A DNA stretch of 51,415 nucleotides from Candidatus Mediterraneibacter merdipullorum. Lineage in GTDB: Bacteria; Bacillota; Clostridia; Lachnospirales; Lachnospiraceae. The position numbers and the translations under genes were made by a program. A model generated the notes under the pieces. It ran no database searches and was not told the origin of the DNA. It saw nothing but the letters and a program-made list of their open reading frames with translations. The stretch is from assembly GCA_019117125.1 (NCBI GenBank), contig DXAL01000001.1:1-51415 (forward strand), given 5' to 3'. This document shows positions 1 to 51,415 of the stretch, piece after piece; within the stretch, counting starts at the first letter, position 1, and every line of letters starts with the position of its first letter.

Positions 1-371
1 AGGGCATCCGGCTGCGCGGTCCTGCCATCGAGTGCCGCATCAATGCGGAGATTCCGGAGAAGAACTTTATGCCAAGCCCCGGCGTGGTGAAACACCTGCA
101 CCTCCCGGCAGGCAACGGCGTGCGCGTGGACACGGCGCTCTATACCGGATACCGCATCCCGTCGGAATATGATTCCATGATCGCCAAGGTCATCGTCCAT
201 GCGCCGGACCGCAACGCGGCGATCCAGAAGATGCGCTCCGCCCTGGATGAAATGGTGATCCTCGGCGTGGAGACGAACCTGGACTTCCAGTTCCAGATCA
301 TGCGCAATCCGGAGTTCTGCGAAGGCAGGGCGGACACCGGGTTCATCCAGCGGATGCTGAGGCTGGACTGA
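1..371 (+). CDS. accC: Biotin carboxylase, C-terminal fragment (cut by window edge)
   Basis: Open from the left edge (frame begins at nt 3) to TGA at 369-371. The roughly 122 residues match the C-terminal biotin carboxylase domain of AccC: GPAIECRINAE, then PSPGVV, YDSMIAKVIVH and the GVETNLDFQ stretch, in the usual order and ending at the usual place. The enzyme carboxylates biotin on the carrier protein using ATP and bicarbonate. The ATP-grasp part lies outside the window. The next gene, pxpA, starts 33 bp downstream on the same strand. accB/accC-like genes are often found beside the pxp 5-oxoprolinase genes, so this copy may belong to that cluster rather than to the main fatty-acid operon; the missing upstream sequence would decide. 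Confidence 0.93.
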   Translation, partial: GIRLRGPAIECRINAEIPEKNFMPSPGVVKHLHLPAGNGVRVDTALYTGYRIPSEYDSMIAKVIVHAPDRNAAIQKMRSALDEMVILGVETNLDFQFQIMRNPEFCEGRADTGFIQRMLRLD

Positions 372-403
372 TCCGGATATCATGTAAGAAAGAAGGGAAT
401 GAA

Positions 404-1174
404 ATGTATAAAGTAGATTTAAACAGCGACCTGGGGGAGAGCTTCGGACGCTATACCCTCGGGATGGATGAGAAGATCATCCCCCTCATTTCCTCGGCGA
501 ATATCGCCTGCGGATTCCATGCGTCAGACCCGGTGGTGATGATGCAGTCCGTAAGCCGCACAAAGGAGGCGGGCATCCGCATCGGCGCACATCCGGGATT
601 CCCGGACCTGATGGGATTCGGACGCCGGAACATGGTGGTCTCGCCGGAAGAGGCAAAGGCCTATACACTGTATCAGATCAGCGCCCTGGGCGGCATGTGC
701 CAGGCACAGGGAATGAAGCTGCAGCATGTGAAGCCCCACGGTGCATTCTACAATATGGCGGCGAAGGACTATGCACTGTCCAGCGCCATCTGCGAGGCAG
801 TCAGAGATTATGACCCGGAACTGATCGTCATGGGCCTTTCCGGAAGCGAGACGATCCGCGCGGCAAAAGACCTGGGGCTTAAGACTGCAAGCGAAGTGTT
901 CGCGGACCGCGGTTATGAGGAGGACGGAAGCCTCGTCAACCGGAAGAAAGAAGGCGCCTTCATCCGCGACGAGGGTGAGGCCATCGCCCGGGTGGTGCGC
1001 ATGGTGAAGGAAGGCAAAGTGACCGCTGTTACCGGAAAGGATATTGATATCCGGGCGGATTCCGTGTGCGTGCACGGGGACGGCGAGAAAGCGCTGCTCT
1101 TTGTGGAGAAGATTCGCAGCGCGCTGAAAGAAGAGGGAATCCAGATCGCGCCGCTTGATGAAATCTGTAAATAA
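404..1174 (+). CDS. pxpA: 5-oxoprolinase subunit A (LamB/YcsF family)
   Basis: A 256-residue protein of the LamB/YcsF family at the usual length. It opens with the family signature DLNSDLGESFG; other hallmarks are NIACGFHASDP, IGAHPGFPD, HVKPHGAFYN and the FADRGYEEDGSLVNR segment. In bacteria PxpA works with PxpB and PxpC to cleave 5-oxoproline (pyroglutamate) to glutamate with ATP, a damage-clean-up reaction in the cytosol. pxpB and pxpC are not in the window and may lie upstream of the accC fragment. The ATG at 404 follows a GAAGGGAATGAA ribosome-binding stretch. A glutamate-yielding enzyme fits the nitrogen theme of the region, but no link is shown. Confidence 0.92.
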   Translation: MYKVDLNSDLGESFGRYTLGMDEKIIPLISSANIACGFHASDPVVMMQSVSRTKEAGIRIGAHPGFPDLMGFGRRNMVVSPEEAKAYTLYQISALGGMCQAQGMKLQHVKPHGAFYNMAAKDYALSSAICEAVRDYDPELIVMGLSGSETIRAAKDLGLKTASEVFADRGYEEDGSLVNRKKEGAFIRDEGEAIARVVRMVKEGKVTAVTGKDIDIRADSVCVHGDGEKALLFVEKIRSALKEEGIQIAPLDEICK

Positions 1175-2380
1175 CCGGTAGTTAATAGTAATATTTATCC
1201 CGGACAGGCGATCAAGCCTTTTATAGATCAGCCATTAGTAAAGATACTTGCCGGTGTGAGGAGATGCGGCAAGTCCACTATTTTTGAAATGCTTGCGGAC
1301 GAACTGAGAAACCGCGGGATACCGGATGAAAGGATCATCCAGAAACGATATACGGAAATGGACATTCCTGACGACATTTCTGCAAAAGATATGTATAACG
1401 AACTTACAGACTGTATACGTGGAAAAGGACATTGTTATCTTCTGCTGGATGAGATACAGGAAGTAAGAGGATGGGAGAAGTGTGTAAACAGCCTTCTGGA
1501 AGGACAGGATGCTGATATTTATGTGACAGGGTCTAATTCCAGACTGATGTCCAGTGAACTGTCGACCTATCTGACCGGGCGTTTTGTATCAGTCCCTGTG
1601 TTTACCCTGTCGTTCAGGGAGTATCTCGACTTTAAAAAAGGCGATTCCCGCCCGGAAAAGGAACTGCTGGAAGAATATATCCGTTTCGGCGGATTTCCGG
1701 TTATCGCGCTGGGCAGCTATGATGAGCAAAACGCATATCAGATCGTAAACGGAATTTATCATACGGTGATTTCAAGAGACATTGTTAAACACCACCGCAT
1801 CAACCGGCAGGATCTTTTTGACCGGGTTGTTAAGTATATTCTTGAAAATATGGGGAAAACCTTTTCCGCGAATTCTATATCAAAGTTTTTAAAAAGCGAG
1901 CACCGCACTGTATCTGTTGAGTCGATCTATAATTATCTGCACTGGCTGGAGCAGGCGTTTATCATTTATCCATGCCGCCGTTATGATATCCAGGGAAAAA
2001 GCCTCCTGAAGACACAGGAAAAATATTATCTGGCGGATGTCACTCTGAAATACTGTCTTTTGGGATACAACCGTAAAATGCTGGACGGCGCACTGGAAAA
2101 TATTGTTTTCCTTGAGATGAAACGGCGGGGGTATGATGTCTGTATCGGAAAGAACGGCACAAAGGAAATCGATTTTATCGGTGTGCGCAGAGATGAAAAG
2201 GTGTATGTGCAGGTCTGCGTGCAGCTGCCGGAAAATTCGGACAGAGAAATCGGAAACCTCATGGAGATACCGGATCATTATCCGAAATATGTAGTTACGC
2301 TCAACGGGATGGATACGGGAATAGAAAACGGGATAAAGATCGTACATCTGGCAGATTTCCTTCTGGCTGAGGTGTGGTGA
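1175..2380 (+). pseudogene. AAA ATPase with DUF4143, 5'-truncated
   Basis: Family: stand-alone AAA_14 ATPase with a C-terminal DUF4143 (nuclease-like) domain, cellular role unknown. Visible parts are the P-loop GVRRCGKST, a Walker B region CYLLLDEIQE, the sensor-like VTGSNS, LTGRF and FGGFP, and a C-terminal KEIDFIG stretch. The frame is open from the pxpA stop (1172-1174) and gives convincing N-terminal family sequence, IKPFIDQPLVKILAG, before the P-loop, but there is no ATG or usable start there. The first start-like codon, GTG at 1256, would delete the first glycine of the P-loop and has no ribosome binding site. The gene therefore seems to have lost its 5' end. Its sequence is AT-richer than its neighbours, suggesting transfer. 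Related loci lie at 25195 and 37942. Translation from a non-standard start cannot be excluded. Confidence 0.7.
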
Positions 2381-2402
2381 TCACTGCAGGGAGTGAATAT
2401 AC

Positions 2403-2882
2403 ATGGGTAAAAAAGATGAAAAAACAAATGTGATGCGTCTTCTGGAGCAGAAAAAGATTCCGTACAACAGTTATAATTATCTGAGCACCGGAGCCATCAG
2501 CGGCACGGAGGTTGCAAAGGCCCTGGGAGAGAATCCGGATCTTGTATTTAAGACGCTGGTTACAGAAGGAAGATCAAAAGAACATTATGTGTTTGTGATT
2601 CCTGTGGAGAAGGAACTGAATCTGAAGAAGGCGGCGAAGAGCGTGGGTGAGAAGAGCATTGAAATGATCCGGCAGAAAGAGCTGCTTCCGCTGACCGGAT
2701 ATGTGCACGGCGGCTGCTCGCCGATCGGCATGAAAAAGCCGTTTACAACGACGATTGACGAAAGTGCGGCCGCGCACGGAAAAATCATCTTCAGTGCGGG
2801 AAAGATCGGCTATCAGGTCGAAGTGGCGCTGGAAGACCTGAAGAAGATTGTGCGGTTTCAGCTCGCGGATGTGACAGAGTAA
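2403..2882 (+). CDS. ybaK: Cys-tRNA(Pro)/Cys-tRNA(Cys) deacylase, YbaK/EbsC type
   Basis: 159 residues, the normal size for the YbaK subgroup of the aminoacyl-tRNA editing superfamily. Family features are the N-terminal LLEQKKIPYNSYNY, the NPDLVFKTLVTEG segment with its lysine, FVIPVEKELNLKKAAK, the YVHGGCSPIGMKKPF loop and the C-terminal GKIGYQVEV. Such proteins hydrolyse mischarged Cys-tRNAPro in trans. The start at 2403 is preceded by GGAGTGAATATAC. The gene stands between the truncated ATPase and a clear terminator at 2904-2936, so it closes a transcription unit. Confidence 0.9.
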   Translation: MGKKDEKTNVMRLLEQKKIPYNSYNYLSTGAISGTEVAKALGENPDLVFKTLVTEGRSKEHYVFVIPVEKELNLKKAAKSVGEKSIEMIRQKELLPLTGYVHGGCSPIGMKKPFTTTIDESAAAHGKIIFSAGKIGYQVEVALEDLKKIVRFQLADVTE

Positions 2883-2903
2883 AAATGCAGATCTATGTCT
2901 GAC

Positions 2904-2936
2904 GGAGTCTCCGGTAGAAGGAGGCTCCCTTTCTTT
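2904..2936 (+). terminator. Rho-independent terminator after ybaK
   Basis: GGAGTCTCC (2904-2912) pairs with GGAGGCTCC (2920-2928) over nine pairs including one G-T wobble, with a seven-base loop, followed by CTTTCTTT. It separates ybaK from the transporter operon. Confidence 0.85.
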
Positions 2937-2946
2937 ATGCTTTTTA

Positions 2947-2975
2947 ATGACATGGCCATGACAATATGCTATATT
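2947..2975 (+). promoter_or_regulatory. Predicted sigma-A promoter for the ABC importer operon
   Basis: ATGACA (2947-2952), a 17-base spacer and TATATT (2970-2975), about 45 bp ahead of the first permease gene and just past the ybaK terminator. The match is fair; nothing else nearby is better. Confidence 0.55.
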
Positions 2976-3019
2976 TATTAAATGGGCAATCAGGTTTTAA
3001 AGAAAGGCGGTGAGAGGAT

Positions 3020-3952
3020 ATGGCCCGATATACATGCAGGCGTATACTGACGGGGCTCCTCTCTCTTTTTGTCCTTATTACGGTTACGTTTTTCCTGGTC
3101 CGCATCATCCCCGGAAGCCCGTTCCAGAGGGGCGGGGTGTCGGAGCAGGTGGTGGAAGCCGTCGAGCAGGAGTACGGGCTGGATAAGCCCCTTCTCACCC
3201 AGTACCTTTCCTACATGGGGGAGGTGCTGCACGGGAATCTGGGGATATCCTATCAGGACCCGTCGGTCCGCGTGACGGAAATCATCGGGCGGGCGTGGCC
3301 CATCACGGCTTCCGTCGGACTGACGGCGCTGGCGGCATCCCTCATCCTTGGGACAGGCTTCGGGGTCCTGAGCGCGGTGTCGGACCGAAGGGGCGTAAAG
3401 CATGTGCTCTCGGCAGGCGGCATGGTGGCGGCGGGCATCCCGGGCTTCGCGGCGGCCATCCTGCTGATGCTCGTATTCAGTGTGAAATTAAAGCTGCTTC
3501 CGGCGTCCGGACTGTTAAGCCCGATCCATTACATCCTGCCGGTGGCGGCGCTCTCGCTCTATCCGGCGGCCATGGTCTCGCGGCTGGTCAGCAGTACGCT
3601 GGAGACGGAGCTTACGAAAGATTATGTGCTGTTTGCCAGGGCCAAAGGACTTGGCAGGCGGCAGGTCATATTTACACATGCGCTGAAAAATGCGTATCTC
3701 CCGGTCATCAATTACATTGGTCCGGCGTCCGCATCCCTGCTGACGGGAAGCTTCGTGGTGGAGAGCATTTTCACCATACCCGGGCTCGGGCGGGAGTTTG
3801 TCGGCTCGATCACGAACCGGGATTACACGCTCATCCTGGGGCTTACGGTCTTTATGGGCGCAGTGGTGATCCTTGTAAATCTTATTACGGACCTGCTGTG
3901 CGCGTGGCTGGATCCGAAGACCCGGAGGGCATACCGGGAGGAGCGCGCGTAA
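3020..3952 (+). CDS. ABC importer permease, OppB/DppB/NikB type
   Basis: 310 residues, typical for the first permease of peptide/nickel-type importers. It shows an N-terminal membrane helix (LTGLLSLFVLITVTFFLVRI), the family region from YGLDKPLLTQYLSYMGEVLHG, several more membrane segments, the EAA-type loop with DYVLFARAKGLGRR, and the typical end SIFTIPGLGREF then NRDYTLILG. It forms a heterodimeric channel with the next gene. The start at 3020 follows AAAGGCGGTGAGAGG. Substrate cannot be read from the permease. Because cobalamin genes lie in the same gene run, a cobalt, nickel or metallophore substrate is as plausible as peptides. Confidence 0.9.
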   Translation: MARYTCRRILTGLLSLFVLITVTFFLVRIIPGSPFQRGGVSEQVVEAVEQEYGLDKPLLTQYLSYMGEVLHGNLGISYQDPSVRVTEIIGRAWPITASVGLTALAASLILGTGFGVLSAVSDRRGVKHVLSAGGMVAAGIPGFAAAILLMLVFSVKLKLLPASGLLSPIHYILPVAALSLYPAAMVSRLVSSTLETELTKDYVLFARAKGLGRRQVIFTHALKNAYLPVINYIGPASASLLTGSFVVESIFTIPGLGREFVGSITNRDYTLILGLTVFMGAVVILVNLITDLLCAWLDPKTRRAYREERA

Positions 3953-3971
3953 ACGGAAAGGAGGGCACGTC

Positions 3972-4838
3972 ATGCGGAAGCGGATCAGACAGCAGTGGAA
4001 AACATACATGGGCGGCAGCCGGATGGCGGCAGCCGGATGCATCGTACTCGCGGTCTGGATTCTGCTGGCGGTGATGGTGCCGCTTGTCAGTCCCTGGTCG
4101 TATTCCGCGCAGGATGCCCAGATACGCAACCAGGGCGCTTCCCTGCTTCACTGGTTCGGAACGGACCGGTTCGGGCGGGATCTGTTTACCCGGGTCTGGT
4201 ACGGCGCGGGCATCAGCCTGAGAGTAGGCATCCTGAGCGCCCTGCTCAACGGGTGCATCGGCGTGCTCTACGGCGCGGTGTCCGGTTATGCCGGCAGGCG
4301 CGCCGACCAGGTCCTGATGCGCATTGCGGATATTTTGTCCGCCATTCCGTCCATGCTCTATGTCATCCTCATCACCCTTGTTCTGGGGGCAGGCGTGGGC
4401 AGCATGATCCTGGGACTCTGCATCGCAGGATGGATTGGCATGGCCCGGATGGTCCGGGGGGAGGTCCTCCGGCTCAAAGAGATGGAATACGCCTATGCAG
4501 CCCGGATGGAGGGCATCTGTCCGCTGCGCATCCTGCTGCGGCATCTCCTGCCCAACGCGGCAGGTCCCATCATCGTGAACCTGATATTCCTCGTCCCGCA
4601 GGCGATTTTTACAGAGGCATTTTTAAGTTTCCTCGGCGTGGGCATCGCGGCGCCGGAGGCGAGCCTTGGGACGATTATCCAGGAAGCCAGGAGCCAGATG
4701 ATGCTTTATCCCTACCAGATGCTGTTCCCGCTCCTGGTGCTCTGCGTGATGCTGCTGGCGCTGAACATGGCTGGGACGGCAGCGGAGAGACAGGCAGGCG
4801 GACAGGCTCCGGCGGCAGGTGGGAGAGAAGAAGGATGA
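3972..4838 (+). CDS. ABC importer permease, OppC/DppC/NikC type
   Basis: 288 residues. The N-terminal part has the OppC_N helix (AAAGCIVLAVWILLAVMVPL) and the family loop HWFGTDRFGRDLFTRVWYGA. The permease core follows, with the EAA-type loop EYAYAARMEGICPLRILLRHLLPN and the signature FLSFLGVGIAAPEASLG. It pairs with the preceding OppB-type protein. The gap between them is 19 bp with an AAAGGAGGG-like site, and the stop overlaps the next ATPase start in an ATGA arrangement, so translational coupling is likely. The last twenty or so residues are rich in Ala, Gly and Gln and look non-conserved. Confidence 0.9.
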   Translation: MRKRIRQQWKTYMGGSRMAAAGCIVLAVWILLAVMVPLVSPWSYSAQDAQIRNQGASLLHWFGTDRFGRDLFTRVWYGAGISLRVGILSALLNGCIGVLYGAVSGYAGRRADQVLMRIADILSAIPSMLYVILITLVLGAGVGSMILGLCIAGWIGMARMVRGEVLRLKEMEYAYAARMEGICPLRILLRHLLPNAAGPIIVNLIFLVPQAIFTEAFLSFLGVGIAAPEASLGTIIQEARSQMMLYPYQMLFPLLVLCVMLLALNMAGTAAERQAGGQAPAAGGREEG

Positions 4839-6625
4839 ATGTGCTGGAAGTCAGAAATCTGAGCGTACAGTATCCGGGAGCGCAGGGCGCACCGGATATC
4901 GTAAATAATATCAGCTTCACTGTGGAAAAGGGGAGCATCACCGGGCTCGTAGGGGAGTCCGGCTCCGGAAAGAGCACGGCGATGCTGGCGGTGATGGGAC
5001 TGCTGGGCGCCCGCGCGTCCGTGCGGCACGACGGCATCACGGTGAGCGGCAGCGCCCCGGTTCCCGGGAAAAATGTGGCGATGATTTTTCAGGACTCCTT
5101 AAGCTGCCTGAATCCGTCGGTGAAGATCGGGCGGCAGGTCCGGGAGACGGTCCGGGCGAGGACGGGATGCACCAGGAAAGAGGCGGCGGCGCGGGCAGTG
5201 CAGTTGCTGGAGATGGTTGGCATCCGCAACCCGGCGCTGAGGATGAGGCAGTATCCCTTTGAACTTTCCGGAGGCATGCGCCAGAGGGTCGTGCTCGCCA
5301 TCGCCCTTGCCTGCGAGCCGGAGCTCATCATCGCAGATGAGCCTACCACAGCGCTGGACGCGGTCGTGCAGGCGCAGATATTACAGCTGCTGCGCCGTAT
5401 CGTGCGGGAGACCGGGACTGCCCTGCTGCTTGTCAGCCATGACATGGGCGTGACCGCTGCCATGTGCCGGGATGTGTATGTGATGCGCGCCGGGGAAATC
5501 ATCGAGAGCGGCACGGCAGAAGATATTTTCTACCACCCCTGTGAGGCGTATACGAAGCAGCTCTTAAAAGATGCGAAAGGCGGCAGGCTCCGGGTGGGAG
5601 AAGCAAAGAGCGGGGATGAGGGACCGGCCGGGGAAGAGGCGCTCCTGCGGCTGGAACATGTGACGAAGATATTTGATGAGAGAGAAGGCATCCGGGATAT
5701 TTCCCTGGAAATCCGCAGAGGCGAGATACTGGCGCTGGTCGGGGAGAGCGGAAGCGGCAAGACGACGGCTGCCCGCATCCTGACGGGAATGCTGCGGGAG
5801 GATGCAGGGGAACTGTATCACAACGGGCAGGTCTTAAAGCGCGGACGCCGGATGGATTCCTTCCAGGGAACGGTGCAGATGGTATTCCAGGACCCTTATG
5901 CATCCCTGAACCCCTGTCTTACCGTGCGCCGTGCGCTTTTGGAGGCGCTGGACGGGTCGGAGCGGCTCCGGGGGCTTTCCGGGCAGGAAAAAGAGGAGCG
6001 CATCCGGGAAATCCTGACGCTGACAGGGCTTCCGCAGGAAGCCGCAGACCGGTATCCCCGGGCATTTTCCGGCGGACAGCGCCAGCGCATCGGCATCGCC
6101 AGAGCGCTGGTCACAGAGCCGGATGTGCTGGTGTGCGACGAAGCGATTTCCTCCCTGGATGCGACCACGCGGGAGCAGATACTGGAGCTCATCTTCCGGA
6201 TACAGAGGAAAATCGGGTTTGCCTGTCTGTTCATCTCTCATGACATGTATGTCGTGCGAAGGATCAGCGACCGCATCGCCGTGATGTACGGCGGGCATAT
6301 CGTGGAGACCGGGAAGACGAAGCAGGTCTGCAAAGACCCCTGGCATCCCTATACCAGGCTGCTGCTCTCGGCGGTTCCGGAGCCGGACCCCATCCGGGCG
6401 TCCAGGATGAAATCCGGACCGGCAAGAGAGTCCGCCGGGAATCCGGGGGCATGCACGGACGCGCGCTGCCCCTTTGCAGACCGGTGCGGCTATGCGCTGG
6501 AATGCTGCGGGAAGGAGGCGCCGGGGCAGTACCGGTTCGGTGACCGGGAGGTGTCCTGCTTCCTCTATTCAGAGGAGCACAGCGGCCGGCGCGGCAGCAC
6601 GTACCGGATGACATCCCAGATATAG
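4835..6625 (+). CDS. Fused double ATPase of a peptide/nickel-type ABC importer
   Basis: 596 residues from ATG 4835, which overlaps the permease stop. Two complete nucleotide-binding domains lie in one chain. Domain 1 (about 1-250) has GESGSGKST, LSGGMRQR and LIIADEPTTALD. Domain 2 (about 275-525) has GESGSGKTT, FSGGQRQR and VLVCDEAISSLD. Each has the HPxxPY-like region of the Opp/Dpp family, and the tail carries a cysteine cluster (CPFADRCGYALECC) like the oligopeptide-ATPase C-terminal domain. Most related systems use two separate proteins (D and F); GsiA-like fusions are known. It powers the two permeases. The open frame continues upstream of 4835 over the oppC-like gene, but that part is an out-of-frame reading. 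Confidence 0.92.
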   Translation: MNVLEVRNLSVQYPGAQGAPDIVNNISFTVEKGSITGLVGESGSGKSTAMLAVMGLLGARASVRHDGITVSGSAPVPGKNVAMIFQDSLSCLNPSVKIGRQVRETVRARTGCTRKEAAARAVQLLEMVGIRNPALRMRQYPFELSGGMRQRVVLAIALACEPELIIADEPTTALDAVVQAQILQLLRRIVRETGTALLLVSHDMGVTAAMCRDVYVMRAGEIIESGTAEDIFYHPCEAYTKQLLKDAKGGRLRVGEAKSGDEGPAGEEALLRLEHVTKIFDEREGIRDISLEIRRGEILALVGESGSGKTTAARILTGMLREDAGELYHNGQVLKRGRRMDSFQGTVQMVFQDPYASLNPCLTVRRALLEALDGSERLRGLSGQEKEERIREILTLTGLPQEAADRYPRAFSGGQRQRIGIARALVTEPDVLVCDEAISSLDATTREQILELIFRIQRKIGFACLFISHDMYVVRRISDRIAVMYGGHIVETGKTKQVCKDPWHPYTRLLLSAVPEPDPIRASRMKSGPARESAGNPGACTDARCPFADRCGYALECCGKEAPGQYRFGDREVSCFLYSEEHSGRRGSTYRMTSQI

Positions 6626-6674
6626 GAAGATGACCTTCCGGATACGGGAGGAGAAGGACAGGAGACGAGACAGG

Positions 6675-8291
6675 ATGAAGAAACGAATTACAGCAGTACT
6701 GCTGGCACTGGCATTGACCTGCACCGCAGCGCTGACCGGATGCGTGACGGCAGCGCCTGTATCTGACGGCGCGGAAGGGAAGCAGCTCACCGTGGCAGTC
6801 AATAGCGACACCGGTTCCATGGACCCGGCGGGCTCCATCGCGCTCACCTATCTGGCATATTCGGTGAGCGCCCTGGATGAGCTTCTCACATTTGATGAAA
6901 ACGGGGACATCGAATACCGGGCGGCAGAAAGCCATGAGGTCAGCGACGACCAGACGGTGTGGACTTTCCATCTGCGGGAGGATGCGTGCTGGTCGGACGG
7001 CTCCCCTGTGACGGCGGCGGATTTTTACAATACCATCACCCGCGCGCTGGACCCGGCATCCGGGAGCGGCTATGCCAATTATCTGTTCCCCATTGAAAAT
7101 GCGGAGGCAGTCTACAACGGCGAAGCGGAATTGGAGAGCCTGGGAGTGGAGATGCCCGACGACAAAACGCTCATCTTTCATCTGGAGGAGCCCTGCGTTT
7201 ATTTCCCGGACCTGCTCCGGCTTCCCGTGTACACTCCCTCCTGCGCAAAGTATGCCGATTCGGTGGAGAGCGGCTGGGACAAGAATCCGGATACCAGCCT
7301 GGCAAACGGTCCCTTCTGCCTTGCGGAATATGTGCCGGACCAGTATTTCGTCCTGGAAAAGAACGAATACTACTGGAACGCGGACGCGGTCAGCCTGGAC
7401 CGCATCGTCTACCGGTTCTTTGACGATGCCCAGTCTATGGCAAATGCCTATGAAGCGGGTGAAGTGGATGTCGCCACGTCCCTTTCCTCCACGGTTATGG
7501 AGGCGTATGAGGGGCAGGACGACCTGTTTGTCACCGACCTCATTGCCACGCGGTACATCTATATGAATCTGGATGTGGAGCCGCTGGATGATGTGCGCGT
7601 CCGGGAGGCGCTCAATCTTGCCATAGACCGGGAAGCGCTCTGCAGCATTGTAGGGAGCGATACAGAGCCCACCCGCAGCCTGGTGGCAAAATACATGAAA
7701 GACCGGAATACCGGGGAATACTTTGTGGACGGGGCAGAGCCGCCCTTTGAGGAAGATGTGGAACGAGCCAGACAGCTCCTGGCAGAGGCGGGCTATCCGG
7801 ACGGGGAGGGATTTCCGGAGCTGACGTACCGGTATCCGACCCTGGAGATGGATTCGGATACGGCTCAGGTGGTACAGGAACAGCTGAAACAGAACCTGAA
7901 TATTACCATCCGGCTGGAAGCCCAGGAACTGCAGGCAAATTATTCCGCGCGCCACGCAGGGGATTTCGACCTGTGCCGGATGAACTGGACGGCAGATTTC
8001 GCGGACCCCTTCACCTACCTGTCGATGCTCACCTCCAACAGCACCTACAACTGCAGCGGCATCCGGGATGAGGCATATGACGCGCTGGTGGAGCAGGCGG
8101 GAAGGGAGACGGACCCGGAAGAGCGGACGGCGCTCATGCACGAGGCGGAGCAGCTGGCAGTGGGGGAGCAGTTCTACATCATCCCCCTGTATGCCATGAA
8201 GAGCGTCAACCTGGTGAACCCGGATGTGACCGGCATCCGGCAGGTCCCGGCAAGCGGGGCGCTGGAATACCGGTATGCGGATATCGGGTGA
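6675..8291 (+). CDS. Solute-binding lipoprotein, family 5 (peptide/nickel type)
   Basis: 538 residues from ATG 6675, chosen because it gives a proper signal peptide: KKR, a hydrophobic stretch and the lipobox LTGC. An in-frame ATG at 6630 would put a charged 15-residue tail ahead of it. The mature protein has SBP_bac_5 features: DTGSMDPAGS, the VWTFHLREDACWSDGSPVTAADF block, NGPFCLAEY, LNLAIDREALC, ARQLLAEAGYPDG and a late NWTADFADPFTYLSML. It binds the substrate outside the membrane for the importer encoded just upstream. The ligand is unknown. The downstream gene starts about 70 bp later without an obvious terminator. Confidence 0.9.
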   Translation: MKKRITAVLLALALTCTAALTGCVTAAPVSDGAEGKQLTVAVNSDTGSMDPAGSIALTYLAYSVSALDELLTFDENGDIEYRAAESHEVSDDQTVWTFHLREDACWSDGSPVTAADFYNTITRALDPASGSGYANYLFPIENAEAVYNGEAELESLGVEMPDDKTLIFHLEEPCVYFPDLLRLPVYTPSCAKYADSVESGWDKNPDTSLANGPFCLAEYVPDQYFVLEKNEYYWNADAVSLDRIVYRFFDDAQSMANAYEAGEVDVATSLSSTVMEAYEGQDDLFVTDLIATRYIYMNLDVEPLDDVRVREALNLAIDREALCSIVGSDTEPTRSLVAKYMKDRNTGEYFVDGAEPPFEEDVERARQLLAEAGYPDGEGFPELTYRYPTLEMDSDTAQVVQEQLKQNLNITIRLEAQELQANYSARHAGDFDLCRMNWTADFADPFTYLSMLTSNSTYNCSGIRDEAYDALVEQAGRETDPEERTALMHEAEQLAVGEQFYIIPLYAMKSVNLVNPDVTGIRQVPASGALEYRYADIG

Positions 8292-8362
8292 GAGCAGCCT
8301 GGAACGGATGACAGGAAATCCGGGACAAGGGCAGCAGCCCGGAACAGATGGAGAACGAAGAT

Positions 8363-9136
8363 ATGGATGACAAGGCAATCATAAATATGGCAGTCCTGGC
8401 AGGAGAGATCATGCTCCGGAGCGGTGCAGAGACTTACCGGGTCGAAGACACGATGAAACATATCCTGAATACCACGGGAACGGCGGAGGCGGAAGCGCTC
8501 GTGATGCTCACGGGCATCATCGTCACGGTCAGCCATCCCGGGGAAGAGGCGGTCACGGTCATGCGCCGGGTGCACGACCGGGGGACCAACCTGCACCGCA
8601 TCGTCGAGGTCAATGAAATCTCCAGGCAGTACTGTGCAGGGGAACTCTCAGCAGAAGAGACGCGGGAGAAACTGAAAAAGATACGGGGAAAACAGTACAC
8701 TACCTGGATGTACAATCTGGCGACCATCCTTGTGCCGGCAGGTTTTGCACCTCTGTTTGGAGGCGGATTTGCGGAGATTATCTCCGCAGGGGCGGCAGGC
8801 GCCATCCTGGCAGTCCTGATGACCGCAGGGAAGCGGGTGCGGATGAGCGCATTCCTCCTCAATATTCTATGTGCGGCGGGCGTGGCTGCGGCTGCGGCAG
8901 TGCTGAAAGTGACTGAGCCGGTGGTGAACATGGACACAGTCATCATCAGCAGCATCATGCCCCTTGTGCCGGGCGTGGCAATCACCAACGCCATACGCGA
9001 CACCCTCCGGGGCGACTATATCTCCGGCGGAGCGCGGGCGCTGGAAGCCTTTATGACAGCGGCGGCTGTGGCGATCGGCGTGGGCGCGGGCATTGCATCG
9101 GTGAATATTCTGTGGCAGGGAGGTGTACTGCTGTGA
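8363..9136 (+). CDS. Threonine/serine exporter family protein, N-terminal-domain type (DUF1212)
   Basis: Matches the ThrE N-terminal domain: GEIMLRSGAETYRVEDTM, VHDRGTNLHRIVEVNEISR, then about five hydrophobic helices with GGGFAEIISAGAAGA and IMPLVPGVAITNAIRD. I prefer ATG 8363, with GGAG nine bases upstream, over ATG 8348, which has no clear site. The protein then has 257 residues. Family members export threonine or serine in some actinobacteria. Here, as in many Firmicutes, the exporter is split, and the C-terminal half is the next, overlapping gene. It sits between the ABC importer and cobalamin genes; threonine is the source of the aminopropanol arm of cobalamin, but that link is speculation. 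Confidence 0.85.
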   Translation: MDDKAIINMAVLAGEIMLRSGAETYRVEDTMKHILNTTGTAEAEALVMLTGIIVTVSHPGEEAVTVMRRVHDRGTNLHRIVEVNEISRQYCAGELSAEETREKLKKIRGKQYTTWMYNLATILVPAGFAPLFGGGFAEIISAGAAGAILAVLMTAGKRVRMSAFLLNILCAAGVAAAAAVLKVTEPVVNMDTVIISSIMPLVPGVAITNAIRDTLRGDYISGGARALEAFMTAAAVAIGVGAGIASVNILWQGGVLL

Positions 9137-9600
9137 CAGAGCTGATACTGGCAGTTTTCGGGAGTTTTATCGCCATCATCGGATTTGCGGTGCTGATAGA
9201 GACGCCGTGGAAATATGTGCCCCAGGCGGGCATCGCCGGAGCGTGCGGCGGAGGCGTCTATTTCTTCAGCGCCCAGAGCGGGCTGGATGTGGTGATGGCA
9301 AGCTTCCTCTCAGCGCTGGTGATATCCCTGCTGGCGCATATCTTTGCCCGGGTGTTCAAAGCGCCGGTGACCGTGTTCCTTATCGCGGGCATCCTTCCCA
9401 CTGTGCCCGGGGCGGGCATGTACCGTACCGTTTATTACATGATAGCGGACGACCGGACCCACGCGGCGTATTATCTGGTCCAGACGCTGGAGATTGCAGG
9501 CGTTATCGCACTGGCAGTCTTTCTCATGGATACACTGTTTCGCATCCGTCCGGGAAGGTATGTCCGCCGCCCGGGAAATGCGGGAGGTGACCGGTCATGA
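9133..9600 (+). CDS. Threonine/serine exporter family protein, C-terminal-domain type (DUF3815)
   Basis: 155 residues starting at GTG 9133, which overlaps the previous stop (GTGA) and has GGGAGG eleven bases ahead. It consists almost wholly of membrane helices: ELILAVFGSFIAIIGFAVLI, ACGGGVYFF, VMASFLSALVISLLAHIFA, then TVFLIAGILPTVPGAGMYRT and a final helix. The LPTVPGAGMYRTVY motif is typical of the ThrE second half. It presumably forms one transporter with the preceding protein. Its stop overlaps the next start in ATGA form, so the cobalamin genes seem translationally coupled to the exporter. Confidence 0.85.
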   Translation: MTELILAVFGSFIAIIGFAVLIETPWKYVPQAGIAGACGGGVYFFSAQSGLDVVMASFLSALVISLLAHIFARVFKAPVTVFLIAGILPTVPGAGMYRTVYYMIADDRTHAAYYLVQTLEIAGVIALAVFLMDTLFRIRPGRYVRRPGNAGGDRS

Positions 9601-10730
9601 TGGAGCTTGTCACAGGCGGCAGCGGAAGCGGCAAGTCCGTCTATGCGGAGGCGCGCATCTGTGCGCTTCGCAGCCGGATGTGTGAGGAAGAAAAAAGGGA
9701 CATCCCACTTTACTATATCGCGGATATGGTGCCCCGGGGGCGGGAGACGAAAGCGCGTATCCTGCGCCACAGAAACCAGAGGGAAGGCAGGGGCTTTGCC
9801 ACGCTGGAATGGTATCTGGACCTGCCCGGGAAGCTCCTGGGAGAGGCTTTGCCGGAGGATGCAGCGTCCGGCGCAGGACAGGGGCATCCCGCAGGACAGG
9901 GGCATCCCGCAGGACAGGGACATCCCGCGGGTCTGTCCGGCGCCTGCGTGCTCCTGGAATGTATCTCCAACCTGACGGCAAACGAGATGTACGAGCCCGG
10001 GGGCGCGGGAGAACATGCGGCGGAGCGCATCGTGCAGGGCGTGCGGATGCTGCGGGAGCGGTGCGCCCACCTCGTGGTCGTGACAAACGATGTTTTTCGC
10101 GAGAGCGCGCCGGATACAGAGGAAATGGCAAAGTACAAGGAGACGCTGGGCGTGGTGAACCGGGCGCTTTCCGGCATGGCGGACCAGGTGACGGAAGTCG
10201 TCTCCGGCCGCCCGGTCTGCATCCGGGGCGCAGGGGATACAGAAAACAGAACTTTGGAATACAAATCACCGGAACAAAAACCGCCGGAGCACGCTGCGGC
10301 AGAAGGAACAAAGGAGAGAGGGAGCAGGATGGTATTTATCACAGGCGGAGCTTATCAGGGAAAACTGGAATTTGCCAGGAAACGCTATGGGTTTTCCGAG
10401 TGGACGGACGGGGCGGACTGCGGTCTGGACGCCGTCGGCTCCTTCCGTGTGATGGACCATTTTCATCTCTTTGTCCGCCGCTGGCTTGAGGCAGGGCGGA
10501 CCTGGGAATCGCTGGCAGATATTCTGGCAGGACGAAGGGATGAGGAACTTATCCTCCTGTGCGATGAGGTGGGCTGCGGTCTGGTGCCGGTGGAAGCGCG
10601 GGAACGGGAGTACCGGGAGGCAGTCGGGCGCATCGGCACAGAGCTGGCAGGATATGCGGACGAAGTGTACCGTGTGACCTGCGGGTTTGGGAACGAACTG
10701 AAGAAAGCAGCTTTCAGGGAAGCAGATTGA
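9597..10730 (+). CDS. cobU: Tandem CobU-type adenosylcobinamide kinase/guanylyltransferase fusion
   Basis: 377 residues, about twice the usual CobU. The first domain (about 1-205) has the P-loop GGSGSGKS, an RHRNQR motif matching the HRxxR guanylylation site, and a VVVTNDVF segment where CobU normally reads NEVGxG. A second CobU-like domain (about 240-377) starts MVFITGGAYQGK, a degenerate P-loop with the final Ser replaced by Leu. It has no HRxxR, yet carries the canonical LLCDEVGCGLVP block and ADEVY. The two halves keep different motifs and may make one composite site. CobU phosphorylates adenosylcobinamide and adds GMP. ATG 9597 follows GGGAGGTGACCGGTC. A six-residue repeat (GQGHPA) is inserted in domain 1. 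Confidence 0.82.
   Translation: MMELVTGGSGSGKSVYAEARICALRSRMCEEEKRDIPLYYIADMVPRGRETKARILRHRNQREGRGFATLEWYLDLPGKLLGEALPEDAASGAGQGHPAGQGHPAGQGHPAGLSGACVLLECISNLTANEMYEPGGAGEHAAERIVQGVRMLRERCAHLVVVTNDVFRESAPDTEEMAKYKETLGVVNRALSGMADQVTEVVSGRPVCIRGAGDTENRTLEYKSPEQKPPEHAAAEGTKERGSRMVFITGGAYQGKLEFARKRYGFSEWTDGADCGLDAVGSFRVMDHFHLFVRRWLEAGRTWESLADILAGRRDEELILLCDEVGCGLVPVEAREREYREAVGRIGTELAGYADEVYRVTCGFGNELKKAAFREAD
9873..9926 (+). repeat. Three tandem 18-bp units inside cobU
   Basis: GCAGGACAGGGGCATCCC occurs at 9873-9890 and 9891-9908, with a third copy differing at one base at 9909-9926. It encodes (AGQGHP)x3 in a loop of the first CobU domain, between the WYLDLPGKLL helix and GACVLLECIS. Being a multiple of three, it keeps the frame. 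Confidence 0.95.
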
Positions 10731-10746
10731 GAAGGAGCGTACATAT

Positions 10747-11439
10747 ATGCTGAACGGACTGGAGCAGGTGCTGCCTGCGGACATCGAGAAAAGGAGTTTT
10801 GAAATCATCACGGAAGAACTGGGAGACCATTATCTGACGCCGGGGACGGAGTCCATCGTCAAGCGCTGCATCCATACCAGCGCGGATTTTGACTATGCGG
10901 ACAATCTGGTCTTCTCCGACCAGGCGGTGGAACGGGCGCTGGCAGCGCTCCGAAACGGCGCTTCTGTCGTGACGGATACCCAGATGGCAAAAGCCGGCAT
11001 CAACAAGAAGCGGCTGGCGCAGTACGGCGGCGAAGTGTACTGCTTTATGTCGGACGAGGATGTGGCCCGGGCTGCCCGGGAACATCAGACCACCCGGGCT
11101 GCGGCATGCATGGACAAGGCGGCAGAACTGTACCGGCAGGGCAGGGAGGCTGCATGCAGGATGGAGGAAAGCGGTGGGGAAGCTGCGGGAAACGGCGGCG
11201 GTCTCATCATTGCCGTGGGGAATGCGCCCACCGCGCTCGTACGCCTCTATGAGCTGATTCAGGAGGGACGGATACGACCGGAACTCATCATCGCGGCTCC
11301 GGTGGGCTTTGTCAATGTCGTACAGTCAAAAGAGCTCATCCTGACGCTGAAAGATATTCCCTATATCGTGGCGAGAGGGAGAAAAGGCGGGAGCAATATC
11401 GCGGCGTGCATCTGCAATGCGCTGCTGTATCTGCTGTGA
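10747..11439 (+). CDS. cbiC: Precorrin-8X / cobalt-precorrin-8 methylmutase
   Basis: 230 residues of the CbiC/CobH family, which moves a methyl group from C-11 to C-12 of the corrin ring. Matching parts are IEKRSFEIITEELG with the family's arginine-phenylalanine region, VKRCIHTSADFDYADNL (catalytic His), VVTDTQMAKAGINK, and the C-terminal IIAVGNAPTALVRLYELI, IIAAPVGFVNVVQSKE and ARGRKGGSNIAAC. The start at 10747 has GAAGGAG ten bases ahead. A low-complexity stretch (MEESGGEAAGNGGG) sits in the middle. It follows the cobU fusion by 16 bp and is co-transcribed with it. Other corrin-ring genes must lie elsewhere. Confidence 0.92.
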   Translation: MLNGLEQVLPADIEKRSFEIITEELGDHYLTPGTESIVKRCIHTSADFDYADNLVFSDQAVERALAALRNGASVVTDTQMAKAGINKKRLAQYGGEVYCFMSDEDVARAAREHQTTRAAACMDKAAELYRQGREAACRMEESGGEAAGNGGGLIIAVGNAPTALVRLYELIQEGRIRPELIIAAPVGFVNVVQSKELILTLKDIPYIVARGRKGGSNIAACICNALLYLL

Positions 11440-11465
11440 CGCCACGTCCGGAAGGAGAAGGAGGA

Positions 11466-11951
11466 ATGGAGATGGAGACACCCTGTTTCCCAATGTTTAT
11501 CGACCTGTCCGGGAAGGAAGTCCTGGTGGCAGGGGGCGGGAACATCGCCCTTCGGCGGGTGCGGACGCTGCTGGCATTCGGCGCCCGCATCCGCGTGACG
11601 GCGCCCCGCCTCAGCAGGGAGCTGGAACAGCTCGCATCCGGGGGAAAGATAAAGGCAGAGCAGAGGACATACCAGACAGAGGACATCAAAGGGATGGATA
11701 TGGTTCTGGCGGCGACGGACGACCGGGAGACGAACCGCAGGATATGCACAGACTGCCGCGCGGCCGGGATACCGGTCAATGTGGCGGACGACAGAAGGCT
11801 GTGCGATTTCTATTTTCCCTCCGTGGTGCTGACAGACGATGCGGTGGTCGGCATCAGCTGCGGGGGCGGCGATCACGCGAAGGTAAAAGAGCTGCGCAGG
11901 AAGATAGAGGGAGCCTGCGGTATGGAGGGGCATTCCCTCTATGAGAAGTAA
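11466..11951 (+). CDS. Precorrin-2 dehydrogenase / sirohydrochlorin-forming protein (SirC/Met8 N-domain)
   Basis: 161 residues from ATG 11466, behind GGAAGGAGAAGGAGGA. It has an NAD-binding fold: CFPMFIDLSGKEVLVAGGGNIALRR, then TAPRLS, the DMVLAATDDRETNRRI block and VNVADDRRLCDFYFPSVV. These match the N-terminal dehydrogenase domain of CysG/Met8 (SirC), which oxidises precorrin-2 to sirohydrochlorin. No ferrochelatase-type extension is present, and it is shorter than YlnF-type proteins of about 160-220 residues only at the C-terminus. It is the last gene of the rightward run and converges on asnB ten bp away. It serves cobalamin or sirohaem synthesis. Confidence 0.87.
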   Translation: MEMETPCFPMFIDLSGKEVLVAGGGNIALRRVRTLLAFGARIRVTAPRLSRELEQLASGGKIKAEQRTYQTEDIKGMDMVLAATDDRETNRRICTDCRAAGIPVNVADDRRLCDFYFPSVVLTDDAVVGISCGGGDHAKVKELRRKIEGACGMEGHSLYEK

Positions 11952-11960
11952 AGAGGGTTT

Positions 11961-13544
11961 TTAAACCCCGCTCGCTCCGTAGTTGGAGAGGACTCTTGCG
12001 GAAGGGTCGTCCACATCGCAGCCCTCCCATTCCCGGTTGGGCATCCAGAAGCCGGCGACCATGTGCGCCTGCCCCGGATAGAAGGAGTCGAAAATTTCCC
12101 GGTAGAGGAGGGACTCTTTGGTAAAGGGGGTGGCGAAGCTGTACCGCCCGGCCTTCTCCGCGAACTCCTCGTCCGTGTAGAGGGAACCGGCATATGCTTT
12201 CAGGTCATCCACCAGGGAGTGTCCGACCGCGTCGGAGAAGGCGGCTTTTTCCCGCATGAGAATGGAGCGGGGGAGAATGCCGTCTTTTTCAAATGCGTGG
12301 CGCAGCAGATATTTTCCTTTCCCGTAGACGTTCATCTTCTTTGCAGGGTCGACTGCCATGACGCAGGAGACAAAGTCCAGGTCGCCGAACGGCACCCGGG
12401 CCTCCATGGAGTGGGTGCTGATGCACCGGTCCGCCCGGAGCACGTCATACATATACAGTTCTTTCACCCGTTTTACGGACTCTTTCTGGAATTCTTCCGG
12501 CGAGGGTGCAAAATCCGTGTATTTGTAACCGAATAATTCATCGGAGATTTCCCCGGTCATGAGGACCCGGACATCGGTGGTCCGGTGGATTTCCCGGCAG
12601 AGGAGATACATGCCCATGGATGCCCGGATGGTGGTGATGTCGTAGGTCCCCAGAGCCCGGATGACTTCCGGCAGGGCTTCCAGTACCTGCTCCCGTGTGA
12701 TGTAGACTTCGGTGTGGTCGCTGCCGATGTAGTCTGCGGCTTCCCGGGCATATTTCAGGTCGATGGCGTCGGTCTCCATGCCGATGGCAAAGGTCCGGAT
12801 GGGTCTTTTGAGCACAGAGGCTGCGATGGCGCAGACAAGGGAGGAGTCCAGTCCGCCGCTTAAGAGGAATCCCAGGGGCGCGTCAGAGTCCAGGCGTTTT
12901 GTCACGCCTGCGATGAGCCGTTCCCGGATGGTTCCGCAGATGGTCTCAAGGTCATCGCGGCAGATTTCGGAGACTTCCGTGATATCCCGGTAGCAGTAAA
13001 AGCTGCCGCCTTTGTAGTAATGTCCGGGCGGGAAGGGGAAGATGTCGGACACCAGCCCTTCCAGGTTCTTCGCCTCGCTAGCGAACAGGATGTGTCCGTC
13101 TGCATCGTACCCGTAAAAGAGGGGGCGGATGCCGATGGGGTCCCTTGCGGCAATCCATTCGTCTGCGGCGCCGTCGTAGATGACAAGGGCAAATTCCGCG
13201 TCAAGGGATGCGAACATCCCGGTTCCCATCTCTTCATAGAGGAACAGCAGGACTTCGCAGTCGCTGTCGCTCTCAAAGTGCCGGCCTTTTTGGATGAGGT
13301 CTTCCTTTATCCGGCGGAACCCGTAGATTTCCCCGTTGCAGACAAGGAAGTTCCCGTTCAGGGAAAAGGGCTGCATGCCGGATTCGGTCAGCCCCATGAT
13401 GGACAGGCGCTGGAATCCCATGAGTCCTCCCCGGACGCGGAGGATGCGCTCGGCGTCCGGTCCCCGTGAGACGGTCCTGGAAAGCCCGCCGGCGAAACGG
13501 CTGTAATCTGCCTGCGGATGGCAGTAACACATAATCGTACACAT
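11961..13544 (-). CDS. asnB: Asparagine synthase (glutamine-hydrolysing)
   Basis: 527 residues. Met-1 is followed by Cys-2, the Ntn-type glutaminase nucleophile (MCTIMCYCHP), then RGPDAERI, GFQRLSIMG and VCNGEIYGF of the glutaminase domain. The synthetase domain starts near residue 225 with the ATP-pyrophosphatase loop FLLSGGLDSSLVC and continues with LMTGEISDELFGYK and SMEARVPFGDLDFV. The enzyme makes asparagine from aspartate, ATP and glutamine in the cytosol. It starts 3 bp after the purF stop, with AGAAGGAGATAA inside the purF end, so the two form an operon driven from the purF promoter. Both are glutamine amidotransferases, divergent from glutamate synthase and glutamine synthetase. Confidence 0.94.
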   Translation of the reverse strand: MCTIMCYCHPQADYSRFAGGLSRTVSRGPDAERILRVRGGLMGFQRLSIMGLTESGMQPFSLNGNFLVCNGEIYGFRRIKEDLIQKGRHFESDSDCEVLLFLYEEMGTGMFASLDAEFALVIYDGAADEWIAARDPIGIRPLFYGYDADGHILFASEAKNLEGLVSDIFPFPPGHYYKGGSFYCYRDITEVSEICRDDLETICGTIRERLIAGVTKRLDSDAPLGFLLSGGLDSSLVCAIAASVLKRPIRTFAIGMETDAIDLKYAREAADYIGSDHTEVYITREQVLEALPEVIRALGTYDITTIRASMGMYLLCREIHRTTDVRVLMTGEISDELFGYKYTDFAPSPEEFQKESVKRVKELYMYDVLRADRCISTHSMEARVPFGDLDFVSCVMAVDPAKKMNVYGKGKYLLRHAFEKDGILPRSILMREKAAFSDAVGHSLVDDLKAYAGSLYTDEEFAEKAGRYSFATPFTKESLLYREIFDSFYPGQAHMVAGFWMPNREWEGCDVDDPSARVLSNYGASGV

Positions 13545-13547
13545 AAG

Positions 13548-14957
13548 TTATCTCCTTCTTTCTGTCTTTTTGATTTCCAGCGGATAGTTTCCGTCAAAGC
13601 ACGCCCTGCAAAGCGGCAGGTCCCCTGCCATGGACTGGAGGTCTTGGATGCGCATGTAGGAAAGGGAATCCGCGCCGGTCATCTCCCGTATCTCTTCCGC
13701 GGTATGGGAGGATGCGATGAGCTGACGGTTGGACGGGACGTCTGTCCCGAAATAGCACGGATAGAGGAAGGGCGGGGAGCTGATGCGCACGTGGACGCTG
13801 AGGGCGCCCGCCTCCTTAAGCATCCGGATGAGGTGGGAGATGGTCGTACCCCGGACGATGGAGTCGTCCACCAGGACGAGGCGCTTTCCCTTTACCACGG
13901 ATGTCAGGACGGACAGTTTCAGGTGCACGCTGCTGACCCGCTCTTCCTGGGTGGGCTTGATGAAGGTCCGCCCCACATAGCTGTTCTTATAGAAGGCGAG
14001 CCCGAAGGGGATGCCGGACGCTTCCGCGTATCCTTTGGCTGCGGGAATGCCGGAGTCCGGCACGCCGCACACAAGGTCCGCCTGCGCGGGGGCGGATTTT
14101 GCAAGGGCGGCTCCGGCGCGTATCCGGGCGTCGTAGATGTTGATGCCGTCCAGGGTGCTGTCCAGCCTGGCAAAATAGATGTATTCAAAGATGCAGTGGG
14201 CGTGTTTCTCCTGGCACAGCGCTGTATTGGAGCGGATGCCGTCCTCTGTGACGGTGACCATCTCGCCCGGGCGGATATCCCGCAGGAAGTCTGCTCCGGC
14301 ACTTCGCAGTGCACAGTCCTCGGAGGCGATGACATACGTGTTCCCACGCCTTCCCAGACACAGGGGCTTTATCCCGAGGGGGTCCCGGATGGCGGTGAGT
14401 TTCTTGGGGCTGGCGATGACCAGGGCGTAAGCGCCGCGTATTTTTTGCGCCGTGTTCAGCACGGCTTCCTCGACGGTTTTTGTGCGGAGACGCTCCCGTG
14501 CGATGCAGTGGGCGATGACCTCGGAATCGGTATCCGTGTGGAAGAGGGCGCCGGAAAGTTCCAGCGTGTGCCGGAGCTTTTGCGCGTTGACAAGATTCCC
14601 GTTGTGCGCCAGCGCCAGGGTGCCTTTGATATAGTTAAGGACCAGAGGCTGGGCATTCTGCAGAGTGGGAGCGCCGGTGGTGGAATAGCGGACGTGCCCG
14701 ACGCCGAGATTGCCGGAGAGTTTTTTGATATCCTCCTCCCGGAAGACTTCATTGACCAGTCCCATGCCTGTGTGGCAGCAGATATTGCCTTTGGGACCGC
14801 CGGTGTCGCACACCGCGATGCCGCAGGATTCCTGTCCCCGGTGCTGCAGGGCGCAGAGCCCCATATAAATGGAATGTGCCGCGTCCCCTCCTTCCGTGTC
14901 AAATACGCCGAAGACGCCGCAGGCTTCTCTGATTCTGTCCGATTGTATGGTTTCCAT
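13548..14957 (-). CDS. purF: Amidophosphoribosyltransferase (canonical, Fe-S type)
   Basis: 469 residues from ATG 14957, preceded by CAGGGAGTGTTCATC. An in-frame upstream ATG would place the start within the promoter and leader. A short propeptide (METIQSDRIREA) precedes Cys-13 of CGVFGVFD, the Ntn nucleophile. The phosphoribosyltransferase part has RLVLVDDSIVRGTT for PRPP binding. Four likely [4Fe-4S] cysteines of the B. subtilis type are visible: CIFEYIYFARLDS, PFLYPCYFG and CRACFDGNYP. It catalyses the first purine step, transferring glutamine nitrogen to PRPP. It leads a two-gene operon with asnB, not a pur cluster. A second, cysteine-less PurF is at 44345. Confidence 0.94.
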   Translation of the reverse strand: METIQSDRIREACGVFGVFDTEGGDAAHSIYMGLCALQHRGQESCGIAVCDTGGPKGNICCHTGMGLVNEVFREEDIKKLSGNLGVGHVRYSTTGAPTLQNAQPLVLNYIKGTLALAHNGNLVNAQKLRHTLELSGALFHTDTDSEVIAHCIARERLRTKTVEEAVLNTAQKIRGAYALVIASPKKLTAIRDPLGIKPLCLGRRGNTYVIASEDCALRSAGADFLRDIRPGEMVTVTEDGIRSNTALCQEKHAHCIFEYIYFARLDSTLDGINIYDARIRAGAALAKSAPAQADLVCGVPDSGIPAAKGYAEASGIPFGLAFYKNSYVGRTFIKPTQEERVSSVHLKLSVLTSVVKGKRLVLVDDSIVRGTTISHLIRMLKEAGALSVHVRISSPPFLYPCYFGTDVPSNRQLIASSHTAEEIREMTGADSLSYMRIQDLQSMAGDLPLCRACFDGNYPLEIKKTERRR

Positions 14958-15043
14958 GATGAACACTCCCTGATGATAAAATAAAATCGGTGCCGGCTGC
15001 CGGGGACCCGTGCAGGTCCGCTGTTTTGGCGCGCCGCAGACAG

Positions 15044-15082
15044 AAAAAAAGGCACTCCGGGACCAGGTCCCAAAGCGCCTTT
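15044..15082 (-). terminator. Leader hairpin-terminator (attenuator) of purF-asnB
   Basis: On the minus strand AAAGGCGCTTTGGGAC pairs with GTCCCGGAGTGCCTTT along 16 positions (three G-T wobbles) around a CTG loop, then runs into seven T. It begins only about ten bases after the predicted transcription start, so no aptamer can precede it. Unless it is overridden, purF-asnB transcripts should end here. Confidence 0.8.
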
Positions 15083-15098
15083 GCTTTTCATGCTCCAT

Positions 15099-15128
15099 AG
15101 TATAGTGTCGAAGGGCGGGGGTTGTCAA
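15099..15128 (-). promoter_or_regulatory. Predicted sigma-A promoter for purF-asnB
   Basis: On the minus strand: TTGACA (15128-15123), 18-base spacer, TATACT (15104-15099). Near-consensus. Predicted start about 15092, just ahead of the leader hairpin. Confidence 0.8.
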
Positions 15129-15157
15129 TCCTTTTTTTGAAAAAATAATTTCAGGGG

Positions 15158-15186
15158 TTTACAAACGGCGGGATATCAGGTATAGT
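15158..15186 (+). promoter_or_regulatory. Predicted sigma-A promoter for gltB-gltD
   Basis: TTTACA (15158-15163), exactly 17 bases, TATAGT (15181-15186). Divergent from the purF promoter, the two -35 boxes being 29 bp apart. Predicted start about 15193. Confidence 0.8.
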
Positions 15187-15207
15187 ATACAGAAATTGAA
15201 AAAAGTG

Positions 15208-15253
15208 TGACAAAGACGTCAGGATTTCCGAAAGGGGGATTCTGACTTTTTTT
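15208..15253 (+). terminator. Leader terminator of gltB with an overlapping possible ANTAR-type hairpin
   Basis: Terminator: 15218-15229 pairs with 15235-15246 over 12 positions (some G-T), loop GAAAG, then seven T, about 25 bases after the predicted start and 88 bp before gltB. Overlapping its left arm, TGAC (15208-15211) and GTCA (15218-15221) enclose the six-base loop AAAGAC. A hexaloop with A at position 1 and G at position 4 is the loop rule for ANTAR-protein targets. The two folds exclude each other. The usual second upstream hairpin is not visible, so the ANTAR reading is tentative; the terminator itself is clear. Confidence 0.72.
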
Positions 15254-15340
15254 ATTTTATTCTGAAGGGAGCCGGTAAGCCGGCATCATCCGGACCGGCT
15301 GCCTGGAATAAGACCAGCACATACAAAAGGAGTGGAGCAA

Positions 15341-18300
15341 ATGAAAGAGCAGGAAAAGAGGGGACTGTACTCCCCGGAATTTGAACACGATAACTGCGGC
15401 ATCGGAGCGGTGGTGAATAAAGATGGGAAGAAGAGCCATCTCACCGTGGAGCGGGCGCTGCGCATCGTGGAGAACCTGGAGCACCGCGCGGGAAAAGATG
15501 CGGAAGGGAAGACCGGGGACGGCGTAGGCATCCTTCTGCAGATATCCCACCGCTTTTTCTCAAAGGTCTGCCGGAAGGAAGGCATCGCCATCGGCGGCGA
15601 GCGGGAGTACGGTATCGCCCAGCTCTTCCTCCCGCAGGATGAATTAAAGAAGAATCAGGCGCGGAAGATGTTCGAGATTATCGTGGAGAAGGAGGGCATG
15701 GAATTCCTCGGCTACCGGGAAGTGCCTGTCTTCCCGGAAGTCCTGGGACACCGGGCGCGGGCGTGCATGCCCTGCATTGTCCAGGCGTTTATAAAGAAGC
15801 CGGAGCATCTGGAGAAGGGGCTGGAATTCGACCGGCGCCTGTATATCGCGAGACGGGTGTTCGAGCAGAGCTGCGATGACGCCTATGTGGTGTCCATGTC
15901 CGGCAGGACCATTGTCTACAAGGGCATGTTCCTTGTGGGGCAGCTCAGGTCCTTCTTTGCGGACCTTCAGGATGAGGACTATGAATCCGCCATCGCCATG
16001 GTCCATTCCCGGTTCAGCACCAATACAGAGCCGAGCTGGCAGAGAGCCCACCCGAACCGGCTCATGGTCCACAACGGGGAAATCAATACCATCCGCGGAA
16101 ATGCGGATAAGATGCGCGCCCGGGAGGAAAATATGACGTCCGGCGCGTTAAAAGACCAGTTCCACAAGATACTCCCGGTAGTAGACCGGGAAGGCTCGGA
16201 TTCGGCGATGTTGGACAATACGCTGGAATTCCTTGTCATGAGCGGCATGGACCTGCCCCTGGCGGTGATGATGACCATCCCGGAGCCCTGGTCCAACAAT
16301 GACACCCTCTCCCAGGAAATCCGGGATTTCTATCAGTACTATGCGACCATGATGGAGCCCTGGGACGGTCCGGCTGCCATCGTCTTTTCCGACGGCGACG
16401 TGATGGGTGCGGTGCTGGACCGGAACGGTCTGCGCCCGTCCAGGTATTATGTGATGAAAAACGGCGACGTACTCCTTGCTTCCGAGGTGGGCGTCCTTTC
16501 CGTTCCGGAAGAGGAAATCCTCTTAAAAGAACGGCTCCGCCCGGGGAAGATGCTCCTGGTCGATACGAAGAAGGGGCGCATCATCGACGACCGGGAACTC
16601 AAGGAATCCTATGCCAAAGCCCGCCCTTACGGGGAGTGGCTGGACCGTTTCCTTGTGGAGTTAAAAGACCTGAAGATTCCCAATATGCGGGTGCCCGCGT
16701 ACAGCAGGAAGGAACTGCACCAGCTCCAGAAGGCATTCGGCTATACCTATGAAGAATACCGGAAATCCATCTGTGAGATGGCGCTGAACGGAGCGGAAGG
16801 GACGGCTGCCATGGGCGCGGATACGCCTCTTGCAGTGCTCTCGAAGAAGCACCGCCCGCTGTTCGACTATTTCAAACAGCTCTTTGCCCAGGTGACGAAC
16901 CCGCCCATCGACGCGATACGGGAGGAAATCGTCACCGGGACCACAGTCTATGTGGGAAGGAACGGCAATCTCATCGAAGAGCGGCCGGAGAACTGCCAGG
17001 TGCTGAAGATTCAGAATCCAATCCTGACGAACACGGACATGCTCAAGATTAAGAATATCCGCCGGGAGGGATTTCGCGCCGCGACCGTACCCATCATCTA
17101 CTACAAGAGCGCAAAGCTCTCCCGGGCGCTGGAGCACCTCTTTGTGGAGGTGGACAAGGCATATCGGGACGGCGCCAATATTCTCATCCTGTCCGACCGG
17201 GGCGTGGATGAGAACCATGTGCCCATCCCGTCGCTTCTGGCGGTGTCTGCGGTCCATCAGTACCTGGTGGAGACGAAGAAGCAGACATCCATGTCCCTCA
17301 TCCTGGAGTCCGGAGAACCCAGGGAAGTGCATCACTTTGCCGCCCTTCTGGGCTATGGCGCCTGCGCGGTGAACCCCTATCTTGCTCTGGAATCCATCCG
17401 GGAGCTCATCGAAGAAGGACTCCTGGACAAAGATTACTATGCGGCGGTAGAGGATTATACCCATGCGGTGCTCCACGGCATCGTCAAGATTGCATCCAAG
17501 ATGGGGATATCGACCATCCAGTCCTACCAGGGCTCCAAGATATTTGAGGCGGTGGGCATCTCCCGGGAAGTGACGGACCGGTATTTTGCCGGCACGGTCA
17601 GCCGGGTGGGCGGCATCACGCTGGAAGATATCGCGCGCAGTGCGGATGCGCTCCACTCCCGTGCCTTCGACCCGCTGGGGCGGGATACGGACCTGACGCT
17701 GGACAGCCTCGGGAAGCACAAGGCAAGGAGCGGCGGGGAAGAGCACCGGTATAACCCCGGGACCATACACATGCTCCAGAAAGCCACCCGCACGGGCGAC
17801 TACGGCATGTTCAAAGAATACACGGCAATGGTGGACGCGGAGCAAAGCGGGAACCTGCGCTCCCTGCTGGAATTCTGCTATCCGGAGGAGGGCATCCCCC
17901 TGGAGGAAGTGGAAAGCGTGGACGACATCGTGAAGCGTTTCAAGACCGGGGCCATGTCCTACGGTTCCATCTCCCAGGAAGCCCATGAGACGCTGGCGCG
18001 CGCCATGAACATGATACACGGCAAGTCCAATACGGGCGAGGGCGGTGAGAGCGAAGAGCGGATGGACTCGGCGGGCACGAAAGACGACCGGTGCTCTGCC
18101 ATCAAACAGGTGGCAAGCGGGCGCTTCGGCGTGACCAGCAGGTATCTGGTCAGCGCTTCCGAAATCCAGATTAAAATGGCGCAGGGGGCAAAGCCCGGCG
18201 AGGGCGGACACCTTCCGGCAAAGAAAGTGTATCCGTGGATTGCGAAGACGAGGCACTCCACGCCCGGCGTAAGCCTCATATCCCCGCCGCCCCACCATGA

Positions 18301-19891
18301 CATCTATTCCATTGAAGACCTGGCGCAGCTCATCTATGACCTGAAAAATGCCAATAAATACGCCCGGATTTCCGTAAAGCTCGTCTCGGAGGCAGGCGTG
18401 GGCACCGTGGCGGCCGGCGTTGCAAAGGCGGGAGCCCAGGTCATCCTCATCTCCGGATGTGACGGAGGAACCGGGGCGGCGCCGGAGAGCTCCATCCACA
18501 ACGCCGGTCTCCCCTGGGAGCTGGGGCTTGCGGAGACCCATCAGACCCTGTTAAAGAACGGGCTGCGCAGCCGTGTCATGATCGAGACGGACGGAAAGCT
18601 GATGAGCGGCCGGGATGTGGCGGTTGCCGCCCTCCTGGGCGCGGAGGAGTTCGGCTTTGCCACTGCTCCGCTGGTGACCCTCGGCTGCGTGATGATGCGC
18701 GTCTGCAACCTGGATACCTGTCCGGTGGGCGTGGCGACCCAGAATCCGAAGCTCCGGGAGCGGTTCCGGGGAAAACCGGAATATGTGGTGAACTTCATGC
18801 GCTTTATCGCGCAGGAGCTGCGGGAATATATGGCCCGCCTCGGATTCCGCACGCTGGATGAGATGGTGGGTAGGAGCGACCTGCTGAGGCAGAAAAAAGA
18901 CCCGGAAAATCCGATGGCGCAGAAAGTAGACTTAAGCGCCGTACTGGACCATTCTTACACCGGGGAGCAGCGCGTCACCTTCCATCCGGAAGACGCCTGC
19001 GATTTCGGTCTGGAAAAGACCCTGGATGAAAAGGTTCTGCTCCCGAAACTCGGAAACGCCCTGAAAAAGGGGACCCGTGCTTCCGCCTGCGTGGAAGTGG
19101 GCAATACGGACCGGACGTTCGGGACCCTGCTGGGAGCAGAGCTGACGCGCTGCCACAAAGACGGGCTTGCAGATGATACCATCACCGTGGACTGCACCGG
19201 CGCAGGCGGTCAGAGCTTCGGCGCGTTCATCCCGAAGGGACTTACCATCCGGCTCACGGGAGATGCCAACGACTATTTCGGGAAGGGACTCTCCGGCGGC
19301 ATCCTTTCCATCTGTCCTCCGGCAGGGCGGATGCACGATGCCGGGGAAAATGTGATTGCCGGAAATGTAGCGCTCTACGGCGCCACCGGGGGAAAGGCGT
19401 TCTTCTGCGGCGCGGCAGGCGAGCGGTTCGCCGTGCGCAATTCCGGAGCCTGCGCTGTGGTGGAAGGCGTGGGTGAGCACGGCTGCGAATATATGACCGG
19501 AGGCAGGGTTGTGGTACTGGGCGGCACGGGCAAGAACTTCGCCGCAGGAATGAGCGGCGGCATCGCCTATGTGCTGGATGAGGACAACACCCTGTACCGG
19601 AACCTGAACAAAGAGATGATCTCCATCGAAAAGCCGGAGACCAGGACGGACATCCACGAGCTGAAGAGCCTCATCGCGGAACACGTGGAGCGGACCGGCT
19701 CGGAAAAGGGCAGGGAAGTGCTGGAGCACTTTGAAGAATACCTGCCGAAGTTCAAGAAAATCATTCCACACGACTACAAGCGGATGACCAGCTTAAGCAG
19801 GAAGCTCGAAGAGAAAGGGATGAGTTCTGAACAGGCGCAGATGGAGGCATTTGCGGAAGTATTCCAGAACAGACAGGAGGGAAATGACTGA
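15341..19891 (+). CDS. gltB: Glutamate synthase, large (glutaminase-synthase) subunit
   Basis: 1516 residues from ATG 15341 (AGGAG eight bases ahead; an in-frame GTG at 15332 overlaps that site). After a propeptide the Ntn nucleophile is the Cys of DNCGIGAVV. The glutaminase domain has HSRFSTNTEPSWQRAHPNR and HNGEINTIRGN. The central and FMN-binding synthase domains follow, with GAMSYGSISQEAHETLA, GEGGESEER, KPGEGGHLP and SGCDGGTGAAPESS. The [3Fe-4S] cysteines lie in CVMMRVCNLDTCPVGVA, and the C-terminal GXGXG domain holds GGRVVVLGGTGKNFAAGMSGG. It makes two glutamates from glutamine and 2-oxoglutarate. It overlaps gltD by one base. Confidence 0.97.
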   Translation: MKEQEKRGLYSPEFEHDNCGIGAVVNKDGKKSHLTVERALRIVENLEHRAGKDAEGKTGDGVGILLQISHRFFSKVCRKEGIAIGGEREYGIAQLFLPQDELKKNQARKMFEIIVEKEGMEFLGYREVPVFPEVLGHRARACMPCIVQAFIKKPEHLEKGLEFDRRLYIARRVFEQSCDDAYVVSMSGRTIVYKGMFLVGQLRSFFADLQDEDYESAIAMVHSRFSTNTEPSWQRAHPNRLMVHNGEINTIRGNADKMRAREENMTSGALKDQFHKILPVVDREGSDSAMLDNTLEFLVMSGMDLPLAVMMTIPEPWSNNDTLSQEIRDFYQYYATMMEPWDGPAAIVFSDGDVMGAVLDRNGLRPSRYYVMKNGDVLLASEVGVLSVPEEEILLKERLRPGKMLLVDTKKGRIIDDRELKESYAKARPYGEWLDRFLVELKDLKIPNMRVPAYSRKELHQLQKAFGYTYEEYRKSICEMALNGAEGTAAMGADTPLAVLSKKHRPLFDYFKQLFAQVTNPPIDAIREEIVTGTTVYVGRNGNLIEERPENCQVLKIQNPILTNTDMLKIKNIRREGFRAATVPIIYYKSAKLSRALEHLFVEVDKAYRDGANILILSDRGVDENHVPIPSLLAVSAVHQYLVETKKQTSMSLILESGEPREVHHFAALLGYGACAVNPYLALESIRELIEEGLLDKDYYAAVEDYTHAVLHGIVKIASKMGISTIQSYQGSKIFEAVGISREVTDRYFAGTVSRVGGITLEDIARSADALHSRAFDPLGRDTDLTLDSLGKHKARSGGEEHRYNPGTIHMLQKATRTGDYGMFKEYTAMVDAEQSGNLRSLLEFCYPEEGIPLEEVESVDDIVKRFKTGAMSYGSISQEAHETLARAMNMIHGKSNTGEGGESEERMDSAGTKDDRCSAIKQVASGRFGVTSRYLVSASEIQIKMAQGAKPGEGGHLPAKKVYPWIAKTRHSTPGVSLISPPPHHDIYSIEDLAQLIYDLKNANKYARISVKLVSEAGVGTVAAGVAKAGAQVILISGCDGGTGAAPESSIHNAGLPWELGLAETHQTLLKNGLRSRVMIETDGKLMSGRDVAVAALLGAEEFGFATAPLVTLGCVMMRVCNLDTCPVGVATQNPKLRERFRGKPEYVVNFMRFIAQELREYMARLGFRTLDEMVGRSDLLRQKKDPENPMAQKVDLSAVLDHSYTGEQRVTFHPEDACDFGLEKTLDEKVLLPKLGNALKKGTRASACVEVGNTDRTFGTLLGAELTRCHKDGLADDTITVDCTGAGGQSFGAFIPKGLTIRLTGDANDYFGKGLSGGILSICPPAGRMHDAGENVIAGNVALYGATGGKAFFCGAAGERFAVRNSGACAVVEGVGEHGCEYMTGGRVVVLGGTGKNFAAGMSGGIAYVLDEDNTLYRNLNKEMISIEKPETRTDIHELKSLIAEHVERTGSEKGREVLEHFEEYLPKFKKIIPHDYKRMTSLSRKLEEKGMSSEQAQMEAFAEVFQNRQEGND

Positions 19892-21366
19892 TGGGAAAGC
19901 CGACAGGATTTATGGAATATGAGAGAAAGGACGCCCTCTGCCGGGGACCGCTGGAGCGGCTGGGGGATTTCCGGGAGTTTAAACAGCCTCTCTCCCCGGA
20001 GGAACAGAGACTGCAGGGCGCCCGGTGCATGGATTGCGGCGTGCCTTTCTGCCAGTCCGGGATGATGATCGCGGGCATGGCGTCGGGCTGTCCGCTCCAT
20101 AACCTCATCCCCGAGACCAATGATCTGGTATACCGGGGGAAATGGCGTCAGGCATACGAGCGGCTGGAGAAGACCCACAGTTTCCCCGAATTTACCTGCC
20201 GGGTGTGCCCCGCGCTCTGCGAGGCTGCGTGCACCTGCGGACTCCATGACCGGCCTGTATCAGTAAAGGAAAATGAGCGTGCCATCATCGAGACTGCATG
20301 GAAGAACGGCTGGGTGCGCCCCCGCATCCCTTCGGTGCGCACCGGAAAGAAGGTGGCAGTCGTCGGGAGCGGTCCGTCCGGTCTGGCGGCGGCACAGGAA
20401 CTAAACCGGATGGGACATACGGTCACCGTATTCGAGCGCAGCGACCGGTTCGGCGGTCTGCTCCGCTATGGCATCCCGAACATGAAGCTGGACAAGTCCG
20501 TCCTCGACCGGAGGATCCGTCTGATGGAAGCGGAGGGCGTGAGCTTCGTCGCAAATGCGGATGTGGGAAAGAGCATCCCGGCAAAAGACCTGCAAAAGGA
20601 ATACGACCGGGTGGTGCTCGCGTGCGGCGCGTCCAACCCGCGGGATATCCATGTCCCGGGACGGGATGCGGGCAACATCTTTTTTGCCGTGGATTATCTT
20701 GCCTCAGTCACAAAGAGCCTGACAGAGGGCGGAAAGAAAGGAAAAGGCTGCGTCTCCCCCAAAGGGCTTCCCGTGCTCATCATCGGCGGCGGGGATACGG
20801 GCAATGACTGTGTGGGGAGCGTGCTCCGCCTGGGCGCCGCTTCCGTCACCCAGCTGGAGATGATGCCCAAGCCGCCGGAGCAGAGGACGCCGGACAATCC
20901 CTGGCCGGAGTATCCGCGGGTGCGAAAGACCGATTACGGACAGGAAGAGGCGGAAGCGCTCTTCGGCAAAGACCCGCGGGTTTACCAGACGACGGTGGCG
21001 GAGTTCCACAAAGACAAAAAGGGTAATGTGGACAAAGCGACCATCGTGTCTCTGGAGCCGAAAAAAGACCGAAAGACCGGGCGCACCGTCATGACTTTGG
21101 TGGAGGGGACCGAGCGGACCATCGACGCCCGGCTGGTCCTCATCGCCGCAGGATTCCTGGGAAGCCAGAGCTATGTGACGGATGCCTTCGGCGTCCCCAC
21201 CGATGGAAGGACCAATGTGCAGACCAGACCCGGAAAGTATGCCACCGGCGTGCCGGGCATCTTTACCGCAGGCGATATGCACCGGGGACAGTCCCTGGTA
21301 GTATGGGCAATCCGGGAAGGGCGGGAGGCTGCCCGGGAAGTGGACCGGGACCTGATGGGATATTGA
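19891..21366 (+). CDS. gltD: Glutamate synthase, small (NAD(P)H) subunit
   Basis: 491 residues. The N-terminal Fe-S region has CMDCGVPFCQSG and CRVCPALCEAACTCGL. The FAD-binding GSGPSGLAAAQELNRMGH and the typical FGGLLRYGIPNMKLDK follow, then the NAD(P)-binding GGGDTGNDCVG and the end GIFTAGDMHRGQSLVVWAI. It passes electrons from NAD(P)H through FAD and Fe-S clusters to the GltB FMN. The start overlaps the gltB stop (TGATG) with GGAGGGAAATG ahead of it. GlnA follows after 61 bp without a terminator, so the GS-GOGAT pathway is encoded as one unit. Confidence 0.96.
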   Translation: MGKPTGFMEYERKDALCRGPLERLGDFREFKQPLSPEEQRLQGARCMDCGVPFCQSGMMIAGMASGCPLHNLIPETNDLVYRGKWRQAYERLEKTHSFPEFTCRVCPALCEAACTCGLHDRPVSVKENERAIIETAWKNGWVRPRIPSVRTGKKVAVVGSGPSGLAAAQELNRMGHTVTVFERSDRFGGLLRYGIPNMKLDKSVLDRRIRLMEAEGVSFVANADVGKSIPAKDLQKEYDRVVLACGASNPRDIHVPGRDAGNIFFAVDYLASVTKSLTEGGKKGKGCVSPKGLPVLIIGGGDTGNDCVGSVLRLGAASVTQLEMMPKPPEQRTPDNPWPEYPRVRKTDYGQEEAEALFGKDPRVYQTTVAEFHKDKKGNVDKATIVSLEPKKDRKTGRTVMTLVEGTERTIDARLVLIAAGFLGSQSYVTDAFGVPTDGRTNVQTRPGKYATGVPGIFTAGDMHRGQSLVVWAIREGREAAREVDRDLMGY

Positions 21367-21427
21367 CAGGCTGCATCCGGATTGATATAAAGAGAATATC
21401 AGAAAAAGAAAAAAGGAGCGTATGGTT

Positions 21428-22759
21428 ATGGCAAGATATACCAGAGAGGACATCCTCCGCATGGCGGAAGAGGAGGATGTGGAATTTATCCGGCTGCAGT
21501 TCACAGATATGTTCGGAACGATGAAAAACACGGCGGTCACAGCCGGAAGGCTGGAGCAGGCGCTGGACAATGCGTGCACGGTGGACGCATCCTCCATGGA
21601 AGGATTCTTCCGGGACGAGGAGGAAGAGCTGTATCTCCACCCGGTGACGGACACCTTCTGCATCCTCCCCTGGCGTCCCCAGCAGGGCAAGGTGGCGCGT
21701 CTCATCTGCGACGTGTACCGGGCGGACGGGACGCCCTACCGGGAGAGCCCCCGGCACATCCTGGAGCGTGTGAAGGAACAGGCGGAACAGAAGGGGTATT
21801 CCTTCCAGGTGAACCCGGAGTGTGAATTCTTCCTCTTCCACACGGATGAGAACGGACGCCCGACCACCGTGACCCATGAGCAGGCGGGATATATGGACTT
21901 AAGCCCGGTGGACTTAGGAGAGAACGCCCGCCGGGACATCGTGCTGACGATGGAAGAGATGGGATACGATGTGGCGTCCTCCCATCACGAGATTGCTCCC
22001 GCCCAGCATGAGATAGACTTTACGATGGCAGACGTGCTGGAGACGGCGGACAAGTTCATGACATTCAAGGTGGCGGTGCGCACGGTGGCAAAACGCCACG
22101 GACTCCACGCGACCTTTATGCCCAAGCCCGTGGCAGGGGTGAACGGCTCCGGCATGCATGTGAATATGGCGCTCTGCAAAGACGGGAAGAATGTTTTTGA
22201 GGACCCGGAGGATGAGCTGGGGCTGAGCAGGGAGGCGTACGCCTTTATTGCCGGCATTTTCGCCCACATCAAAGGGATGACGGCGCTGTTCAATCCCCTG
22301 GTCAATTCCTATAAGCGGCTGGTGCCGGGCTTTGAGGCGCCGTCGGATATCACCTGGTCCTCCTCCCAGAGGACGGCGATGGTCAAGGTCCCCGGGGACA
22401 GAAGGAAAGAGCGGGTTGTGGAACTGCGCAGCCCCGACCCATCCGCCGACCCCTACCTGGTCTTTGCCCTCTGTCTGGCGGCAGGGCTGGAAGGAATTGA
22501 GAAAGGGATGGAACTGGCTCCGGAACTTAAAGCAGATATCCGCAGCCTTTCGGAAGATGAGAAAAAGGAGCTCGGCATCCGCAGCCTTCCGGAAAATCTG
22601 AACGAGGCGCTCAACGAGATGGAGCAGGATGCGTGGATCGCGCAGACACTGGGCGGCAGCTTCGCAGAGCATTACCGGAAGAACAAGCGGAGCGAATGGA
22701 AGGATTACAGCCGACAGGTGTCGGATTGGGAACTCTCCCGGTATCTTTACCGCATCTGA
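21428..22759 (+). CDS. glnA: Glutamine synthetase type I (GSI-alpha-like)
   Basis: 443 residues. ATG 21428 is preferred over ATG 21422 because AAGGAG ends nine bases before it and only three before the other. Conserved parts are FTDMFGTMKNTAV, the substrate and metal block NPECEFFLF, SHHEIAPAQHEIDF, HATFMPKPVAGVNGSGMHVN, NSYKRLVPGFEAPSDITW and ELRSPDPSADPYL. The length and the lack of a clear adenylylation-site region suggest the GSI-alpha class of Firmicutes. It assimilates ammonia onto glutamate. It follows gltBD and precedes an ANTAR regulator, an order resembling the glnA-nitR neighbourhood of solventogenic clostridia. No separate promoter-plus-attenuator is visible in its 61-bp leader. 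Confidence 0.95.
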   Translation: MARYTREDILRMAEEEDVEFIRLQFTDMFGTMKNTAVTAGRLEQALDNACTVDASSMEGFFRDEEEELYLHPVTDTFCILPWRPQQGKVARLICDVYRADGTPYRESPRHILERVKEQAEQKGYSFQVNPECEFFLFHTDENGRPTTVTHEQAGYMDLSPVDLGENARRDIVLTMEEMGYDVASSHHEIAPAQHEIDFTMADVLETADKFMTFKVAVRTVAKRHGLHATFMPKPVAGVNGSGMHVNMALCKDGKNVFEDPEDELGLSREAYAFIAGIFAHIKGMTALFNPLVNSYKRLVPGFEAPSDITWSSSQRTAMVKVPGDRRKERVVELRSPDPSADPYLVFALCLAAGLEGIEKGMELAPELKADIRSLSEDEKKELGIRSLPENLNEALNEMEQDAWIAQTLGGSFAEHYRKNKRSEWKDYSRQVSDWELSRYLYRI

Positions 22760-22784
22760 CGGCGCCGGGGCGCAGGCGCACCGC

Positions 22785-22847
22785 ACGGCAGCCGGCACAG
22801 TGTACCTCACGGCAGCCGGCACATCGCACCATACGGCAGCCGGCACA
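22785..22847 (+). repeat. Three 15-bp repeats, period 24, between glnA and the ANTAR gene
   Basis: ACGGCAGCCGGCACA occurs exactly at 22785-22799, 22809-22823 and 22833-22847, separated by two different 9-base spacers. Each copy contains the self-complementary GCCGGC. The block lies in the 132-bp gap after the glnA stop, is part of the presumed transcript, and has no T-run. Confidence 0.93.
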
Positions 22848-22891
22848 GGCTGCGGCAGGAATCTTACAGAAGGGAAGGCGGGGAAGCGTTT

Positions 22892-23449
22892 TTGAGCAGC
22901 ATCATCGTGGCATTACCGAAAATTGAAGACGCAAAACGGGTAGGCAGGATACTGGCAAACCACGGCTTCGGCCACGTCGTCCCCTGCAGCACGGCATCCG
23001 CAGTCTTAAGCGAAGCCGCGGAGGGCGAAAGAGGTCTGGTCATCTGCAGCTGCAGGCTGCCGGATATGTATTACACCGGACTTGCAGAGTACCTGCCCCG
23101 GTACTACGAGCTGCTCCTGCTCGGTTCCAGGAGCGCCCTCAGCGAGGCGGACGGGAGCACCATGTCCCTCCCCATGCCCCTGAAGGTCTACGACCTGGTG
23201 AACACGGTGGAGATGATGCTCTCCCAGATTGAGCGGCGCTATAAGAAAGACCGGAAAGGACCGAAGAAGAGGACCGGACAGGAAGAAAAGGACATCCTTA
23301 ACGCCAAGCGCCTTCTGATGGAGCGCAACCACTTAAGCGAGGAGGCGGCGTACCGCTATATCCAGAAATGCAGCATGGACAGCGGTACGGGAATGGCGGA
23401 GACGGCGCAGATGATACAGATGCTCATCTACGGCGAAGTGGACGGATGA
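22892..23449 (+). CDS. ANTAR-domain antiterminator with pseudo-receiver (NitR-like)
   Basis: 185 residues starting at TTG 22892 behind GGCGGGGAAGCG. The C-terminal part is an ANTAR RNA-binding domain: AKRLLMERNHLSEEAAYRYI then QKCSMDSGTGMAETAQMI. The N-terminal part has a response-regulator fold (SIIVALPKIEDAKRVGRIL, LVICSCRLPDM), but where receivers carry the phosphorylated Asp this one has Ser (ICSCRLP), and the N-terminal acidic pair is absent. Phosphorylation is therefore unlikely; binding of a metabolite or partner protein is more plausible. It lies downstream of glnA and probably couples transcript elongation of nitrogen genes to nitrogen state. A linker rich in Lys and Arg separates the domains. 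Confidence 0.88.
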   Translation: MSSIIVALPKIEDAKRVGRILANHGFGHVVPCSTASAVLSEAAEGERGLVICSCRLPDMYYTGLAEYLPRYYELLLLGSRSALSEADGSTMSLPMPLKVYDLVNTVEMMLSQIERRYKKDRKGPKKRTGQEEKDILNAKRLLMERNHLSEEAAYRYIQKCSMDSGTGMAETAQMIQMLIYGEVDG

Positions 23450-23484
23450 GGCGGCTTCCGGAAGGACGGACGCTGAATTAACGA

Positions 23485-23513
23485 TTGCCAAACTCTCCTG
23501 TTTTGTATATAAT
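23485..23513 (+). promoter_or_regulatory. Predicted sigma-A promoter for the PutP-type symporter
   Basis: TTGCCA (23485-23490), 17-base spacer, consensus TATAAT (23508-23513), 35 bp ahead of the start codon. Confidence 0.85.
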
Positions 23514-23548
23514 GAATTTCATATTGTGTATAGAAAGGAATTACTGGA

Positions 23549-25108
23549 ATGGGAGATACTTTACAGATACTGACTGCCATGATTATCTACATGGCGGCGG
23601 TCATCATCATAGGCGTTACATTTGCAAGGCGTGCCAACGCCAGCTCGGATGCGTACTTTTTAGGCGGGCGCAGCCTCGGTCCCTGGGTGACCGCCATGAG
23701 CGCGGAAGCCTCGGACATGTCCGGATGGCTGCTTATGGGACTGCCCGGCGTGGCATACTGGTGCGGCATCGCGGACGCGGCGTGGACGGCCATCGGACTG
23801 GCTGCGGGCACTTACATCAACTGGCTCATCGTATCCAAACGGCTCCGCCGGTACAGTGAGAAGGCGGGCAATGCCATCACGCTGCCGGAATATTTTTCCA
23901 ACCGCTTCCACGAGAAGAAGAAAGTCATCATGACCATCGCGGCTGTGTTCATCCTGATTTTCTTCACGGTATACGCGGCGAGCTGCCTTGTGACGTGCGG
24001 CAAGCTTTTTTCCACCCTGTTCGGGATGCCCTACATCCCCATGATGGTGGTGGGCGCGGTGTTCGTGCTTATCTATACCATCATCGGCGGCTTCCTGGCG
24101 GAGAGCGCGTCGGACTTCATGCAGGCCATCGTGATGATCGTGGCGCTGGGAGTCATCGTGCTGGTAGGGACTTACGCGGCAGGCGGACTTGGAGCTGTCA
24201 TCGACAATGTGAAAGACATCCCGGGCTTCCTGGAGTTCTTCGGCATGGCGACGCCCCAGACCGTGGACGGCGTCCAGCAGGCGGCGGAGGGCGTGCCCCT
24301 CTTCGGGGAGGCGGCTCCCTACGGACTCATCTCCGTGGTTTCCATGCTGGCGTGGGGACTGGGCTACTTCGGGGTGCCCCAGGTGCTCCTGCGCTTTATG
24401 GCCATACGGCACGAGGATGAGCTTACCAGGTCCCGCCGCATTGCCACGGTATGGGTGCTCATTTCCCTGACCATCGCGGTGTTCATCGGTGTGATGGGAC
24501 GCGCCCTTTATCCGACGGCGCTGACGACTTCCTCCGATGCGGAGAATGTCTTCATCCTGCTGTCCACGAACCTGCTCCCGCCGCTCATCGCGGGATTTGT
24601 GATGGCGGGCATCCTGGCGGCGACGATCAGCTCGTCGGATTCCTACCTGCTCATCGCGGCGTCGGCGTTTGCAAAGAATATCTATCAGGGACTGCTCCGG
24701 AAGAAAGCCTCCGACCGGGAAGTGCTGAATATTTCCAGGGTCACGCTTCTGCTCATCGCTGTGGTGGCGATGGTCATTGCACTGGATGAGAACAGCGTCA
24801 TCTTCACCATCGTCAGTTTTGCGTGGGCAGGATTCGGCGCCACATTCGGACCGCTGATGCTCTTCTCCCTCTTCTGGAAGAGGACGACAAGAGCCGGCGC
24901 CATCGCAGGCATGCTGGGCGGAGCCGGCATGGTCTTTGTGTGGAACCTTCTGGTGCGCCCGCTGGGAGGCGTCTGGGATATCTATGAACTGCTCCCGGCG
25001 TTCCTCTTCTCCAGCCTGTGCATCATCGTCGTATCACTGATGTCGCCGAAACCGTCGGAAGAGATCGAGCGGGAATTTGAAGAAGTGAAGCTGGCGGGAA
25101 GACAATAG
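23549..25108 (+). CDS. putP: Sodium/proline symporter (SSS family)
   Basis: 519 residues with about 13 membrane helices. Family signatures are YFLGGRSLGPWVTAMSAEAS with the following DMSGWLLMGLPG, VSKRLRRYSEKAGNAITLPE, and the late FVMAGILAATISSSDSYLL. These are the regions that bind sodium and proline in PutP. The length is normal. It stands alone: its own promoter is at 23485 and a hairpin follows at 25127. Proline uptake could serve amino-acid fermentation or osmotic balance. Close relatives carry other solutes (for example pantothenate or sugars), but the N-terminal signature favours proline. Confidence 0.88.
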   Translation: MGDTLQILTAMIIYMAAVIIIGVTFARRANASSDAYFLGGRSLGPWVTAMSAEASDMSGWLLMGLPGVAYWCGIADAAWTAIGLAAGTYINWLIVSKRLRRYSEKAGNAITLPEYFSNRFHEKKKVIMTIAAVFILIFFTVYAASCLVTCGKLFSTLFGMPYIPMMVVGAVFVLIYTIIGGFLAESASDFMQAIVMIVALGVIVLVGTYAAGGLGAVIDNVKDIPGFLEFFGMATPQTVDGVQQAAEGVPLFGEAAPYGLISVVSMLAWGLGYFGVPQVLLRFMAIRHEDELTRSRRIATVWVLISLTIAVFIGVMGRALYPTALTTSSDAENVFILLSTNLLPPLIAGFVMAGILAATISSSDSYLLIAASAFAKNIYQGLLRKKASDREVLNISRVTLLLIAVVAMVIALDENSVIFTIVSFAWAGFGATFGPLMLFSLFWKRTTRAGAIAGMLGGAGMVFVWNLLVRPLGGVWDIYELLPAFLFSSLCIIVVSLMSPKPSEEIEREFEEVKLAGRQ

Positions 25109-25126
25109 AATCTGATGAATGTATTT

Positions 25127-25157
25127 ACGGGGAACTGCAGAGAGGTCAGTTCCCCGT
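25127..25157 (+). terminator. Hairpin after putP, probable terminator
   Basis: ACGGGGAACTG (25127-25137) and CAGTTCCCCGT (25147-25157) are perfect 11-bp arms around a nine-base loop. The following bases (ATTGCTG) are not a T-run, so termination may be weak. Confidence 0.6.
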
Positions 25158-25174
25158 ATTGCTGTAATGCGATA

Positions 25175-25190
25175 TAGTAAAACTTTACTA
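25175..25190. promoter_or_regulatory. Palindrome TAGTAAAACTTTACTA ahead of the ATPase remnant
   Basis: A 16-bp inverted repeat with seven-base arms, five bp before the remnant coding frame. It resembles the AT-rich palindrome at 37895-37927 before the intact ATPase gene (shared AGTAAA/TTTACT elements), suggesting an operator retained when the gene decayed. Confidence 0.55.
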
Positions 25191-25194
25191 ATAT

Positions 25195-25587
25195 TTGGAA
25201 AGTTCTGAGAAATTCTATCTGTGCGACGCAGGTATCCGAAATGCCGTTCTGGGAATCAGGAATATGGATTATGGCAGAGTGTATGAGAATCTGGTCTGTA
25301 TTGAACTGCTCCGCCGGGGCTATAACGTGTATGTTGGGAAATTGTATCAAAAAGAGATTGATTTTGTGGCGCTGAGAGGAAGTGAAAAAACATATATCCA
25401 GGTCAGTGACAATATTGCGGATGAGAAAACGCTTGAAAGAGAATGTTCCCCATTACTGCAGATCCGGGATGCTTATCCTAAAAAGATCATTGCCCGGACG
25501 CGGCATCCCCAATACAGCCGCGAGGGGATTGAAATATATAATATAGCGGACTGGCTGCTACAGGAAGAGGAAAACGACGTGCAATAA
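25195..25587 (+). pseudogene. Remnant of an AAA/DUF4143 ATPase (C-terminal end only)
   Basis: About 130 residues covering only the C-terminal DUF4143 nuclease-like part: [56 protein letters not shown] and [11 protein letters not shown]. The same blocks occur in order in the C-terminal third of the ATPase at 1175-2380 (EKYYLADVTLKYCLLG, LENIVFLEMKRRGYDV, KEIDFIG), so the family is clear. The P-loop and the whole ATPase domain are missing, and the frame opens at TTG directly after a palindrome, so about two thirds of the gene appears deleted. The base composition is AT-richer than putP upstream. It is probably not functional, though a short protein could still be made. Confidence 0.8.
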
Positions 25588-25667
25588 TCAGATGTTTTTG
25601 CATACAATACGGAAGAAGCTTTTCATTGCTGCAGGGCAGGCGCAGAAGATGAAGCGGGTTGCAGGCT

Positions 25668-26390
25668 TCATCTCCTGCGCCTGTTTATCTGTGCCAGGAT
25701 ATCCGGTATGGCTCTCGTCTCTGCGAAAATCTGATGTTCCGCCTCGTGGATGTCCCACAGGTAGTGGGCGTCGGAACAGCAGATTACATTGCAGTTATCA
25801 AAATACGGATGCTCCCGGCGTATCCGGTGCAGGTTCGCGAAATCATGAAATTCCGCGCAGGAAAAGGTGCTGCCCGGAGGCACGAACCCCAGATTGGACA
25901 GAAGGCTCGAGGAAGACTTGTCCACATGGGCGGGGTAGGCGATGCCGCCGTAGGATGCGGTCATGGGAAATACATCGTCAAAAGAGAGCTCAACTGCATT
26001 GATGAGGAGAAAGGGTTCCGTCTCCTTTACCTGGTCCTTCTCATCCATGACCTGCTGTTTTCCGAAGATGTCTTCCCGGTTCGGTATCTTCTTCAGCCGT
26101 TCGTAGACTGCGGCGTCAAACGCCAGGGCGTTTTCGAGGGCGGGGAACAGGCAGATGACGTGGATTTCTTCTTCCGTCGTCAGTTCCATGCCGGGGATGA
26201 CCGTCACACCGTACGCCTCCCCGTGGTACATGGCGGCGGGACAGTTCCGGCAGGTGTTGTGGTCTGTGAGGGCGATGACGTCCAGTCCTTTGACCGCAGC
26301 CATGCCTACCAGGTTCGCGGGGGTCATGTCGTCATCCCCGCAGGGGGAGAGGCAGGAATGGATATGCAGGTCATAATACAGCGGAATCAT
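25668..26390 (-). CDS. PHP-domain metal-dependent phosphoesterase
   Basis: 240 residues of the PHP family (YciV/TrpH-like). Metal-binding motifs are visible: DLHIHSCLSPCGDDD (HxH), ALTDHNTCRNCPA, the GMELTTEEEIHVICLF glutamate and histidine, AYPAHVDK and CSDAHYL. Members hydrolyse phosphoesters such as nucleotide or histidinol phosphates. The start at 26390 overlaps the preceding DRTGG-like gene (ATGA), so it is the last gene of the sensory-hydrogenase operon. A strong inverted repeat spans its stop codon (25637-25683) without a T-run and may end transcription. A signal-degrading role is possible but unproven. Confidence 0.87.
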   Translation of the reverse strand: MIPLYYDLHIHSCLSPCGDDDMTPANLVGMAAVKGLDVIALTDHNTCRNCPAAMYHGEAYGVTVIPGMELTTEEEIHVICLFPALENALAFDAAVYERLKKIPNREDIFGKQQVMDEKDQVKETEPFLLINAVELSFDDVFPMTASYGGIAYPAHVDKSSSSLLSNLGFVPPGSTFSCAEFHDFANLHRIRREHPYFDNCNVICCSDAHYLWDIHEAEHQIFAETRAIPDILAQINRRRR

Positions 26391-26719
26391 GCCGTCTGCG
26401 CCTGATGGATGAGAAGCGCGGCATCAAAAACGGGCAGTTCCGTGGAAAGGACGGCGACGCCCTCCTCTTTCGCCTTTTCCACGGTGCCCTCATCCAGGGC
26501 GGTCCCCTCTGCCAGCACGATGCACGCCACATCGGTCAGGGCTGCCACGGCAAGGGTGTTCCGGTTTCCCATCACCGTCACCCACACGCTGTCGGCAGGC
26601 GCTTTGCTCATGGCGATGCTCAGGAGGTCGCAGCAGAATATTTTTGAGATATCCCGGTCCGGACATCCTTCTGAGAGCACCTGGAATCCGGCCATGGCGG
26701 ACAGTTCCTTTACTTTCAT
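26387..26719 (-). CDS. DRTGG-domain-like protein 2 (sensory hydrogenase operon)
   Basis: 110 residues from ATG 26719, which lies behind GGAGGAACGAAAGGA and overlaps the end of the hydrogenase-like gene by 4 bp. The protein resembles DRTGG domains: an N-terminal MKVKELSAMAGFQVLSEG, an ICCDLLSIAMSKAPADSVWVT-like core with a VAALTDVACIVLAEG segment, and a C-terminal VAVLSTELPVFDAALLI. A second, related protein (28629-28973) opens the same operon. DRTGG domains occur next to CBS domains and phosphotransacetylase domains and may bind nucleotides. What this stand-alone version does is unknown. Its position suggests it takes part in signalling from the hydrogenase-like protein. Confidence 0.72.
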   Translation of the reverse strand: MKVKELSAMAGFQVLSEGCPDRDISKIFCCDLLSIAMSKAPADSVWVTVMGNRNTLAVAALTDVACIVLAEGTALDEGTVEKAKEEGVAVLSTELPVFDAALLIHQAQTA

Positions 26720-28155
26720 TCCTTTCGTTCCTCCTTCCATTTCTGCCGGGGCTCCGACGGGCGGAGCTTTTCCGGGACTCCGAAAGAAGCCAGCTCGGAA
26801 GTGAGCTCCCGGATATACCGGTGCAGCAGTTCGTTCTCTTCTTCTGAGAGCGGATCGCTGTCTGCGTCTTCTTTCGTCAGGTCGTCAATCTTCCGGGAAA
26901 GGTCTGCGATATTGGACCGCAGGACGTAGATGCAGTCGTTAGGTGTGGCGTCTCCCCGGACGATGTCCTCTGCCAGGGTCTGACAGGTGGGGGCTCCGCA
27001 GGAGCCGCAGTCCAGACCCGGGAACATGGCGGTGAGCTTCTCCACGTCGCTCATCATCCGCAGACTCTCCCGGAATGTGTTCCCGAGGCGGAAGACCGGC
27101 TCGTATTCCACATCGTCCGCCCAGTAGAGGCTGCGCACTTCCCGGGTGTCGGAGAGATGGTTTCTGGATACGGGCTGGTACCGGGTGAGCCGCTTCGTCT
27201 TCGTCATGGCGATGTAGGCGTTTTCCACAGTGAGCGCCCCGCCCACGCATCCGCCGCTGCAGGCGTTGAGTTCCACGAAGACGAGACCGTGGAGCTTTTC
27301 ATCTTCCAGTTCTTCCAGCACTTTCAGGACATTGACGATGCCGTCCGCGGCGAGATAACTGTCGGTGAGGAGCCCGGCGGCCTCCCCGCCGGCATTGCTC
27401 CAGCCGATGCCGATGCGCCCGGAATCCGACAGGGGGGCAAGCTGGCTGTCGTCATGCTTCATGTGGGGCAGCAGGAGCGGATAGACGTCCTTGATGGCAA
27501 TCACGTTGTTGATGCTGCTCTTCTTGATGCCAAGAGGCGCTTTCGCATAAGATACTTTGGACGGACAGGGCGAGATAAAGATGATGCCGATGTCCTCCGG
27601 AGCCAGTCCGGTCTTACGGACAGCCCGGGCGCGCGCAATCTCAGCCGCAGCCTCCACCGGCGCTTTGATGGGGAGAAGCCGGGAGAGGAGGGCGGGGAAT
27701 TTGACCCGTATCAGCCGGATGACGGACGGACAGGCAGAGCTGATGAAGGGAGCTTCGCTGATGTGCTCCTTGATATATGCCCTGGATGCCTCGGATATGA
27801 GTTCGGCGGCGGCGCTCACTTCGTACACGTCGTCAAAGCCCAGTTTCAACAGCGCGTTCAGGACGATGTCGGCGCTGGTCAGGTTGTTGTACTGGGCGTA
27901 GAGCGAAGGCGCGGGCAGCGCCACCGTATATTTGAAATCATTGATGACGGAGAGCGGGTCATAGACCGGTATCTTTGCGTGGTGCGGGCAGTAGCGGATG
28001 CAGAGCCCGCAGTCGATGCAGAACTTGTCGATGATATGCGCCTTCCCGTTGTGCACCCGGATTGCCTGCGTCGGACAGTGTTTTATGCAGTTGATGCATC
28101 CCTGGCATCTGGATTCCCAGAGGCGGACGGAACGGATGAATTTATTGTCGCTCAT
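26716..28155 (-). CDS. Putative sensory [FeFe]-hydrogenase-like protein (HydS-like)
   Basis: 479 residues from ATG 28155. N-terminal two-cluster ferredoxin domain: CQGCINCIKHCP and CIDCGLCIRYCP. The H-cluster domain has three divergent motifs: SSACPSVIRLI (L1), SPCPSKVSYAK (L2) and ELNACSGGCVGG (L3). In L1 the first cysteine of the catalytic TSCCP form, the proton-relay position, is Ala, while the cluster-binding Cys next to Pro remains; as I recall, sensory HydS proteins show this change. A C-terminal Fe-S domain (DCGSCGAPTCQTLAEDI) and a charged helical tail follow; there is no PAS domain. It shares an operon with an anti-sigma-type ATPase and two DRTGG-like proteins, divergent from hydABC. 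I infer an H2 or redox sensor. Confidence 0.85.
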   Translation of the reverse strand: MSDNKFIRSVRLWESRCQGCINCIKHCPTQAIRVHNGKAHIIDKFCIDCGLCIRYCPHHAKIPVYDPLSVINDFKYTVALPAPSLYAQYNNLTSADIVLNALLKLGFDDVYEVSAAAELISEASRAYIKEHISEAPFISSACPSVIRLIRVKFPALLSRLLPIKAPVEAAAEIARARAVRKTGLAPEDIGIIFISPCPSKVSYAKAPLGIKKSSINNVIAIKDVYPLLLPHMKHDDSQLAPLSDSGRIGIGWSNAGGEAAGLLTDSYLAADGIVNVLKVLEELEDEKLHGLVFVELNACSGGCVGGALTVENAYIAMTKTKRLTRYQPVSRNHLSDTREVRSLYWADDVEYEPVFRLGNTFRESLRMMSDVEKLTAMFPGLDCGSCGAPTCQTLAEDIVRGDATPNDCIYVLRSNIADLSRKIDDLTKEDADSDPLSEEENELLHRYIRELTSELASFGVPEKLRPSEPRQKWKEERKE

Positions 28156-28205
28156 AGATGCCTTTCTCCTTCCTTGTGGTGTGAAGAGGGTCCTGACAGA
28201 GAGGT

Positions 28206-28628
28206 TCACAGGTATACTTTCATGGTGATGGTCGTCCCTTTCCCGATGACCGTGCGGATGTCCATCTCGTCGCTGAAGCGCTTCATATTCGGGAGCCCCA
28301 TGCCGGCGCCGAATCCGAGGGAGCGCACTTCCTCGCGGGCAGTGGAGTAGCCTTCCTGCATCGCCTTCTCTACGTCCGGGATACCCGGTCCGGTATCGGC
28401 GAGGACCATGGTGATGTCGCTGTCTGAGATGGTGACGGTGATGGTCCCTCCGTCTGCGTGGATGACCATATTGATTTCGCCTTCGTACATGGCGATGGCG
28501 ACCTTGCGGATGGCTTCGCTGTTCACGCCGAGCATCTTCAGTTTGTTCTTGACGGAACTGCTCGCCTCCCCCGCGCGGGTAAAGTCGTTCCCGTCGATGA
28601 CATAGGTAAAGATAAGCTGATCGCCCAT
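28206..28628 (-). CDS. Anti-sigma regulatory factor-type ATPase (RsbW/SpoIIAB-like)
   Basis: 140 residues with a GHKL ATPase fold: the N-box region AIRKVAIAMYEGEINMVIHA, the G1 box LADTGPGIPDVEKAM, a G2 region GFGAGMGLPNMKRFSDEM and the final GKGTTITMKV. Such proteins are serine kinases that hold a sigma factor or phosphorylate an anti-anti-sigma protein. No STAS partner or sigma factor is encoded in the window. The start at 28628 directly follows the DRTGG-like gene's stop and has GGGGAGGTGC ahead. It lies 50 bp upstream of the hydrogenase-like gene. I infer that it carries the sensor's output to transcription or to another protein. Confidence 0.85.
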   Translation of the reverse strand: MGDQLIFTYVIDGNDFTRAGEASSSVKNKLKMLGVNSEAIRKVAIAMYEGEINMVIHADGGTITVTISDSDITMVLADTGPGIPDVEKAMQEGYSTAREEVRSLGFGAGMGLPNMKRFSDEMDIRTVIGKGTTITMKVYL

Positions 28629-28973
28629 TCACGCACCTCCCCGCAGTCCGTTCCCGTAGAGGATGCCGCAGGTCGTGAACATATAGTGCTCTGTCGCAAG
28701 GACGGCGATGGATTTGCCCCTTGCCAGCGCGAGCATGTCCTCATCCGGCATCTTGCCGCGGACAAAGATGATACAGCAGATATCGAGCATCTCCGCAGTG
28801 CGCACCACCTGGGGATTGCACAGCCCGGTGATGAGCACGGAACATTTGCCGCAGAAGGCGAGCACATCGCTCATCATGTCGGCGGAAAAGACGTATTGGA
28901 CATCCACGTCGGCATGTTCTTTCCCGTAAAGAAATTTGGCGCCGAGGACTTCCTGCATTTCTCTGATTGTCAT
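28629..28973 (-). CDS. DRTGG-domain-like protein 1 (first gene of sensory hydrogenase operon)
   Basis: 114 residues, start at 28973 behind AAAAGGAGACACT. It has the same architecture as the protein at 26387-26719: an N-terminal MTIREMQEVLGAKFLYG, a middle SVLITGLCNPQVVRTAEML with the hydrophobic ICCIIFVRGKMPDEDMLALA, and an end SIAVLATEHYMFTTCGILY. Such small DRTGG-like proteins are recurrent companions of clostridial hydrogenase clusters. No catalytic residues can be assigned. Six cysteines are present, four in the second half, so redox sensitivity is possible. The promoter at 29042-29070 lies about 70 bp upstream. Confidence 0.7.
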   Translation of the reverse strand: MTIREMQEVLGAKFLYGKEHADVDVQYVFSADMMSDVLAFCGKCSVLITGLCNPQVVRTAEMLDICCIIFVRGKMPDEDMLALARGKSIAVLATEHYMFTTCGILYGNGLRGGA

Positions 28974-29041
28974 AGTGTCTCCTTTTTGATAAATCTGTAA
29001 ATTATAGATACAATATGGAAATCTGGTTGCTTATTTCTGTC

Positions 29042-29070
29042 AGTATAACATTTACATATTTAAAAAGCAA
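29042..29070 (-). promoter_or_regulatory. Predicted promoter of the sensory hydrogenase operon and AT-rich divergent region
   Basis: Minus strand: TTGCTT (29070-29065), 17 bases, TATACT (29047-29042). The whole 308-bp gap 28974-29281 separates the two hydrogen operons and is AT-rich. TTGCA (29074-29078) and TGCAA (29086-29090) form a small inverted repeat next to this -35. For the rightward genes only weak candidates are visible, for example TATGAT near 29178. Confidence 0.55.
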
Positions 29071-29281
29071 TAATTGCAAAAACAGTGCAAATTGACGAAG
29101 AAATGTGTGGGAAAAGACGGCTTGCACGGAAAAATATACAGAAAATTCAGGGATTAAAGTGGCGTATTGCAAATTCATATGATATGATATTTTTAATGAG
29201 CACAAATAAAATCCCGGGAACCGGAGCGCTGTCTGAACAGGGGGCATCCGGCGCGCGGGAGAGAGAAATGGAGGTTGAAGA

Positions 29282-29776
29282 ATGGCAGCAAAGAAAGGTA
29301 CAGTCCCGTTTTCCGGGACGAAAGAGCAGGAAGAGGCTCTCATGAAAGTAATCGAAGAGCTGAAGGACGAAAAAGGCGCCCTCATGCCTATCCTGCAGAA
29401 AGCCCAGGACATCTACGGCTATCTTCCATATGAAGTGCAGAAGATGATATCGGATAAGACCGGAATCCCGATGGAGAAGATTTACGGCGTCGCCACGTTT
29501 TATTCGCAGTTCACCATGAGTCCGAAGGGGCGTTACCGGATATCCGTCTGTCTCGGCACAGCATGCTATGTCAAGGGCTCCGGGGACATCTACAATGCCC
29601 TGATGGAGAAGCTGGGCATCGTGGGCGGCGAGTGTACGCCGGACGGGAAGTTCTCGCTGGATGCGTGCCGCTGCGTCGGCGCCTGCGGACTGGCGCCGGT
29701 CATGATGATTAACGAGGAAGTCTACGGCAGGCTGACGGTAGACGATATTGACGGCATCCTGGCAAAATACGAATAG
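29282..29776 (+). CDS. hydC: Bifurcating hydrogenase subunit HydC (NuoE-like)
   Basis: 164 residues of the NuoE family. The N-terminal helical part includes EELKDEKGALMPILQKAQDIYGYLP and the family stretch MEKIYGVATFYSQF. The thioredoxin-like [2Fe-2S] domain has four cysteines: CLGTAC, then CRCVGAC. In trimeric hydrogenases HydC couples NADH-linked electron flow to HydB. Start 29282, with GGAGGTTGAAGA ahead. It leads the rightward operon, 3 bp before a HATPase gene. The stray 'DACRCVGACGLAP' block is the usual second half of the [2Fe-2S] site, so the protein looks complete. Confidence 0.94.
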   Translation: MAAKKGTVPFSGTKEQEEALMKVIEELKDEKGALMPILQKAQDIYGYLPYEVQKMISDKTGIPMEKIYGVATFYSQFTMSPKGRYRISVCLGTACYVKGSGDIYNALMEKLGIVGGECTPDGKFSLDACRCVGACGLAPVMMINEEVYGRLTVDDIDGILAKYE

Positions 29777-29779
29777 CCT

Positions 29780-30340
29780 ATGATGCCGGAACTCTCTCTG
29801 AACATCCTGGACATCGCCGAAAATTCCGTGCGCGCCAAAAGCTCTCTCATCGAGATTACCGTCTCAATCCGGCATGCGGACGACACACTGCGCGTCCTCA
29901 TCCGGGATGATGGATGCGGGATGAGCAAAGAAGAACTGGAACAGGTGCAGGACCCTTTTTACACCACGCGGACGACGCGGAAGGTGGGACTGGGGATACC
30001 TTTCTTCCGGCAGGCGGCGCTGGCTGCGGGCGGGAGCTTCCGGATGGATTCAGAAAAAGGAAAAGGGACGACGGTAAGTGCAGTATTTGGATTATCCCAC
30101 ATAGACAGGATGCCGCTGGGGGATATCAGCTCCACAGTCTATACGCTCATCGTCTTTCACGAACCCATTGATTTCAGATATACCTATGAATACGACGACA
30201 GGAGTTTTGTGCTCGATACGCGGGACATGCGGGAGATGCTCGGAGCGGGGATTTCCTTTCAGGAACCGGAGGTCGCGGCATTCATCCGGGAATATCTGGA
30301 GACGAACAAAGCGGAGACAGACGGCGGAGATGAAATCTGA
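29780..30340 (+). CDS. HATPase-domain protein without kinase dimerisation domain
   Basis: 186 residues. A GHKL ATPase fold is visible: N box LNILDIAENSVRAKSSLIEI, G1 box RDDGCGMSKEELEQ, a lid with DPFYTTRTTRKVGLGIPF and the GKGTTVSAVF G2 box. No histidine-containing dimerisation domain or membrane segment precedes it. The last 80 residues (IDFRYTYEYDDRSFVL) match nothing I recognise. Similar ATPases recur between nuoE- and ferredoxin-like genes of clostridial hydrogenase operons. It might act with the anti-sigma-type ATPase and HydS-like protein encoded divergently. Two adjacent ATGs (29780, 29783) are possible starts; neither has a strong ribosome binding site, so coupling to hydC is likely. 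Confidence 0.82.
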   Translation: MMPELSLNILDIAENSVRAKSSLIEITVSIRHADDTLRVLIRDDGCGMSKEELEQVQDPFYTTRTTRKVGLGIPFFRQAALAAGGSFRMDSEKGKGTTVSAVFGLSHIDRMPLGDISSTVYTLIVFHEPIDFRYTYEYDDRSFVLDTRDMREMLGAGISFQEPEVAAFIREYLETNKAETDGGDEI

Positions 30341-30364
30341 ACAGGCAGGAAAAGGAGGAACCAT

Positions 30365-30748
30365 ATGAAATCTCTTGAAGAATTACGTGCAATCCGGGAA
30401 AAGATGCAGGGTAAAGTCGGTGTGCGCGCGGAGAATGAAGACCAGATACGGGTGGTCGTCGGGATGGCGACCTGCGGTATCGCAAGCGGCGCGCGCCCGG
30501 TGCTGACAGCGCTCTCGGACGCCGTGCAGGAACAGAATTTAAGCGAGAAAATCTGTGTGACACAGACCGGATGCATCGGGCTGTGCCAGTACGAGCCCAT
30601 CGTTGAAGTGATGGAGCCGGGGAAGGAAAAAGTGACCTATGTAAAGATGACGCCGGAAAAAGCGCTGGAAGTCTTAAGGATACATCTGCTGGGCGGACAG
30701 GTCGTGGCAAAATACACCCTGAGCGCAGCGCAGGACGGCAACGCATAG
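30365..30748 (+). CDS. Thioredoxin-like [2Fe-2S] ferredoxin of the hydrogenase operon
   Basis: 127 residues. The fold is that of thioredoxin-like [2Fe-2S] ferredoxins: RVVVGMATCGIASGARPV supplies the first cysteine, and TQTGCIGLCQYEPIVEV the CxxxC pair. Only three cysteines are visible in the usual four-cysteine pattern, so the cluster may be incomplete or use another ligand. Start 30365, behind AAAGGAGGAACCAT. It lies 31 bp before hydB. In several clostridia this small protein is named HymA-like and is presumed to carry electrons for, or help assemble, the HydABC enzyme. Confidence 0.85.
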   Translation: MKSLEELRAIREKMQGKVGVRAENEDQIRVVVGMATCGIASGARPVLTALSDAVQEQNLSEKICVTQTGCIGLCQYEPIVEVMEPGKEKVTYVKMTPEKALEVLRIHLLGGQVVAKYTLSAAQDGNA

Positions 30749-30779
30749 AAATATACAGAGACAAAGGAGGTCAGAACAT

Positions 30780-32567
30780 ATGTATCGTTCACATGTACTC
30801 GTCTGCGGCGGGACCGGATGCACCTCTTCCGGGAGCCAGCGGATACGGGAACGGCTGGAAAAAGAGATTGCCGTGAACGGACTCTCGGAAGAAGTCGGCG
30901 TGGTAAAGACCGGCTGCTTCGGGCTGTGTGCCCTGGGTCCCATCATGATCGTATATCCGGAAGGAACCTTCTATTCCATGGTGAAGGAGGAAGACATCCC
31001 GGAAATCGTATCCGAACATCTCCTCAAAGGAAGGGTCGTAAAACGTCTCCTCTATGATGAGACCACAAAGACGGATAAAATCATCCCGCTCAACGAGACG
31101 AATTTCTATAAAAAGCAGCACCGGGTGGCGCTGAGGAACTGCGGCGTCATCAACCCGGAGAATATCGAGGAATACATCGGCACAGGCGGATACGAAGCCC
31201 TCGGCACAGTCCTCACGGAGAAGACGCCGGAGGATGTCATCCAGATACTTCTGGACAGCGGGCTTCGGGGACGCGGAGGCGCGGGATTCCCCACCGGGCT
31301 CAAGTGGAAATTTGCGGCGGCAAACGACGCGGACCAGAAATACGTCTGCTGCAATGCGGACGAAGGCGACCCGGGCGCATTCATGGACCGCTCCATCCTG
31401 GAGGGCGACCCCCATGCGGTGCTGGAGGCGATGGCGATCGCCGGATATGCCATCGGGGCGTCCCAGGGATATATCTATGTCCGCGCCGAATATCCCATCG
31501 CGGTCAAGCGTCTGGAGATTGCCATATCCCAGGCGAGGGAGTACGGACTTCTGGGAAAAAATATCTTTGATACGGGATTTGACTTTGACATCGAACTGCG
31601 GCTGGGAGCCGGAGCGTTTGTCTGCGGCGAGGAGACGGCGCTGATGACGTCCATCGAGGGCAACCGGGGCGAGCCCCGTCCGCGCCCGCCTTTCCCGGCG
31701 CTCAAAGGTCTGTTCCAGAAGCCGACTATCTTAAACAACGTGGAGACTTACGCAAATATCCCACAGATTATCGTCAACGGACCGGAGTGGTTCGCTTCCA
31801 TGGGGACGGAGGGCTCCAAGGGAACGAAAGTGTTCGCCCTGGGCGGCAAGATACATAACACCGGTCTGGTGGAAGTGCCCATGGGTACCACGCTCCGCGA
31901 GATTGTAGAAGAAATCGGCGGCGGCATCCCCAACGGAAAGAAATTCAAAGCCGCGCAGACCGGCGGACCTTCCGGCGGCTGCATCCCGGCAGAACACCTG
32001 GATGTGCCCATCGACTATGACAATTTAAAGAAGATTGGCTCCATGATGGGCTCCGGCGGACTCATCGTCATGGACGAGGACACCTGCATGGTGGATATCG
32101 CGAAGTTCTTCCTTGAGTTTACGGTAGACGAATCCTGCGGCAAATGCACGCCCTGCCGCATCGGCACGCGGCGTATGCTGGAGATACTGGAAAAGATAAC
32201 CAAAGGGCAGGCGACCATGGACGACCTGGATAAGCTGGAAGAGCTCTGCTGCCACCTGCAGACCAATTCCCTGTGCGCCCTCGGTCAGACGGCGCCCAAT
32301 CCGGTGCTTTCCACCCTGCGGTATTTCCGGGATGAGTATATCGCGCACATTGTCGACAAGAAATGTCCGGCAGGCGTCTGTAAAGACCTGCTCCACTATA
32401 AGATTGACCCGGATAAATGTAAGGGATGTACGCTCTGCGCAAGGACCTGTCCGGCGGACGCCATCATCGGCAAGGTGAAGGAAGTACATATGATTAATCC
32501 CGAAAAATGCGTGAAATGCGGCGCCTGCATGGAAAAATGCCGGTTCGGCGCAATCTACAAAGAGTAA
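30780..32567 (+). CDS. hydB: Bifurcating hydrogenase subunit HydB (NuoF-like flavoprotein)
   Basis: 595 residues. N-terminal thioredoxin-like [2Fe-2S] domain: CGGTGCTSSGSQ and KTGCFGLCALGP. The NuoF core has SGLRGRGGAGFPTGLKW (FMN/NADH), CNADEGDPGAFMDRSILEGD and FVCGEETALMTSIEG. The [4Fe-4S] motif is SCGKCTPCRIGTRR. A two-cluster ferredoxin tail (CKGCTLCARTCPADAI and CVKCGACMEKCRFGAI) is typical of HydB rather than of NuoF. The subunit holds FMN and takes part in electron bifurcation between NADH and ferredoxin. Start 30780 behind AAAGGAGGTCAGAACAT; 15 bp separate it from hydA. Confidence 0.96.
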   Translation: MYRSHVLVCGGTGCTSSGSQRIRERLEKEIAVNGLSEEVGVVKTGCFGLCALGPIMIVYPEGTFYSMVKEEDIPEIVSEHLLKGRVVKRLLYDETTKTDKIIPLNETNFYKKQHRVALRNCGVINPENIEEYIGTGGYEALGTVLTEKTPEDVIQILLDSGLRGRGGAGFPTGLKWKFAAANDADQKYVCCNADEGDPGAFMDRSILEGDPHAVLEAMAIAGYAIGASQGYIYVRAEYPIAVKRLEIAISQAREYGLLGKNIFDTGFDFDIELRLGAGAFVCGEETALMTSIEGNRGEPRPRPPFPALKGLFQKPTILNNVETYANIPQIIVNGPEWFASMGTEGSKGTKVFALGGKIHNTGLVEVPMGTTLREIVEEIGGGIPNGKKFKAAQTGGPSGGCIPAEHLDVPIDYDNLKKIGSMMGSGGLIVMDEDTCMVDIAKFFLEFTVDESCGKCTPCRIGTRRMLEILEKITKGQATMDDLDKLEELCCHLQTNSLCALGQTAPNPVLSTLRYFRDEYIAHIVDKKCPAGVCKDLLHYKIDPDKCKGCTLCARTCPADAIIGKVKEVHMINPEKCVKCGACMEKCRFGAIYKE

Positions 32568-32582
32568 GGGAGGGCAGTGAGA

Positions 32583-34334
32583 ATGGAAAATGTGAATTTG
32601 AAGATAAACGGCCTGAATGTAACTGCACCCGCAGGTTCCACGATACTCGAGGCAGCGCAGGCAGCGGGCATACGCATCCCCACCCTGTGCTATCTGAAAG
32701 AAATCAACGAAATCGGCGCGTGCCGCATGTGCGTGGTGGAAGTAAAAGGCGCCCGCAATCTGGTGGCAGCCTGCGTCCATCCGGTATCCGAGGGCATGGA
32801 GGTGCTGACCAATACAAAGCAGCTTCTGGACTCCAGGCGCAGGACGCTGGAGCTGCTCCTGTCCAACCATGACAAGAAATGCCTCTCCTGCGTGCGCAGC
32901 GGCCACTGCGAACTCCAGGAGCTCTGCCAGGAGCTGGGCGTGACGGATGAGGACTATTTCGCAGGGGAATCGCCCCATTACGAACTGGACGAGAGCGCGG
33001 CGCACATGGTGCGGGACAACAACAAGTGCATCTTGTGCCGCAGATGTTCCGCAGTGTGCGAGAAGGTCCAGAGTGTCGGCGTCATCGGACCGAACAACAG
33101 AGGGTTTGCGTCCTTTATCGGCACGGCGTTTGACCTGGGGCTGGGAGATACGAGCTGCGTATCCTGCGGTCAGTGCATCGCCGCCTGTCCCACAGGCGCG
33201 CTCTACGAGAAGAGCAGTATCGACGACGTCCTTGCGGCAATCGCAGATGAGACAAAACACGTGGTCGTACAGCCGGCTCCCTCTGTCCGCGCGGCGCTGG
33301 GCGAAGAGTTCGGCTATCCCATGGGGACCGATGTGGAAGGCAAGATGGCGGCGGCTCTGAGGCGGATTGGGTTTGACAAAGTATTTGATACGGATTTCAG
33401 CGCGGACCTCACCATCATGGAAGAGGCCCACGAGTTCCTGGACCGGGTGAAAAACGGCGGCGTCCTCCCGATGATGACGTCCTGCTCGCCCGGATGGATC
33501 AAATACTGCGAGCACTACTATCCGGACCAGCTTGCACACCTGTCCAGCTGCAAGTCTCCCCAGCAGATGTTCGGCGCCGTCACAAAGACCTATTACGCAG
33601 AAAAGACGGGCATCGCCCCGGAAGATATCGTCTGCGTCAGCGTGATGCCCTGTACGGCGAAAAAATTTGAAATCAAGAGGGACGACCAGGATGCAGCCGG
33701 CGTCCCGGATGTGGATATCTCCATCACTACCCGGGAACTGGCGCGGCTCATCCGGAAGGTGGGCATCGATTTCCGGAGCCTGCCTGACGAGGGATTCGAC
33801 GACCCGCTGGGCGAGTCGACCGGAGCCGGCGTGATTTTCGGAGCTACCGGAGGCGTGATGGAGGCGGCGCTTCGCACGGCGGTGGAAGAGCTCACCGGAG
33901 AGACTCTTGAGAAAGTGGAATTCATGGAAGTGCGCGGCACCGAAGGCATCAAGGAGGCAACCTACCACGTGGCAGGCATGGACGTGAAAGTGGCGGTGGC
34001 ATCCGGGCTCTCCAACGCGAAGCTCATCATGGACAAAGTGCGCTCCGGCGAGGCGGACTACCATTTCATCGAAATCATGTGCTGCCCGGGCGGCTGCGTC
34101 AACGGCGGCGGACAGCCACAGATACATGCAGATGTGAGGAACTTTACGGACGTGAAGGCGATCCGTGCGAAAGCGCTGTATGACAACGACGCGGCGAAAC
34201 CGCTCAGAAAGTCCCATGAAAATCCGTCCATCCGGAAACTCTATGAAGAGTATCTCGGGGAGCCGGGAAGCGAGAAGGCACACCACCTTCTTCACACGAC
34301 GTACGTGGAGCGCATCGTCAACCGGCAGTTGTAA
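32583..34334 (+). CDS. hydA: Bifurcating [FeFe]-hydrogenase catalytic subunit HydA
   Basis: 583 residues from ATG 32583 (GGGAGG ten bases ahead; the in-frame GTG at 32577 is less likely). Order: [2Fe-2S] domain (CYLKEINEIGACRMC), His-Cys3 [4Fe-4S] site (CLSCVRSGHCELQELC), two [4Fe-4S] ferredoxin sites (CILCRRCSAVC, CVSCGQCIAACP), then the H-cluster domain with TSCSPGWI (L1), MPCTAKKFE (L2) and EIMCCPGGCVNGGGQP (L3), and the small-subunit tail with HHLLHTTY. L3 has Cys where most enzymes have Ala before the ligand Cys. It reduces protons to H2, or the reverse, in the HydABC complex. Confidence 0.96.
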   Translation: MENVNLKINGLNVTAPAGSTILEAAQAAGIRIPTLCYLKEINEIGACRMCVVEVKGARNLVAACVHPVSEGMEVLTNTKQLLDSRRRTLELLLSNHDKKCLSCVRSGHCELQELCQELGVTDEDYFAGESPHYELDESAAHMVRDNNKCILCRRCSAVCEKVQSVGVIGPNNRGFASFIGTAFDLGLGDTSCVSCGQCIAACPTGALYEKSSIDDVLAAIADETKHVVVQPAPSVRAALGEEFGYPMGTDVEGKMAAALRRIGFDKVFDTDFSADLTIMEEAHEFLDRVKNGGVLPMMTSCSPGWIKYCEHYYPDQLAHLSSCKSPQQMFGAVTKTYYAEKTGIAPEDIVCVSVMPCTAKKFEIKRDDQDAAGVPDVDISITTRELARLIRKVGIDFRSLPDEGFDDPLGESTGAGVIFGATGGVMEAALRTAVEELTGETLEKVEFMEVRGTEGIKEATYHVAGMDVKVAVASGLSNAKLIMDKVRSGEADYHFIEIMCCPGGCVNGGGQPQIHADVRNFTDVKAIRAKALYDNDAAKPLRKSHENPSIRKLYEEYLGEPGSEKAHHLLHTTYVERIVNRQL

Positions 34335-34429
34335 TCTGATTATGCAGCTGTAATCCGGCAGACGAAAATCATGCAAATCATGCAGACCGGAAAAGCGTAA
34401 ACATTGCGGACACGCAAACATTGCGCACA

Positions 34430-34479
34430 GAAAAAGAGGGTATCCCGAAAGTCATGGAATGACCGGAGGGATGCCCTCT
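34430..34479 (-). terminator. Terminator of the lipoprotein gene, shared gap with hydA
   Basis: 34435-34446 pairs with 34468-34479 (12 bp, one G-T), with an inner GTCAT/ATGAC stem. Read leftward it is followed by TTTTT. It lies between convergent hydA and the lipoprotein gene and may stop both. The rest of the gap (34335-34430) contains small direct repeats, AATCATGCA twice and AAACATTGCG twice. Confidence 0.75.
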
Positions 34480-34534
34480 CTGCAGGTGGGTGCGCCTGTC
34501 GGCAAAGCGTTTCATCTGTTGACGGATGACCGCC

Positions 34535-35719
34535 TCATCCGTCGATGGGCTCGAATCCGCAGCCGGTCAGCAGCCGGAAAGATTCTTCATCGATGATCGG
34601 CTCCTGGTCGAGCAGGATTTTTTCTCCATCTTCACCGGAGAGACAGTAAAAGAAGTCGGCTTCGCAGCCTTCCCCGTCTTCCCGGGACGGCTGGGACACT
34701 GCGGTCCGGTACGAGTAGGAGAAGGAATAGTCCGTCCCGTCCGTTGCGGTAAAGGTGAAGGCTTCCGGCGTCCCGCTCACATCAAAGGCGCCTTCCCGTA
34801 CCAGCACTTCGTACAGGCAGCCGAAGGACATGGAGTCCGTGTAGGCAAGGAGCAGTTCCGGATAACAGATGTGGGACCCGTCCGGGCGGGTGATGGTAAA
34901 GCGGAAAGGACTGTTCTCGCGGACGGCATCTGCCAGTTCTTCTTCCGTGCACAGATCCATGTCCACCCGGTAAACGGCGGCATACTCTGCAAAGGCGGAC
35001 TCTGCCCGCTTCTGCAGTGCTTCAGATACGCTCAATGTAAGGGGACCTTCTACACTGCTGTCTGACGGGTCCTGCTTCCTGGCGGCAGCCAGGGCTGCTT
35101 CGGTGTTCCGGTTCCCGCCTTCTTCCAGGACCCGGGTCCGGGGAAGGCACAGCCCCTGTTCCAGATTGGCTTTTGGCAGGGTGAGGGATTCCCGGAAGGA
35201 AAGCTGGTAGTTTACACAGCAGGGGTAGTCCTGCATGGCGAGATAGTCGTCCAGCCGCTGGATATCCCGGCACAGACCGCTGATTTCCGACGGGGAATCA
35301 TAGACGGCGCAGAAGGTCAACTCCTCTGCTCCGGCATCCGCCTCAATCTCGAATCCTTCCAGGGCGTCCGGCTGTTCTTCCAGATAACGGTCCAGATAAT
35401 AACGGCCCATCCGGAGGTGATAGTCCGTCTCCATCTGATAACTCATGAACAGGCTGTAGTATACGTGGCTTACGAGCTCGAACTCCACATCCGGCATCTT
35501 TTTTAAGTGGGCGTTCCAGACCCGGTCCGTATAGCCTTCTTCGTTTTCCCGCTCCGTGTAGTCTTCCGACACAGCCAGCGTCTCGTCTGCAATCTCTTCC
35601 TGGAACCACTCTGCGGCTTCCCCGCGCTTGTAGTGTCCGCACCCGGAAAGAAAGAGCGCGCAGAAAAGGGACAGGCAGAGCAGGGACAGAAGAGACTGTT
35701 TTCTGTGGGATTTCTTCAT
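34535..35719 (-). CDS. Lipoprotein of unknown function
   Basis: 394 residues. A clear lipoprotein signal: MKKSHRKQ, hydrophobic LLSLLCLSLFCALFLSGC with the lipobox LSGC. I recognise no domain in the mature part. It is acidic, contains many Tyr and Glu, a few scattered cysteines, and stretches such as MPDVEFELVSHVYYSLFMSY, YYLDRYLEEQP, and FTFTATDGTDYSFSYSYRT that suggest a beta-rich extracytoplasmic domain at the end. It stands alone between hydA (convergent) and an amylase-family gene (divergent), with its own promoter and terminator. Start 35719 follows CGGAGGTGATGGAAGT. Confidence 0.75.
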   Translation of the reverse strand: MKKSHRKQSLLSLLCLSLFCALFLSGCGHYKRGEAAEWFQEEIADETLAVSEDYTERENEEGYTDRVWNAHLKKMPDVEFELVSHVYYSLFMSYQMETDYHLRMGRYYLDRYLEEQPDALEGFEIEADAGAEELTFCAVYDSPSEISGLCRDIQRLDDYLAMQDYPCCVNYQLSFRESLTLPKANLEQGLCLPRTRVLEEGGNRNTEAALAAARKQDPSDSSVEGPLTLSVSEALQKRAESAFAEYAAVYRVDMDLCTEEELADAVRENSPFRFTITRPDGSHICYPELLLAYTDSMSFGCLYEVLVREGAFDVSGTPEAFTFTATDGTDYSFSYSYRTAVSQPSREDGEGCEADFFYCLSGEDGEKILLDQEPIIDEESFRLLTGCGFEPIDG

Positions 35720-35757
35720 ACTTCCATCACCTCCGTATACCGGATTCTCTTTCTGTT

Positions 35758-35786
35758 ATTATATAAAACCCGGACGCGCAAATCAA
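35758..35786 (-). promoter_or_regulatory. Predicted sigma-A promoter of the lipoprotein gene
   Basis: Minus strand: TTGATT (35786-35781), 17 bases, TATAAT (35763-35758), about 39 bp before the start. Confidence 0.8.
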
Positions 35787-35810
35787 TGAAAACCGTTTGA
35801 CATCAAAATC

Positions 35811-35907
35811 GTTTGATTGGAAGCGCCGCCTGTTTGACTGGAAGCGCCCGCCCCGGCGCCGGGAATCCGCGCCCTTTAAAAACCGGGAATCTGCGCCCTT
35901 TAAAAAC
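35811..35907 (+). repeat. Two adjacent tandem duplications upstream of the amylase-family gene
   Basis: GTTTGAYTGGAAGCGCC occurs at 35811-35827 and 35832-35848 (period 21). A 24-bp unit follows twice, back to back, at 35860-35883 and 35884-35907, differing at one base. Both periods are multiples of three although the stretch is intergenic. It ends immediately before the amylase promoter. Confidence 0.93.
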
Positions 35908-35911
35908 GGTC

Positions 35912-35940
35912 TTGCATATCACAGGGCAGGCGGGTATAGT
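35912..35940 (+). promoter_or_regulatory. Predicted sigma-A promoter of the amylase-family gene
   Basis: TTGCAT (35912-35917), 17 bases, TATAGT (35935-35940), 62 bp before ATG 36003 and directly after the tandem repeats. Confidence 0.72.
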
Positions 35941-36002
35941 AAAAAGTGTCTGGAACGAGTGCCGGAACAAAGCGCCCGGGAAGACGGAAGGGAGAAAAAG
36001 AA

Positions 36003-37787
36003 ATGGATTTTGCTGCGGTATATCATAAGACATCGGAACAGATGAGCTATGCGCTGGATGAGGACCATCTGGTCGTGAACCTGAAGACAGGCTATGACGT
36101 AAAACAGGTGTTTCTTATTCATGGCGACCCGTTTAACGCCGGGATATTAGGCGGAAATGAAAAATGGGACGGAGACAGGGAGGAAATCATCTATCAGAAG
36201 CGCCTGCCCCATCAGATATGGTGGACGACGACGCTCACGCCGCCGTACAAACGGTGCAAATATTATTTTGAGCTGCACACGGATACGGAAGTATGGCTCT
36301 ATTTTGAAGACGGATTCCTGACCCGGGAACAGGCGGACATGCCGGGGCGCATCCTTCAGTATTTTATCGTGCCGTGGATGAATCCGGCGGATGTGAACTG
36401 CACGCCGGAGTGGGTCAATGACACGGTGTGGTATCAGATATTCCCGGACCGCTTCTGCAACGGGACCCCGGACCGGGATGAGCCGGGCGTCCTGCCATGG
36501 CAGACCGGGCCTGTGACCAACCGGGAAAAATACGGCGGGGACCTTGCCGGCATCCGGCAGAAACTTCCCTACCTGAGAGACCTGGGCATCACCGGCATCT
36601 ATCTGAATCCGATCATGGAGGCAGAGTCCATCCACAAATACGACACGAAAGATTATACAAAGATTGGCCCGTCCTTTGGCGACAACGCAGGGATGCGCCG
36701 GCTTGTGGAGGAAGCGCACAGCCTCGGCATCCGCGTGATGGTGGACGCCGTGTTCAACCACAGCGGGGAAAAGTTCGCCCCGTGGCTGGACGTAAAGAAA
36801 AACGGAAAGGATTCCGCCTACGCAGACTGGTTTATGGTGAACGACTGGTCACAGATATCCAGGCGCAGGAGCACGCGGGACGGCAGATTTTATTCCTTTG
36901 CTTTTGCATATCAGATGCCCAAGCTCAATACCAACAACCCGGAAGTCATCGACTATTTCTGTGGCGTCTGCGAGCAGTGGATACGGGAATTTGACATCGA
37001 TGCCATCCGGTTCGACGTAGGCAACGAAGTGTCCCACCGGTTCTTAAAGGAGATGCGCCGCAGGCTGAAGCAGGCAAAGCCCGACATCTATCTCCTGGGC
37101 GAAATCTGGCACGACGCCAGCCAGTGGCTTGCAGGGGATGAATACGATTCCGTCATGAATTATCCGCTGATGAGCGGCATCCACGCGTTCTTCCTGGATG
37201 CGTCCATGGAAAAGCTGGAATTTGAACATATGGTAAACCGCTGCTACACGATGTACATGCAGCAGAACAACAACGTGCTCTTCAACCTGCTGGATTCCCA
37301 TGACACAGAACGGCTGATGAACCGGTTCCACGACCTGGATATCTTCTACCAGCAGCTGGCGGTGCTCTTCACCCTCCCGGGAAGCCCCTGTATCTACTAC
37401 GGGACAGAGATTGCCATGGAAGGCGGATTCGACCCGGACTGCCGCCGGTGCATGCCCTGGGATGAGATTGGAAATGCAGAAAATCAGGAGCGCATCCGGC
37501 AGATGCAGCGGCTCATCCGGATGCGGAGGACAGAAGAGGCGTGCCGGAGCCTGCATTTTCATTTCCCGGACCGCTATCCCAATGGCAGATGCGTGGATTA
37601 CATCAAGATTGACGGGGAAGGCAGGAAACTGGAGGTCGTGCTTAACTGTTCCGAAAGTCCGGTGGATATCGAAGCGGGCGGGGAAGTGCTGTTCGCGCGG
37701 AATTACAGGACCGGCGGCGGGGCGGAAGGCGCGCGGGGAAAAAAGGGAGTGCTGGAGAAGAACGGCACGTTGATACGGAGGCTGTGA
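36003..37787 (+). CDS. Alpha-amylase family glycoside hydrolase (GH13, neopullulanase/cyclomaltodextrinase type)
   Basis: 594 residues from ATG 36003, behind AAGGGAGAAAAAGAA. An N-terminal beta domain (about 1-130) precedes a GH13 barrel. Catalytic regions are VMVDAVFNHSGEKF (region I), DAIRFDVGNEVSH with the nucleophile Asp (II), LLGEIWH with the acid/base Glu (III) and LLDSHDTERL (IV). YQIFPDRFCNG and GIYLNPIMEAESIHKYDT are typical of neopullulanase and cyclomaltodextrinase. No signal peptide, so it acts in the cytosol on imported maltodextrins or glycogen products. The GlgX-type enzyme 6 kb away on the other strand would give a complementary activity. Confidence 0.9.
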   Translation: MDFAAVYHKTSEQMSYALDEDHLVVNLKTGYDVKQVFLIHGDPFNAGILGGNEKWDGDREEIIYQKRLPHQIWWTTTLTPPYKRCKYYFELHTDTEVWLYFEDGFLTREQADMPGRILQYFIVPWMNPADVNCTPEWVNDTVWYQIFPDRFCNGTPDRDEPGVLPWQTGPVTNREKYGGDLAGIRQKLPYLRDLGITGIYLNPIMEAESIHKYDTKDYTKIGPSFGDNAGMRRLVEEAHSLGIRVMVDAVFNHSGEKFAPWLDVKKNGKDSAYADWFMVNDWSQISRRRSTRDGRFYSFAFAYQMPKLNTNNPEVIDYFCGVCEQWIREFDIDAIRFDVGNEVSHRFLKEMRRRLKQAKPDIYLLGEIWHDASQWLAGDEYDSVMNYPLMSGIHAFFLDASMEKLEFEHMVNRCYTMYMQQNNNVLFNLLDSHDTERLMNRFHDLDIFYQQLAVLFTLPGSPCIYYGTEIAMEGGFDPDCRRCMPWDEIGNAENQERIRQMQRLIRMRRTEEACRSLHFHFPDRYPNGRCVDYIKIDGEGRKLEVVLNCSESPVDIEAGGEVLFARNYRTGGGAEGARGKKGVLEKNGTLIRRL

Positions 37788-37798
37788 CAGGCTGGTAC

Positions 37799-37823
37799 AG
37801 GCGGGGGAAGCCCCGCCTTTTTT
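37799..37823 (+). terminator. Terminator of the amylase-family gene
   Basis: AGGCGGGG (37799-37806) and CCCCGCCT (37811-37818) with loop GAAG, then six T (37818-37823). Confidence 0.9.
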
Positions 37824-37859
37824 GAACATGGATTTCTCTGGAAAATGTTTCCCATCTCC

Positions 37860-37888
37860 TTGACATGGGAAAGAAATTCCTGCATAAT
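37860..37888 (+). promoter_or_regulatory. Predicted promoter of the AAA/DUF234 ATPase gene
   Basis: TTGACA (37860-37865), 17 bases, CATAAT (37883-37888). The palindrome at 37895-37927 covers the predicted start. Confidence 0.75.
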
Positions 37889-37894
37889 ACAATT

Positions 37895-37927
37895 ATTCAA
37901 GTTAACTTTAGTAAACTTAAGTTGAAT
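37895..37927. promoter_or_regulatory. 33-bp imperfect palindrome, likely operator of the ATPase gene
   Basis: The 33 bases centred on 37911 are self-complementary at 14 of 16 pairs; the core reads AAGTTAACTTTAGTAAACTT. It lies from about the transcription start to 14 bp before ATG 37942, ahead of the AAAGGAG site. A bound protein here would block transcription. Similar AGTTAA/AGTAA words occur at 25175 and, degraded, at 1180-1192, each in front of an ATPase-family locus, which suggests a family-linked regulator or self-control. Confidence 0.7.
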
Positions 37928-37941
37928 TAAAGGAGAAAGGC

Positions 37942-39324
37942 ATGTTTATCGGAAGACAGGACGAGCTGAAAAAACTGAATCAGATGTATACAAGCGGTCG
38001 GTTTGAGTTTGCGGTCATATACGGACGCCGCCGGATTGGGAAGACGACGCTTATCACGGAGTTCTGTAAAGGAAAAAAGGCAATCTACTATATGGCGTCG
38101 GAATCAACGGCAAAGGAAAATCTGGCGCTGCTCTCCAGAGCAGTTTTTGAAGTGACGGAACCGGGAAATGATATGCCGCCGTTTGAAAGTTTTGAACAGC
38201 TTTTTTCGTATATCGGACAAAATGCAAAAGAGCGCCTCGTTTTTGTGATAGACGAGTATCCGTATCTTGCATCTTGTGATAAATCTGTCTCATCGCTTTT
38301 GCAGGCTCACATTGACACGGGATGGAAGGACAGCCCCATCATGCTTATTTTGTGCGGGTCCTCCATGAGCTTTATGGAATACCAGGTATTGGGGTATAAA
38401 AGTCCGCTGTATGGGCGCAGGACGGCTCAGTTCAGGCTTCGCCCCTTCACATTTTTTGAAATGCAGCAGATGTTCCCGGGTTACGGGAAGGAAGAACAGG
38501 CGCTCGTGTACGGGGCGACAGGAGGGATACCGGAATATCTGAGCAGAATCCGGCCCGGGCTTTCGGTAGATGAAAATCTGACAGAGCTGTTTTTCGACAG
38601 TTCGGGAAGGCTGTTTGAAGAACCGTCCAATCTCCTGAAACAGGAGATGAGAAAATATGCCGTTTATCATGCAGTCATCAGCGCGGTCGCAAAAGGAAAA
38701 AGCAGGTTAAACGAAATCGCGACGACAGTGGGAGAGGAGCCGTCCGCCTGCGCGAATCAGCTGAACAGCCTGATTTCACTTGCTCTCGTGAAGAGGGAAG
38801 TGCCATGCACGGAACATCAGACTTCCAGAAAAACGGTTTACCGCCTGGCGGACAACATGTTCCGGTTCTGGTACCGGTTTGTTGCCTCAGATATCAGCAG
38901 TATTGAGCTGGGGCTTGGAAAACAGGTATATCAGTATAAAGTAAAACCCCAGCTCAGTGATTTTATGGGAAGCGTATTTGAGGAAATCTGCATCCAGTAC
39001 CTGTATCGTCCGGATATCATCGAAAAGGCCCCGTTCTTTTATGGGAACCTCGGAAGATGGTGGGGGACCGATTCGAGGAGCCGGTCTCAGGTGGAAGTGG
39101 ATATCATGGGCGCGGAAAAGGATTATTTACTTTTGGGAGAATGCAAGTGGAGAAACGAAAAGACAGATATGGACGTTTTAACGAAGCTGATGCAGTGCGG
39201 CGAACTGTTTCATCAGAAGGAAAAATGGTACTATCTGTTTTCAAAAGCCGGCTTTACAGAGATGGCGGCAAACGCCGCGGAGAAAAATGAACGGGTGCGA
39301 CTGGTTGAATTTGCGGAAATGTGA
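37942..39324 (+). CDS. AAA ATPase with C-terminal DUF234 (nuclease-like) domain
   Basis: 460 residues, start 37942 behind AAAGGAGAAAGGC. Family: ATPase_2 plus DUF234. P-loop YGRRRIGKTTLITEF, Walker B FVIDEYPYLASCD, LCGSSMSFME and LYGRRTAQFRLRPFTFFEM, GATGGIPEYL, a winged-helix-like middle (SRLNEIATTVGEEPSACANQ), and a C-terminal PD-(D/E)XK-like core with QVEVDIMG and LLLGECKW. The function is unknown; it is widespread in archaea and anaerobic Firmicutes. This is the only intact member among three related loci in the window. It is AT-richer than its neighbours, has its own promoter and operator-like palindrome, and no partner gene, which fits an independently moving gene. Confidence 0.88.
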   Translation: MFIGRQDELKKLNQMYTSGRFEFAVIYGRRRIGKTTLITEFCKGKKAIYYMASESTAKENLALLSRAVFEVTEPGNDMPPFESFEQLFSYIGQNAKERLVFVIDEYPYLASCDKSVSSLLQAHIDTGWKDSPIMLILCGSSMSFMEYQVLGYKSPLYGRRTAQFRLRPFTFFEMQQMFPGYGKEEQALVYGATGGIPEYLSRIRPGLSVDENLTELFFDSSGRLFEEPSNLLKQEMRKYAVYHAVISAVAKGKSRLNEIATTVGEEPSACANQLNSLISLALVKREVPCTEHQTSRKTVYRLADNMFRFWYRFVASDISSIELGLGKQVYQYKVKPQLSDFMGSVFEEICIQYLYRPDIIEKAPFFYGNLGRWWGTDSRSRSQVEVDIMGAEKDYLLLGECKWRNEKTDMDVLTKLMQCGELFHQKEKWYYLFSKAGFTEMAANAAEKNERVRLVEFAEM

Positions 39325-39331
39325 GCTGTGC

Positions 39332-39384
39332 AGTTTTCCAAATCTGAGTTTTCCAAATCTGCCCCGCGCAATTTTCCAAATCCG
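39332..39384 (+). repeat. Three short direct repeats upstream of thrS promoter
   Basis: AGTTTTCCAAATCTG at 39332-39346 and 39347-39361 (period 15), and AATTTTCCAAATCCG at 39370-39384. They lie just after the ATPase stop and end two bases before the thrS -35 box. Confidence 0.9.
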
Positions 39385-39386
39385 TC

Positions 39387-39416
39387 TTGACACATCCTTT
39401 CCCTCTGCGGTAGAAT
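39387..39416 (+). promoter_or_regulatory. Predicted sigma-A promoter of thrS
   Basis: TTGACA (39387-39392), 18 bases, TAGAAT (39411-39416). The T-box leader starts about seven bases downstream. Confidence 0.8.
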
Positions 39417-39422
39417 AACCGG

Positions 39423-39708
39423 TGTAGAAAGCGTTGAAGAGGACAGTAGGCTGTCTGCGCATCCAAAGAGAGGGGTCTGCACGGTGAGAGGACCCTGCTG
39501 CGGGGCATGACCGAAGACCACCTCCGAGCTGCCCTAATACGGCACGGTGATTCCGTTATCATCAGATGAATGAAGATGGTTTTCCATGGAAAACAAGCAG
39601 GGTGGAACCGCGGGAAGAAGTCCCGTCCCTGTGCAGAGTGTTTCCGTGCAGCCGCGTACAGATTCAGAATTCAGGAGACATTCTTATAAAGGATGTCTCT
39701 TTTCTTTT
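39423..39708 (+). ncRNA. T-box riboswitch (threonine) with terminator
   Basis: The T-box core GGGTGGAACCGCGGG at 39600-39614 is canonical. Its variable base (TGGA) would pair with a tRNA having U as discriminator, as in tRNAThr. Stem I spans about 39423-39535. GAGGACAGTAG carries the usual AGTA-type loop, and ACC at 39510-39512, followed by a purine, is the probable specifier, a Thr codon. The terminator pairs 39675-39685 with 39689-39699, followed by TTTTCTTTT to 39708. Uncharged tRNAThr should stabilise the antiterminator and switch on thrS. Exact ends of Stem I are approximate. Confidence 0.95.
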
Positions 39709-39749
39709 ACGCACTGCCATGGTCAAGATTCAGGAAAGGAAGAAAAAAC

Positions 39750-41651
39750 ATGAAAATCACACTGAAAGACGGCTCATGCAAAGAGTATCAGGAACCAAAG
39801 AGCGTGTACGACATCGCGCTCGACATCAGCGAAGGGCTTGCCAGAGTGGCGACGGCAGGCGAGGTGGACGGCGAAACGGTGGACCTGCGCACCGTGGTCG
39901 ACCACGACTGTGCGCTCAGTATCCTGACATTTAACGATGAGAAAGGAAAAGGCGCGTTCCGCCATACTGCCTCCCATATCATGGCGCAGGCAGTCAAGAG
40001 GCTGTATCCGGAGACAAAACTTGCCATCGGTCCTTCCATCGCAGACGGGTTTTACTATGATGTGGACCGGGAGACTCCGTTCACGGCAGACGACCTGGAG
40101 AAGATTGAGGCGGAGATGAAGAAGATTGTCAAGGAAAATCTGGAAATCCGGCAGTATACCATGCCGAGGAACGAGGCTCTCGCATATTTCCGGGAGAAGG
40201 ACGAGCCCTACAAAGTGGAGCTGATAGAGGACCTGCCGGAAGACGAGACCATCAGCTTCTATTCCCAGGGAGAGTTTACGGACCTGTGCGCCGGCCCTCA
40301 TCTGATGACGACGAAGCCGGTGAAGGCGCTTAAGCTGACAAGCCTTGCGGGCGCTTACTGGAGAGGCGACGAGCACAACAAGATGCTCCAGAGGATTTAC
40401 GGCACCGCATTCCCGAAGAAAGCGGAGCTGGAAGAATACCTGACAATGATTGAGGAAGCGAAAAAGCGTGACCACCGGAAACTGGGCAAAGAGCTCGGGC
40501 TCTTCATGATGCGCGAGGAAGGCCCGGGATTCCCGTTCTTCCTGCCAAACGGCATGGTATTAAAGAACACGCTGCTGGACTACTGGAGAGAGATACACCG
40601 CAGGGCAGGCTATGTGGAAATCAGCACTCCCATTATGCTGAGCCGCCATCTGTGGGAGACGTCCGGACACTGGGACCACTATAAGGAAAATATGTACACG
40701 ACCGTCATCGACGACGTGGATTTCGCAGTCAAGCCGATGAACTGCCCGGGCGGCATCCTTGTGTATGAGTCGGAGCCCCGCTCCTACCGCGACCTGCCGC
40801 TGCGCATGGGCGAGCTCGGTCTGGTCCACCGCCATGAGAAATCCGGACAGCTTCACGGTCTGATGCGCGTGCGCTGCTTCACACAGGACGATGCGCACAT
40901 CTTCATGACGCCGGAACAGATTAAGGATGAGATCAAAGGCGTTGTCAGGCTCATCGACGAGGTGTACAGCCTCTTTGGATTCAAATATCACGTAGAACTC
41001 TCCACCCGTCCGGAGGACAGCATGGGGAGCGACGAGGACTGGGAAATGGCGACGGACGCTCTGAGAGCGGCTCTGGATGACATCGGACTTCCCTATGTGG
41101 TAAATGAAGGGGACGGCGCATTCTATGGACCGAAGATTGACTTCCATCTGGAAGACTCCATCGGACGGACCTGGCAGTGCGGAACCATCCAGCTCGACTT
41201 CCAGCTTCCGCTCCGGTTTGACCTGGAGTATACGGGCGCGGACGGAGAGAAGCACAGACCCATCATGATACACCGCGTCGTATTCGGCTCCATCGAGCGG
41301 TTCATCGGAATCCTTATCGAGCATTTCGCGGGAGCGTTCCCGACCTGGCTTGCCCCGGTGCAGGTGAAAGTCCTGCCCATATCCGACAAGCACATGGAGT
41401 ACGGAAATAAAGTCCTGGAAGCCCTGCAGGCGGCGGGCATCCGCGCGGAAATCGATACGAGGGCGGAGAAGATCGGATATAAAATACGCGAAGCGCAGAT
41501 GAAGAAGATACCGTATATGCTCGTCGTCGGCGCGAAAGAAGAGGAAGAGGAAAAAGTATCCGTCAGAAGCCGCGCAAACGGCGATGAAGGACAGTGCGCA
41601 CTGGAAGAGTTCCTTGCAAAAATAAAAGAAGAAATCGCGCAGAAGAAGTAA
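39750..41651 (+). CDS. thrS: Threonine--tRNA ligase
   Basis: 633 residues from ATG 39750, behind AGGAAAGGAAG. In order: TGS domain (MKITLKDGSCKEYQ), the editing domain with HTASHIMAQAVKRLYP and DLCAGPHL, class II motif 1 near YVEISTPIML, motif 2 RYEHS-like GLVHRHEKSGQLHGLMRVRC, zinc-ligand region MNCPGG, motif 3 PIMIHRVVFGSIERFIGIL, and the anticodon-binding domain (WLAPVQVKVLPISDKHMEYG). The normal length and all key motifs are present. It charges tRNAThr and is controlled by the T-box in its leader. The next plus-strand gene is far off, so it is monocistronic. Confidence 0.98.
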   Translation: MKITLKDGSCKEYQEPKSVYDIALDISEGLARVATAGEVDGETVDLRTVVDHDCALSILTFNDEKGKGAFRHTASHIMAQAVKRLYPETKLAIGPSIADGFYYDVDRETPFTADDLEKIEAEMKKIVKENLEIRQYTMPRNEALAYFREKDEPYKVELIEDLPEDETISFYSQGEFTDLCAGPHLMTTKPVKALKLTSLAGAYWRGDEHNKMLQRIYGTAFPKKAELEEYLTMIEEAKKRDHRKLGKELGLFMMREEGPGFPFFLPNGMVLKNTLLDYWREIHRRAGYVEISTPIMLSRHLWETSGHWDHYKENMYTTVIDDVDFAVKPMNCPGGILVYESEPRSYRDLPLRMGELGLVHRHEKSGQLHGLMRVRCFTQDDAHIFMTPEQIKDEIKGVVRLIDEVYSLFGFKYHVELSTRPEDSMGSDEDWEMATDALRAALDDIGLPYVVNEGDGAFYGPKIDFHLEDSIGRTWQCGTIQLDFQLPLRFDLEYTGADGEKHRPIMIHRVVFGSIERFIGILIEHFAGAFPTWLAPVQVKVLPISDKHMEYGNKVLEALQAAGIRAEIDTRAEKIGYKIREAQMKKIPYMLVVGAKEEEEEKVSVRSRANGDEGQCALEEFLAKIKEEIAQKK

Positions 41652-41682
41652 GGATGAAATAAATCTGAACAGGATAGAGAGG

Positions 41683-41723
41683 CACGACCGGGGCAGGGCT
41701 ATTCCGGCTCCGCCCCGGTCGTG
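41683..41723 (+). terminator. Strong hairpin after thrS, probable terminator
   Basis: CACGACCGGGGC (41683-41694) and GCCCCGGTCGTG (41712-41723) are perfect 12-bp arms. The T-run is absent on both sides, so it may only slow polymerase or protect the 3' end. Confidence 0.55.
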
Positions 41724-41796
41724 AAATCCCATCCAGCCAGACAGTTTCTCCCTCCCTCCTCATTTCTCTGCACGTTGGTATGGAGTTGGTGCCGGG

Positions 41797-41905
41797 GAGT
41801 GGTCTGCGGCAGTGTGCAGCCGGTGAAGTGATGGGGCGATGATCCCGGCAGATACAAGGGCGTCCGGATGAATCCGTACGCCCTTGTATCTGTCGAGGAC
41901 CACTC
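41797..41905. other. Structured intergenic element of unknown role
   Basis: Between convergent thrS and glgX. The inner stem is 41849-41863 against 41878-41892, 15 perfect pairs, extended by CGGAT/ATCCG inside. The outer arms GAGTGGTC (41797-41804) and GACCACTC (41898-41905) also pair, giving a closed multi-branch outline of about 109 bases, with a possible GCTGCGGCAG-type stem in the left part. There is no T-run and no convincing coding sequence. It could be a small RNA, a palindromic mobile fragment or a paired 3' end. I do not recognise it. Confidence 0.6.
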
Positions 41906-41911
41906 GTAACA

Positions 41912-44047
41912 TTAATTAATTGTTTGCACGCTGCCGCAGGCCGCGCACCCTGCAAACACGATGACCGACCGCTCCCCCAGCGTGATGTGCTTTTCAGCCG
42001 CCGGCATCTCTTCTTTTTCAAAGGTCTGCTGTTTCGGGTCGCCGGTGTTGACCGCAATCTTCCAGGCATGTCCGGCGGGGAGGTCCGGAAGCGTCAGTTC
42101 CGTCGGGAACCAGTGGGCGTTGACCGCCACATAGACCAGGTCCTCCCGCTGCGTCTCCTCGTCGTACCCGGAGAAAAGGACGCATGCTACATAGGATTCC
42201 CCGGAGTCATCCGGTTTCCAGGGCTCCAGCCCGTGTATGCTCATGGACGGGAAGCCGAAGTAGCTGGGCTCCAGGTCCCTGCGGATGGCAGGGTGCTCCA
42301 TGCGGAATGCGATCAGATAGCGGAAGAAGTCGAACAGCTCCCGGTTCTTCTCAAGGAGGCTCCAGTCCAGCCAGGAAATCTCATTGTCCTGACAGTAGGG
42401 ATTATTGTTTCCATAGCGCGTGTCGCCGAATTCATCTCCGGAGAGGAACATGGGCGTCCCCCGGCTGCACATGAGCACGGCGCATGCGTTTTTTATCATC
42501 TTAAAGCGGAGGGAGAGCACATCCCTGTCGTCTGTCTCGCCTTCGGCTCCGCAGTTCCAGCTGTTGTTGTCGTCATAGCCGTCGGTGTTGTTCCAACCGT
42601 TTGCTTCATTGTGCTTTTCATTGTAGCTGTACATGTCGTACAGGGTGAACCCGTCGTGGCAGGTCAGGAAGTTGACGGAGGCATTTCCGCCCCGGTAGAC
42701 CGGGTCGTAGAGGTCCGGGGAGCCGGTCATCCGCTGTGCGGCGATGCCTGCCATATGGCTGTCGCCTTTTAAGTAGCAGCGCATGTCGTCCCGGTAGCGC
42801 CCGTTCCACTCTGCCCAGCGCTTCCAGGAGGGGAAGGACCCGACCTGGTAGAGTCCGCCGGCATCCCACGCCTCGGCGATGAGCTTGACATTTCCGAGGA
42901 TGGGGTCGAAGGCAAGGCTTCGCAGGAGCGGCGGCTGGTTCAGGGGCGTGCCGTTCTCGCTGCGCCCGAGGATGGAGGCAAGGTCGAATCGGAAGCCGTC
43001 CACCCGGTAGTCCGTCACCCAGTAGCGCAGGCAGTCCAGGATGAGCTCCTGGACGACCGGGTGGTTGCAGTTCAGGGTGTTCCCGCAGCCGCTGAAGTTG
43101 TAGTACTTCCCGTCCGGCGTCAGCATATAATAAATGTTGTTGTCAAAGCCTTTGAAACAGAAGGACGGTCCGCGCTCGTTTCCCTCTGCAGTATGGTTGA
43201 ACACCACGTCCAGGATCACATCGATGCCGTTTTCGTGGAGCGTGCGTATCATCCGTTTGAGTTCGGTCCCTTCCCGGTTGTACTCCGTGCTGGAAGAGTA
43301 GCTGGTGTTCGGGGCGAAGAAGCAGACCGGATTGTAGCCCCAGTAGTCCAGCAGTTCATTTTCATCGATGAGGCGGGCGTCCCGCATCTCGTCAAATTCA
43401 AAGACCGGCATCAGCTCCACCGCATTGACGCCCAGTTCTTTTAAGTAGGGGATTTTCTCCTCCAGCCCGCGGAACGTGCCGGGGCAGGACACGCCGGACG
43501 TGGGGGATTTGGTGAATCCGCGCACGTGGAGCTCGTAGATGACAAGGTCTTCCATCGGGATGGGAGCGCTGCGCTCCAGCCCCCAGTCAAAGTTGTTCTG
43601 CACGACCCGGGCGCGGTACCCGTGGCGGACGTTGTTCTTGCAGCCCCACTGGCTCTGTCCGGTCACCGCGCGTGCGTACGGGTCCAGCAGGATTTTGGTC
43701 CGGTCGAAGCGAAGGCCCTTCTTTTCATCGTAGGGTCCGTCCAGCCGGTAGGCGTATTCAAATTCCTCCGCGTCCAGTCCGAAGACAATCATGGAGTAGA
43801 CGAAGCCGATGCGGTAGTTCTCCGGAAATTTCAGCGCGGCAAAGGGCTCCTCGGCTTCCCGGTGGAAGAGGAGGAGTTCGCAGGATGTGGCTCCGTGGGA
43901 CTGGATGGTGAAATTCACGCCGCCGGGGATGACGGTGGCTCCGAAAAAGCGGAAAAATCCCGGACGGACCTGAAATCCGGAAATCGTATCCAGCGGTTCC
44001 AGCTGGCGCCCCGGTACGAGTACCAGGTCAGATGTGTGCAGTGACAT
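41912..44047 (-). CDS. glgX: Glycogen debranching / isoamylase-type enzyme (GlgX-like)
   Basis: 711 residues. An N-terminal CBM48 domain (FRFFGATVIPGGVNFTIQSH) is followed by YELHVRGFTKSPTSGV and the GH13 barrel: VILDVVFNHTAEGN (region I), GFRFDLASILGR with the nucleophile Asp (II), LIAEAWDAGGLYQVG with the acid/base Glu (III) and FLTCHDGFTLYDM (IV). NNSWNCGAEGETDD and QDNEISWLDW are typical of GlgX/TreX. It cleaves alpha-1,6 branches of glycogen or limit dextrins in the cytosol. Start 44047 behind AAAGGAGCTGACTTC. Its upstream gap (44048-44344) is shared with the divergent PurF paralogue. Confidence 0.93.
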   Translation of the reverse strand: MSLHTSDLVLVPGRQLEPLDTISGFQVRPGFFRFFGATVIPGGVNFTIQSHGATSCELLLFHREAEEPFAALKFPENYRIGFVYSMIVFGLDAEEFEYAYRLDGPYDEKKGLRFDRTKILLDPYARAVTGQSQWGCKNNVRHGYRARVVQNNFDWGLERSAPIPMEDLVIYELHVRGFTKSPTSGVSCPGTFRGLEEKIPYLKELGVNAVELMPVFEFDEMRDARLIDENELLDYWGYNPVCFFAPNTSYSSSTEYNREGTELKRMIRTLHENGIDVILDVVFNHTAEGNERGPSFCFKGFDNNIYYMLTPDGKYYNFSGCGNTLNCNHPVVQELILDCLRYWVTDYRVDGFRFDLASILGRSENGTPLNQPPLLRSLAFDPILGNVKLIAEAWDAGGLYQVGSFPSWKRWAEWNGRYRDDMRCYLKGDSHMAGIAAQRMTGSPDLYDPVYRGGNASVNFLTCHDGFTLYDMYSYNEKHNEANGWNNTDGYDDNNSWNCGAEGETDDRDVLSLRFKMIKNACAVLMCSRGTPMFLSGDEFGDTRYGNNNPYCQDNEISWLDWSLLEKNRELFDFFRYLIAFRMEHPAIRRDLEPSYFGFPSMSIHGLEPWKPDDSGESYVACVLFSGYDEETQREDLVYVAVNAHWFPTELTLPDLPAGHAWKIAVNTGDPKQQTFEKEEMPAAEKHITLGERSVIVFAGCAACGSVQTIN

Positions 44048-44205
44048 GAAGTCAGCTCCTTTCGGGATGGTCTATAGTTATCGTATATACTGTCTATTAT
44101 AAACGATACGAGAGAGAAAGCAAAGAAATATCCCGATTATCGGGCGGGATTTTTGCGGTTCATTATTCAATATAGACAAACTTCTTTCTCATGGGCATGG
44201 AGTAC

Positions 44206-44235
44206 TTGACTTATGCCGGCTTTTTCATATATTCT
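44206..44235 (+). promoter_or_regulatory. Predicted promoter and leader of the second PurF gene
   Basis: TTGACT (44206-44211), 18 bases, TATTCT (44230-44235). The leader of about 100 bases holds two hairpins: AGACAGGA (44256-44263) with TCCTGTCT (44285-44292), and TGTGCG (44304-44309) with CGCACA (44317-44322), the latter ending nine bases before GGAGG. Neither has a T-run. Further left, ATCCCG and CGGGAT around 44130-44150 form another stem nearer glgX. Confidence 0.6.
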
Positions 44236-44344
44236 GTATATCGTAAAAAACAAACAGACAGGAAGGCAGGGCAGCGGACGGCTGTCCTGTCTTACTGGGC
44301 GTGTGTGCGGGGAAAACGCACATATCTGAAGGAGGACATCATAC

Positions 44345-45757
44345 ATGGGTGGATTTTTTGGAGTTGCATCAAAACAGGATTGTGTGCTTGAGCTTTTCTA
44401 CGGCGTGGACTATCATTCCCATCTCGGCACGAGAAGGGGCGGTATGGCGGTCTACGGCAAAGACGGATTCAGCCGCGCCATCCACAATATAGAAAATTCT
44501 CCGTTCCGCACCAAGTTCGAGCGGGACGTAGAAGAGCTGAAAGGCAATCTGGGCATCGGCTGTATCTCGGATTACGAGCCCCAGCCGCTGCTTCTGCAGT
44601 CCCATCTGGGCAGCTTTGCCATCACGACCATCGGCAAAGTCAATAACCTGGACGAAATCCTGGAAAAGGCGTACAGCGACGGGCGGACCCATTTCCTGGA
44701 GATGAGCGGAGGGCAGATTAACGTTACGGAACTCATCGGCTCCCTCATCTGCCAGAAGGCGACCATCGAAGAGGGCATCCGTTACGCCCAGGAGGTGGTG
44801 GACGGCTCCCTGAGCCTCCTCATCATGACGAAAGACGGAATCTACGCCGCCAGGGACCTGGTGGGAAGGACGCCGGTAGTCATCGGAAAGAAAGAGGACG
44901 CATACTGTGTATCCTTTGAGAATTTTGCGTACCTCAACCTGGGATACAGCCATGACCGGGAACTGGGACCGGGCGAGATCGTCTACATCACGCCGGAGAG
45001 CGTGGAGACGCGCGTGCAGCCGGGAGAGAAGATGCGCATCTGCTCCTTCCTGTGGGTATATTACGGATACCCCACCTCTTCCTACGAAGGCGTGAATGTG
45101 GAAGAGATGCGCTACCGCTGCGGCAGCATGCTGGCAAAGCGGGATGAGGGTTCCGTGCACCCGGACATCGTGGCAGGCGTGCCGGATTCCGGCATCGCCC
45201 ACGCCATCGGCTACTCTAACGAGTCGGGCATTCCCTATGCGCGTCCCTTCATCAAATATACGCCCACATGGCCCAGGTCCTTCATGCCGACGAACCAGAG
45301 CCAGAGAGACCTCATCGCGCGGATGAAGCTCATACCGGTGCAGGCGCTCATCGAGAATAAGCGGCTCCTGCTCATCGACGACTCCATCGTGCGGGGCACC
45401 CAGCTGCGGGAAACGACGGAATTCCTGTACCGCAGCGGTGCGAAGGAAGTGCATGTGCGCCCGGCGTGCCCGCCTCTGGTGTACGGCTGCAAGTATCTGA
45501 ACTTCTCGCGCTCCAAGTCCGAGATGGAACTCATCACCAGACGGGTCATCAAAGAGCAGGAAGGCGGGACATGCACAGAGGAAGTACTGGAAGAATACAC
45601 GAACCCGGATTCCTGCCGCTACGCGAAGATGGTGGAGGAAATCTGCAAGATACAGAACCTGACGACGCTGCGGTTCCACCGGCTGGACGATCTTCTCGCA
45701 TCCATCGGGCTGGAACCGTGCAAAGTGTGTACGTACTGCTTCAGCGGCAGGGAATAG
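44345..45757 (+). CDS. PurF paralogue lacking the glutaminase cysteine
   Basis: 470 residues homologous to amidophosphoribosyltransferase over its whole length, but it begins MGGFFGVASKQDC where PurF has CGVFG: the Ntn nucleophile is replaced by Gly and no propeptide is present. The PRPP motif is intact (LLLIDDSIVRGTQL), as are SFLWVYYGYPTSS, VAGVPDSGIAHAIGY and cysteines matching the Fe-S ligands of canonical PurF (ICSFLW, VYGCKYLNFSRS, CKVCTYC). It may use free ammonia, accept another amine, or be regulatory. ATG 44345 behind GAAGGAGGACATCATAC. The MATE transporter gene follows 72 bp later. The window also encodes a normal PurF at 13548-14957. Confidence 0.88.
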   Translation: MGGFFGVASKQDCVLELFYGVDYHSHLGTRRGGMAVYGKDGFSRAIHNIENSPFRTKFERDVEELKGNLGIGCISDYEPQPLLLQSHLGSFAITTIGKVNNLDEILEKAYSDGRTHFLEMSGGQINVTELIGSLICQKATIEEGIRYAQEVVDGSLSLLIMTKDGIYAARDLVGRTPVVIGKKEDAYCVSFENFAYLNLGYSHDRELGPGEIVYITPESVETRVQPGEKMRICSFLWVYYGYPTSSYEGVNVEEMRYRCGSMLAKRDEGSVHPDIVAGVPDSGIAHAIGYSNESGIPYARPFIKYTPTWPRSFMPTNQSQRDLIARMKLIPVQALIENKRLLLIDDSIVRGTQLRETTEFLYRSGAKEVHVRPACPPLVYGCKYLNFSRSKSEMELITRRVIKEQEGGTCTEEVLEEYTNPDSCRYAKMVEEICKIQNLTTLRFHRLDDLLASIGLEPCKVCTYCFSGRE

Positions 45758-45829
45758 GAGAACGCCTGTCCTCTGCCGCCGGACAGCCGGATACAGACGG
45801 AAAGAAAACAGGAAAGGCAGAGGATACAG

Positions 45830-47218
45830 ATGATATTTCACAGAAAAAGCGAGGATGCCCTTGGGATTGACTGGAGAGGGTTTTACAAGACCGTCATCGC
45901 CCTCGTGGTCCCCATGGCGCTCCAGAATCTCATCAACGTAGGAGTGACGGCTGCGGACGTCATCATGCTGGGCGCGGTGGGAGAGACTGCGCTCTCCGGC
46001 GCTTCCCTTGCGGGACAGGTACAGTACATCATGACCCTCTTCCTCTTCGGGCTGACGTCGGGAGCCACCGTGCTGACGGCGCAGTACTGGGGGAAGGGCG
46101 ATGTCCGGACCATCGAGAAGATACTGGGCATGACGGTGAAGGCGGCGGTGATTGTGACTGCCCTGTTTACCGTGGCAGCCCTCGTCATCCCGGACAAGCT
46201 GATGCTCATATTTACCAGCGATCCGGCGGTGATAGCGGAGGGAGTCAAATACCTGCGCATCGTTGCATTTACCTATGTGATGATTGGCGTGACCCAGGCG
46301 TATCTGTATGTGATGCGCAGCGTGGAACGGGTGGTCGTGGCGACCGTGGTGTATCTCTGCTCCCTGCTGTGCAATATCGTGATGAACTCTATCTTCATCT
46401 TCGGTCTCTTCGGACTGCCGGCGATGGGCGTGTCCGGAGCGGCGCTGGGCACCCTGTGCGCCCGTGTCCTGGAAGTGGTGCTGACGGCGGGATATGCCCG
46501 GGTGTTCAACAAAGAAATCAAGCTGCGCCCGCGATACATCCTGCACACGGACCGGGAACTGTTCCGGGATTTCATGAAATACGCCCTTCCCGTGGTCGCA
46601 AATGAAATCATGTGGGGCATGGGGACTGCGGCGAACACCGCCATCCTGGGGCATCTGGGAAGCCCGGCAGTGGCGGCGAACTCGGTGGCGCAGGTGGCAA
46701 GGCAGCTGGCGACCGTGGTTTCCTTCGGCATGTCCAGCGCGGCGGCAATCTATATCGGGAAGACCATCGGGGAGAAAAAACTGGAGCACGCCAAAGCTTA
46801 CGCGAAGCGGTTCATCCTGATGAGTCTGGTGATGGGAGCCCTAGGCGGTCTCATTATCCTGGCGGCATCCGGACCGGCGGCAGCGGCGCTGTCCCTGACG
46901 GACACGGCGAAAGGATATCTGCGCATCATGTTCTTTGTCATGTCCTACTTCGTGGTGGGACAGGCGTTTAACACGACCATGGTGGTCGGGATATTCCGCT
47001 CCGGCGGCGACACCCGGTTCGGACTCATCATGGATGTGAGCACCATGTGGGGATGCTCCATCCTGCTGGGCTTCCTGGCGGCGTTTGTCTTCAAGCTGAG
47101 CGTGCCTGTCGTGTACGTCATCCTGATGAGCGACGAACTCATCAAGATTCCCATTTCTTACCGGCGGTACCGGAGCATGAAATGGCTCAAAGACGTGACG
47201 AGAGAGCAGGCGGCGTAG
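45830..47218 (+). CDS. MATE family efflux transporter
   Basis: 462 residues, with about 12 membrane helices in two halves. The first half opens with FYKTVIALVVPMALQNLINVGVTAAD, then VGETALSGASLAGQVQ and GLTSGATVLTAQYWGKGD; the second repeats the pattern with ALPVVANEIMWGMGTAANTA, SPAVAANSVAQVARQL and VVGIFRSGGDTRF. It exports organic cations, drugs or metabolites in exchange for Na+ or H+. Start 45830 behind AAAGGCAGAGGATACAG. It follows the PurF paralogue without a visible terminator; whether it exports a product connected with that enzyme is unknown. Confidence 0.92.
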   Translation: MIFHRKSEDALGIDWRGFYKTVIALVVPMALQNLINVGVTAADVIMLGAVGETALSGASLAGQVQYIMTLFLFGLTSGATVLTAQYWGKGDVRTIEKILGMTVKAAVIVTALFTVAALVIPDKLMLIFTSDPAVIAEGVKYLRIVAFTYVMIGVTQAYLYVMRSVERVVVATVVYLCSLLCNIVMNSIFIFGLFGLPAMGVSGAALGTLCARVLEVVLTAGYARVFNKEIKLRPRYILHTDRELFRDFMKYALPVVANEIMWGMGTAANTAILGHLGSPAVAANSVAQVARQLATVVSFGMSSAAAIYIGKTIGEKKLEHAKAYAKRFILMSLVMGALGGLIILAASGPAAAALSLTDTAKGYLRIMFFVMSYFVVGQAFNTTMVVGIFRSGGDTRFGLIMDVSTMWGCSILLGFLAAFVFKLSVPVVYVILMSDELIKIPISYRRYRSMKWLKDVTREQAA

Positions 47219-47310
47219 GCGCGGCGGAACATCCAGCAGGTGCGTCCGGGAATCCGGCGGTTCCTGCGGGCAGGTCCGGAAATCCGCTCTATACAAAAAA
47301 CGCCGGAATG

Positions 47311-47319
47311 TGATATACT
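47311..47319 (+). promoter_or_regulatory. Possible extended -10 promoter of the Mrp-type gene
   Basis: TGATATACT at 47311-47319 is an extended -10 (TG, one base, TATACT), 62 bp before the start. No good -35 is present. The rest of the gap 47219-47310 shows nothing notable. Confidence 0.45.
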
Positions 47320-47380
47320 GGCAAAAGAGCGGCAGATACTGCCGCGTCTGCTTGAATGAAAGAAAGAAGGTATCGAGGCA

Positions 47381-48214
47381 ATGGCAGAAGAACAGAATAC
47401 GAACGGATGTACAGAAGAGTCCTGCGCAGGCTGTGCCCACGCAGATTCCTGTACGAGTAAGAAGACAGATTTCCGCGAGCCGGAGAACATGTACTCCTCT
47501 ATCAAAAAAGTCATCGGAGTCGTCAGCGGCAAGGGCGGAGTCGGAAAATCCCTTGTCACGGCGTCCCTTGCGCGGATGATGAGGGAGAAAGGGTATGAGG
47601 TCGGCATCCTGGACGCGGATATCACCGGACCGTCCATCCCGAAGATGTACGGCATCCACACGAAGGCGGGAGCGACCGAGGAGAACATCATCCCCTGCAC
47701 GGCAAAGGACGGCACGAAGATTATGTCCGTCAACCTGCTCCTGGAAGATGAGTCTGCTCCGGTCATTTGGAGAGGACCCATTATCGCCAGCGTGGTAAAG
47801 CAGTTCTGGACAGACGTGATGTGGGGAGATTTGGACTATCTCTTTGTGGACATGCCGCCCGGAACAGGCGACGTGCCGCTGACTGTGTTCCAGTCCCTTC
47901 CGGTGGACGGCGTCGTCATCGTCACATCTCCCCAGGACCTGGTGCAGATGATTGTGAAGAAGGCTGCGAACATGGCGGAGCAGATGAACATACCGGTGCT
48001 TGGTGTGGTCGAGAATTACAGCTATGTGAAATGTCCGGACTGCGGGAAAGAAATCCGGATATTCGGCGAGAGCAATATCGCGGACGTCGCATCAGAGATG
48101 GGCGTGCCGGTGCTCGGACAGATGCCGGTCGATATGGACCTGGCAAAAGCGGTCGAAGAAGAGCGCTTCTATGAGGTGGAAAACCCGTATATCAGCAATC
48201 CGGGGATTTTCTGA
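47381..48214 (+). CDS. Mrp/NBP35-type P-loop ATPase (Fe-S cluster carrier)
   Basis: 277 residues. N-terminal cysteine-rich stretch CTEESCAGCAHADSC, as in NBP35-type proteins; deviant Walker A SGKGGVGKSLVTASLA; DADITGPSIPKMYG; FVDMPPGTGDVPLTVFQSLP; a CPDCGKEIRIFG motif (CxxC near the C-terminus that bridges the dimer cluster); and QMPVDMDLAKAVEE. Members bind a [4Fe-4S] cluster and pass it to apoproteins, fitting a cell rich in Fe-S enzymes such as HydABC and GltBD. Start 47381 behind AAAGAAGGTATCGAGGCA. It ends at a strong terminator. Confidence 0.93.
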   Translation: MAEEQNTNGCTEESCAGCAHADSCTSKKTDFREPENMYSSIKKVIGVVSGKGGVGKSLVTASLARMMREKGYEVGILDADITGPSIPKMYGIHTKAGATEENIIPCTAKDGTKIMSVNLLLEDESAPVIWRGPIIASVVKQFWTDVMWGDLDYLFVDMPPGTGDVPLTVFQSLPVDGVVIVTSPQDLVQMIVKKAANMAEQMNIPVLGVVENYSYVKCPDCGKEIRIFGESNIADVASEMGVPVLGQMPVDMDLAKAVEEERFYEVENPYISNPGIF

Positions 48215-48228
48215 AATAATAGGGATGC

Positions 48229-48264
48229 AAGCTCCCCCGGCGTTGTATGCCGGGGGCTTTTTTT
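48229..48264 (+). terminator. Terminator after the Mrp-type gene
   Basis: CCCCCGGC (48234-48241) pairs with GCCGGGGG (48249-48256) around GTTGTAT, followed by C and seven T. The flanking AAG/CTT can extend the stem. Confidence 0.92.
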
Positions 48265-48337
48265 GCCGCGGGATGAGCGGAGAGAGGCGGGCGCCGTGCC
48301 TGCACGGGCGGGCATCCCGCGGGTGAAGGAGGACAGC

Positions 48338-49333
48338 ATGAGAAGTGAAAAGATTACCATCTGGCGGGAAGGGGAATATCATTATCCGGATGCATACGGA
48401 TTCGTCCCGTTCCTGACCTGCTATATCCATGAGGACGACAAGGCGCGTCCCGCCATTCTGCAGATGCCCGGCGGGGCATACCGGAAAGTGGCGCCCTCGG
48501 AAGCCCACCTTCCGGCGGAAGGATTCTACCGGGCAGGGTACAACGTGTTCGTACTCACTTACACCATCAATTACCTGGATGAACCCCTCCGTCTCCAGCC
48601 CTTACGGGACGCAGCCCGCGCCATCCGTCTCATACGCGCCCGGGCGGAGGCGTACCGGGTCCGGCCGTCAGAGATTGCGGTGTGCGGATTCTCGGCAGGA
48701 GGGCATCTCGCGGCGTCCCTCTGTGTCCACCACGGGGACATAGCGGATGCGGATGCTGCTTATGCGGGCATTTCCGCCCGTCCCGACGGAGCCGTCCTGT
48801 GCTATCCGGTGATAACGACCGGCGAATATACCCACCGGGATTCCGTCCGGGCGCTGTTCGGGGACGCCCCGACGGAGGAGGAACTGAAATACATGTCCCT
48901 GGAACACCATGTGACAGAGGACACGCCGCCCAGCTTCCTCTGGCAGACGGCGACCGACGATGCGGTGCCTGTAGAGAACAGCTACCTGTATGCCATGGCG
49001 TGCAGGAGATACGGCGTGCGCTTCGCGCACCATGTATTTTCGGAAGGGGTCCACGGCATGTCCTGCGCTACGCAGCAGTGGCTGGACCGGGACTTCGGAG
49101 AGCGGTATACGACAGAGCAGCTTTGCCGCCTTGCGGACGCCATCGCCGCCGGGAAGACGGGATACCCGCAGGAACTGCTGCCGCAGATGGTGGCGGACTG
49201 TGAGCTGGACGGGAAGAAAAAGGAGAAATTTCCGTCCGAAGATAAGGAGCGTATCCGGGACACCCTCGGTGAAGTGGGAGTCTGGCAGTCTCTCGCGTGT
49301 GACTGGCTGCAGAAAGTATTGAGAAAGGGTTAG
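48338..49333 (+). CDS. Alpha/beta-hydrolase (esterase, acetylxylan esterase-like)
   Basis: 331 residues from ATG 48338, directly behind GAAGGAGGACAGC. Fold and active-site features: an oxyanion-type QMPGGAYRKVA, the nucleophile elbow VCGFSAGGHLAASLC, an acid region WQTATDDAVPVENS and the histidine in EGVHGMS. It resembles intracellular xylan or carbohydrate esterases encoded near polysaccharide genes. No signal peptide. The last 60 residues, after the usual esterase end (DGKKKEKFPSEDKERIRDTL), look like an extra charged helical tail. Substrate unknown. The histidine phosphatase gene begins 10 bp later, so they share a transcript. Confidence 0.85.
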   Translation: MRSEKITIWREGEYHYPDAYGFVPFLTCYIHEDDKARPAILQMPGGAYRKVAPSEAHLPAEGFYRAGYNVFVLTYTINYLDEPLRLQPLRDAARAIRLIRARAEAYRVRPSEIAVCGFSAGGHLAASLCVHHGDIADADAAYAGISARPDGAVLCYPVITTGEYTHRDSVRALFGDAPTEEELKYMSLEHHVTEDTPPSFLWQTATDDAVPVENSYLYAMACRRYGVRFAHHVFSEGVHGMSCATQQWLDRDFGERYTTEQLCRLADAIAAGKTGYPQELLPQMVADCELDGKKKEKFPSEDKERIRDTLGEVGVWQSLACDWLQKVLRKG

Positions 49334-49343
49334 GAGAGAGAAG

Positions 49344-50114
49344 ATGAGATTACTGTTTATCCGGCATGGCGATCCGGACTATGTACATGACACACTGACG
49401 GAAAAAGGACACAGGGAGGCGGCCCTCCTGGCAGAGTATGCACCGGCGCTGAATACCGGGACCTGCTTTGTATCGCCCCTTGGAAGGGCGCAGGCAACGG
49501 CAGCGTACAGCCTGAAAGCCCTCGGGAAGACGGCAGAGACGCTGGGCTGGCTGCAGGAGTTTCCGGCGCGCATTGACCTGAACGAGGCGGCGGACCTGCG
49601 CCGGGCGTACCCGAATGCCGTACCGGAGAACGGGAAATATGCGCCGCGCATCGTCTGGGACGTGGCGCCTTCCTATCTGAACGAGCACAGCTGGTGCCTG
49701 GAGGCGCACAAGTGGAGAGAATCCAATATCTGCGCGCACTCGGATACCCTGGAAGTGTACGACCGGGTGACGTCCGCCTTTGACCGTTTCCTGGCGGAAC
49801 GGGGCTATGTGCGCGACGGACGGTTCTACCGGGTGGAGAGGGAGAACCGGGAGACGGTCACATTTTTCTGCCACTTCGGCATCACCTGCGTATTCCTCGC
49901 CCACCTGTGGGGCGTATCGCCCTTCCTTCTGTGGCACAACCTGGCGCTGGCGCCCACATCGGTCACAGAAGTGGTGACCGAAGAGCGGGAGCAGGGAATC
50001 GCATGTTTCCGGGGACTGAAGCTGGGGGACGTCTCCCATCTGGTGCTCGGAGGAGAGCCGGTCTCCACATCCGCGCGGTTCTGCGAAGTGTACAGTGACG
50101 ACGACAGACACTAA
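49344..50114 (+). CDS. Histidine phosphatase (phosphoglycerate mutase-like) family protein
   Basis: 256 residues. The phosphohistidine motif is LLFIRHGDPDY at the N-terminus; SPLGRAQATAAYSL gives the second arginine; the catalytic late histidine lies in FFCHFGITCVFLAHLWG. The family dephosphorylates small molecules or proteins; sequence alone does not settle the substrate. The middle region (LEAHKWRESNICAHSDTLEVYDR) is not typical of glycolytic PGM, so a phosphatase role is more likely. The start at 49344 is preceded by GGAGAGAGAAG. It follows the esterase gene closely. Confidence 0.88.
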   Translation: MRLLFIRHGDPDYVHDTLTEKGHREAALLAEYAPALNTGTCFVSPLGRAQATAAYSLKALGKTAETLGWLQEFPARIDLNEAADLRRAYPNAVPENGKYAPRIVWDVAPSYLNEHSWCLEAHKWRESNICAHSDTLEVYDRVTSAFDRFLAERGYVRDGRFYRVERENRETVTFFCHFGITCVFLAHLWGVSPFLLWHNLALAPTSVTEVVTEEREQGIACFRGLKLGDVSHLVLGGEPVSTSARFCEVYSDDDRH

Positions 50115-50168
50115 AGAGCGGCGCGGGCATAGTATATATGGAAAGCAATCTCAGGGAGCAATTCTGTT

Positions 50169-50645
50169 ATGGCATATGAGACATTTGAAAAGGCAGAAGG
50201 AGTCATACAGGAGATAAACCGGGGCGATGACTGCTGTTCCATGGAACTCTCACTCGTCAGCGGAGAGGACATCGTCAATATCGTCGTGTCGGGAGATACA
50301 CAGGTGATGGATCACGTCCGGCTCAGGACCGGGATGCGCATCGCGGCATTCTATGATACGGACCTTCCCACGCCGGCGGTCTATCCGCCGCGCTACCGTG
50401 CGGAGCTGGTGGCAGTGCTGCGCAGAGGGCAGCAGGTCCTCCTGGATTATTTTGACGATGCGCTGACATCGGCGGACGGTTCGCTGAAGTTGAATATCGG
50501 TCCGATGACGAACATCGTGACGGCAAACGGGCAGCCCTATGTCTGCAGTTCGGAAAATGCAGAACTCCTGGTCTATTATACGACGGCGACGCTCAGCATG
50601 CCGGCGCAGACGACGCCCCAGAAAATCATCGTCATGTGCCCGTAG
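50169..50645 (+). CDS. Small two-repeat protein of unknown function
   Basis: 158 residues; I recognise no named domain. It reads as two similar halves: the first ends TDLPTPAVYPPRYRAELVAV, the second TATLSMPAQTTPQKIIVM. Each follows a beta-rich stretch with an I-V, then A-Y-Y or F-Y-D strand pattern (DIVNIVVSGDTQVMD; KLNIGPMTNIVTANG). This suggests an internal duplication of a small beta fold, perhaps OB-like. No signal peptide. Start 50169 has CTCAGGGAGCAATTCTG nearby. It stands 54 bp after the histidine phosphatase and before a strong terminator. Related small proteins seem common in clostridia, but I cannot give a function. Confidence 0.75.
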   Translation: MAYETFEKAEGVIQEINRGDDCCSMELSLVSGEDIVNIVVSGDTQVMDHVRLRTGMRIAAFYDTDLPTPAVYPPRYRAELVAVLRRGQQVLLDYFDDALTSADGSLKLNIGPMTNIVTANGQPYVCSSENAELLVYYTTATLSMPAQTTPQKIIVMCP

Positions 50646-50725
50646 AAGCGGGCGGGAGTGCCGGTGATGCCTGCAATCCTGACAGTATCATCCGGCGCCG
50701 ATAGCCTGAGGATGGAAAAAACAAT

Positions 50726-50782
50726 ACCGTCATGACTGAGGGAGAGGCTTTTACCTCATCCGGAACAGTCATGACGGTTTTT
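50726..50782. terminator. Bidirectional-looking terminator between convergent genes
   Basis: ACCGTCATGACTG (50726-50738) and CAGTCATGACGGT (50766-50778) are perfect 13-bp arms, followed by TTTT rightward; leftward the flank is ATTGTTTTTT. It serves the genes on both sides. Confidence 0.85.
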
Positions 50783-50797
50783 GCGTTCTGAGCCGGT

Positions 50798-51244
50798 TTA
50801 TCTGAGCATACGTGAAAGCCGGATGCAGAATGCGCTCAGCGATTCACAGTAGGAATTTGAGATAGGGCAGACGACAGGAATATGCACTTCGGGGACCCGA
50901 AGTTCCTCGCCGGACCGGATGATGTAGTCGTACATGCATTTCAGAAATTCCTTGTTGGTCGGCTTTTTGACCCTGTTTGACCGGCTGAATATCAGTTCCA
51001 GGAGTTCGGGATTATGAGAACCCCAGACACAGTTGACGATAGTGCGCATATTCTTTTCCACGCAGCTCCAGCTGGTGTGGTAGTGTTTTGCAATATCGAT
51101 ATACAGCGTCTTTGTGATGCATTCAAGACGCTCCGGGTCATCAATGAGGAGAAGAAGTCCGTATACGACATAGTTATACCCGGTATAGGAACGATTGACT
51201 CCGAAGGAATCAAGAGTGTTGATTATAACTTTTTCATAATTCAT
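50798..51244 (-). CDS. Stand-alone Spo0A C-terminal (effector) domain protein
   Basis: 148 residues from ATG 51244. It aligns with the DNA-binding domain of the sporulation master regulator Spo0A: TKTLYIDIAKHYHTSWSCVE matches the DNA-recognition helix region, followed by KNMRTIVNCVWG, then ELIFSRSN and KKPTNKEFLKCMYDYI, which matches the KPTNSEFIA region of Spo0A. The phospho-receiver half is absent, and about 40 residues follow that I do not recognise. It could compete with or modulate Spo0A at 0A boxes, or respond to another signal. AT-richer than its neighbours. The upstream 0A boxes (51336-51375) point to control by Spo0A or by itself. Confidence 0.83.
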   Translation of the reverse strand: MNYEKVIINTLDSFGVNRSYTGYNYVVYGLLLLIDDPERLECITKTLYIDIAKHYHTSWSCVEKNMRTIVNCVWGSHNPELLELIFSRSNRVKKPTNKEFLKCMYDYIIRSGEELRVPEVHIPVVCPISNSYCESLSAFCIRLSRMLR

Positions 51245-51335
51245 CCTTTTCCGCCCTCTCTTGCATGAGAAAGCCTGTCCGTTTGAACACCTATAATATC
51301 GTAAAATGGAAGAATATGACAGACAAGAAGAAATA

Positions 51336-51375
51336 TTCGACGTTTTTCGACTTGTGATGAGGGGATTTTGTCGAA
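51336..51375. promoter_or_regulatory. Cluster of three Spo0A boxes
   Basis: TGTCGAA at 51369-51375 (plus strand) is an exact 0A box. Two near-exact boxes on the minus strand, CGTCGAA (51342-51336) and AGTCGAA (51352-51346), start exactly ten bp apart, one DNA turn, the spacing that suits tandem Spo0A binding. They lie 92-131 bp upstream of the Spo0A-C gene. The rest of the gap (51245-51415) is AT-rich with a TATTAT near 51290 as a possible -10. Confidence 0.75.
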
Positions 51376-51415
51376 TATGCACATAAAAGAGGGGAAAGAG
51401 GGAGGGATGAGAGGG

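Follow-up and report, generated by a model that had tools for sequence, protein, structure and literature searches.

How a Group D [FeFe]-hydrogenase, which has no PAS domain, passes on its signal is a question posed by Land et al. 2020, and a preliminary description of the locus studied here likewise held that the signalling pathway is not worked out, in agreement with the published Group D accounts. The locus is a five-gene operon of Candidatus Mediterraneibacter merdipullorum, located on the minus strand (28973-25668) of the window, by which we mean the whole stretch of 51,415 nucleotides that was analysed. The gene order is DRTGG-1, HAT1, HydS, DRTGG-2 and PHP phosphoesterase. Group D hydrogenases next to a bifurcating hydrogenase and a kinase are already known, and clusters comparable to this one had rightly been described as such; what is added here are synteny counts and natural fusions.

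Operon organization and synteny

The features considered are the following.

28629..28973, minus strand: DRTGG-1 (DRT1), stand-alone DRTGG-fold protein, 114 aa (Pfam DRTGG, 33.3 bits)
28206..28628, minus strand: HAT1, GHKL Ser/Thr-kinase-like ATPase of the RsbT/SpoIIAB type, 140 aa (HATPase_c_2, 46.5 bits)
26716..28155, minus strand: HydS, Group D (M2e) [FeFe]-hydrogenase, 479 aa (Fe_hyd_lg_C and C-terminal FeS)
26387..26719, minus strand: DRTGG-2 (DRT2), 110 aa (Pfam DRTGG, 31.7 bits, over cut-off)
25668..26390, minus strand: PHP-fold metal-dependent phosphoesterase, 240 aa (Pfam PHP, 36.1 bits)
29041..29070, minus strand: likely promoter of the operon, sigma-A type (TTGCTT and TATACT spaced by 17 bases), read by eye
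29282..34334, plus strand: divergent hydC-HAT2-2Fe2S-hydB-hydA operon, bifurcating-type hydrogenase

All five genes were found where the preliminary description had placed them, with Pfam matches over the cut-offs, and its reading of a sensory-type [FeFe]-hydrogenase operon with two DRTGG proteins and a PHP enzyme is supported by these matches and by published Group D descriptions. The DRTGG-1 and HAT1 genes abut, HydS overlaps DRTGG-2, DRTGG-2 overlaps the PHP gene, and 50 bases separate HAT1 from HydS. The start of HydS was refined to 28155, while DRTGG-2 most likely starts at the ATG at 26719, in a reading frame open from 26740. Similar TTGC and TATACT elements also occur in several, not all, of 22 aligned relatives. 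The divergent hydC-HAT2-Fd-hydB-hydA operon is likely a target or electron partner of the HydS operon; with a loose profile, and counting loci whose flanks were long enough, a HAT2 match at most 9 kb from HydS was found in 59 of 64 named and in 58 of 60 phylum loci.

Synteny was counted for loci with room on either side of HydS, fusions being scored as present. Among 69 phylum-drawn loci the partners beside HydS were HAT1 (68), DRTGG-2 (65), PHP (61) and DRTGG-1 (57), and all four were present with order and strand kept in 55 of these and in 65 of 69 named loci. The retention of order and strand in most loci indicates clustering beyond chance. DRTGG-1 and PHP, missing from 12 and 8 of the 69 phylum loci, are thus not obligatory. 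These counts come from a later, stricter set; the first-pass profiles were loose (439 matches for the DRT1 profile), and one 'PHP' of the loose set (locus L176) is actually HAT2.

The Group D hydrogenase HydS

HydS comprises two N-terminal [4Fe-4S] clusters, an H-cluster domain (Fe_hyd_lg_C, 100.4 bits) and a C-terminal FeS domain (47.4 bits; C383, C386, C391 and C408), both matches being over cut-off. A domain search gave no PAS in HydS, as had been noted before; this genome's Group C protein does carry one. The four cysteines that ligate the cubane and bridge the H-cluster, C142, C197, C299 and C303, were correctly described as kept and are invariant in 155 relatives save for one gap. The alanine reported at the proton-relay cysteine is A141, at the position of C299 in CpI. 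In the 155 relatives this position holds Ala (117), Ser (29), Thr (4), His (2), Asn (1), Val (1) or a gap (1), and never Cys; judged from this alignment, the missing relay cysteine is a class-wide Group D trait.

The characterised homologue is TamHydS of Thermoanaerobacter mathranii, also Group D (M2e), which is reported (PMC8163306, PMC10407848, PMC13104023) to interconvert H+ and H2 reversibly at low activity. The alternative proton-path residues given in PMC10407848, E252, E289 and D265, correspond to E258, E295 and D271 of HydS, which are conserved in 149, 155 and 146 of the 155 relatives, respectively; the fourth, moderately conserved path residue S249 is Ala in HydS. Because this path is largely conserved and the alanine is class-wide, slow catalysis is likelier than none. 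Of the 'slow or non-catalytic' contact with H2 proposed earlier, the slow part can be retained, and the non-catalytic part is unlikely in view of the kept path and the reversibility of TamHydS. Both proteins also share a Ser at the M353 position, the C-terminal FeS domain and the absence of PAS, and each has a histidine kinase-like ATPase and a bifurcating hydrogenase nearby. They differ in the M497 position (Asn in HydS, Leu in TamHydS) and in the flanking genes, since TamHydS is described beside an AraC regulator, whereas the HydS operon has no AraC gene and contains the two DRTGG genes and the PHP gene. For the published Group D enzyme a raised H2 affinity and an H2-induced change in secondary structure are reported.

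Group C (M2f) enzymes such as T. maritima HydS, T. saccharolyticum HfsB and R. albus HydS are likewise presumed H2 sensors near a bifurcating hydrogenase, but they carry a PAS domain and form a separate clade (support 1.0). For R. albus HydS a Ser/Thr kinase-type signalling partner was proposed (PMC5707799). In the tree, from which TamHydS is absent, Group D and a second fusion class discussed below form a clade with support 0.952, and Group D alone has 0.40. A profile search of the genome gave HydF over cut-off, so the H-cluster can be made.

The partner proteins

HAT1 has the E-x3-N, GPGI-D, GYST and G-x-G boxes seen in RsbT, SpoIIAB and RsbW. It scored 62.1 bits against the SpoIIAB model (cut-off 135) and 24.4 bits against the RsbW model (cut-off 145), and matched solved SpoIIAB with E 1.5e-9. 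The HAT1 family profile gave 61.5 bits for RsbT, 61.5 for the genome's own SpoIIAB and 21.4 for RsbW; the earlier label 'RsbW-like anti-sigma' is accordingly too specific. In 72 phylum-set sequences from the loose profiles E49, E51, N53, H57, D78, G80, G82, T96, G105, G107 and G109 are 100% conserved. By analogy with SpoIIAB, we take E49 to be the base Glu and N53 the Mg-binding Asn; neither these two residues nor the G boxes vary, whether HAT1 stands alone or is fused.

In both DRTGG proteins a D-[LM]-[LM]-S motif ends in an invariant Ser, and a Thr is invariant too. In DRTGG-1 D32, S35, T49, G50, L51 and Q55 are invariant in 57 sequences, and in DRTGG-2 D31, S34, T48 and N54 are 100% conserved in 68 phylum-set sequences from the loose profiles. 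The AF2 model of DRTGG-1 (pLDDT 91.2) best matches 2ioj, the DRTGG protein AF1212 (TM 0.84), followed by a CBS-pyrophosphatase DRTGG domain (3l2b) and HPr kinase (1knx), by which a hidden STAS fold is ruled out. Unlike the CBS-pyrophosphatase DRTGG domain, AF1212 and the N-domain of HPr kinase, which share the DRTGG-1 fold, DRTGG-1 and DRTGG-2 are stand-alone proteins of 110-114 aa with their own invariant motif and Thr.

The usual PHP signature is S-D-G. The PHP protein has S-P-C instead, with the Asp replaced, which sets it apart from RNase AM, EndoQ and BAD_1165, while it resembles them in fold and metal ligands. Its metal-binding set (H9, H11, H44, E69, H77, H155, D207 and H209) is invariant in 60 sequences, and the PDB folds closest to its AF2 model (pLDDT 97.7) are BAD_1165 phosphoesterase, EndoQ, TM0559 and RNase AM.

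Natural fusions

The preliminary description stated that no kinase is fused to the hydrogenase, which holds for this operon but not for its relatives. At least 32 single HAT1-HydS polypeptides, all with the four H-cluster cysteines, occur among the 120 matches listed (query included), and one was found in the examined genomes (locus L173). HydS-DRTGG-2 fusions, with DRTGG-2 at the C-terminus, number 11 among the matches listed (query included), and the two in the examined genomes belong to one family. No published description of either fusion was recognised in the literature searched. These fusions point to physical partners of HydS, and their domain orders predict that HAT1, HydS and DRTGG-2 belong to a single complex.

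A second fusion class (73 further clusters listed) couples HAT1 to a hydrogenase-like module from which the [2Fe]-site lysine is mostly missing; this argues that redox state, and not H2, may be the input common to both classes. All five proteins named RsbT by a source among the 120 fusion relatives listed belong to this class. The HAT1 tree has two fusion clades (0.995 and 0.999) on a backbone of 0.47; the two lineages are likely independent events. Fourteen CBS-CBS-HAT1 proteins among the matches listed tie the kinase to a DRTGG-linked domain, as CBS partners DRTGG in pyrophosphatases. The E51 position is Gly, Ser or Ala in all 32 HAT1-HydS fusions listed.

Possible mechanisms

Gene content, synteny, fusions and conservation of catalytic residues, as read from the sequences, suggest that HydS senses H2 (or the H2/ferredoxin redox state) in the cytoplasm and directly gates the HAT1 kinase, with DRTGG partners, reset by PHP and redox genes as output; we give this a probability of about 0.55. 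H2, the presumed ligand, would react at the slow H-cluster, and the changed state of HydS would reach HAT1 by protein contact within one complex. HAT1 could then bind or phosphorylate a partner protein. DRTGG-1 and DRTGG-2 are the best candidates, as putative STAS-like partners, because of their STAS-like size, the invariant Ser and Thr, the position of DRTGG-1 directly upstream of the kinase, like SpoIIAA, and the ability of DRTGG-2 to be fused to HydS; the invariant Ser and Thr may instead be structural. The PHP protein, a predicted active phosphoesterase, probably resets the system or removes DRTGG-bound nucleotide. The output would fall on hydrogenase and redox genes. A rex-like gene on the same strand was found in 17 of 75 phylum loci versus about 0.5 expected, assuming one such gene per 2.5 Mb, and in 0 of 80 named loci. 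No Rex consensus site with three or fewer mismatches occurs in the window (0.57 expected by chance), so the link to Rex rests on neighbourhood in other genomes. The near-constant presence of HAT1 beside HydS in the phylum loci counts for a HydS-gated kinase. The replacement of E51 in the fusions counts against it, as does, by analogy, the C-terminal cluster of TamHydS, which is reported not to be reduced by H2.

Other uses of the same proteins can be considered. HAT1 and HAT2 could modify or assemble HydABC, with HydS as a redox/H2 gauge and no transcriptional output. The tight linkage to the hydC-HAT2-Fd-hydB-hydA operon, with a second HATPase inside it, would be consistent with such control, yet a search at E 1e-40 gave no Fe_hyd_lg_C match for 6 of 120 Group D genomes, the rex-like neighbours point elsewhere, and in two inspected loci out of four, all of one family and devoid of the other partners, HAT1-HydS lies beside response regulators (by eye). 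This makes purely post-translational control rather unlikely. A classical circuit, in which HAT1 binds a sigma factor and is released from it by a STAS anti-anti-sigma factor, as in RsbW or SpoIIAB, appears less probable still. It agrees with the SpoIIAB similarities and with a spoIIAA-spoIIAB-sigF operon elsewhere in the genome, but HAT1 is under both the SpoIIAB and RsbW cut-offs and, unlike these proteins and RsbT, has a hydrogenase module or CBS domains as its neighbour or fusion partner. The search for a STAS or sigma partner suggested earlier led to rejection of a dedicated one: when the genome (94% complete) was searched for members of the STAS and HATPase_c_2 families, none turned up beyond the spoIIA operon, where SpoIIAA, the sole STAS over cut-off, is paired with a SpoIIAB and a SigF of its own. 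Among the 30 conserved neighbour clusters listed, which are partly identified, no sigma or STAS gene was recognised, and the DRTGG-1 model does not match STAS.

It is improbable that the SpoIIE-type PP2C encoded after the PAS-bearing Group C HydS works against HAT1 or assists it, so that each of two H2 sensors would drive one arm of a single phospho-switch. The Group C HydS and PP2C are adjacent elsewhere in the same genome (G000:C21). In 10 of 80 named loci, two of which are truncated by the stretch end, this pair is found within the 10 kb flanking the Group D module, and it co-occurs with the module (66/48/28/85 in 227 genomes with [FeFe]-hydrogenase, OR 4.2, p 5e-7, kinship ignored); RsbT activates the PP2C RsbU in Bacillus (PMC12143880). 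However, PP2C is missing from 54 of the 120 Group D genomes, and 28 genomes have PP2C but no Group D. Least probable, and very much so, is that HydS mainly serves metabolic H2 turnover with the small proteins as assembly or stability factors. HydS has intact ligands for its FeS clusters and H-cluster, and most of a proton path is kept, but the characterised homologue TamHydS is low in activity, the residues of the HAT1 ATP site do not vary, and some relatives carry HAT1 and HydS on a single chain.

The HydS-gated kinase can be extended, tentatively, to a STAS-free partner switch in which an H2-gated RsbT-type kinase sits on the hydrogenase and the DRTGG proteins are its phospho-partners. Planctomycetota, Spirochaetota and Myxococcota might then have kept the kinase-on-hydrogenase design after losing the [2Fe] site, so that what was once a gas sensor would now be a simple FeS redox kinase.

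Implications

The sensor-kinase fusions in relatives suggest how the signal of HydS could travel, and both the HAT1-HydS and HydS-DRTGG-2 fusions are single-chain proteins suited to assaying H2-dependent kinase activity. If the proposed gating is true, fermentative gut and soil bacteria would tune their hydrogen metabolism via a kinase wired to an H-cluster.

A five-gene operon around a Group D hydrogenase

The preliminary description placed five genes in one operon, and all five are found on the minus strand of the window with Pfam matches over the curated cut-offs.

Genes of the operon, in order of transcription
28973-28629, minus strand, DRTGG-1, small stand-alone DRTGG protein
28628-28206, minus strand, HAT1, 140-aa GHKL Ser/Thr-kinase-like ATPase
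28155-26716, minus strand, HydS, 479-aa [FeFe]-hydrogenase
26719-26387, minus strand, DRTGG-2, small stand-alone DRTGG protein
26390-25668, minus strand, PHP, PHP-fold phosphoesterase

Neighbouring genes abut or overlap throughout except for HAT1 and HydS, which are separated by 50 bases with a ribosome-binding-like stretch inside. The genes hydC-HAT2-[2Fe-2S]-hydB-hydA (29282-34334) are divergent from this operon; HAT2 (29780-30340) is a GHKL ATPase without other domains. A gene that by eye is glutamine synthetase-like is followed by one for an ANTAR-domain protein of 185 aa (21422-23449). A short ORF (25195-25587), possibly a remnant, resembles by eye the C-terminal end of a longer protein of ATPase type.

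Judged by its sequence, HydS is of Group D type, and its closest named relatives are in Mediterraneibacter and other Lachnospiraceae. In agreement with the preliminary description, the proton-relay cysteine (CpI C299) is replaced by alanine, A141; S195 and N297 occupy the positions of M353 and M497. Among 155 relatives, position 141 is A in 117, S in 29, T in 4, H in 2, N in 1, V in 1 and a gap in 1. PMC10407848 proposes an alternative Group D proton path in TamHydS of Thermoanaerobacter mathranii through E252, E289, S249 and D265. These correspond to E258, E295, A255 and D271 in the window HydS; of the 155 relatives, 149 share E258, 155 share E295 and 146 share D271. TamHydS has low yet reversible activity with raised H2 affinity (PMC8163306) and is treated as putatively sensory (PMC8924675). 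In a tree of 140 sequences, rooted on the window HydA, Group D forms one clade with the second class of fusion proteins described below (0.952) and Group C a separate clade (1.0), while Group D alone is a weak node (0.40) in this tree, from which TamHydS was left out. Fe_hyd_lg_C occurs at four places in the source genome (2.31 Mb, 94% complete): in HydA and HydS, in a Group C HydS that carries PAS, and at one further place.

The HAT1 family profile gives 61.5 bits with SpoIIAB of the source genome, 61.5 with RsbT and 21.4 with RsbW. The AF2 model of DRTGG-1 (pLDDT 91.2) is closest in the PDB to DRTGG (2ioj, TM 0.84), CBS-pyrophosphatase DRTGG and HPr kinase, and that of PHP (pLDDT 97.7) to BAD_1165, EndoQ, TM0559 and RNase AM. 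Eight metal-ligand positions of PHP are invariant in 60 sequences.

Conservation of the module

The five-gene operon is real, strongly conserved and of a known kind. The comparable clusters mentioned in the preliminary description are in print, since Group D enzymes beside bifurcating hydrogenases and kinases are described in PMC3561251 and PMC8163306, where Calusinska et al. 2010 is cited. No description of DRTGG or PHP partners of a hydrogenase was recognised among the papers listed, a part of those found in a library with few subscription papers.

A search with the HydS alignment (E 1e-40) found matches, a few of them partial, in 120 of 299 genomes drawn across the phylum. From these, 75 stretches from 74 genomes were fetched, mostly one per genus; the set of named relatives comprises the best 80 of 562 confirmed loci and is biased to close relatives. 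Strict profiles were applied to the 69 loci per set with room on both sides. The phylum set contains HAT1 in 68 (1 fused), DRTGG-2 in 65 (2 fused), PHP in 61 and DRTGG-1 in 57, with all four partners beside HydS in 55/69; the named set contains DRTGG-1 in 69, HAT1 in 68, DRTGG-2 in 67 and PHP in 66, with all four in 65/69. The four loci of family f81 (L150, L157, L164 and L178) are without DRTGG-1, DRTGG-2 and PHP. As read at L157 and L164, HAT1-HydS adjoins, by eye, OmpR-type response regulator-like genes. Six genomes (G028, G104, G154, G173, G223, G295) have a Group D HydS yet no Fe_hyd_lg_C match at E 1e-40. In G104 (L145) the downstream electron-transfer genes seem by eye to run to a formate dehydrogenase-like gene in place of hydA.

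Natural fusions

At one locus (L173) HAT1 and HydS form a single 626-aa protein, and at two others (L125 and L146, one family) DRTGG-2 is joined to the C-terminus of HydS. The latter arrangement occurs in 11 proteins among 1015 candidates (E 1e-10, query included); for 9 of these the precomputed Pfam list includes DRTGG. When hits were scored on the HAT1 portion of the L173 fusion (E 1e-15), 146 proteins were found among 586 candidates. The 120 listed, 5 of which have RsbT as source name, were divided by rank and length into a first class of 32 HAT1-HydS fusions (P0121-P0152, counting the query), a second class of 73 proteins with at least 480 aa (within P0153-P0240), 14 CBS-CBS-HAT1 proteins and one fragment, P0155, excluded from the tree. 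Fe_hyd_lg_C is missing from the precomputed Pfam list of P0217, of the second class. Source names indicate Planctomycetota, Spirochaetota, Myxococcales and an FCB group. One source database already gives HAT1-hydrogenase fusions domain-name labels; no description of the fusions was recognised among the papers listed, again a part of those found. The CBS-CBS-HAT1 proteins (P0221, P0225-P0233, P0235, P0237-P0239; about 345-385 aa, one named Bacteroides/Prevotella) join this kinase family to a type of domain that senses nucleotides.

A HAT1 tree built from 270 sequences recovers each fusion class as a single clade (0.995 and 0.999), with a weak backbone. In the HydS tree, which took 16/32 and 17/73 of them, Group D contains the first class, and the second class branches next to Group D as its sister or just within it. 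The first class keeps every H-cluster cysteine, the K358 equivalent in 31/32 and the E252 equivalent in 32/32. The second keeps the four cysteines (C503 in 72/73) and E289 in 62/73; at E252 the alignment is poor, and 6 sequences have E there. A [2Fe] subsite is probably lacking in the second class because the equivalents of K358 (Q in 65/73), G306 (S in 67/73) and D265 (T or S in 66/73) are replaced, and such proteins would therefore probably be redox sensors and not gas sensors.

Search for the output

The STAS partner that the preliminary description proposed to seek elsewhere in the genome did not emerge: the single STAS protein over cut-off is SpoIIAA, in the spoIIAA-AB-sigF operon, and HATPase_c_2 over cut-off is limited to HAT1 and SpoIIAB. 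A second sensory system of the source genome (L204:9308-12207, G000:C21) consists of the Group C HydS with PAS followed directly by a SpoIIE-type PP2C. Relatives of this PP2C occur in 94/299 phylum genomes (E 1e-10). Scored as presence per genome, whatever the PP2C position relative to Group C HydS, and with kinship ignored, PP2C and Group D give 66/54/28/151 (both, Group D only, PP2C only, neither; odds ratio 6.6) in the 299 genomes and 66/48/28/85 (odds ratio 4.2, p 5e-7) in the 227 with an [FeFe]-hydrogenase (E 1e-40). In 10/80 named loci, the Group C HydS-PP2C pair is found in the 10 kb that flank the Group D module.

A rex-like gene, matching the Rex of L154 (L154:12292-12945) at E 1e-15, is on the strand of the module in 17/75 phylum loci, against about 0.5 expected if one such gene per 2.5 Mb is assumed; two of these genes were compared with Rex family models. 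It was found in 0/80 named loci, and no Rex consensus site was found within the window. At L135, L149, L161 and L166 the centre of the rex-like gene lies about 1.15 kb upstream of where the HydS ORF begins.

Proposed mechanism

The sequences show the conserved linkage, the physical fusion in relatives and active-site residues that are intact in HydS, HAT1 and PHP. In the inferred signalling pathway, H2 or the redox state of HydS would gate HAT1, the DRTGG proteins may serve as phospho-partners, and PHP would reset the system. The output would fall on hydrogenase and redox genes. A precedent comes from Group C, where deletion of HfsB altered adhE expression (PMC5707799). DRTGG-1 and PHP are missing from some lineages, and E51 of HAT1 is lost in the first fusion class. 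The second fusion class suggests that an older signal may have been redox rather than H2. With the fusions, the open signalling question of this known kind of operon becomes directly testable.
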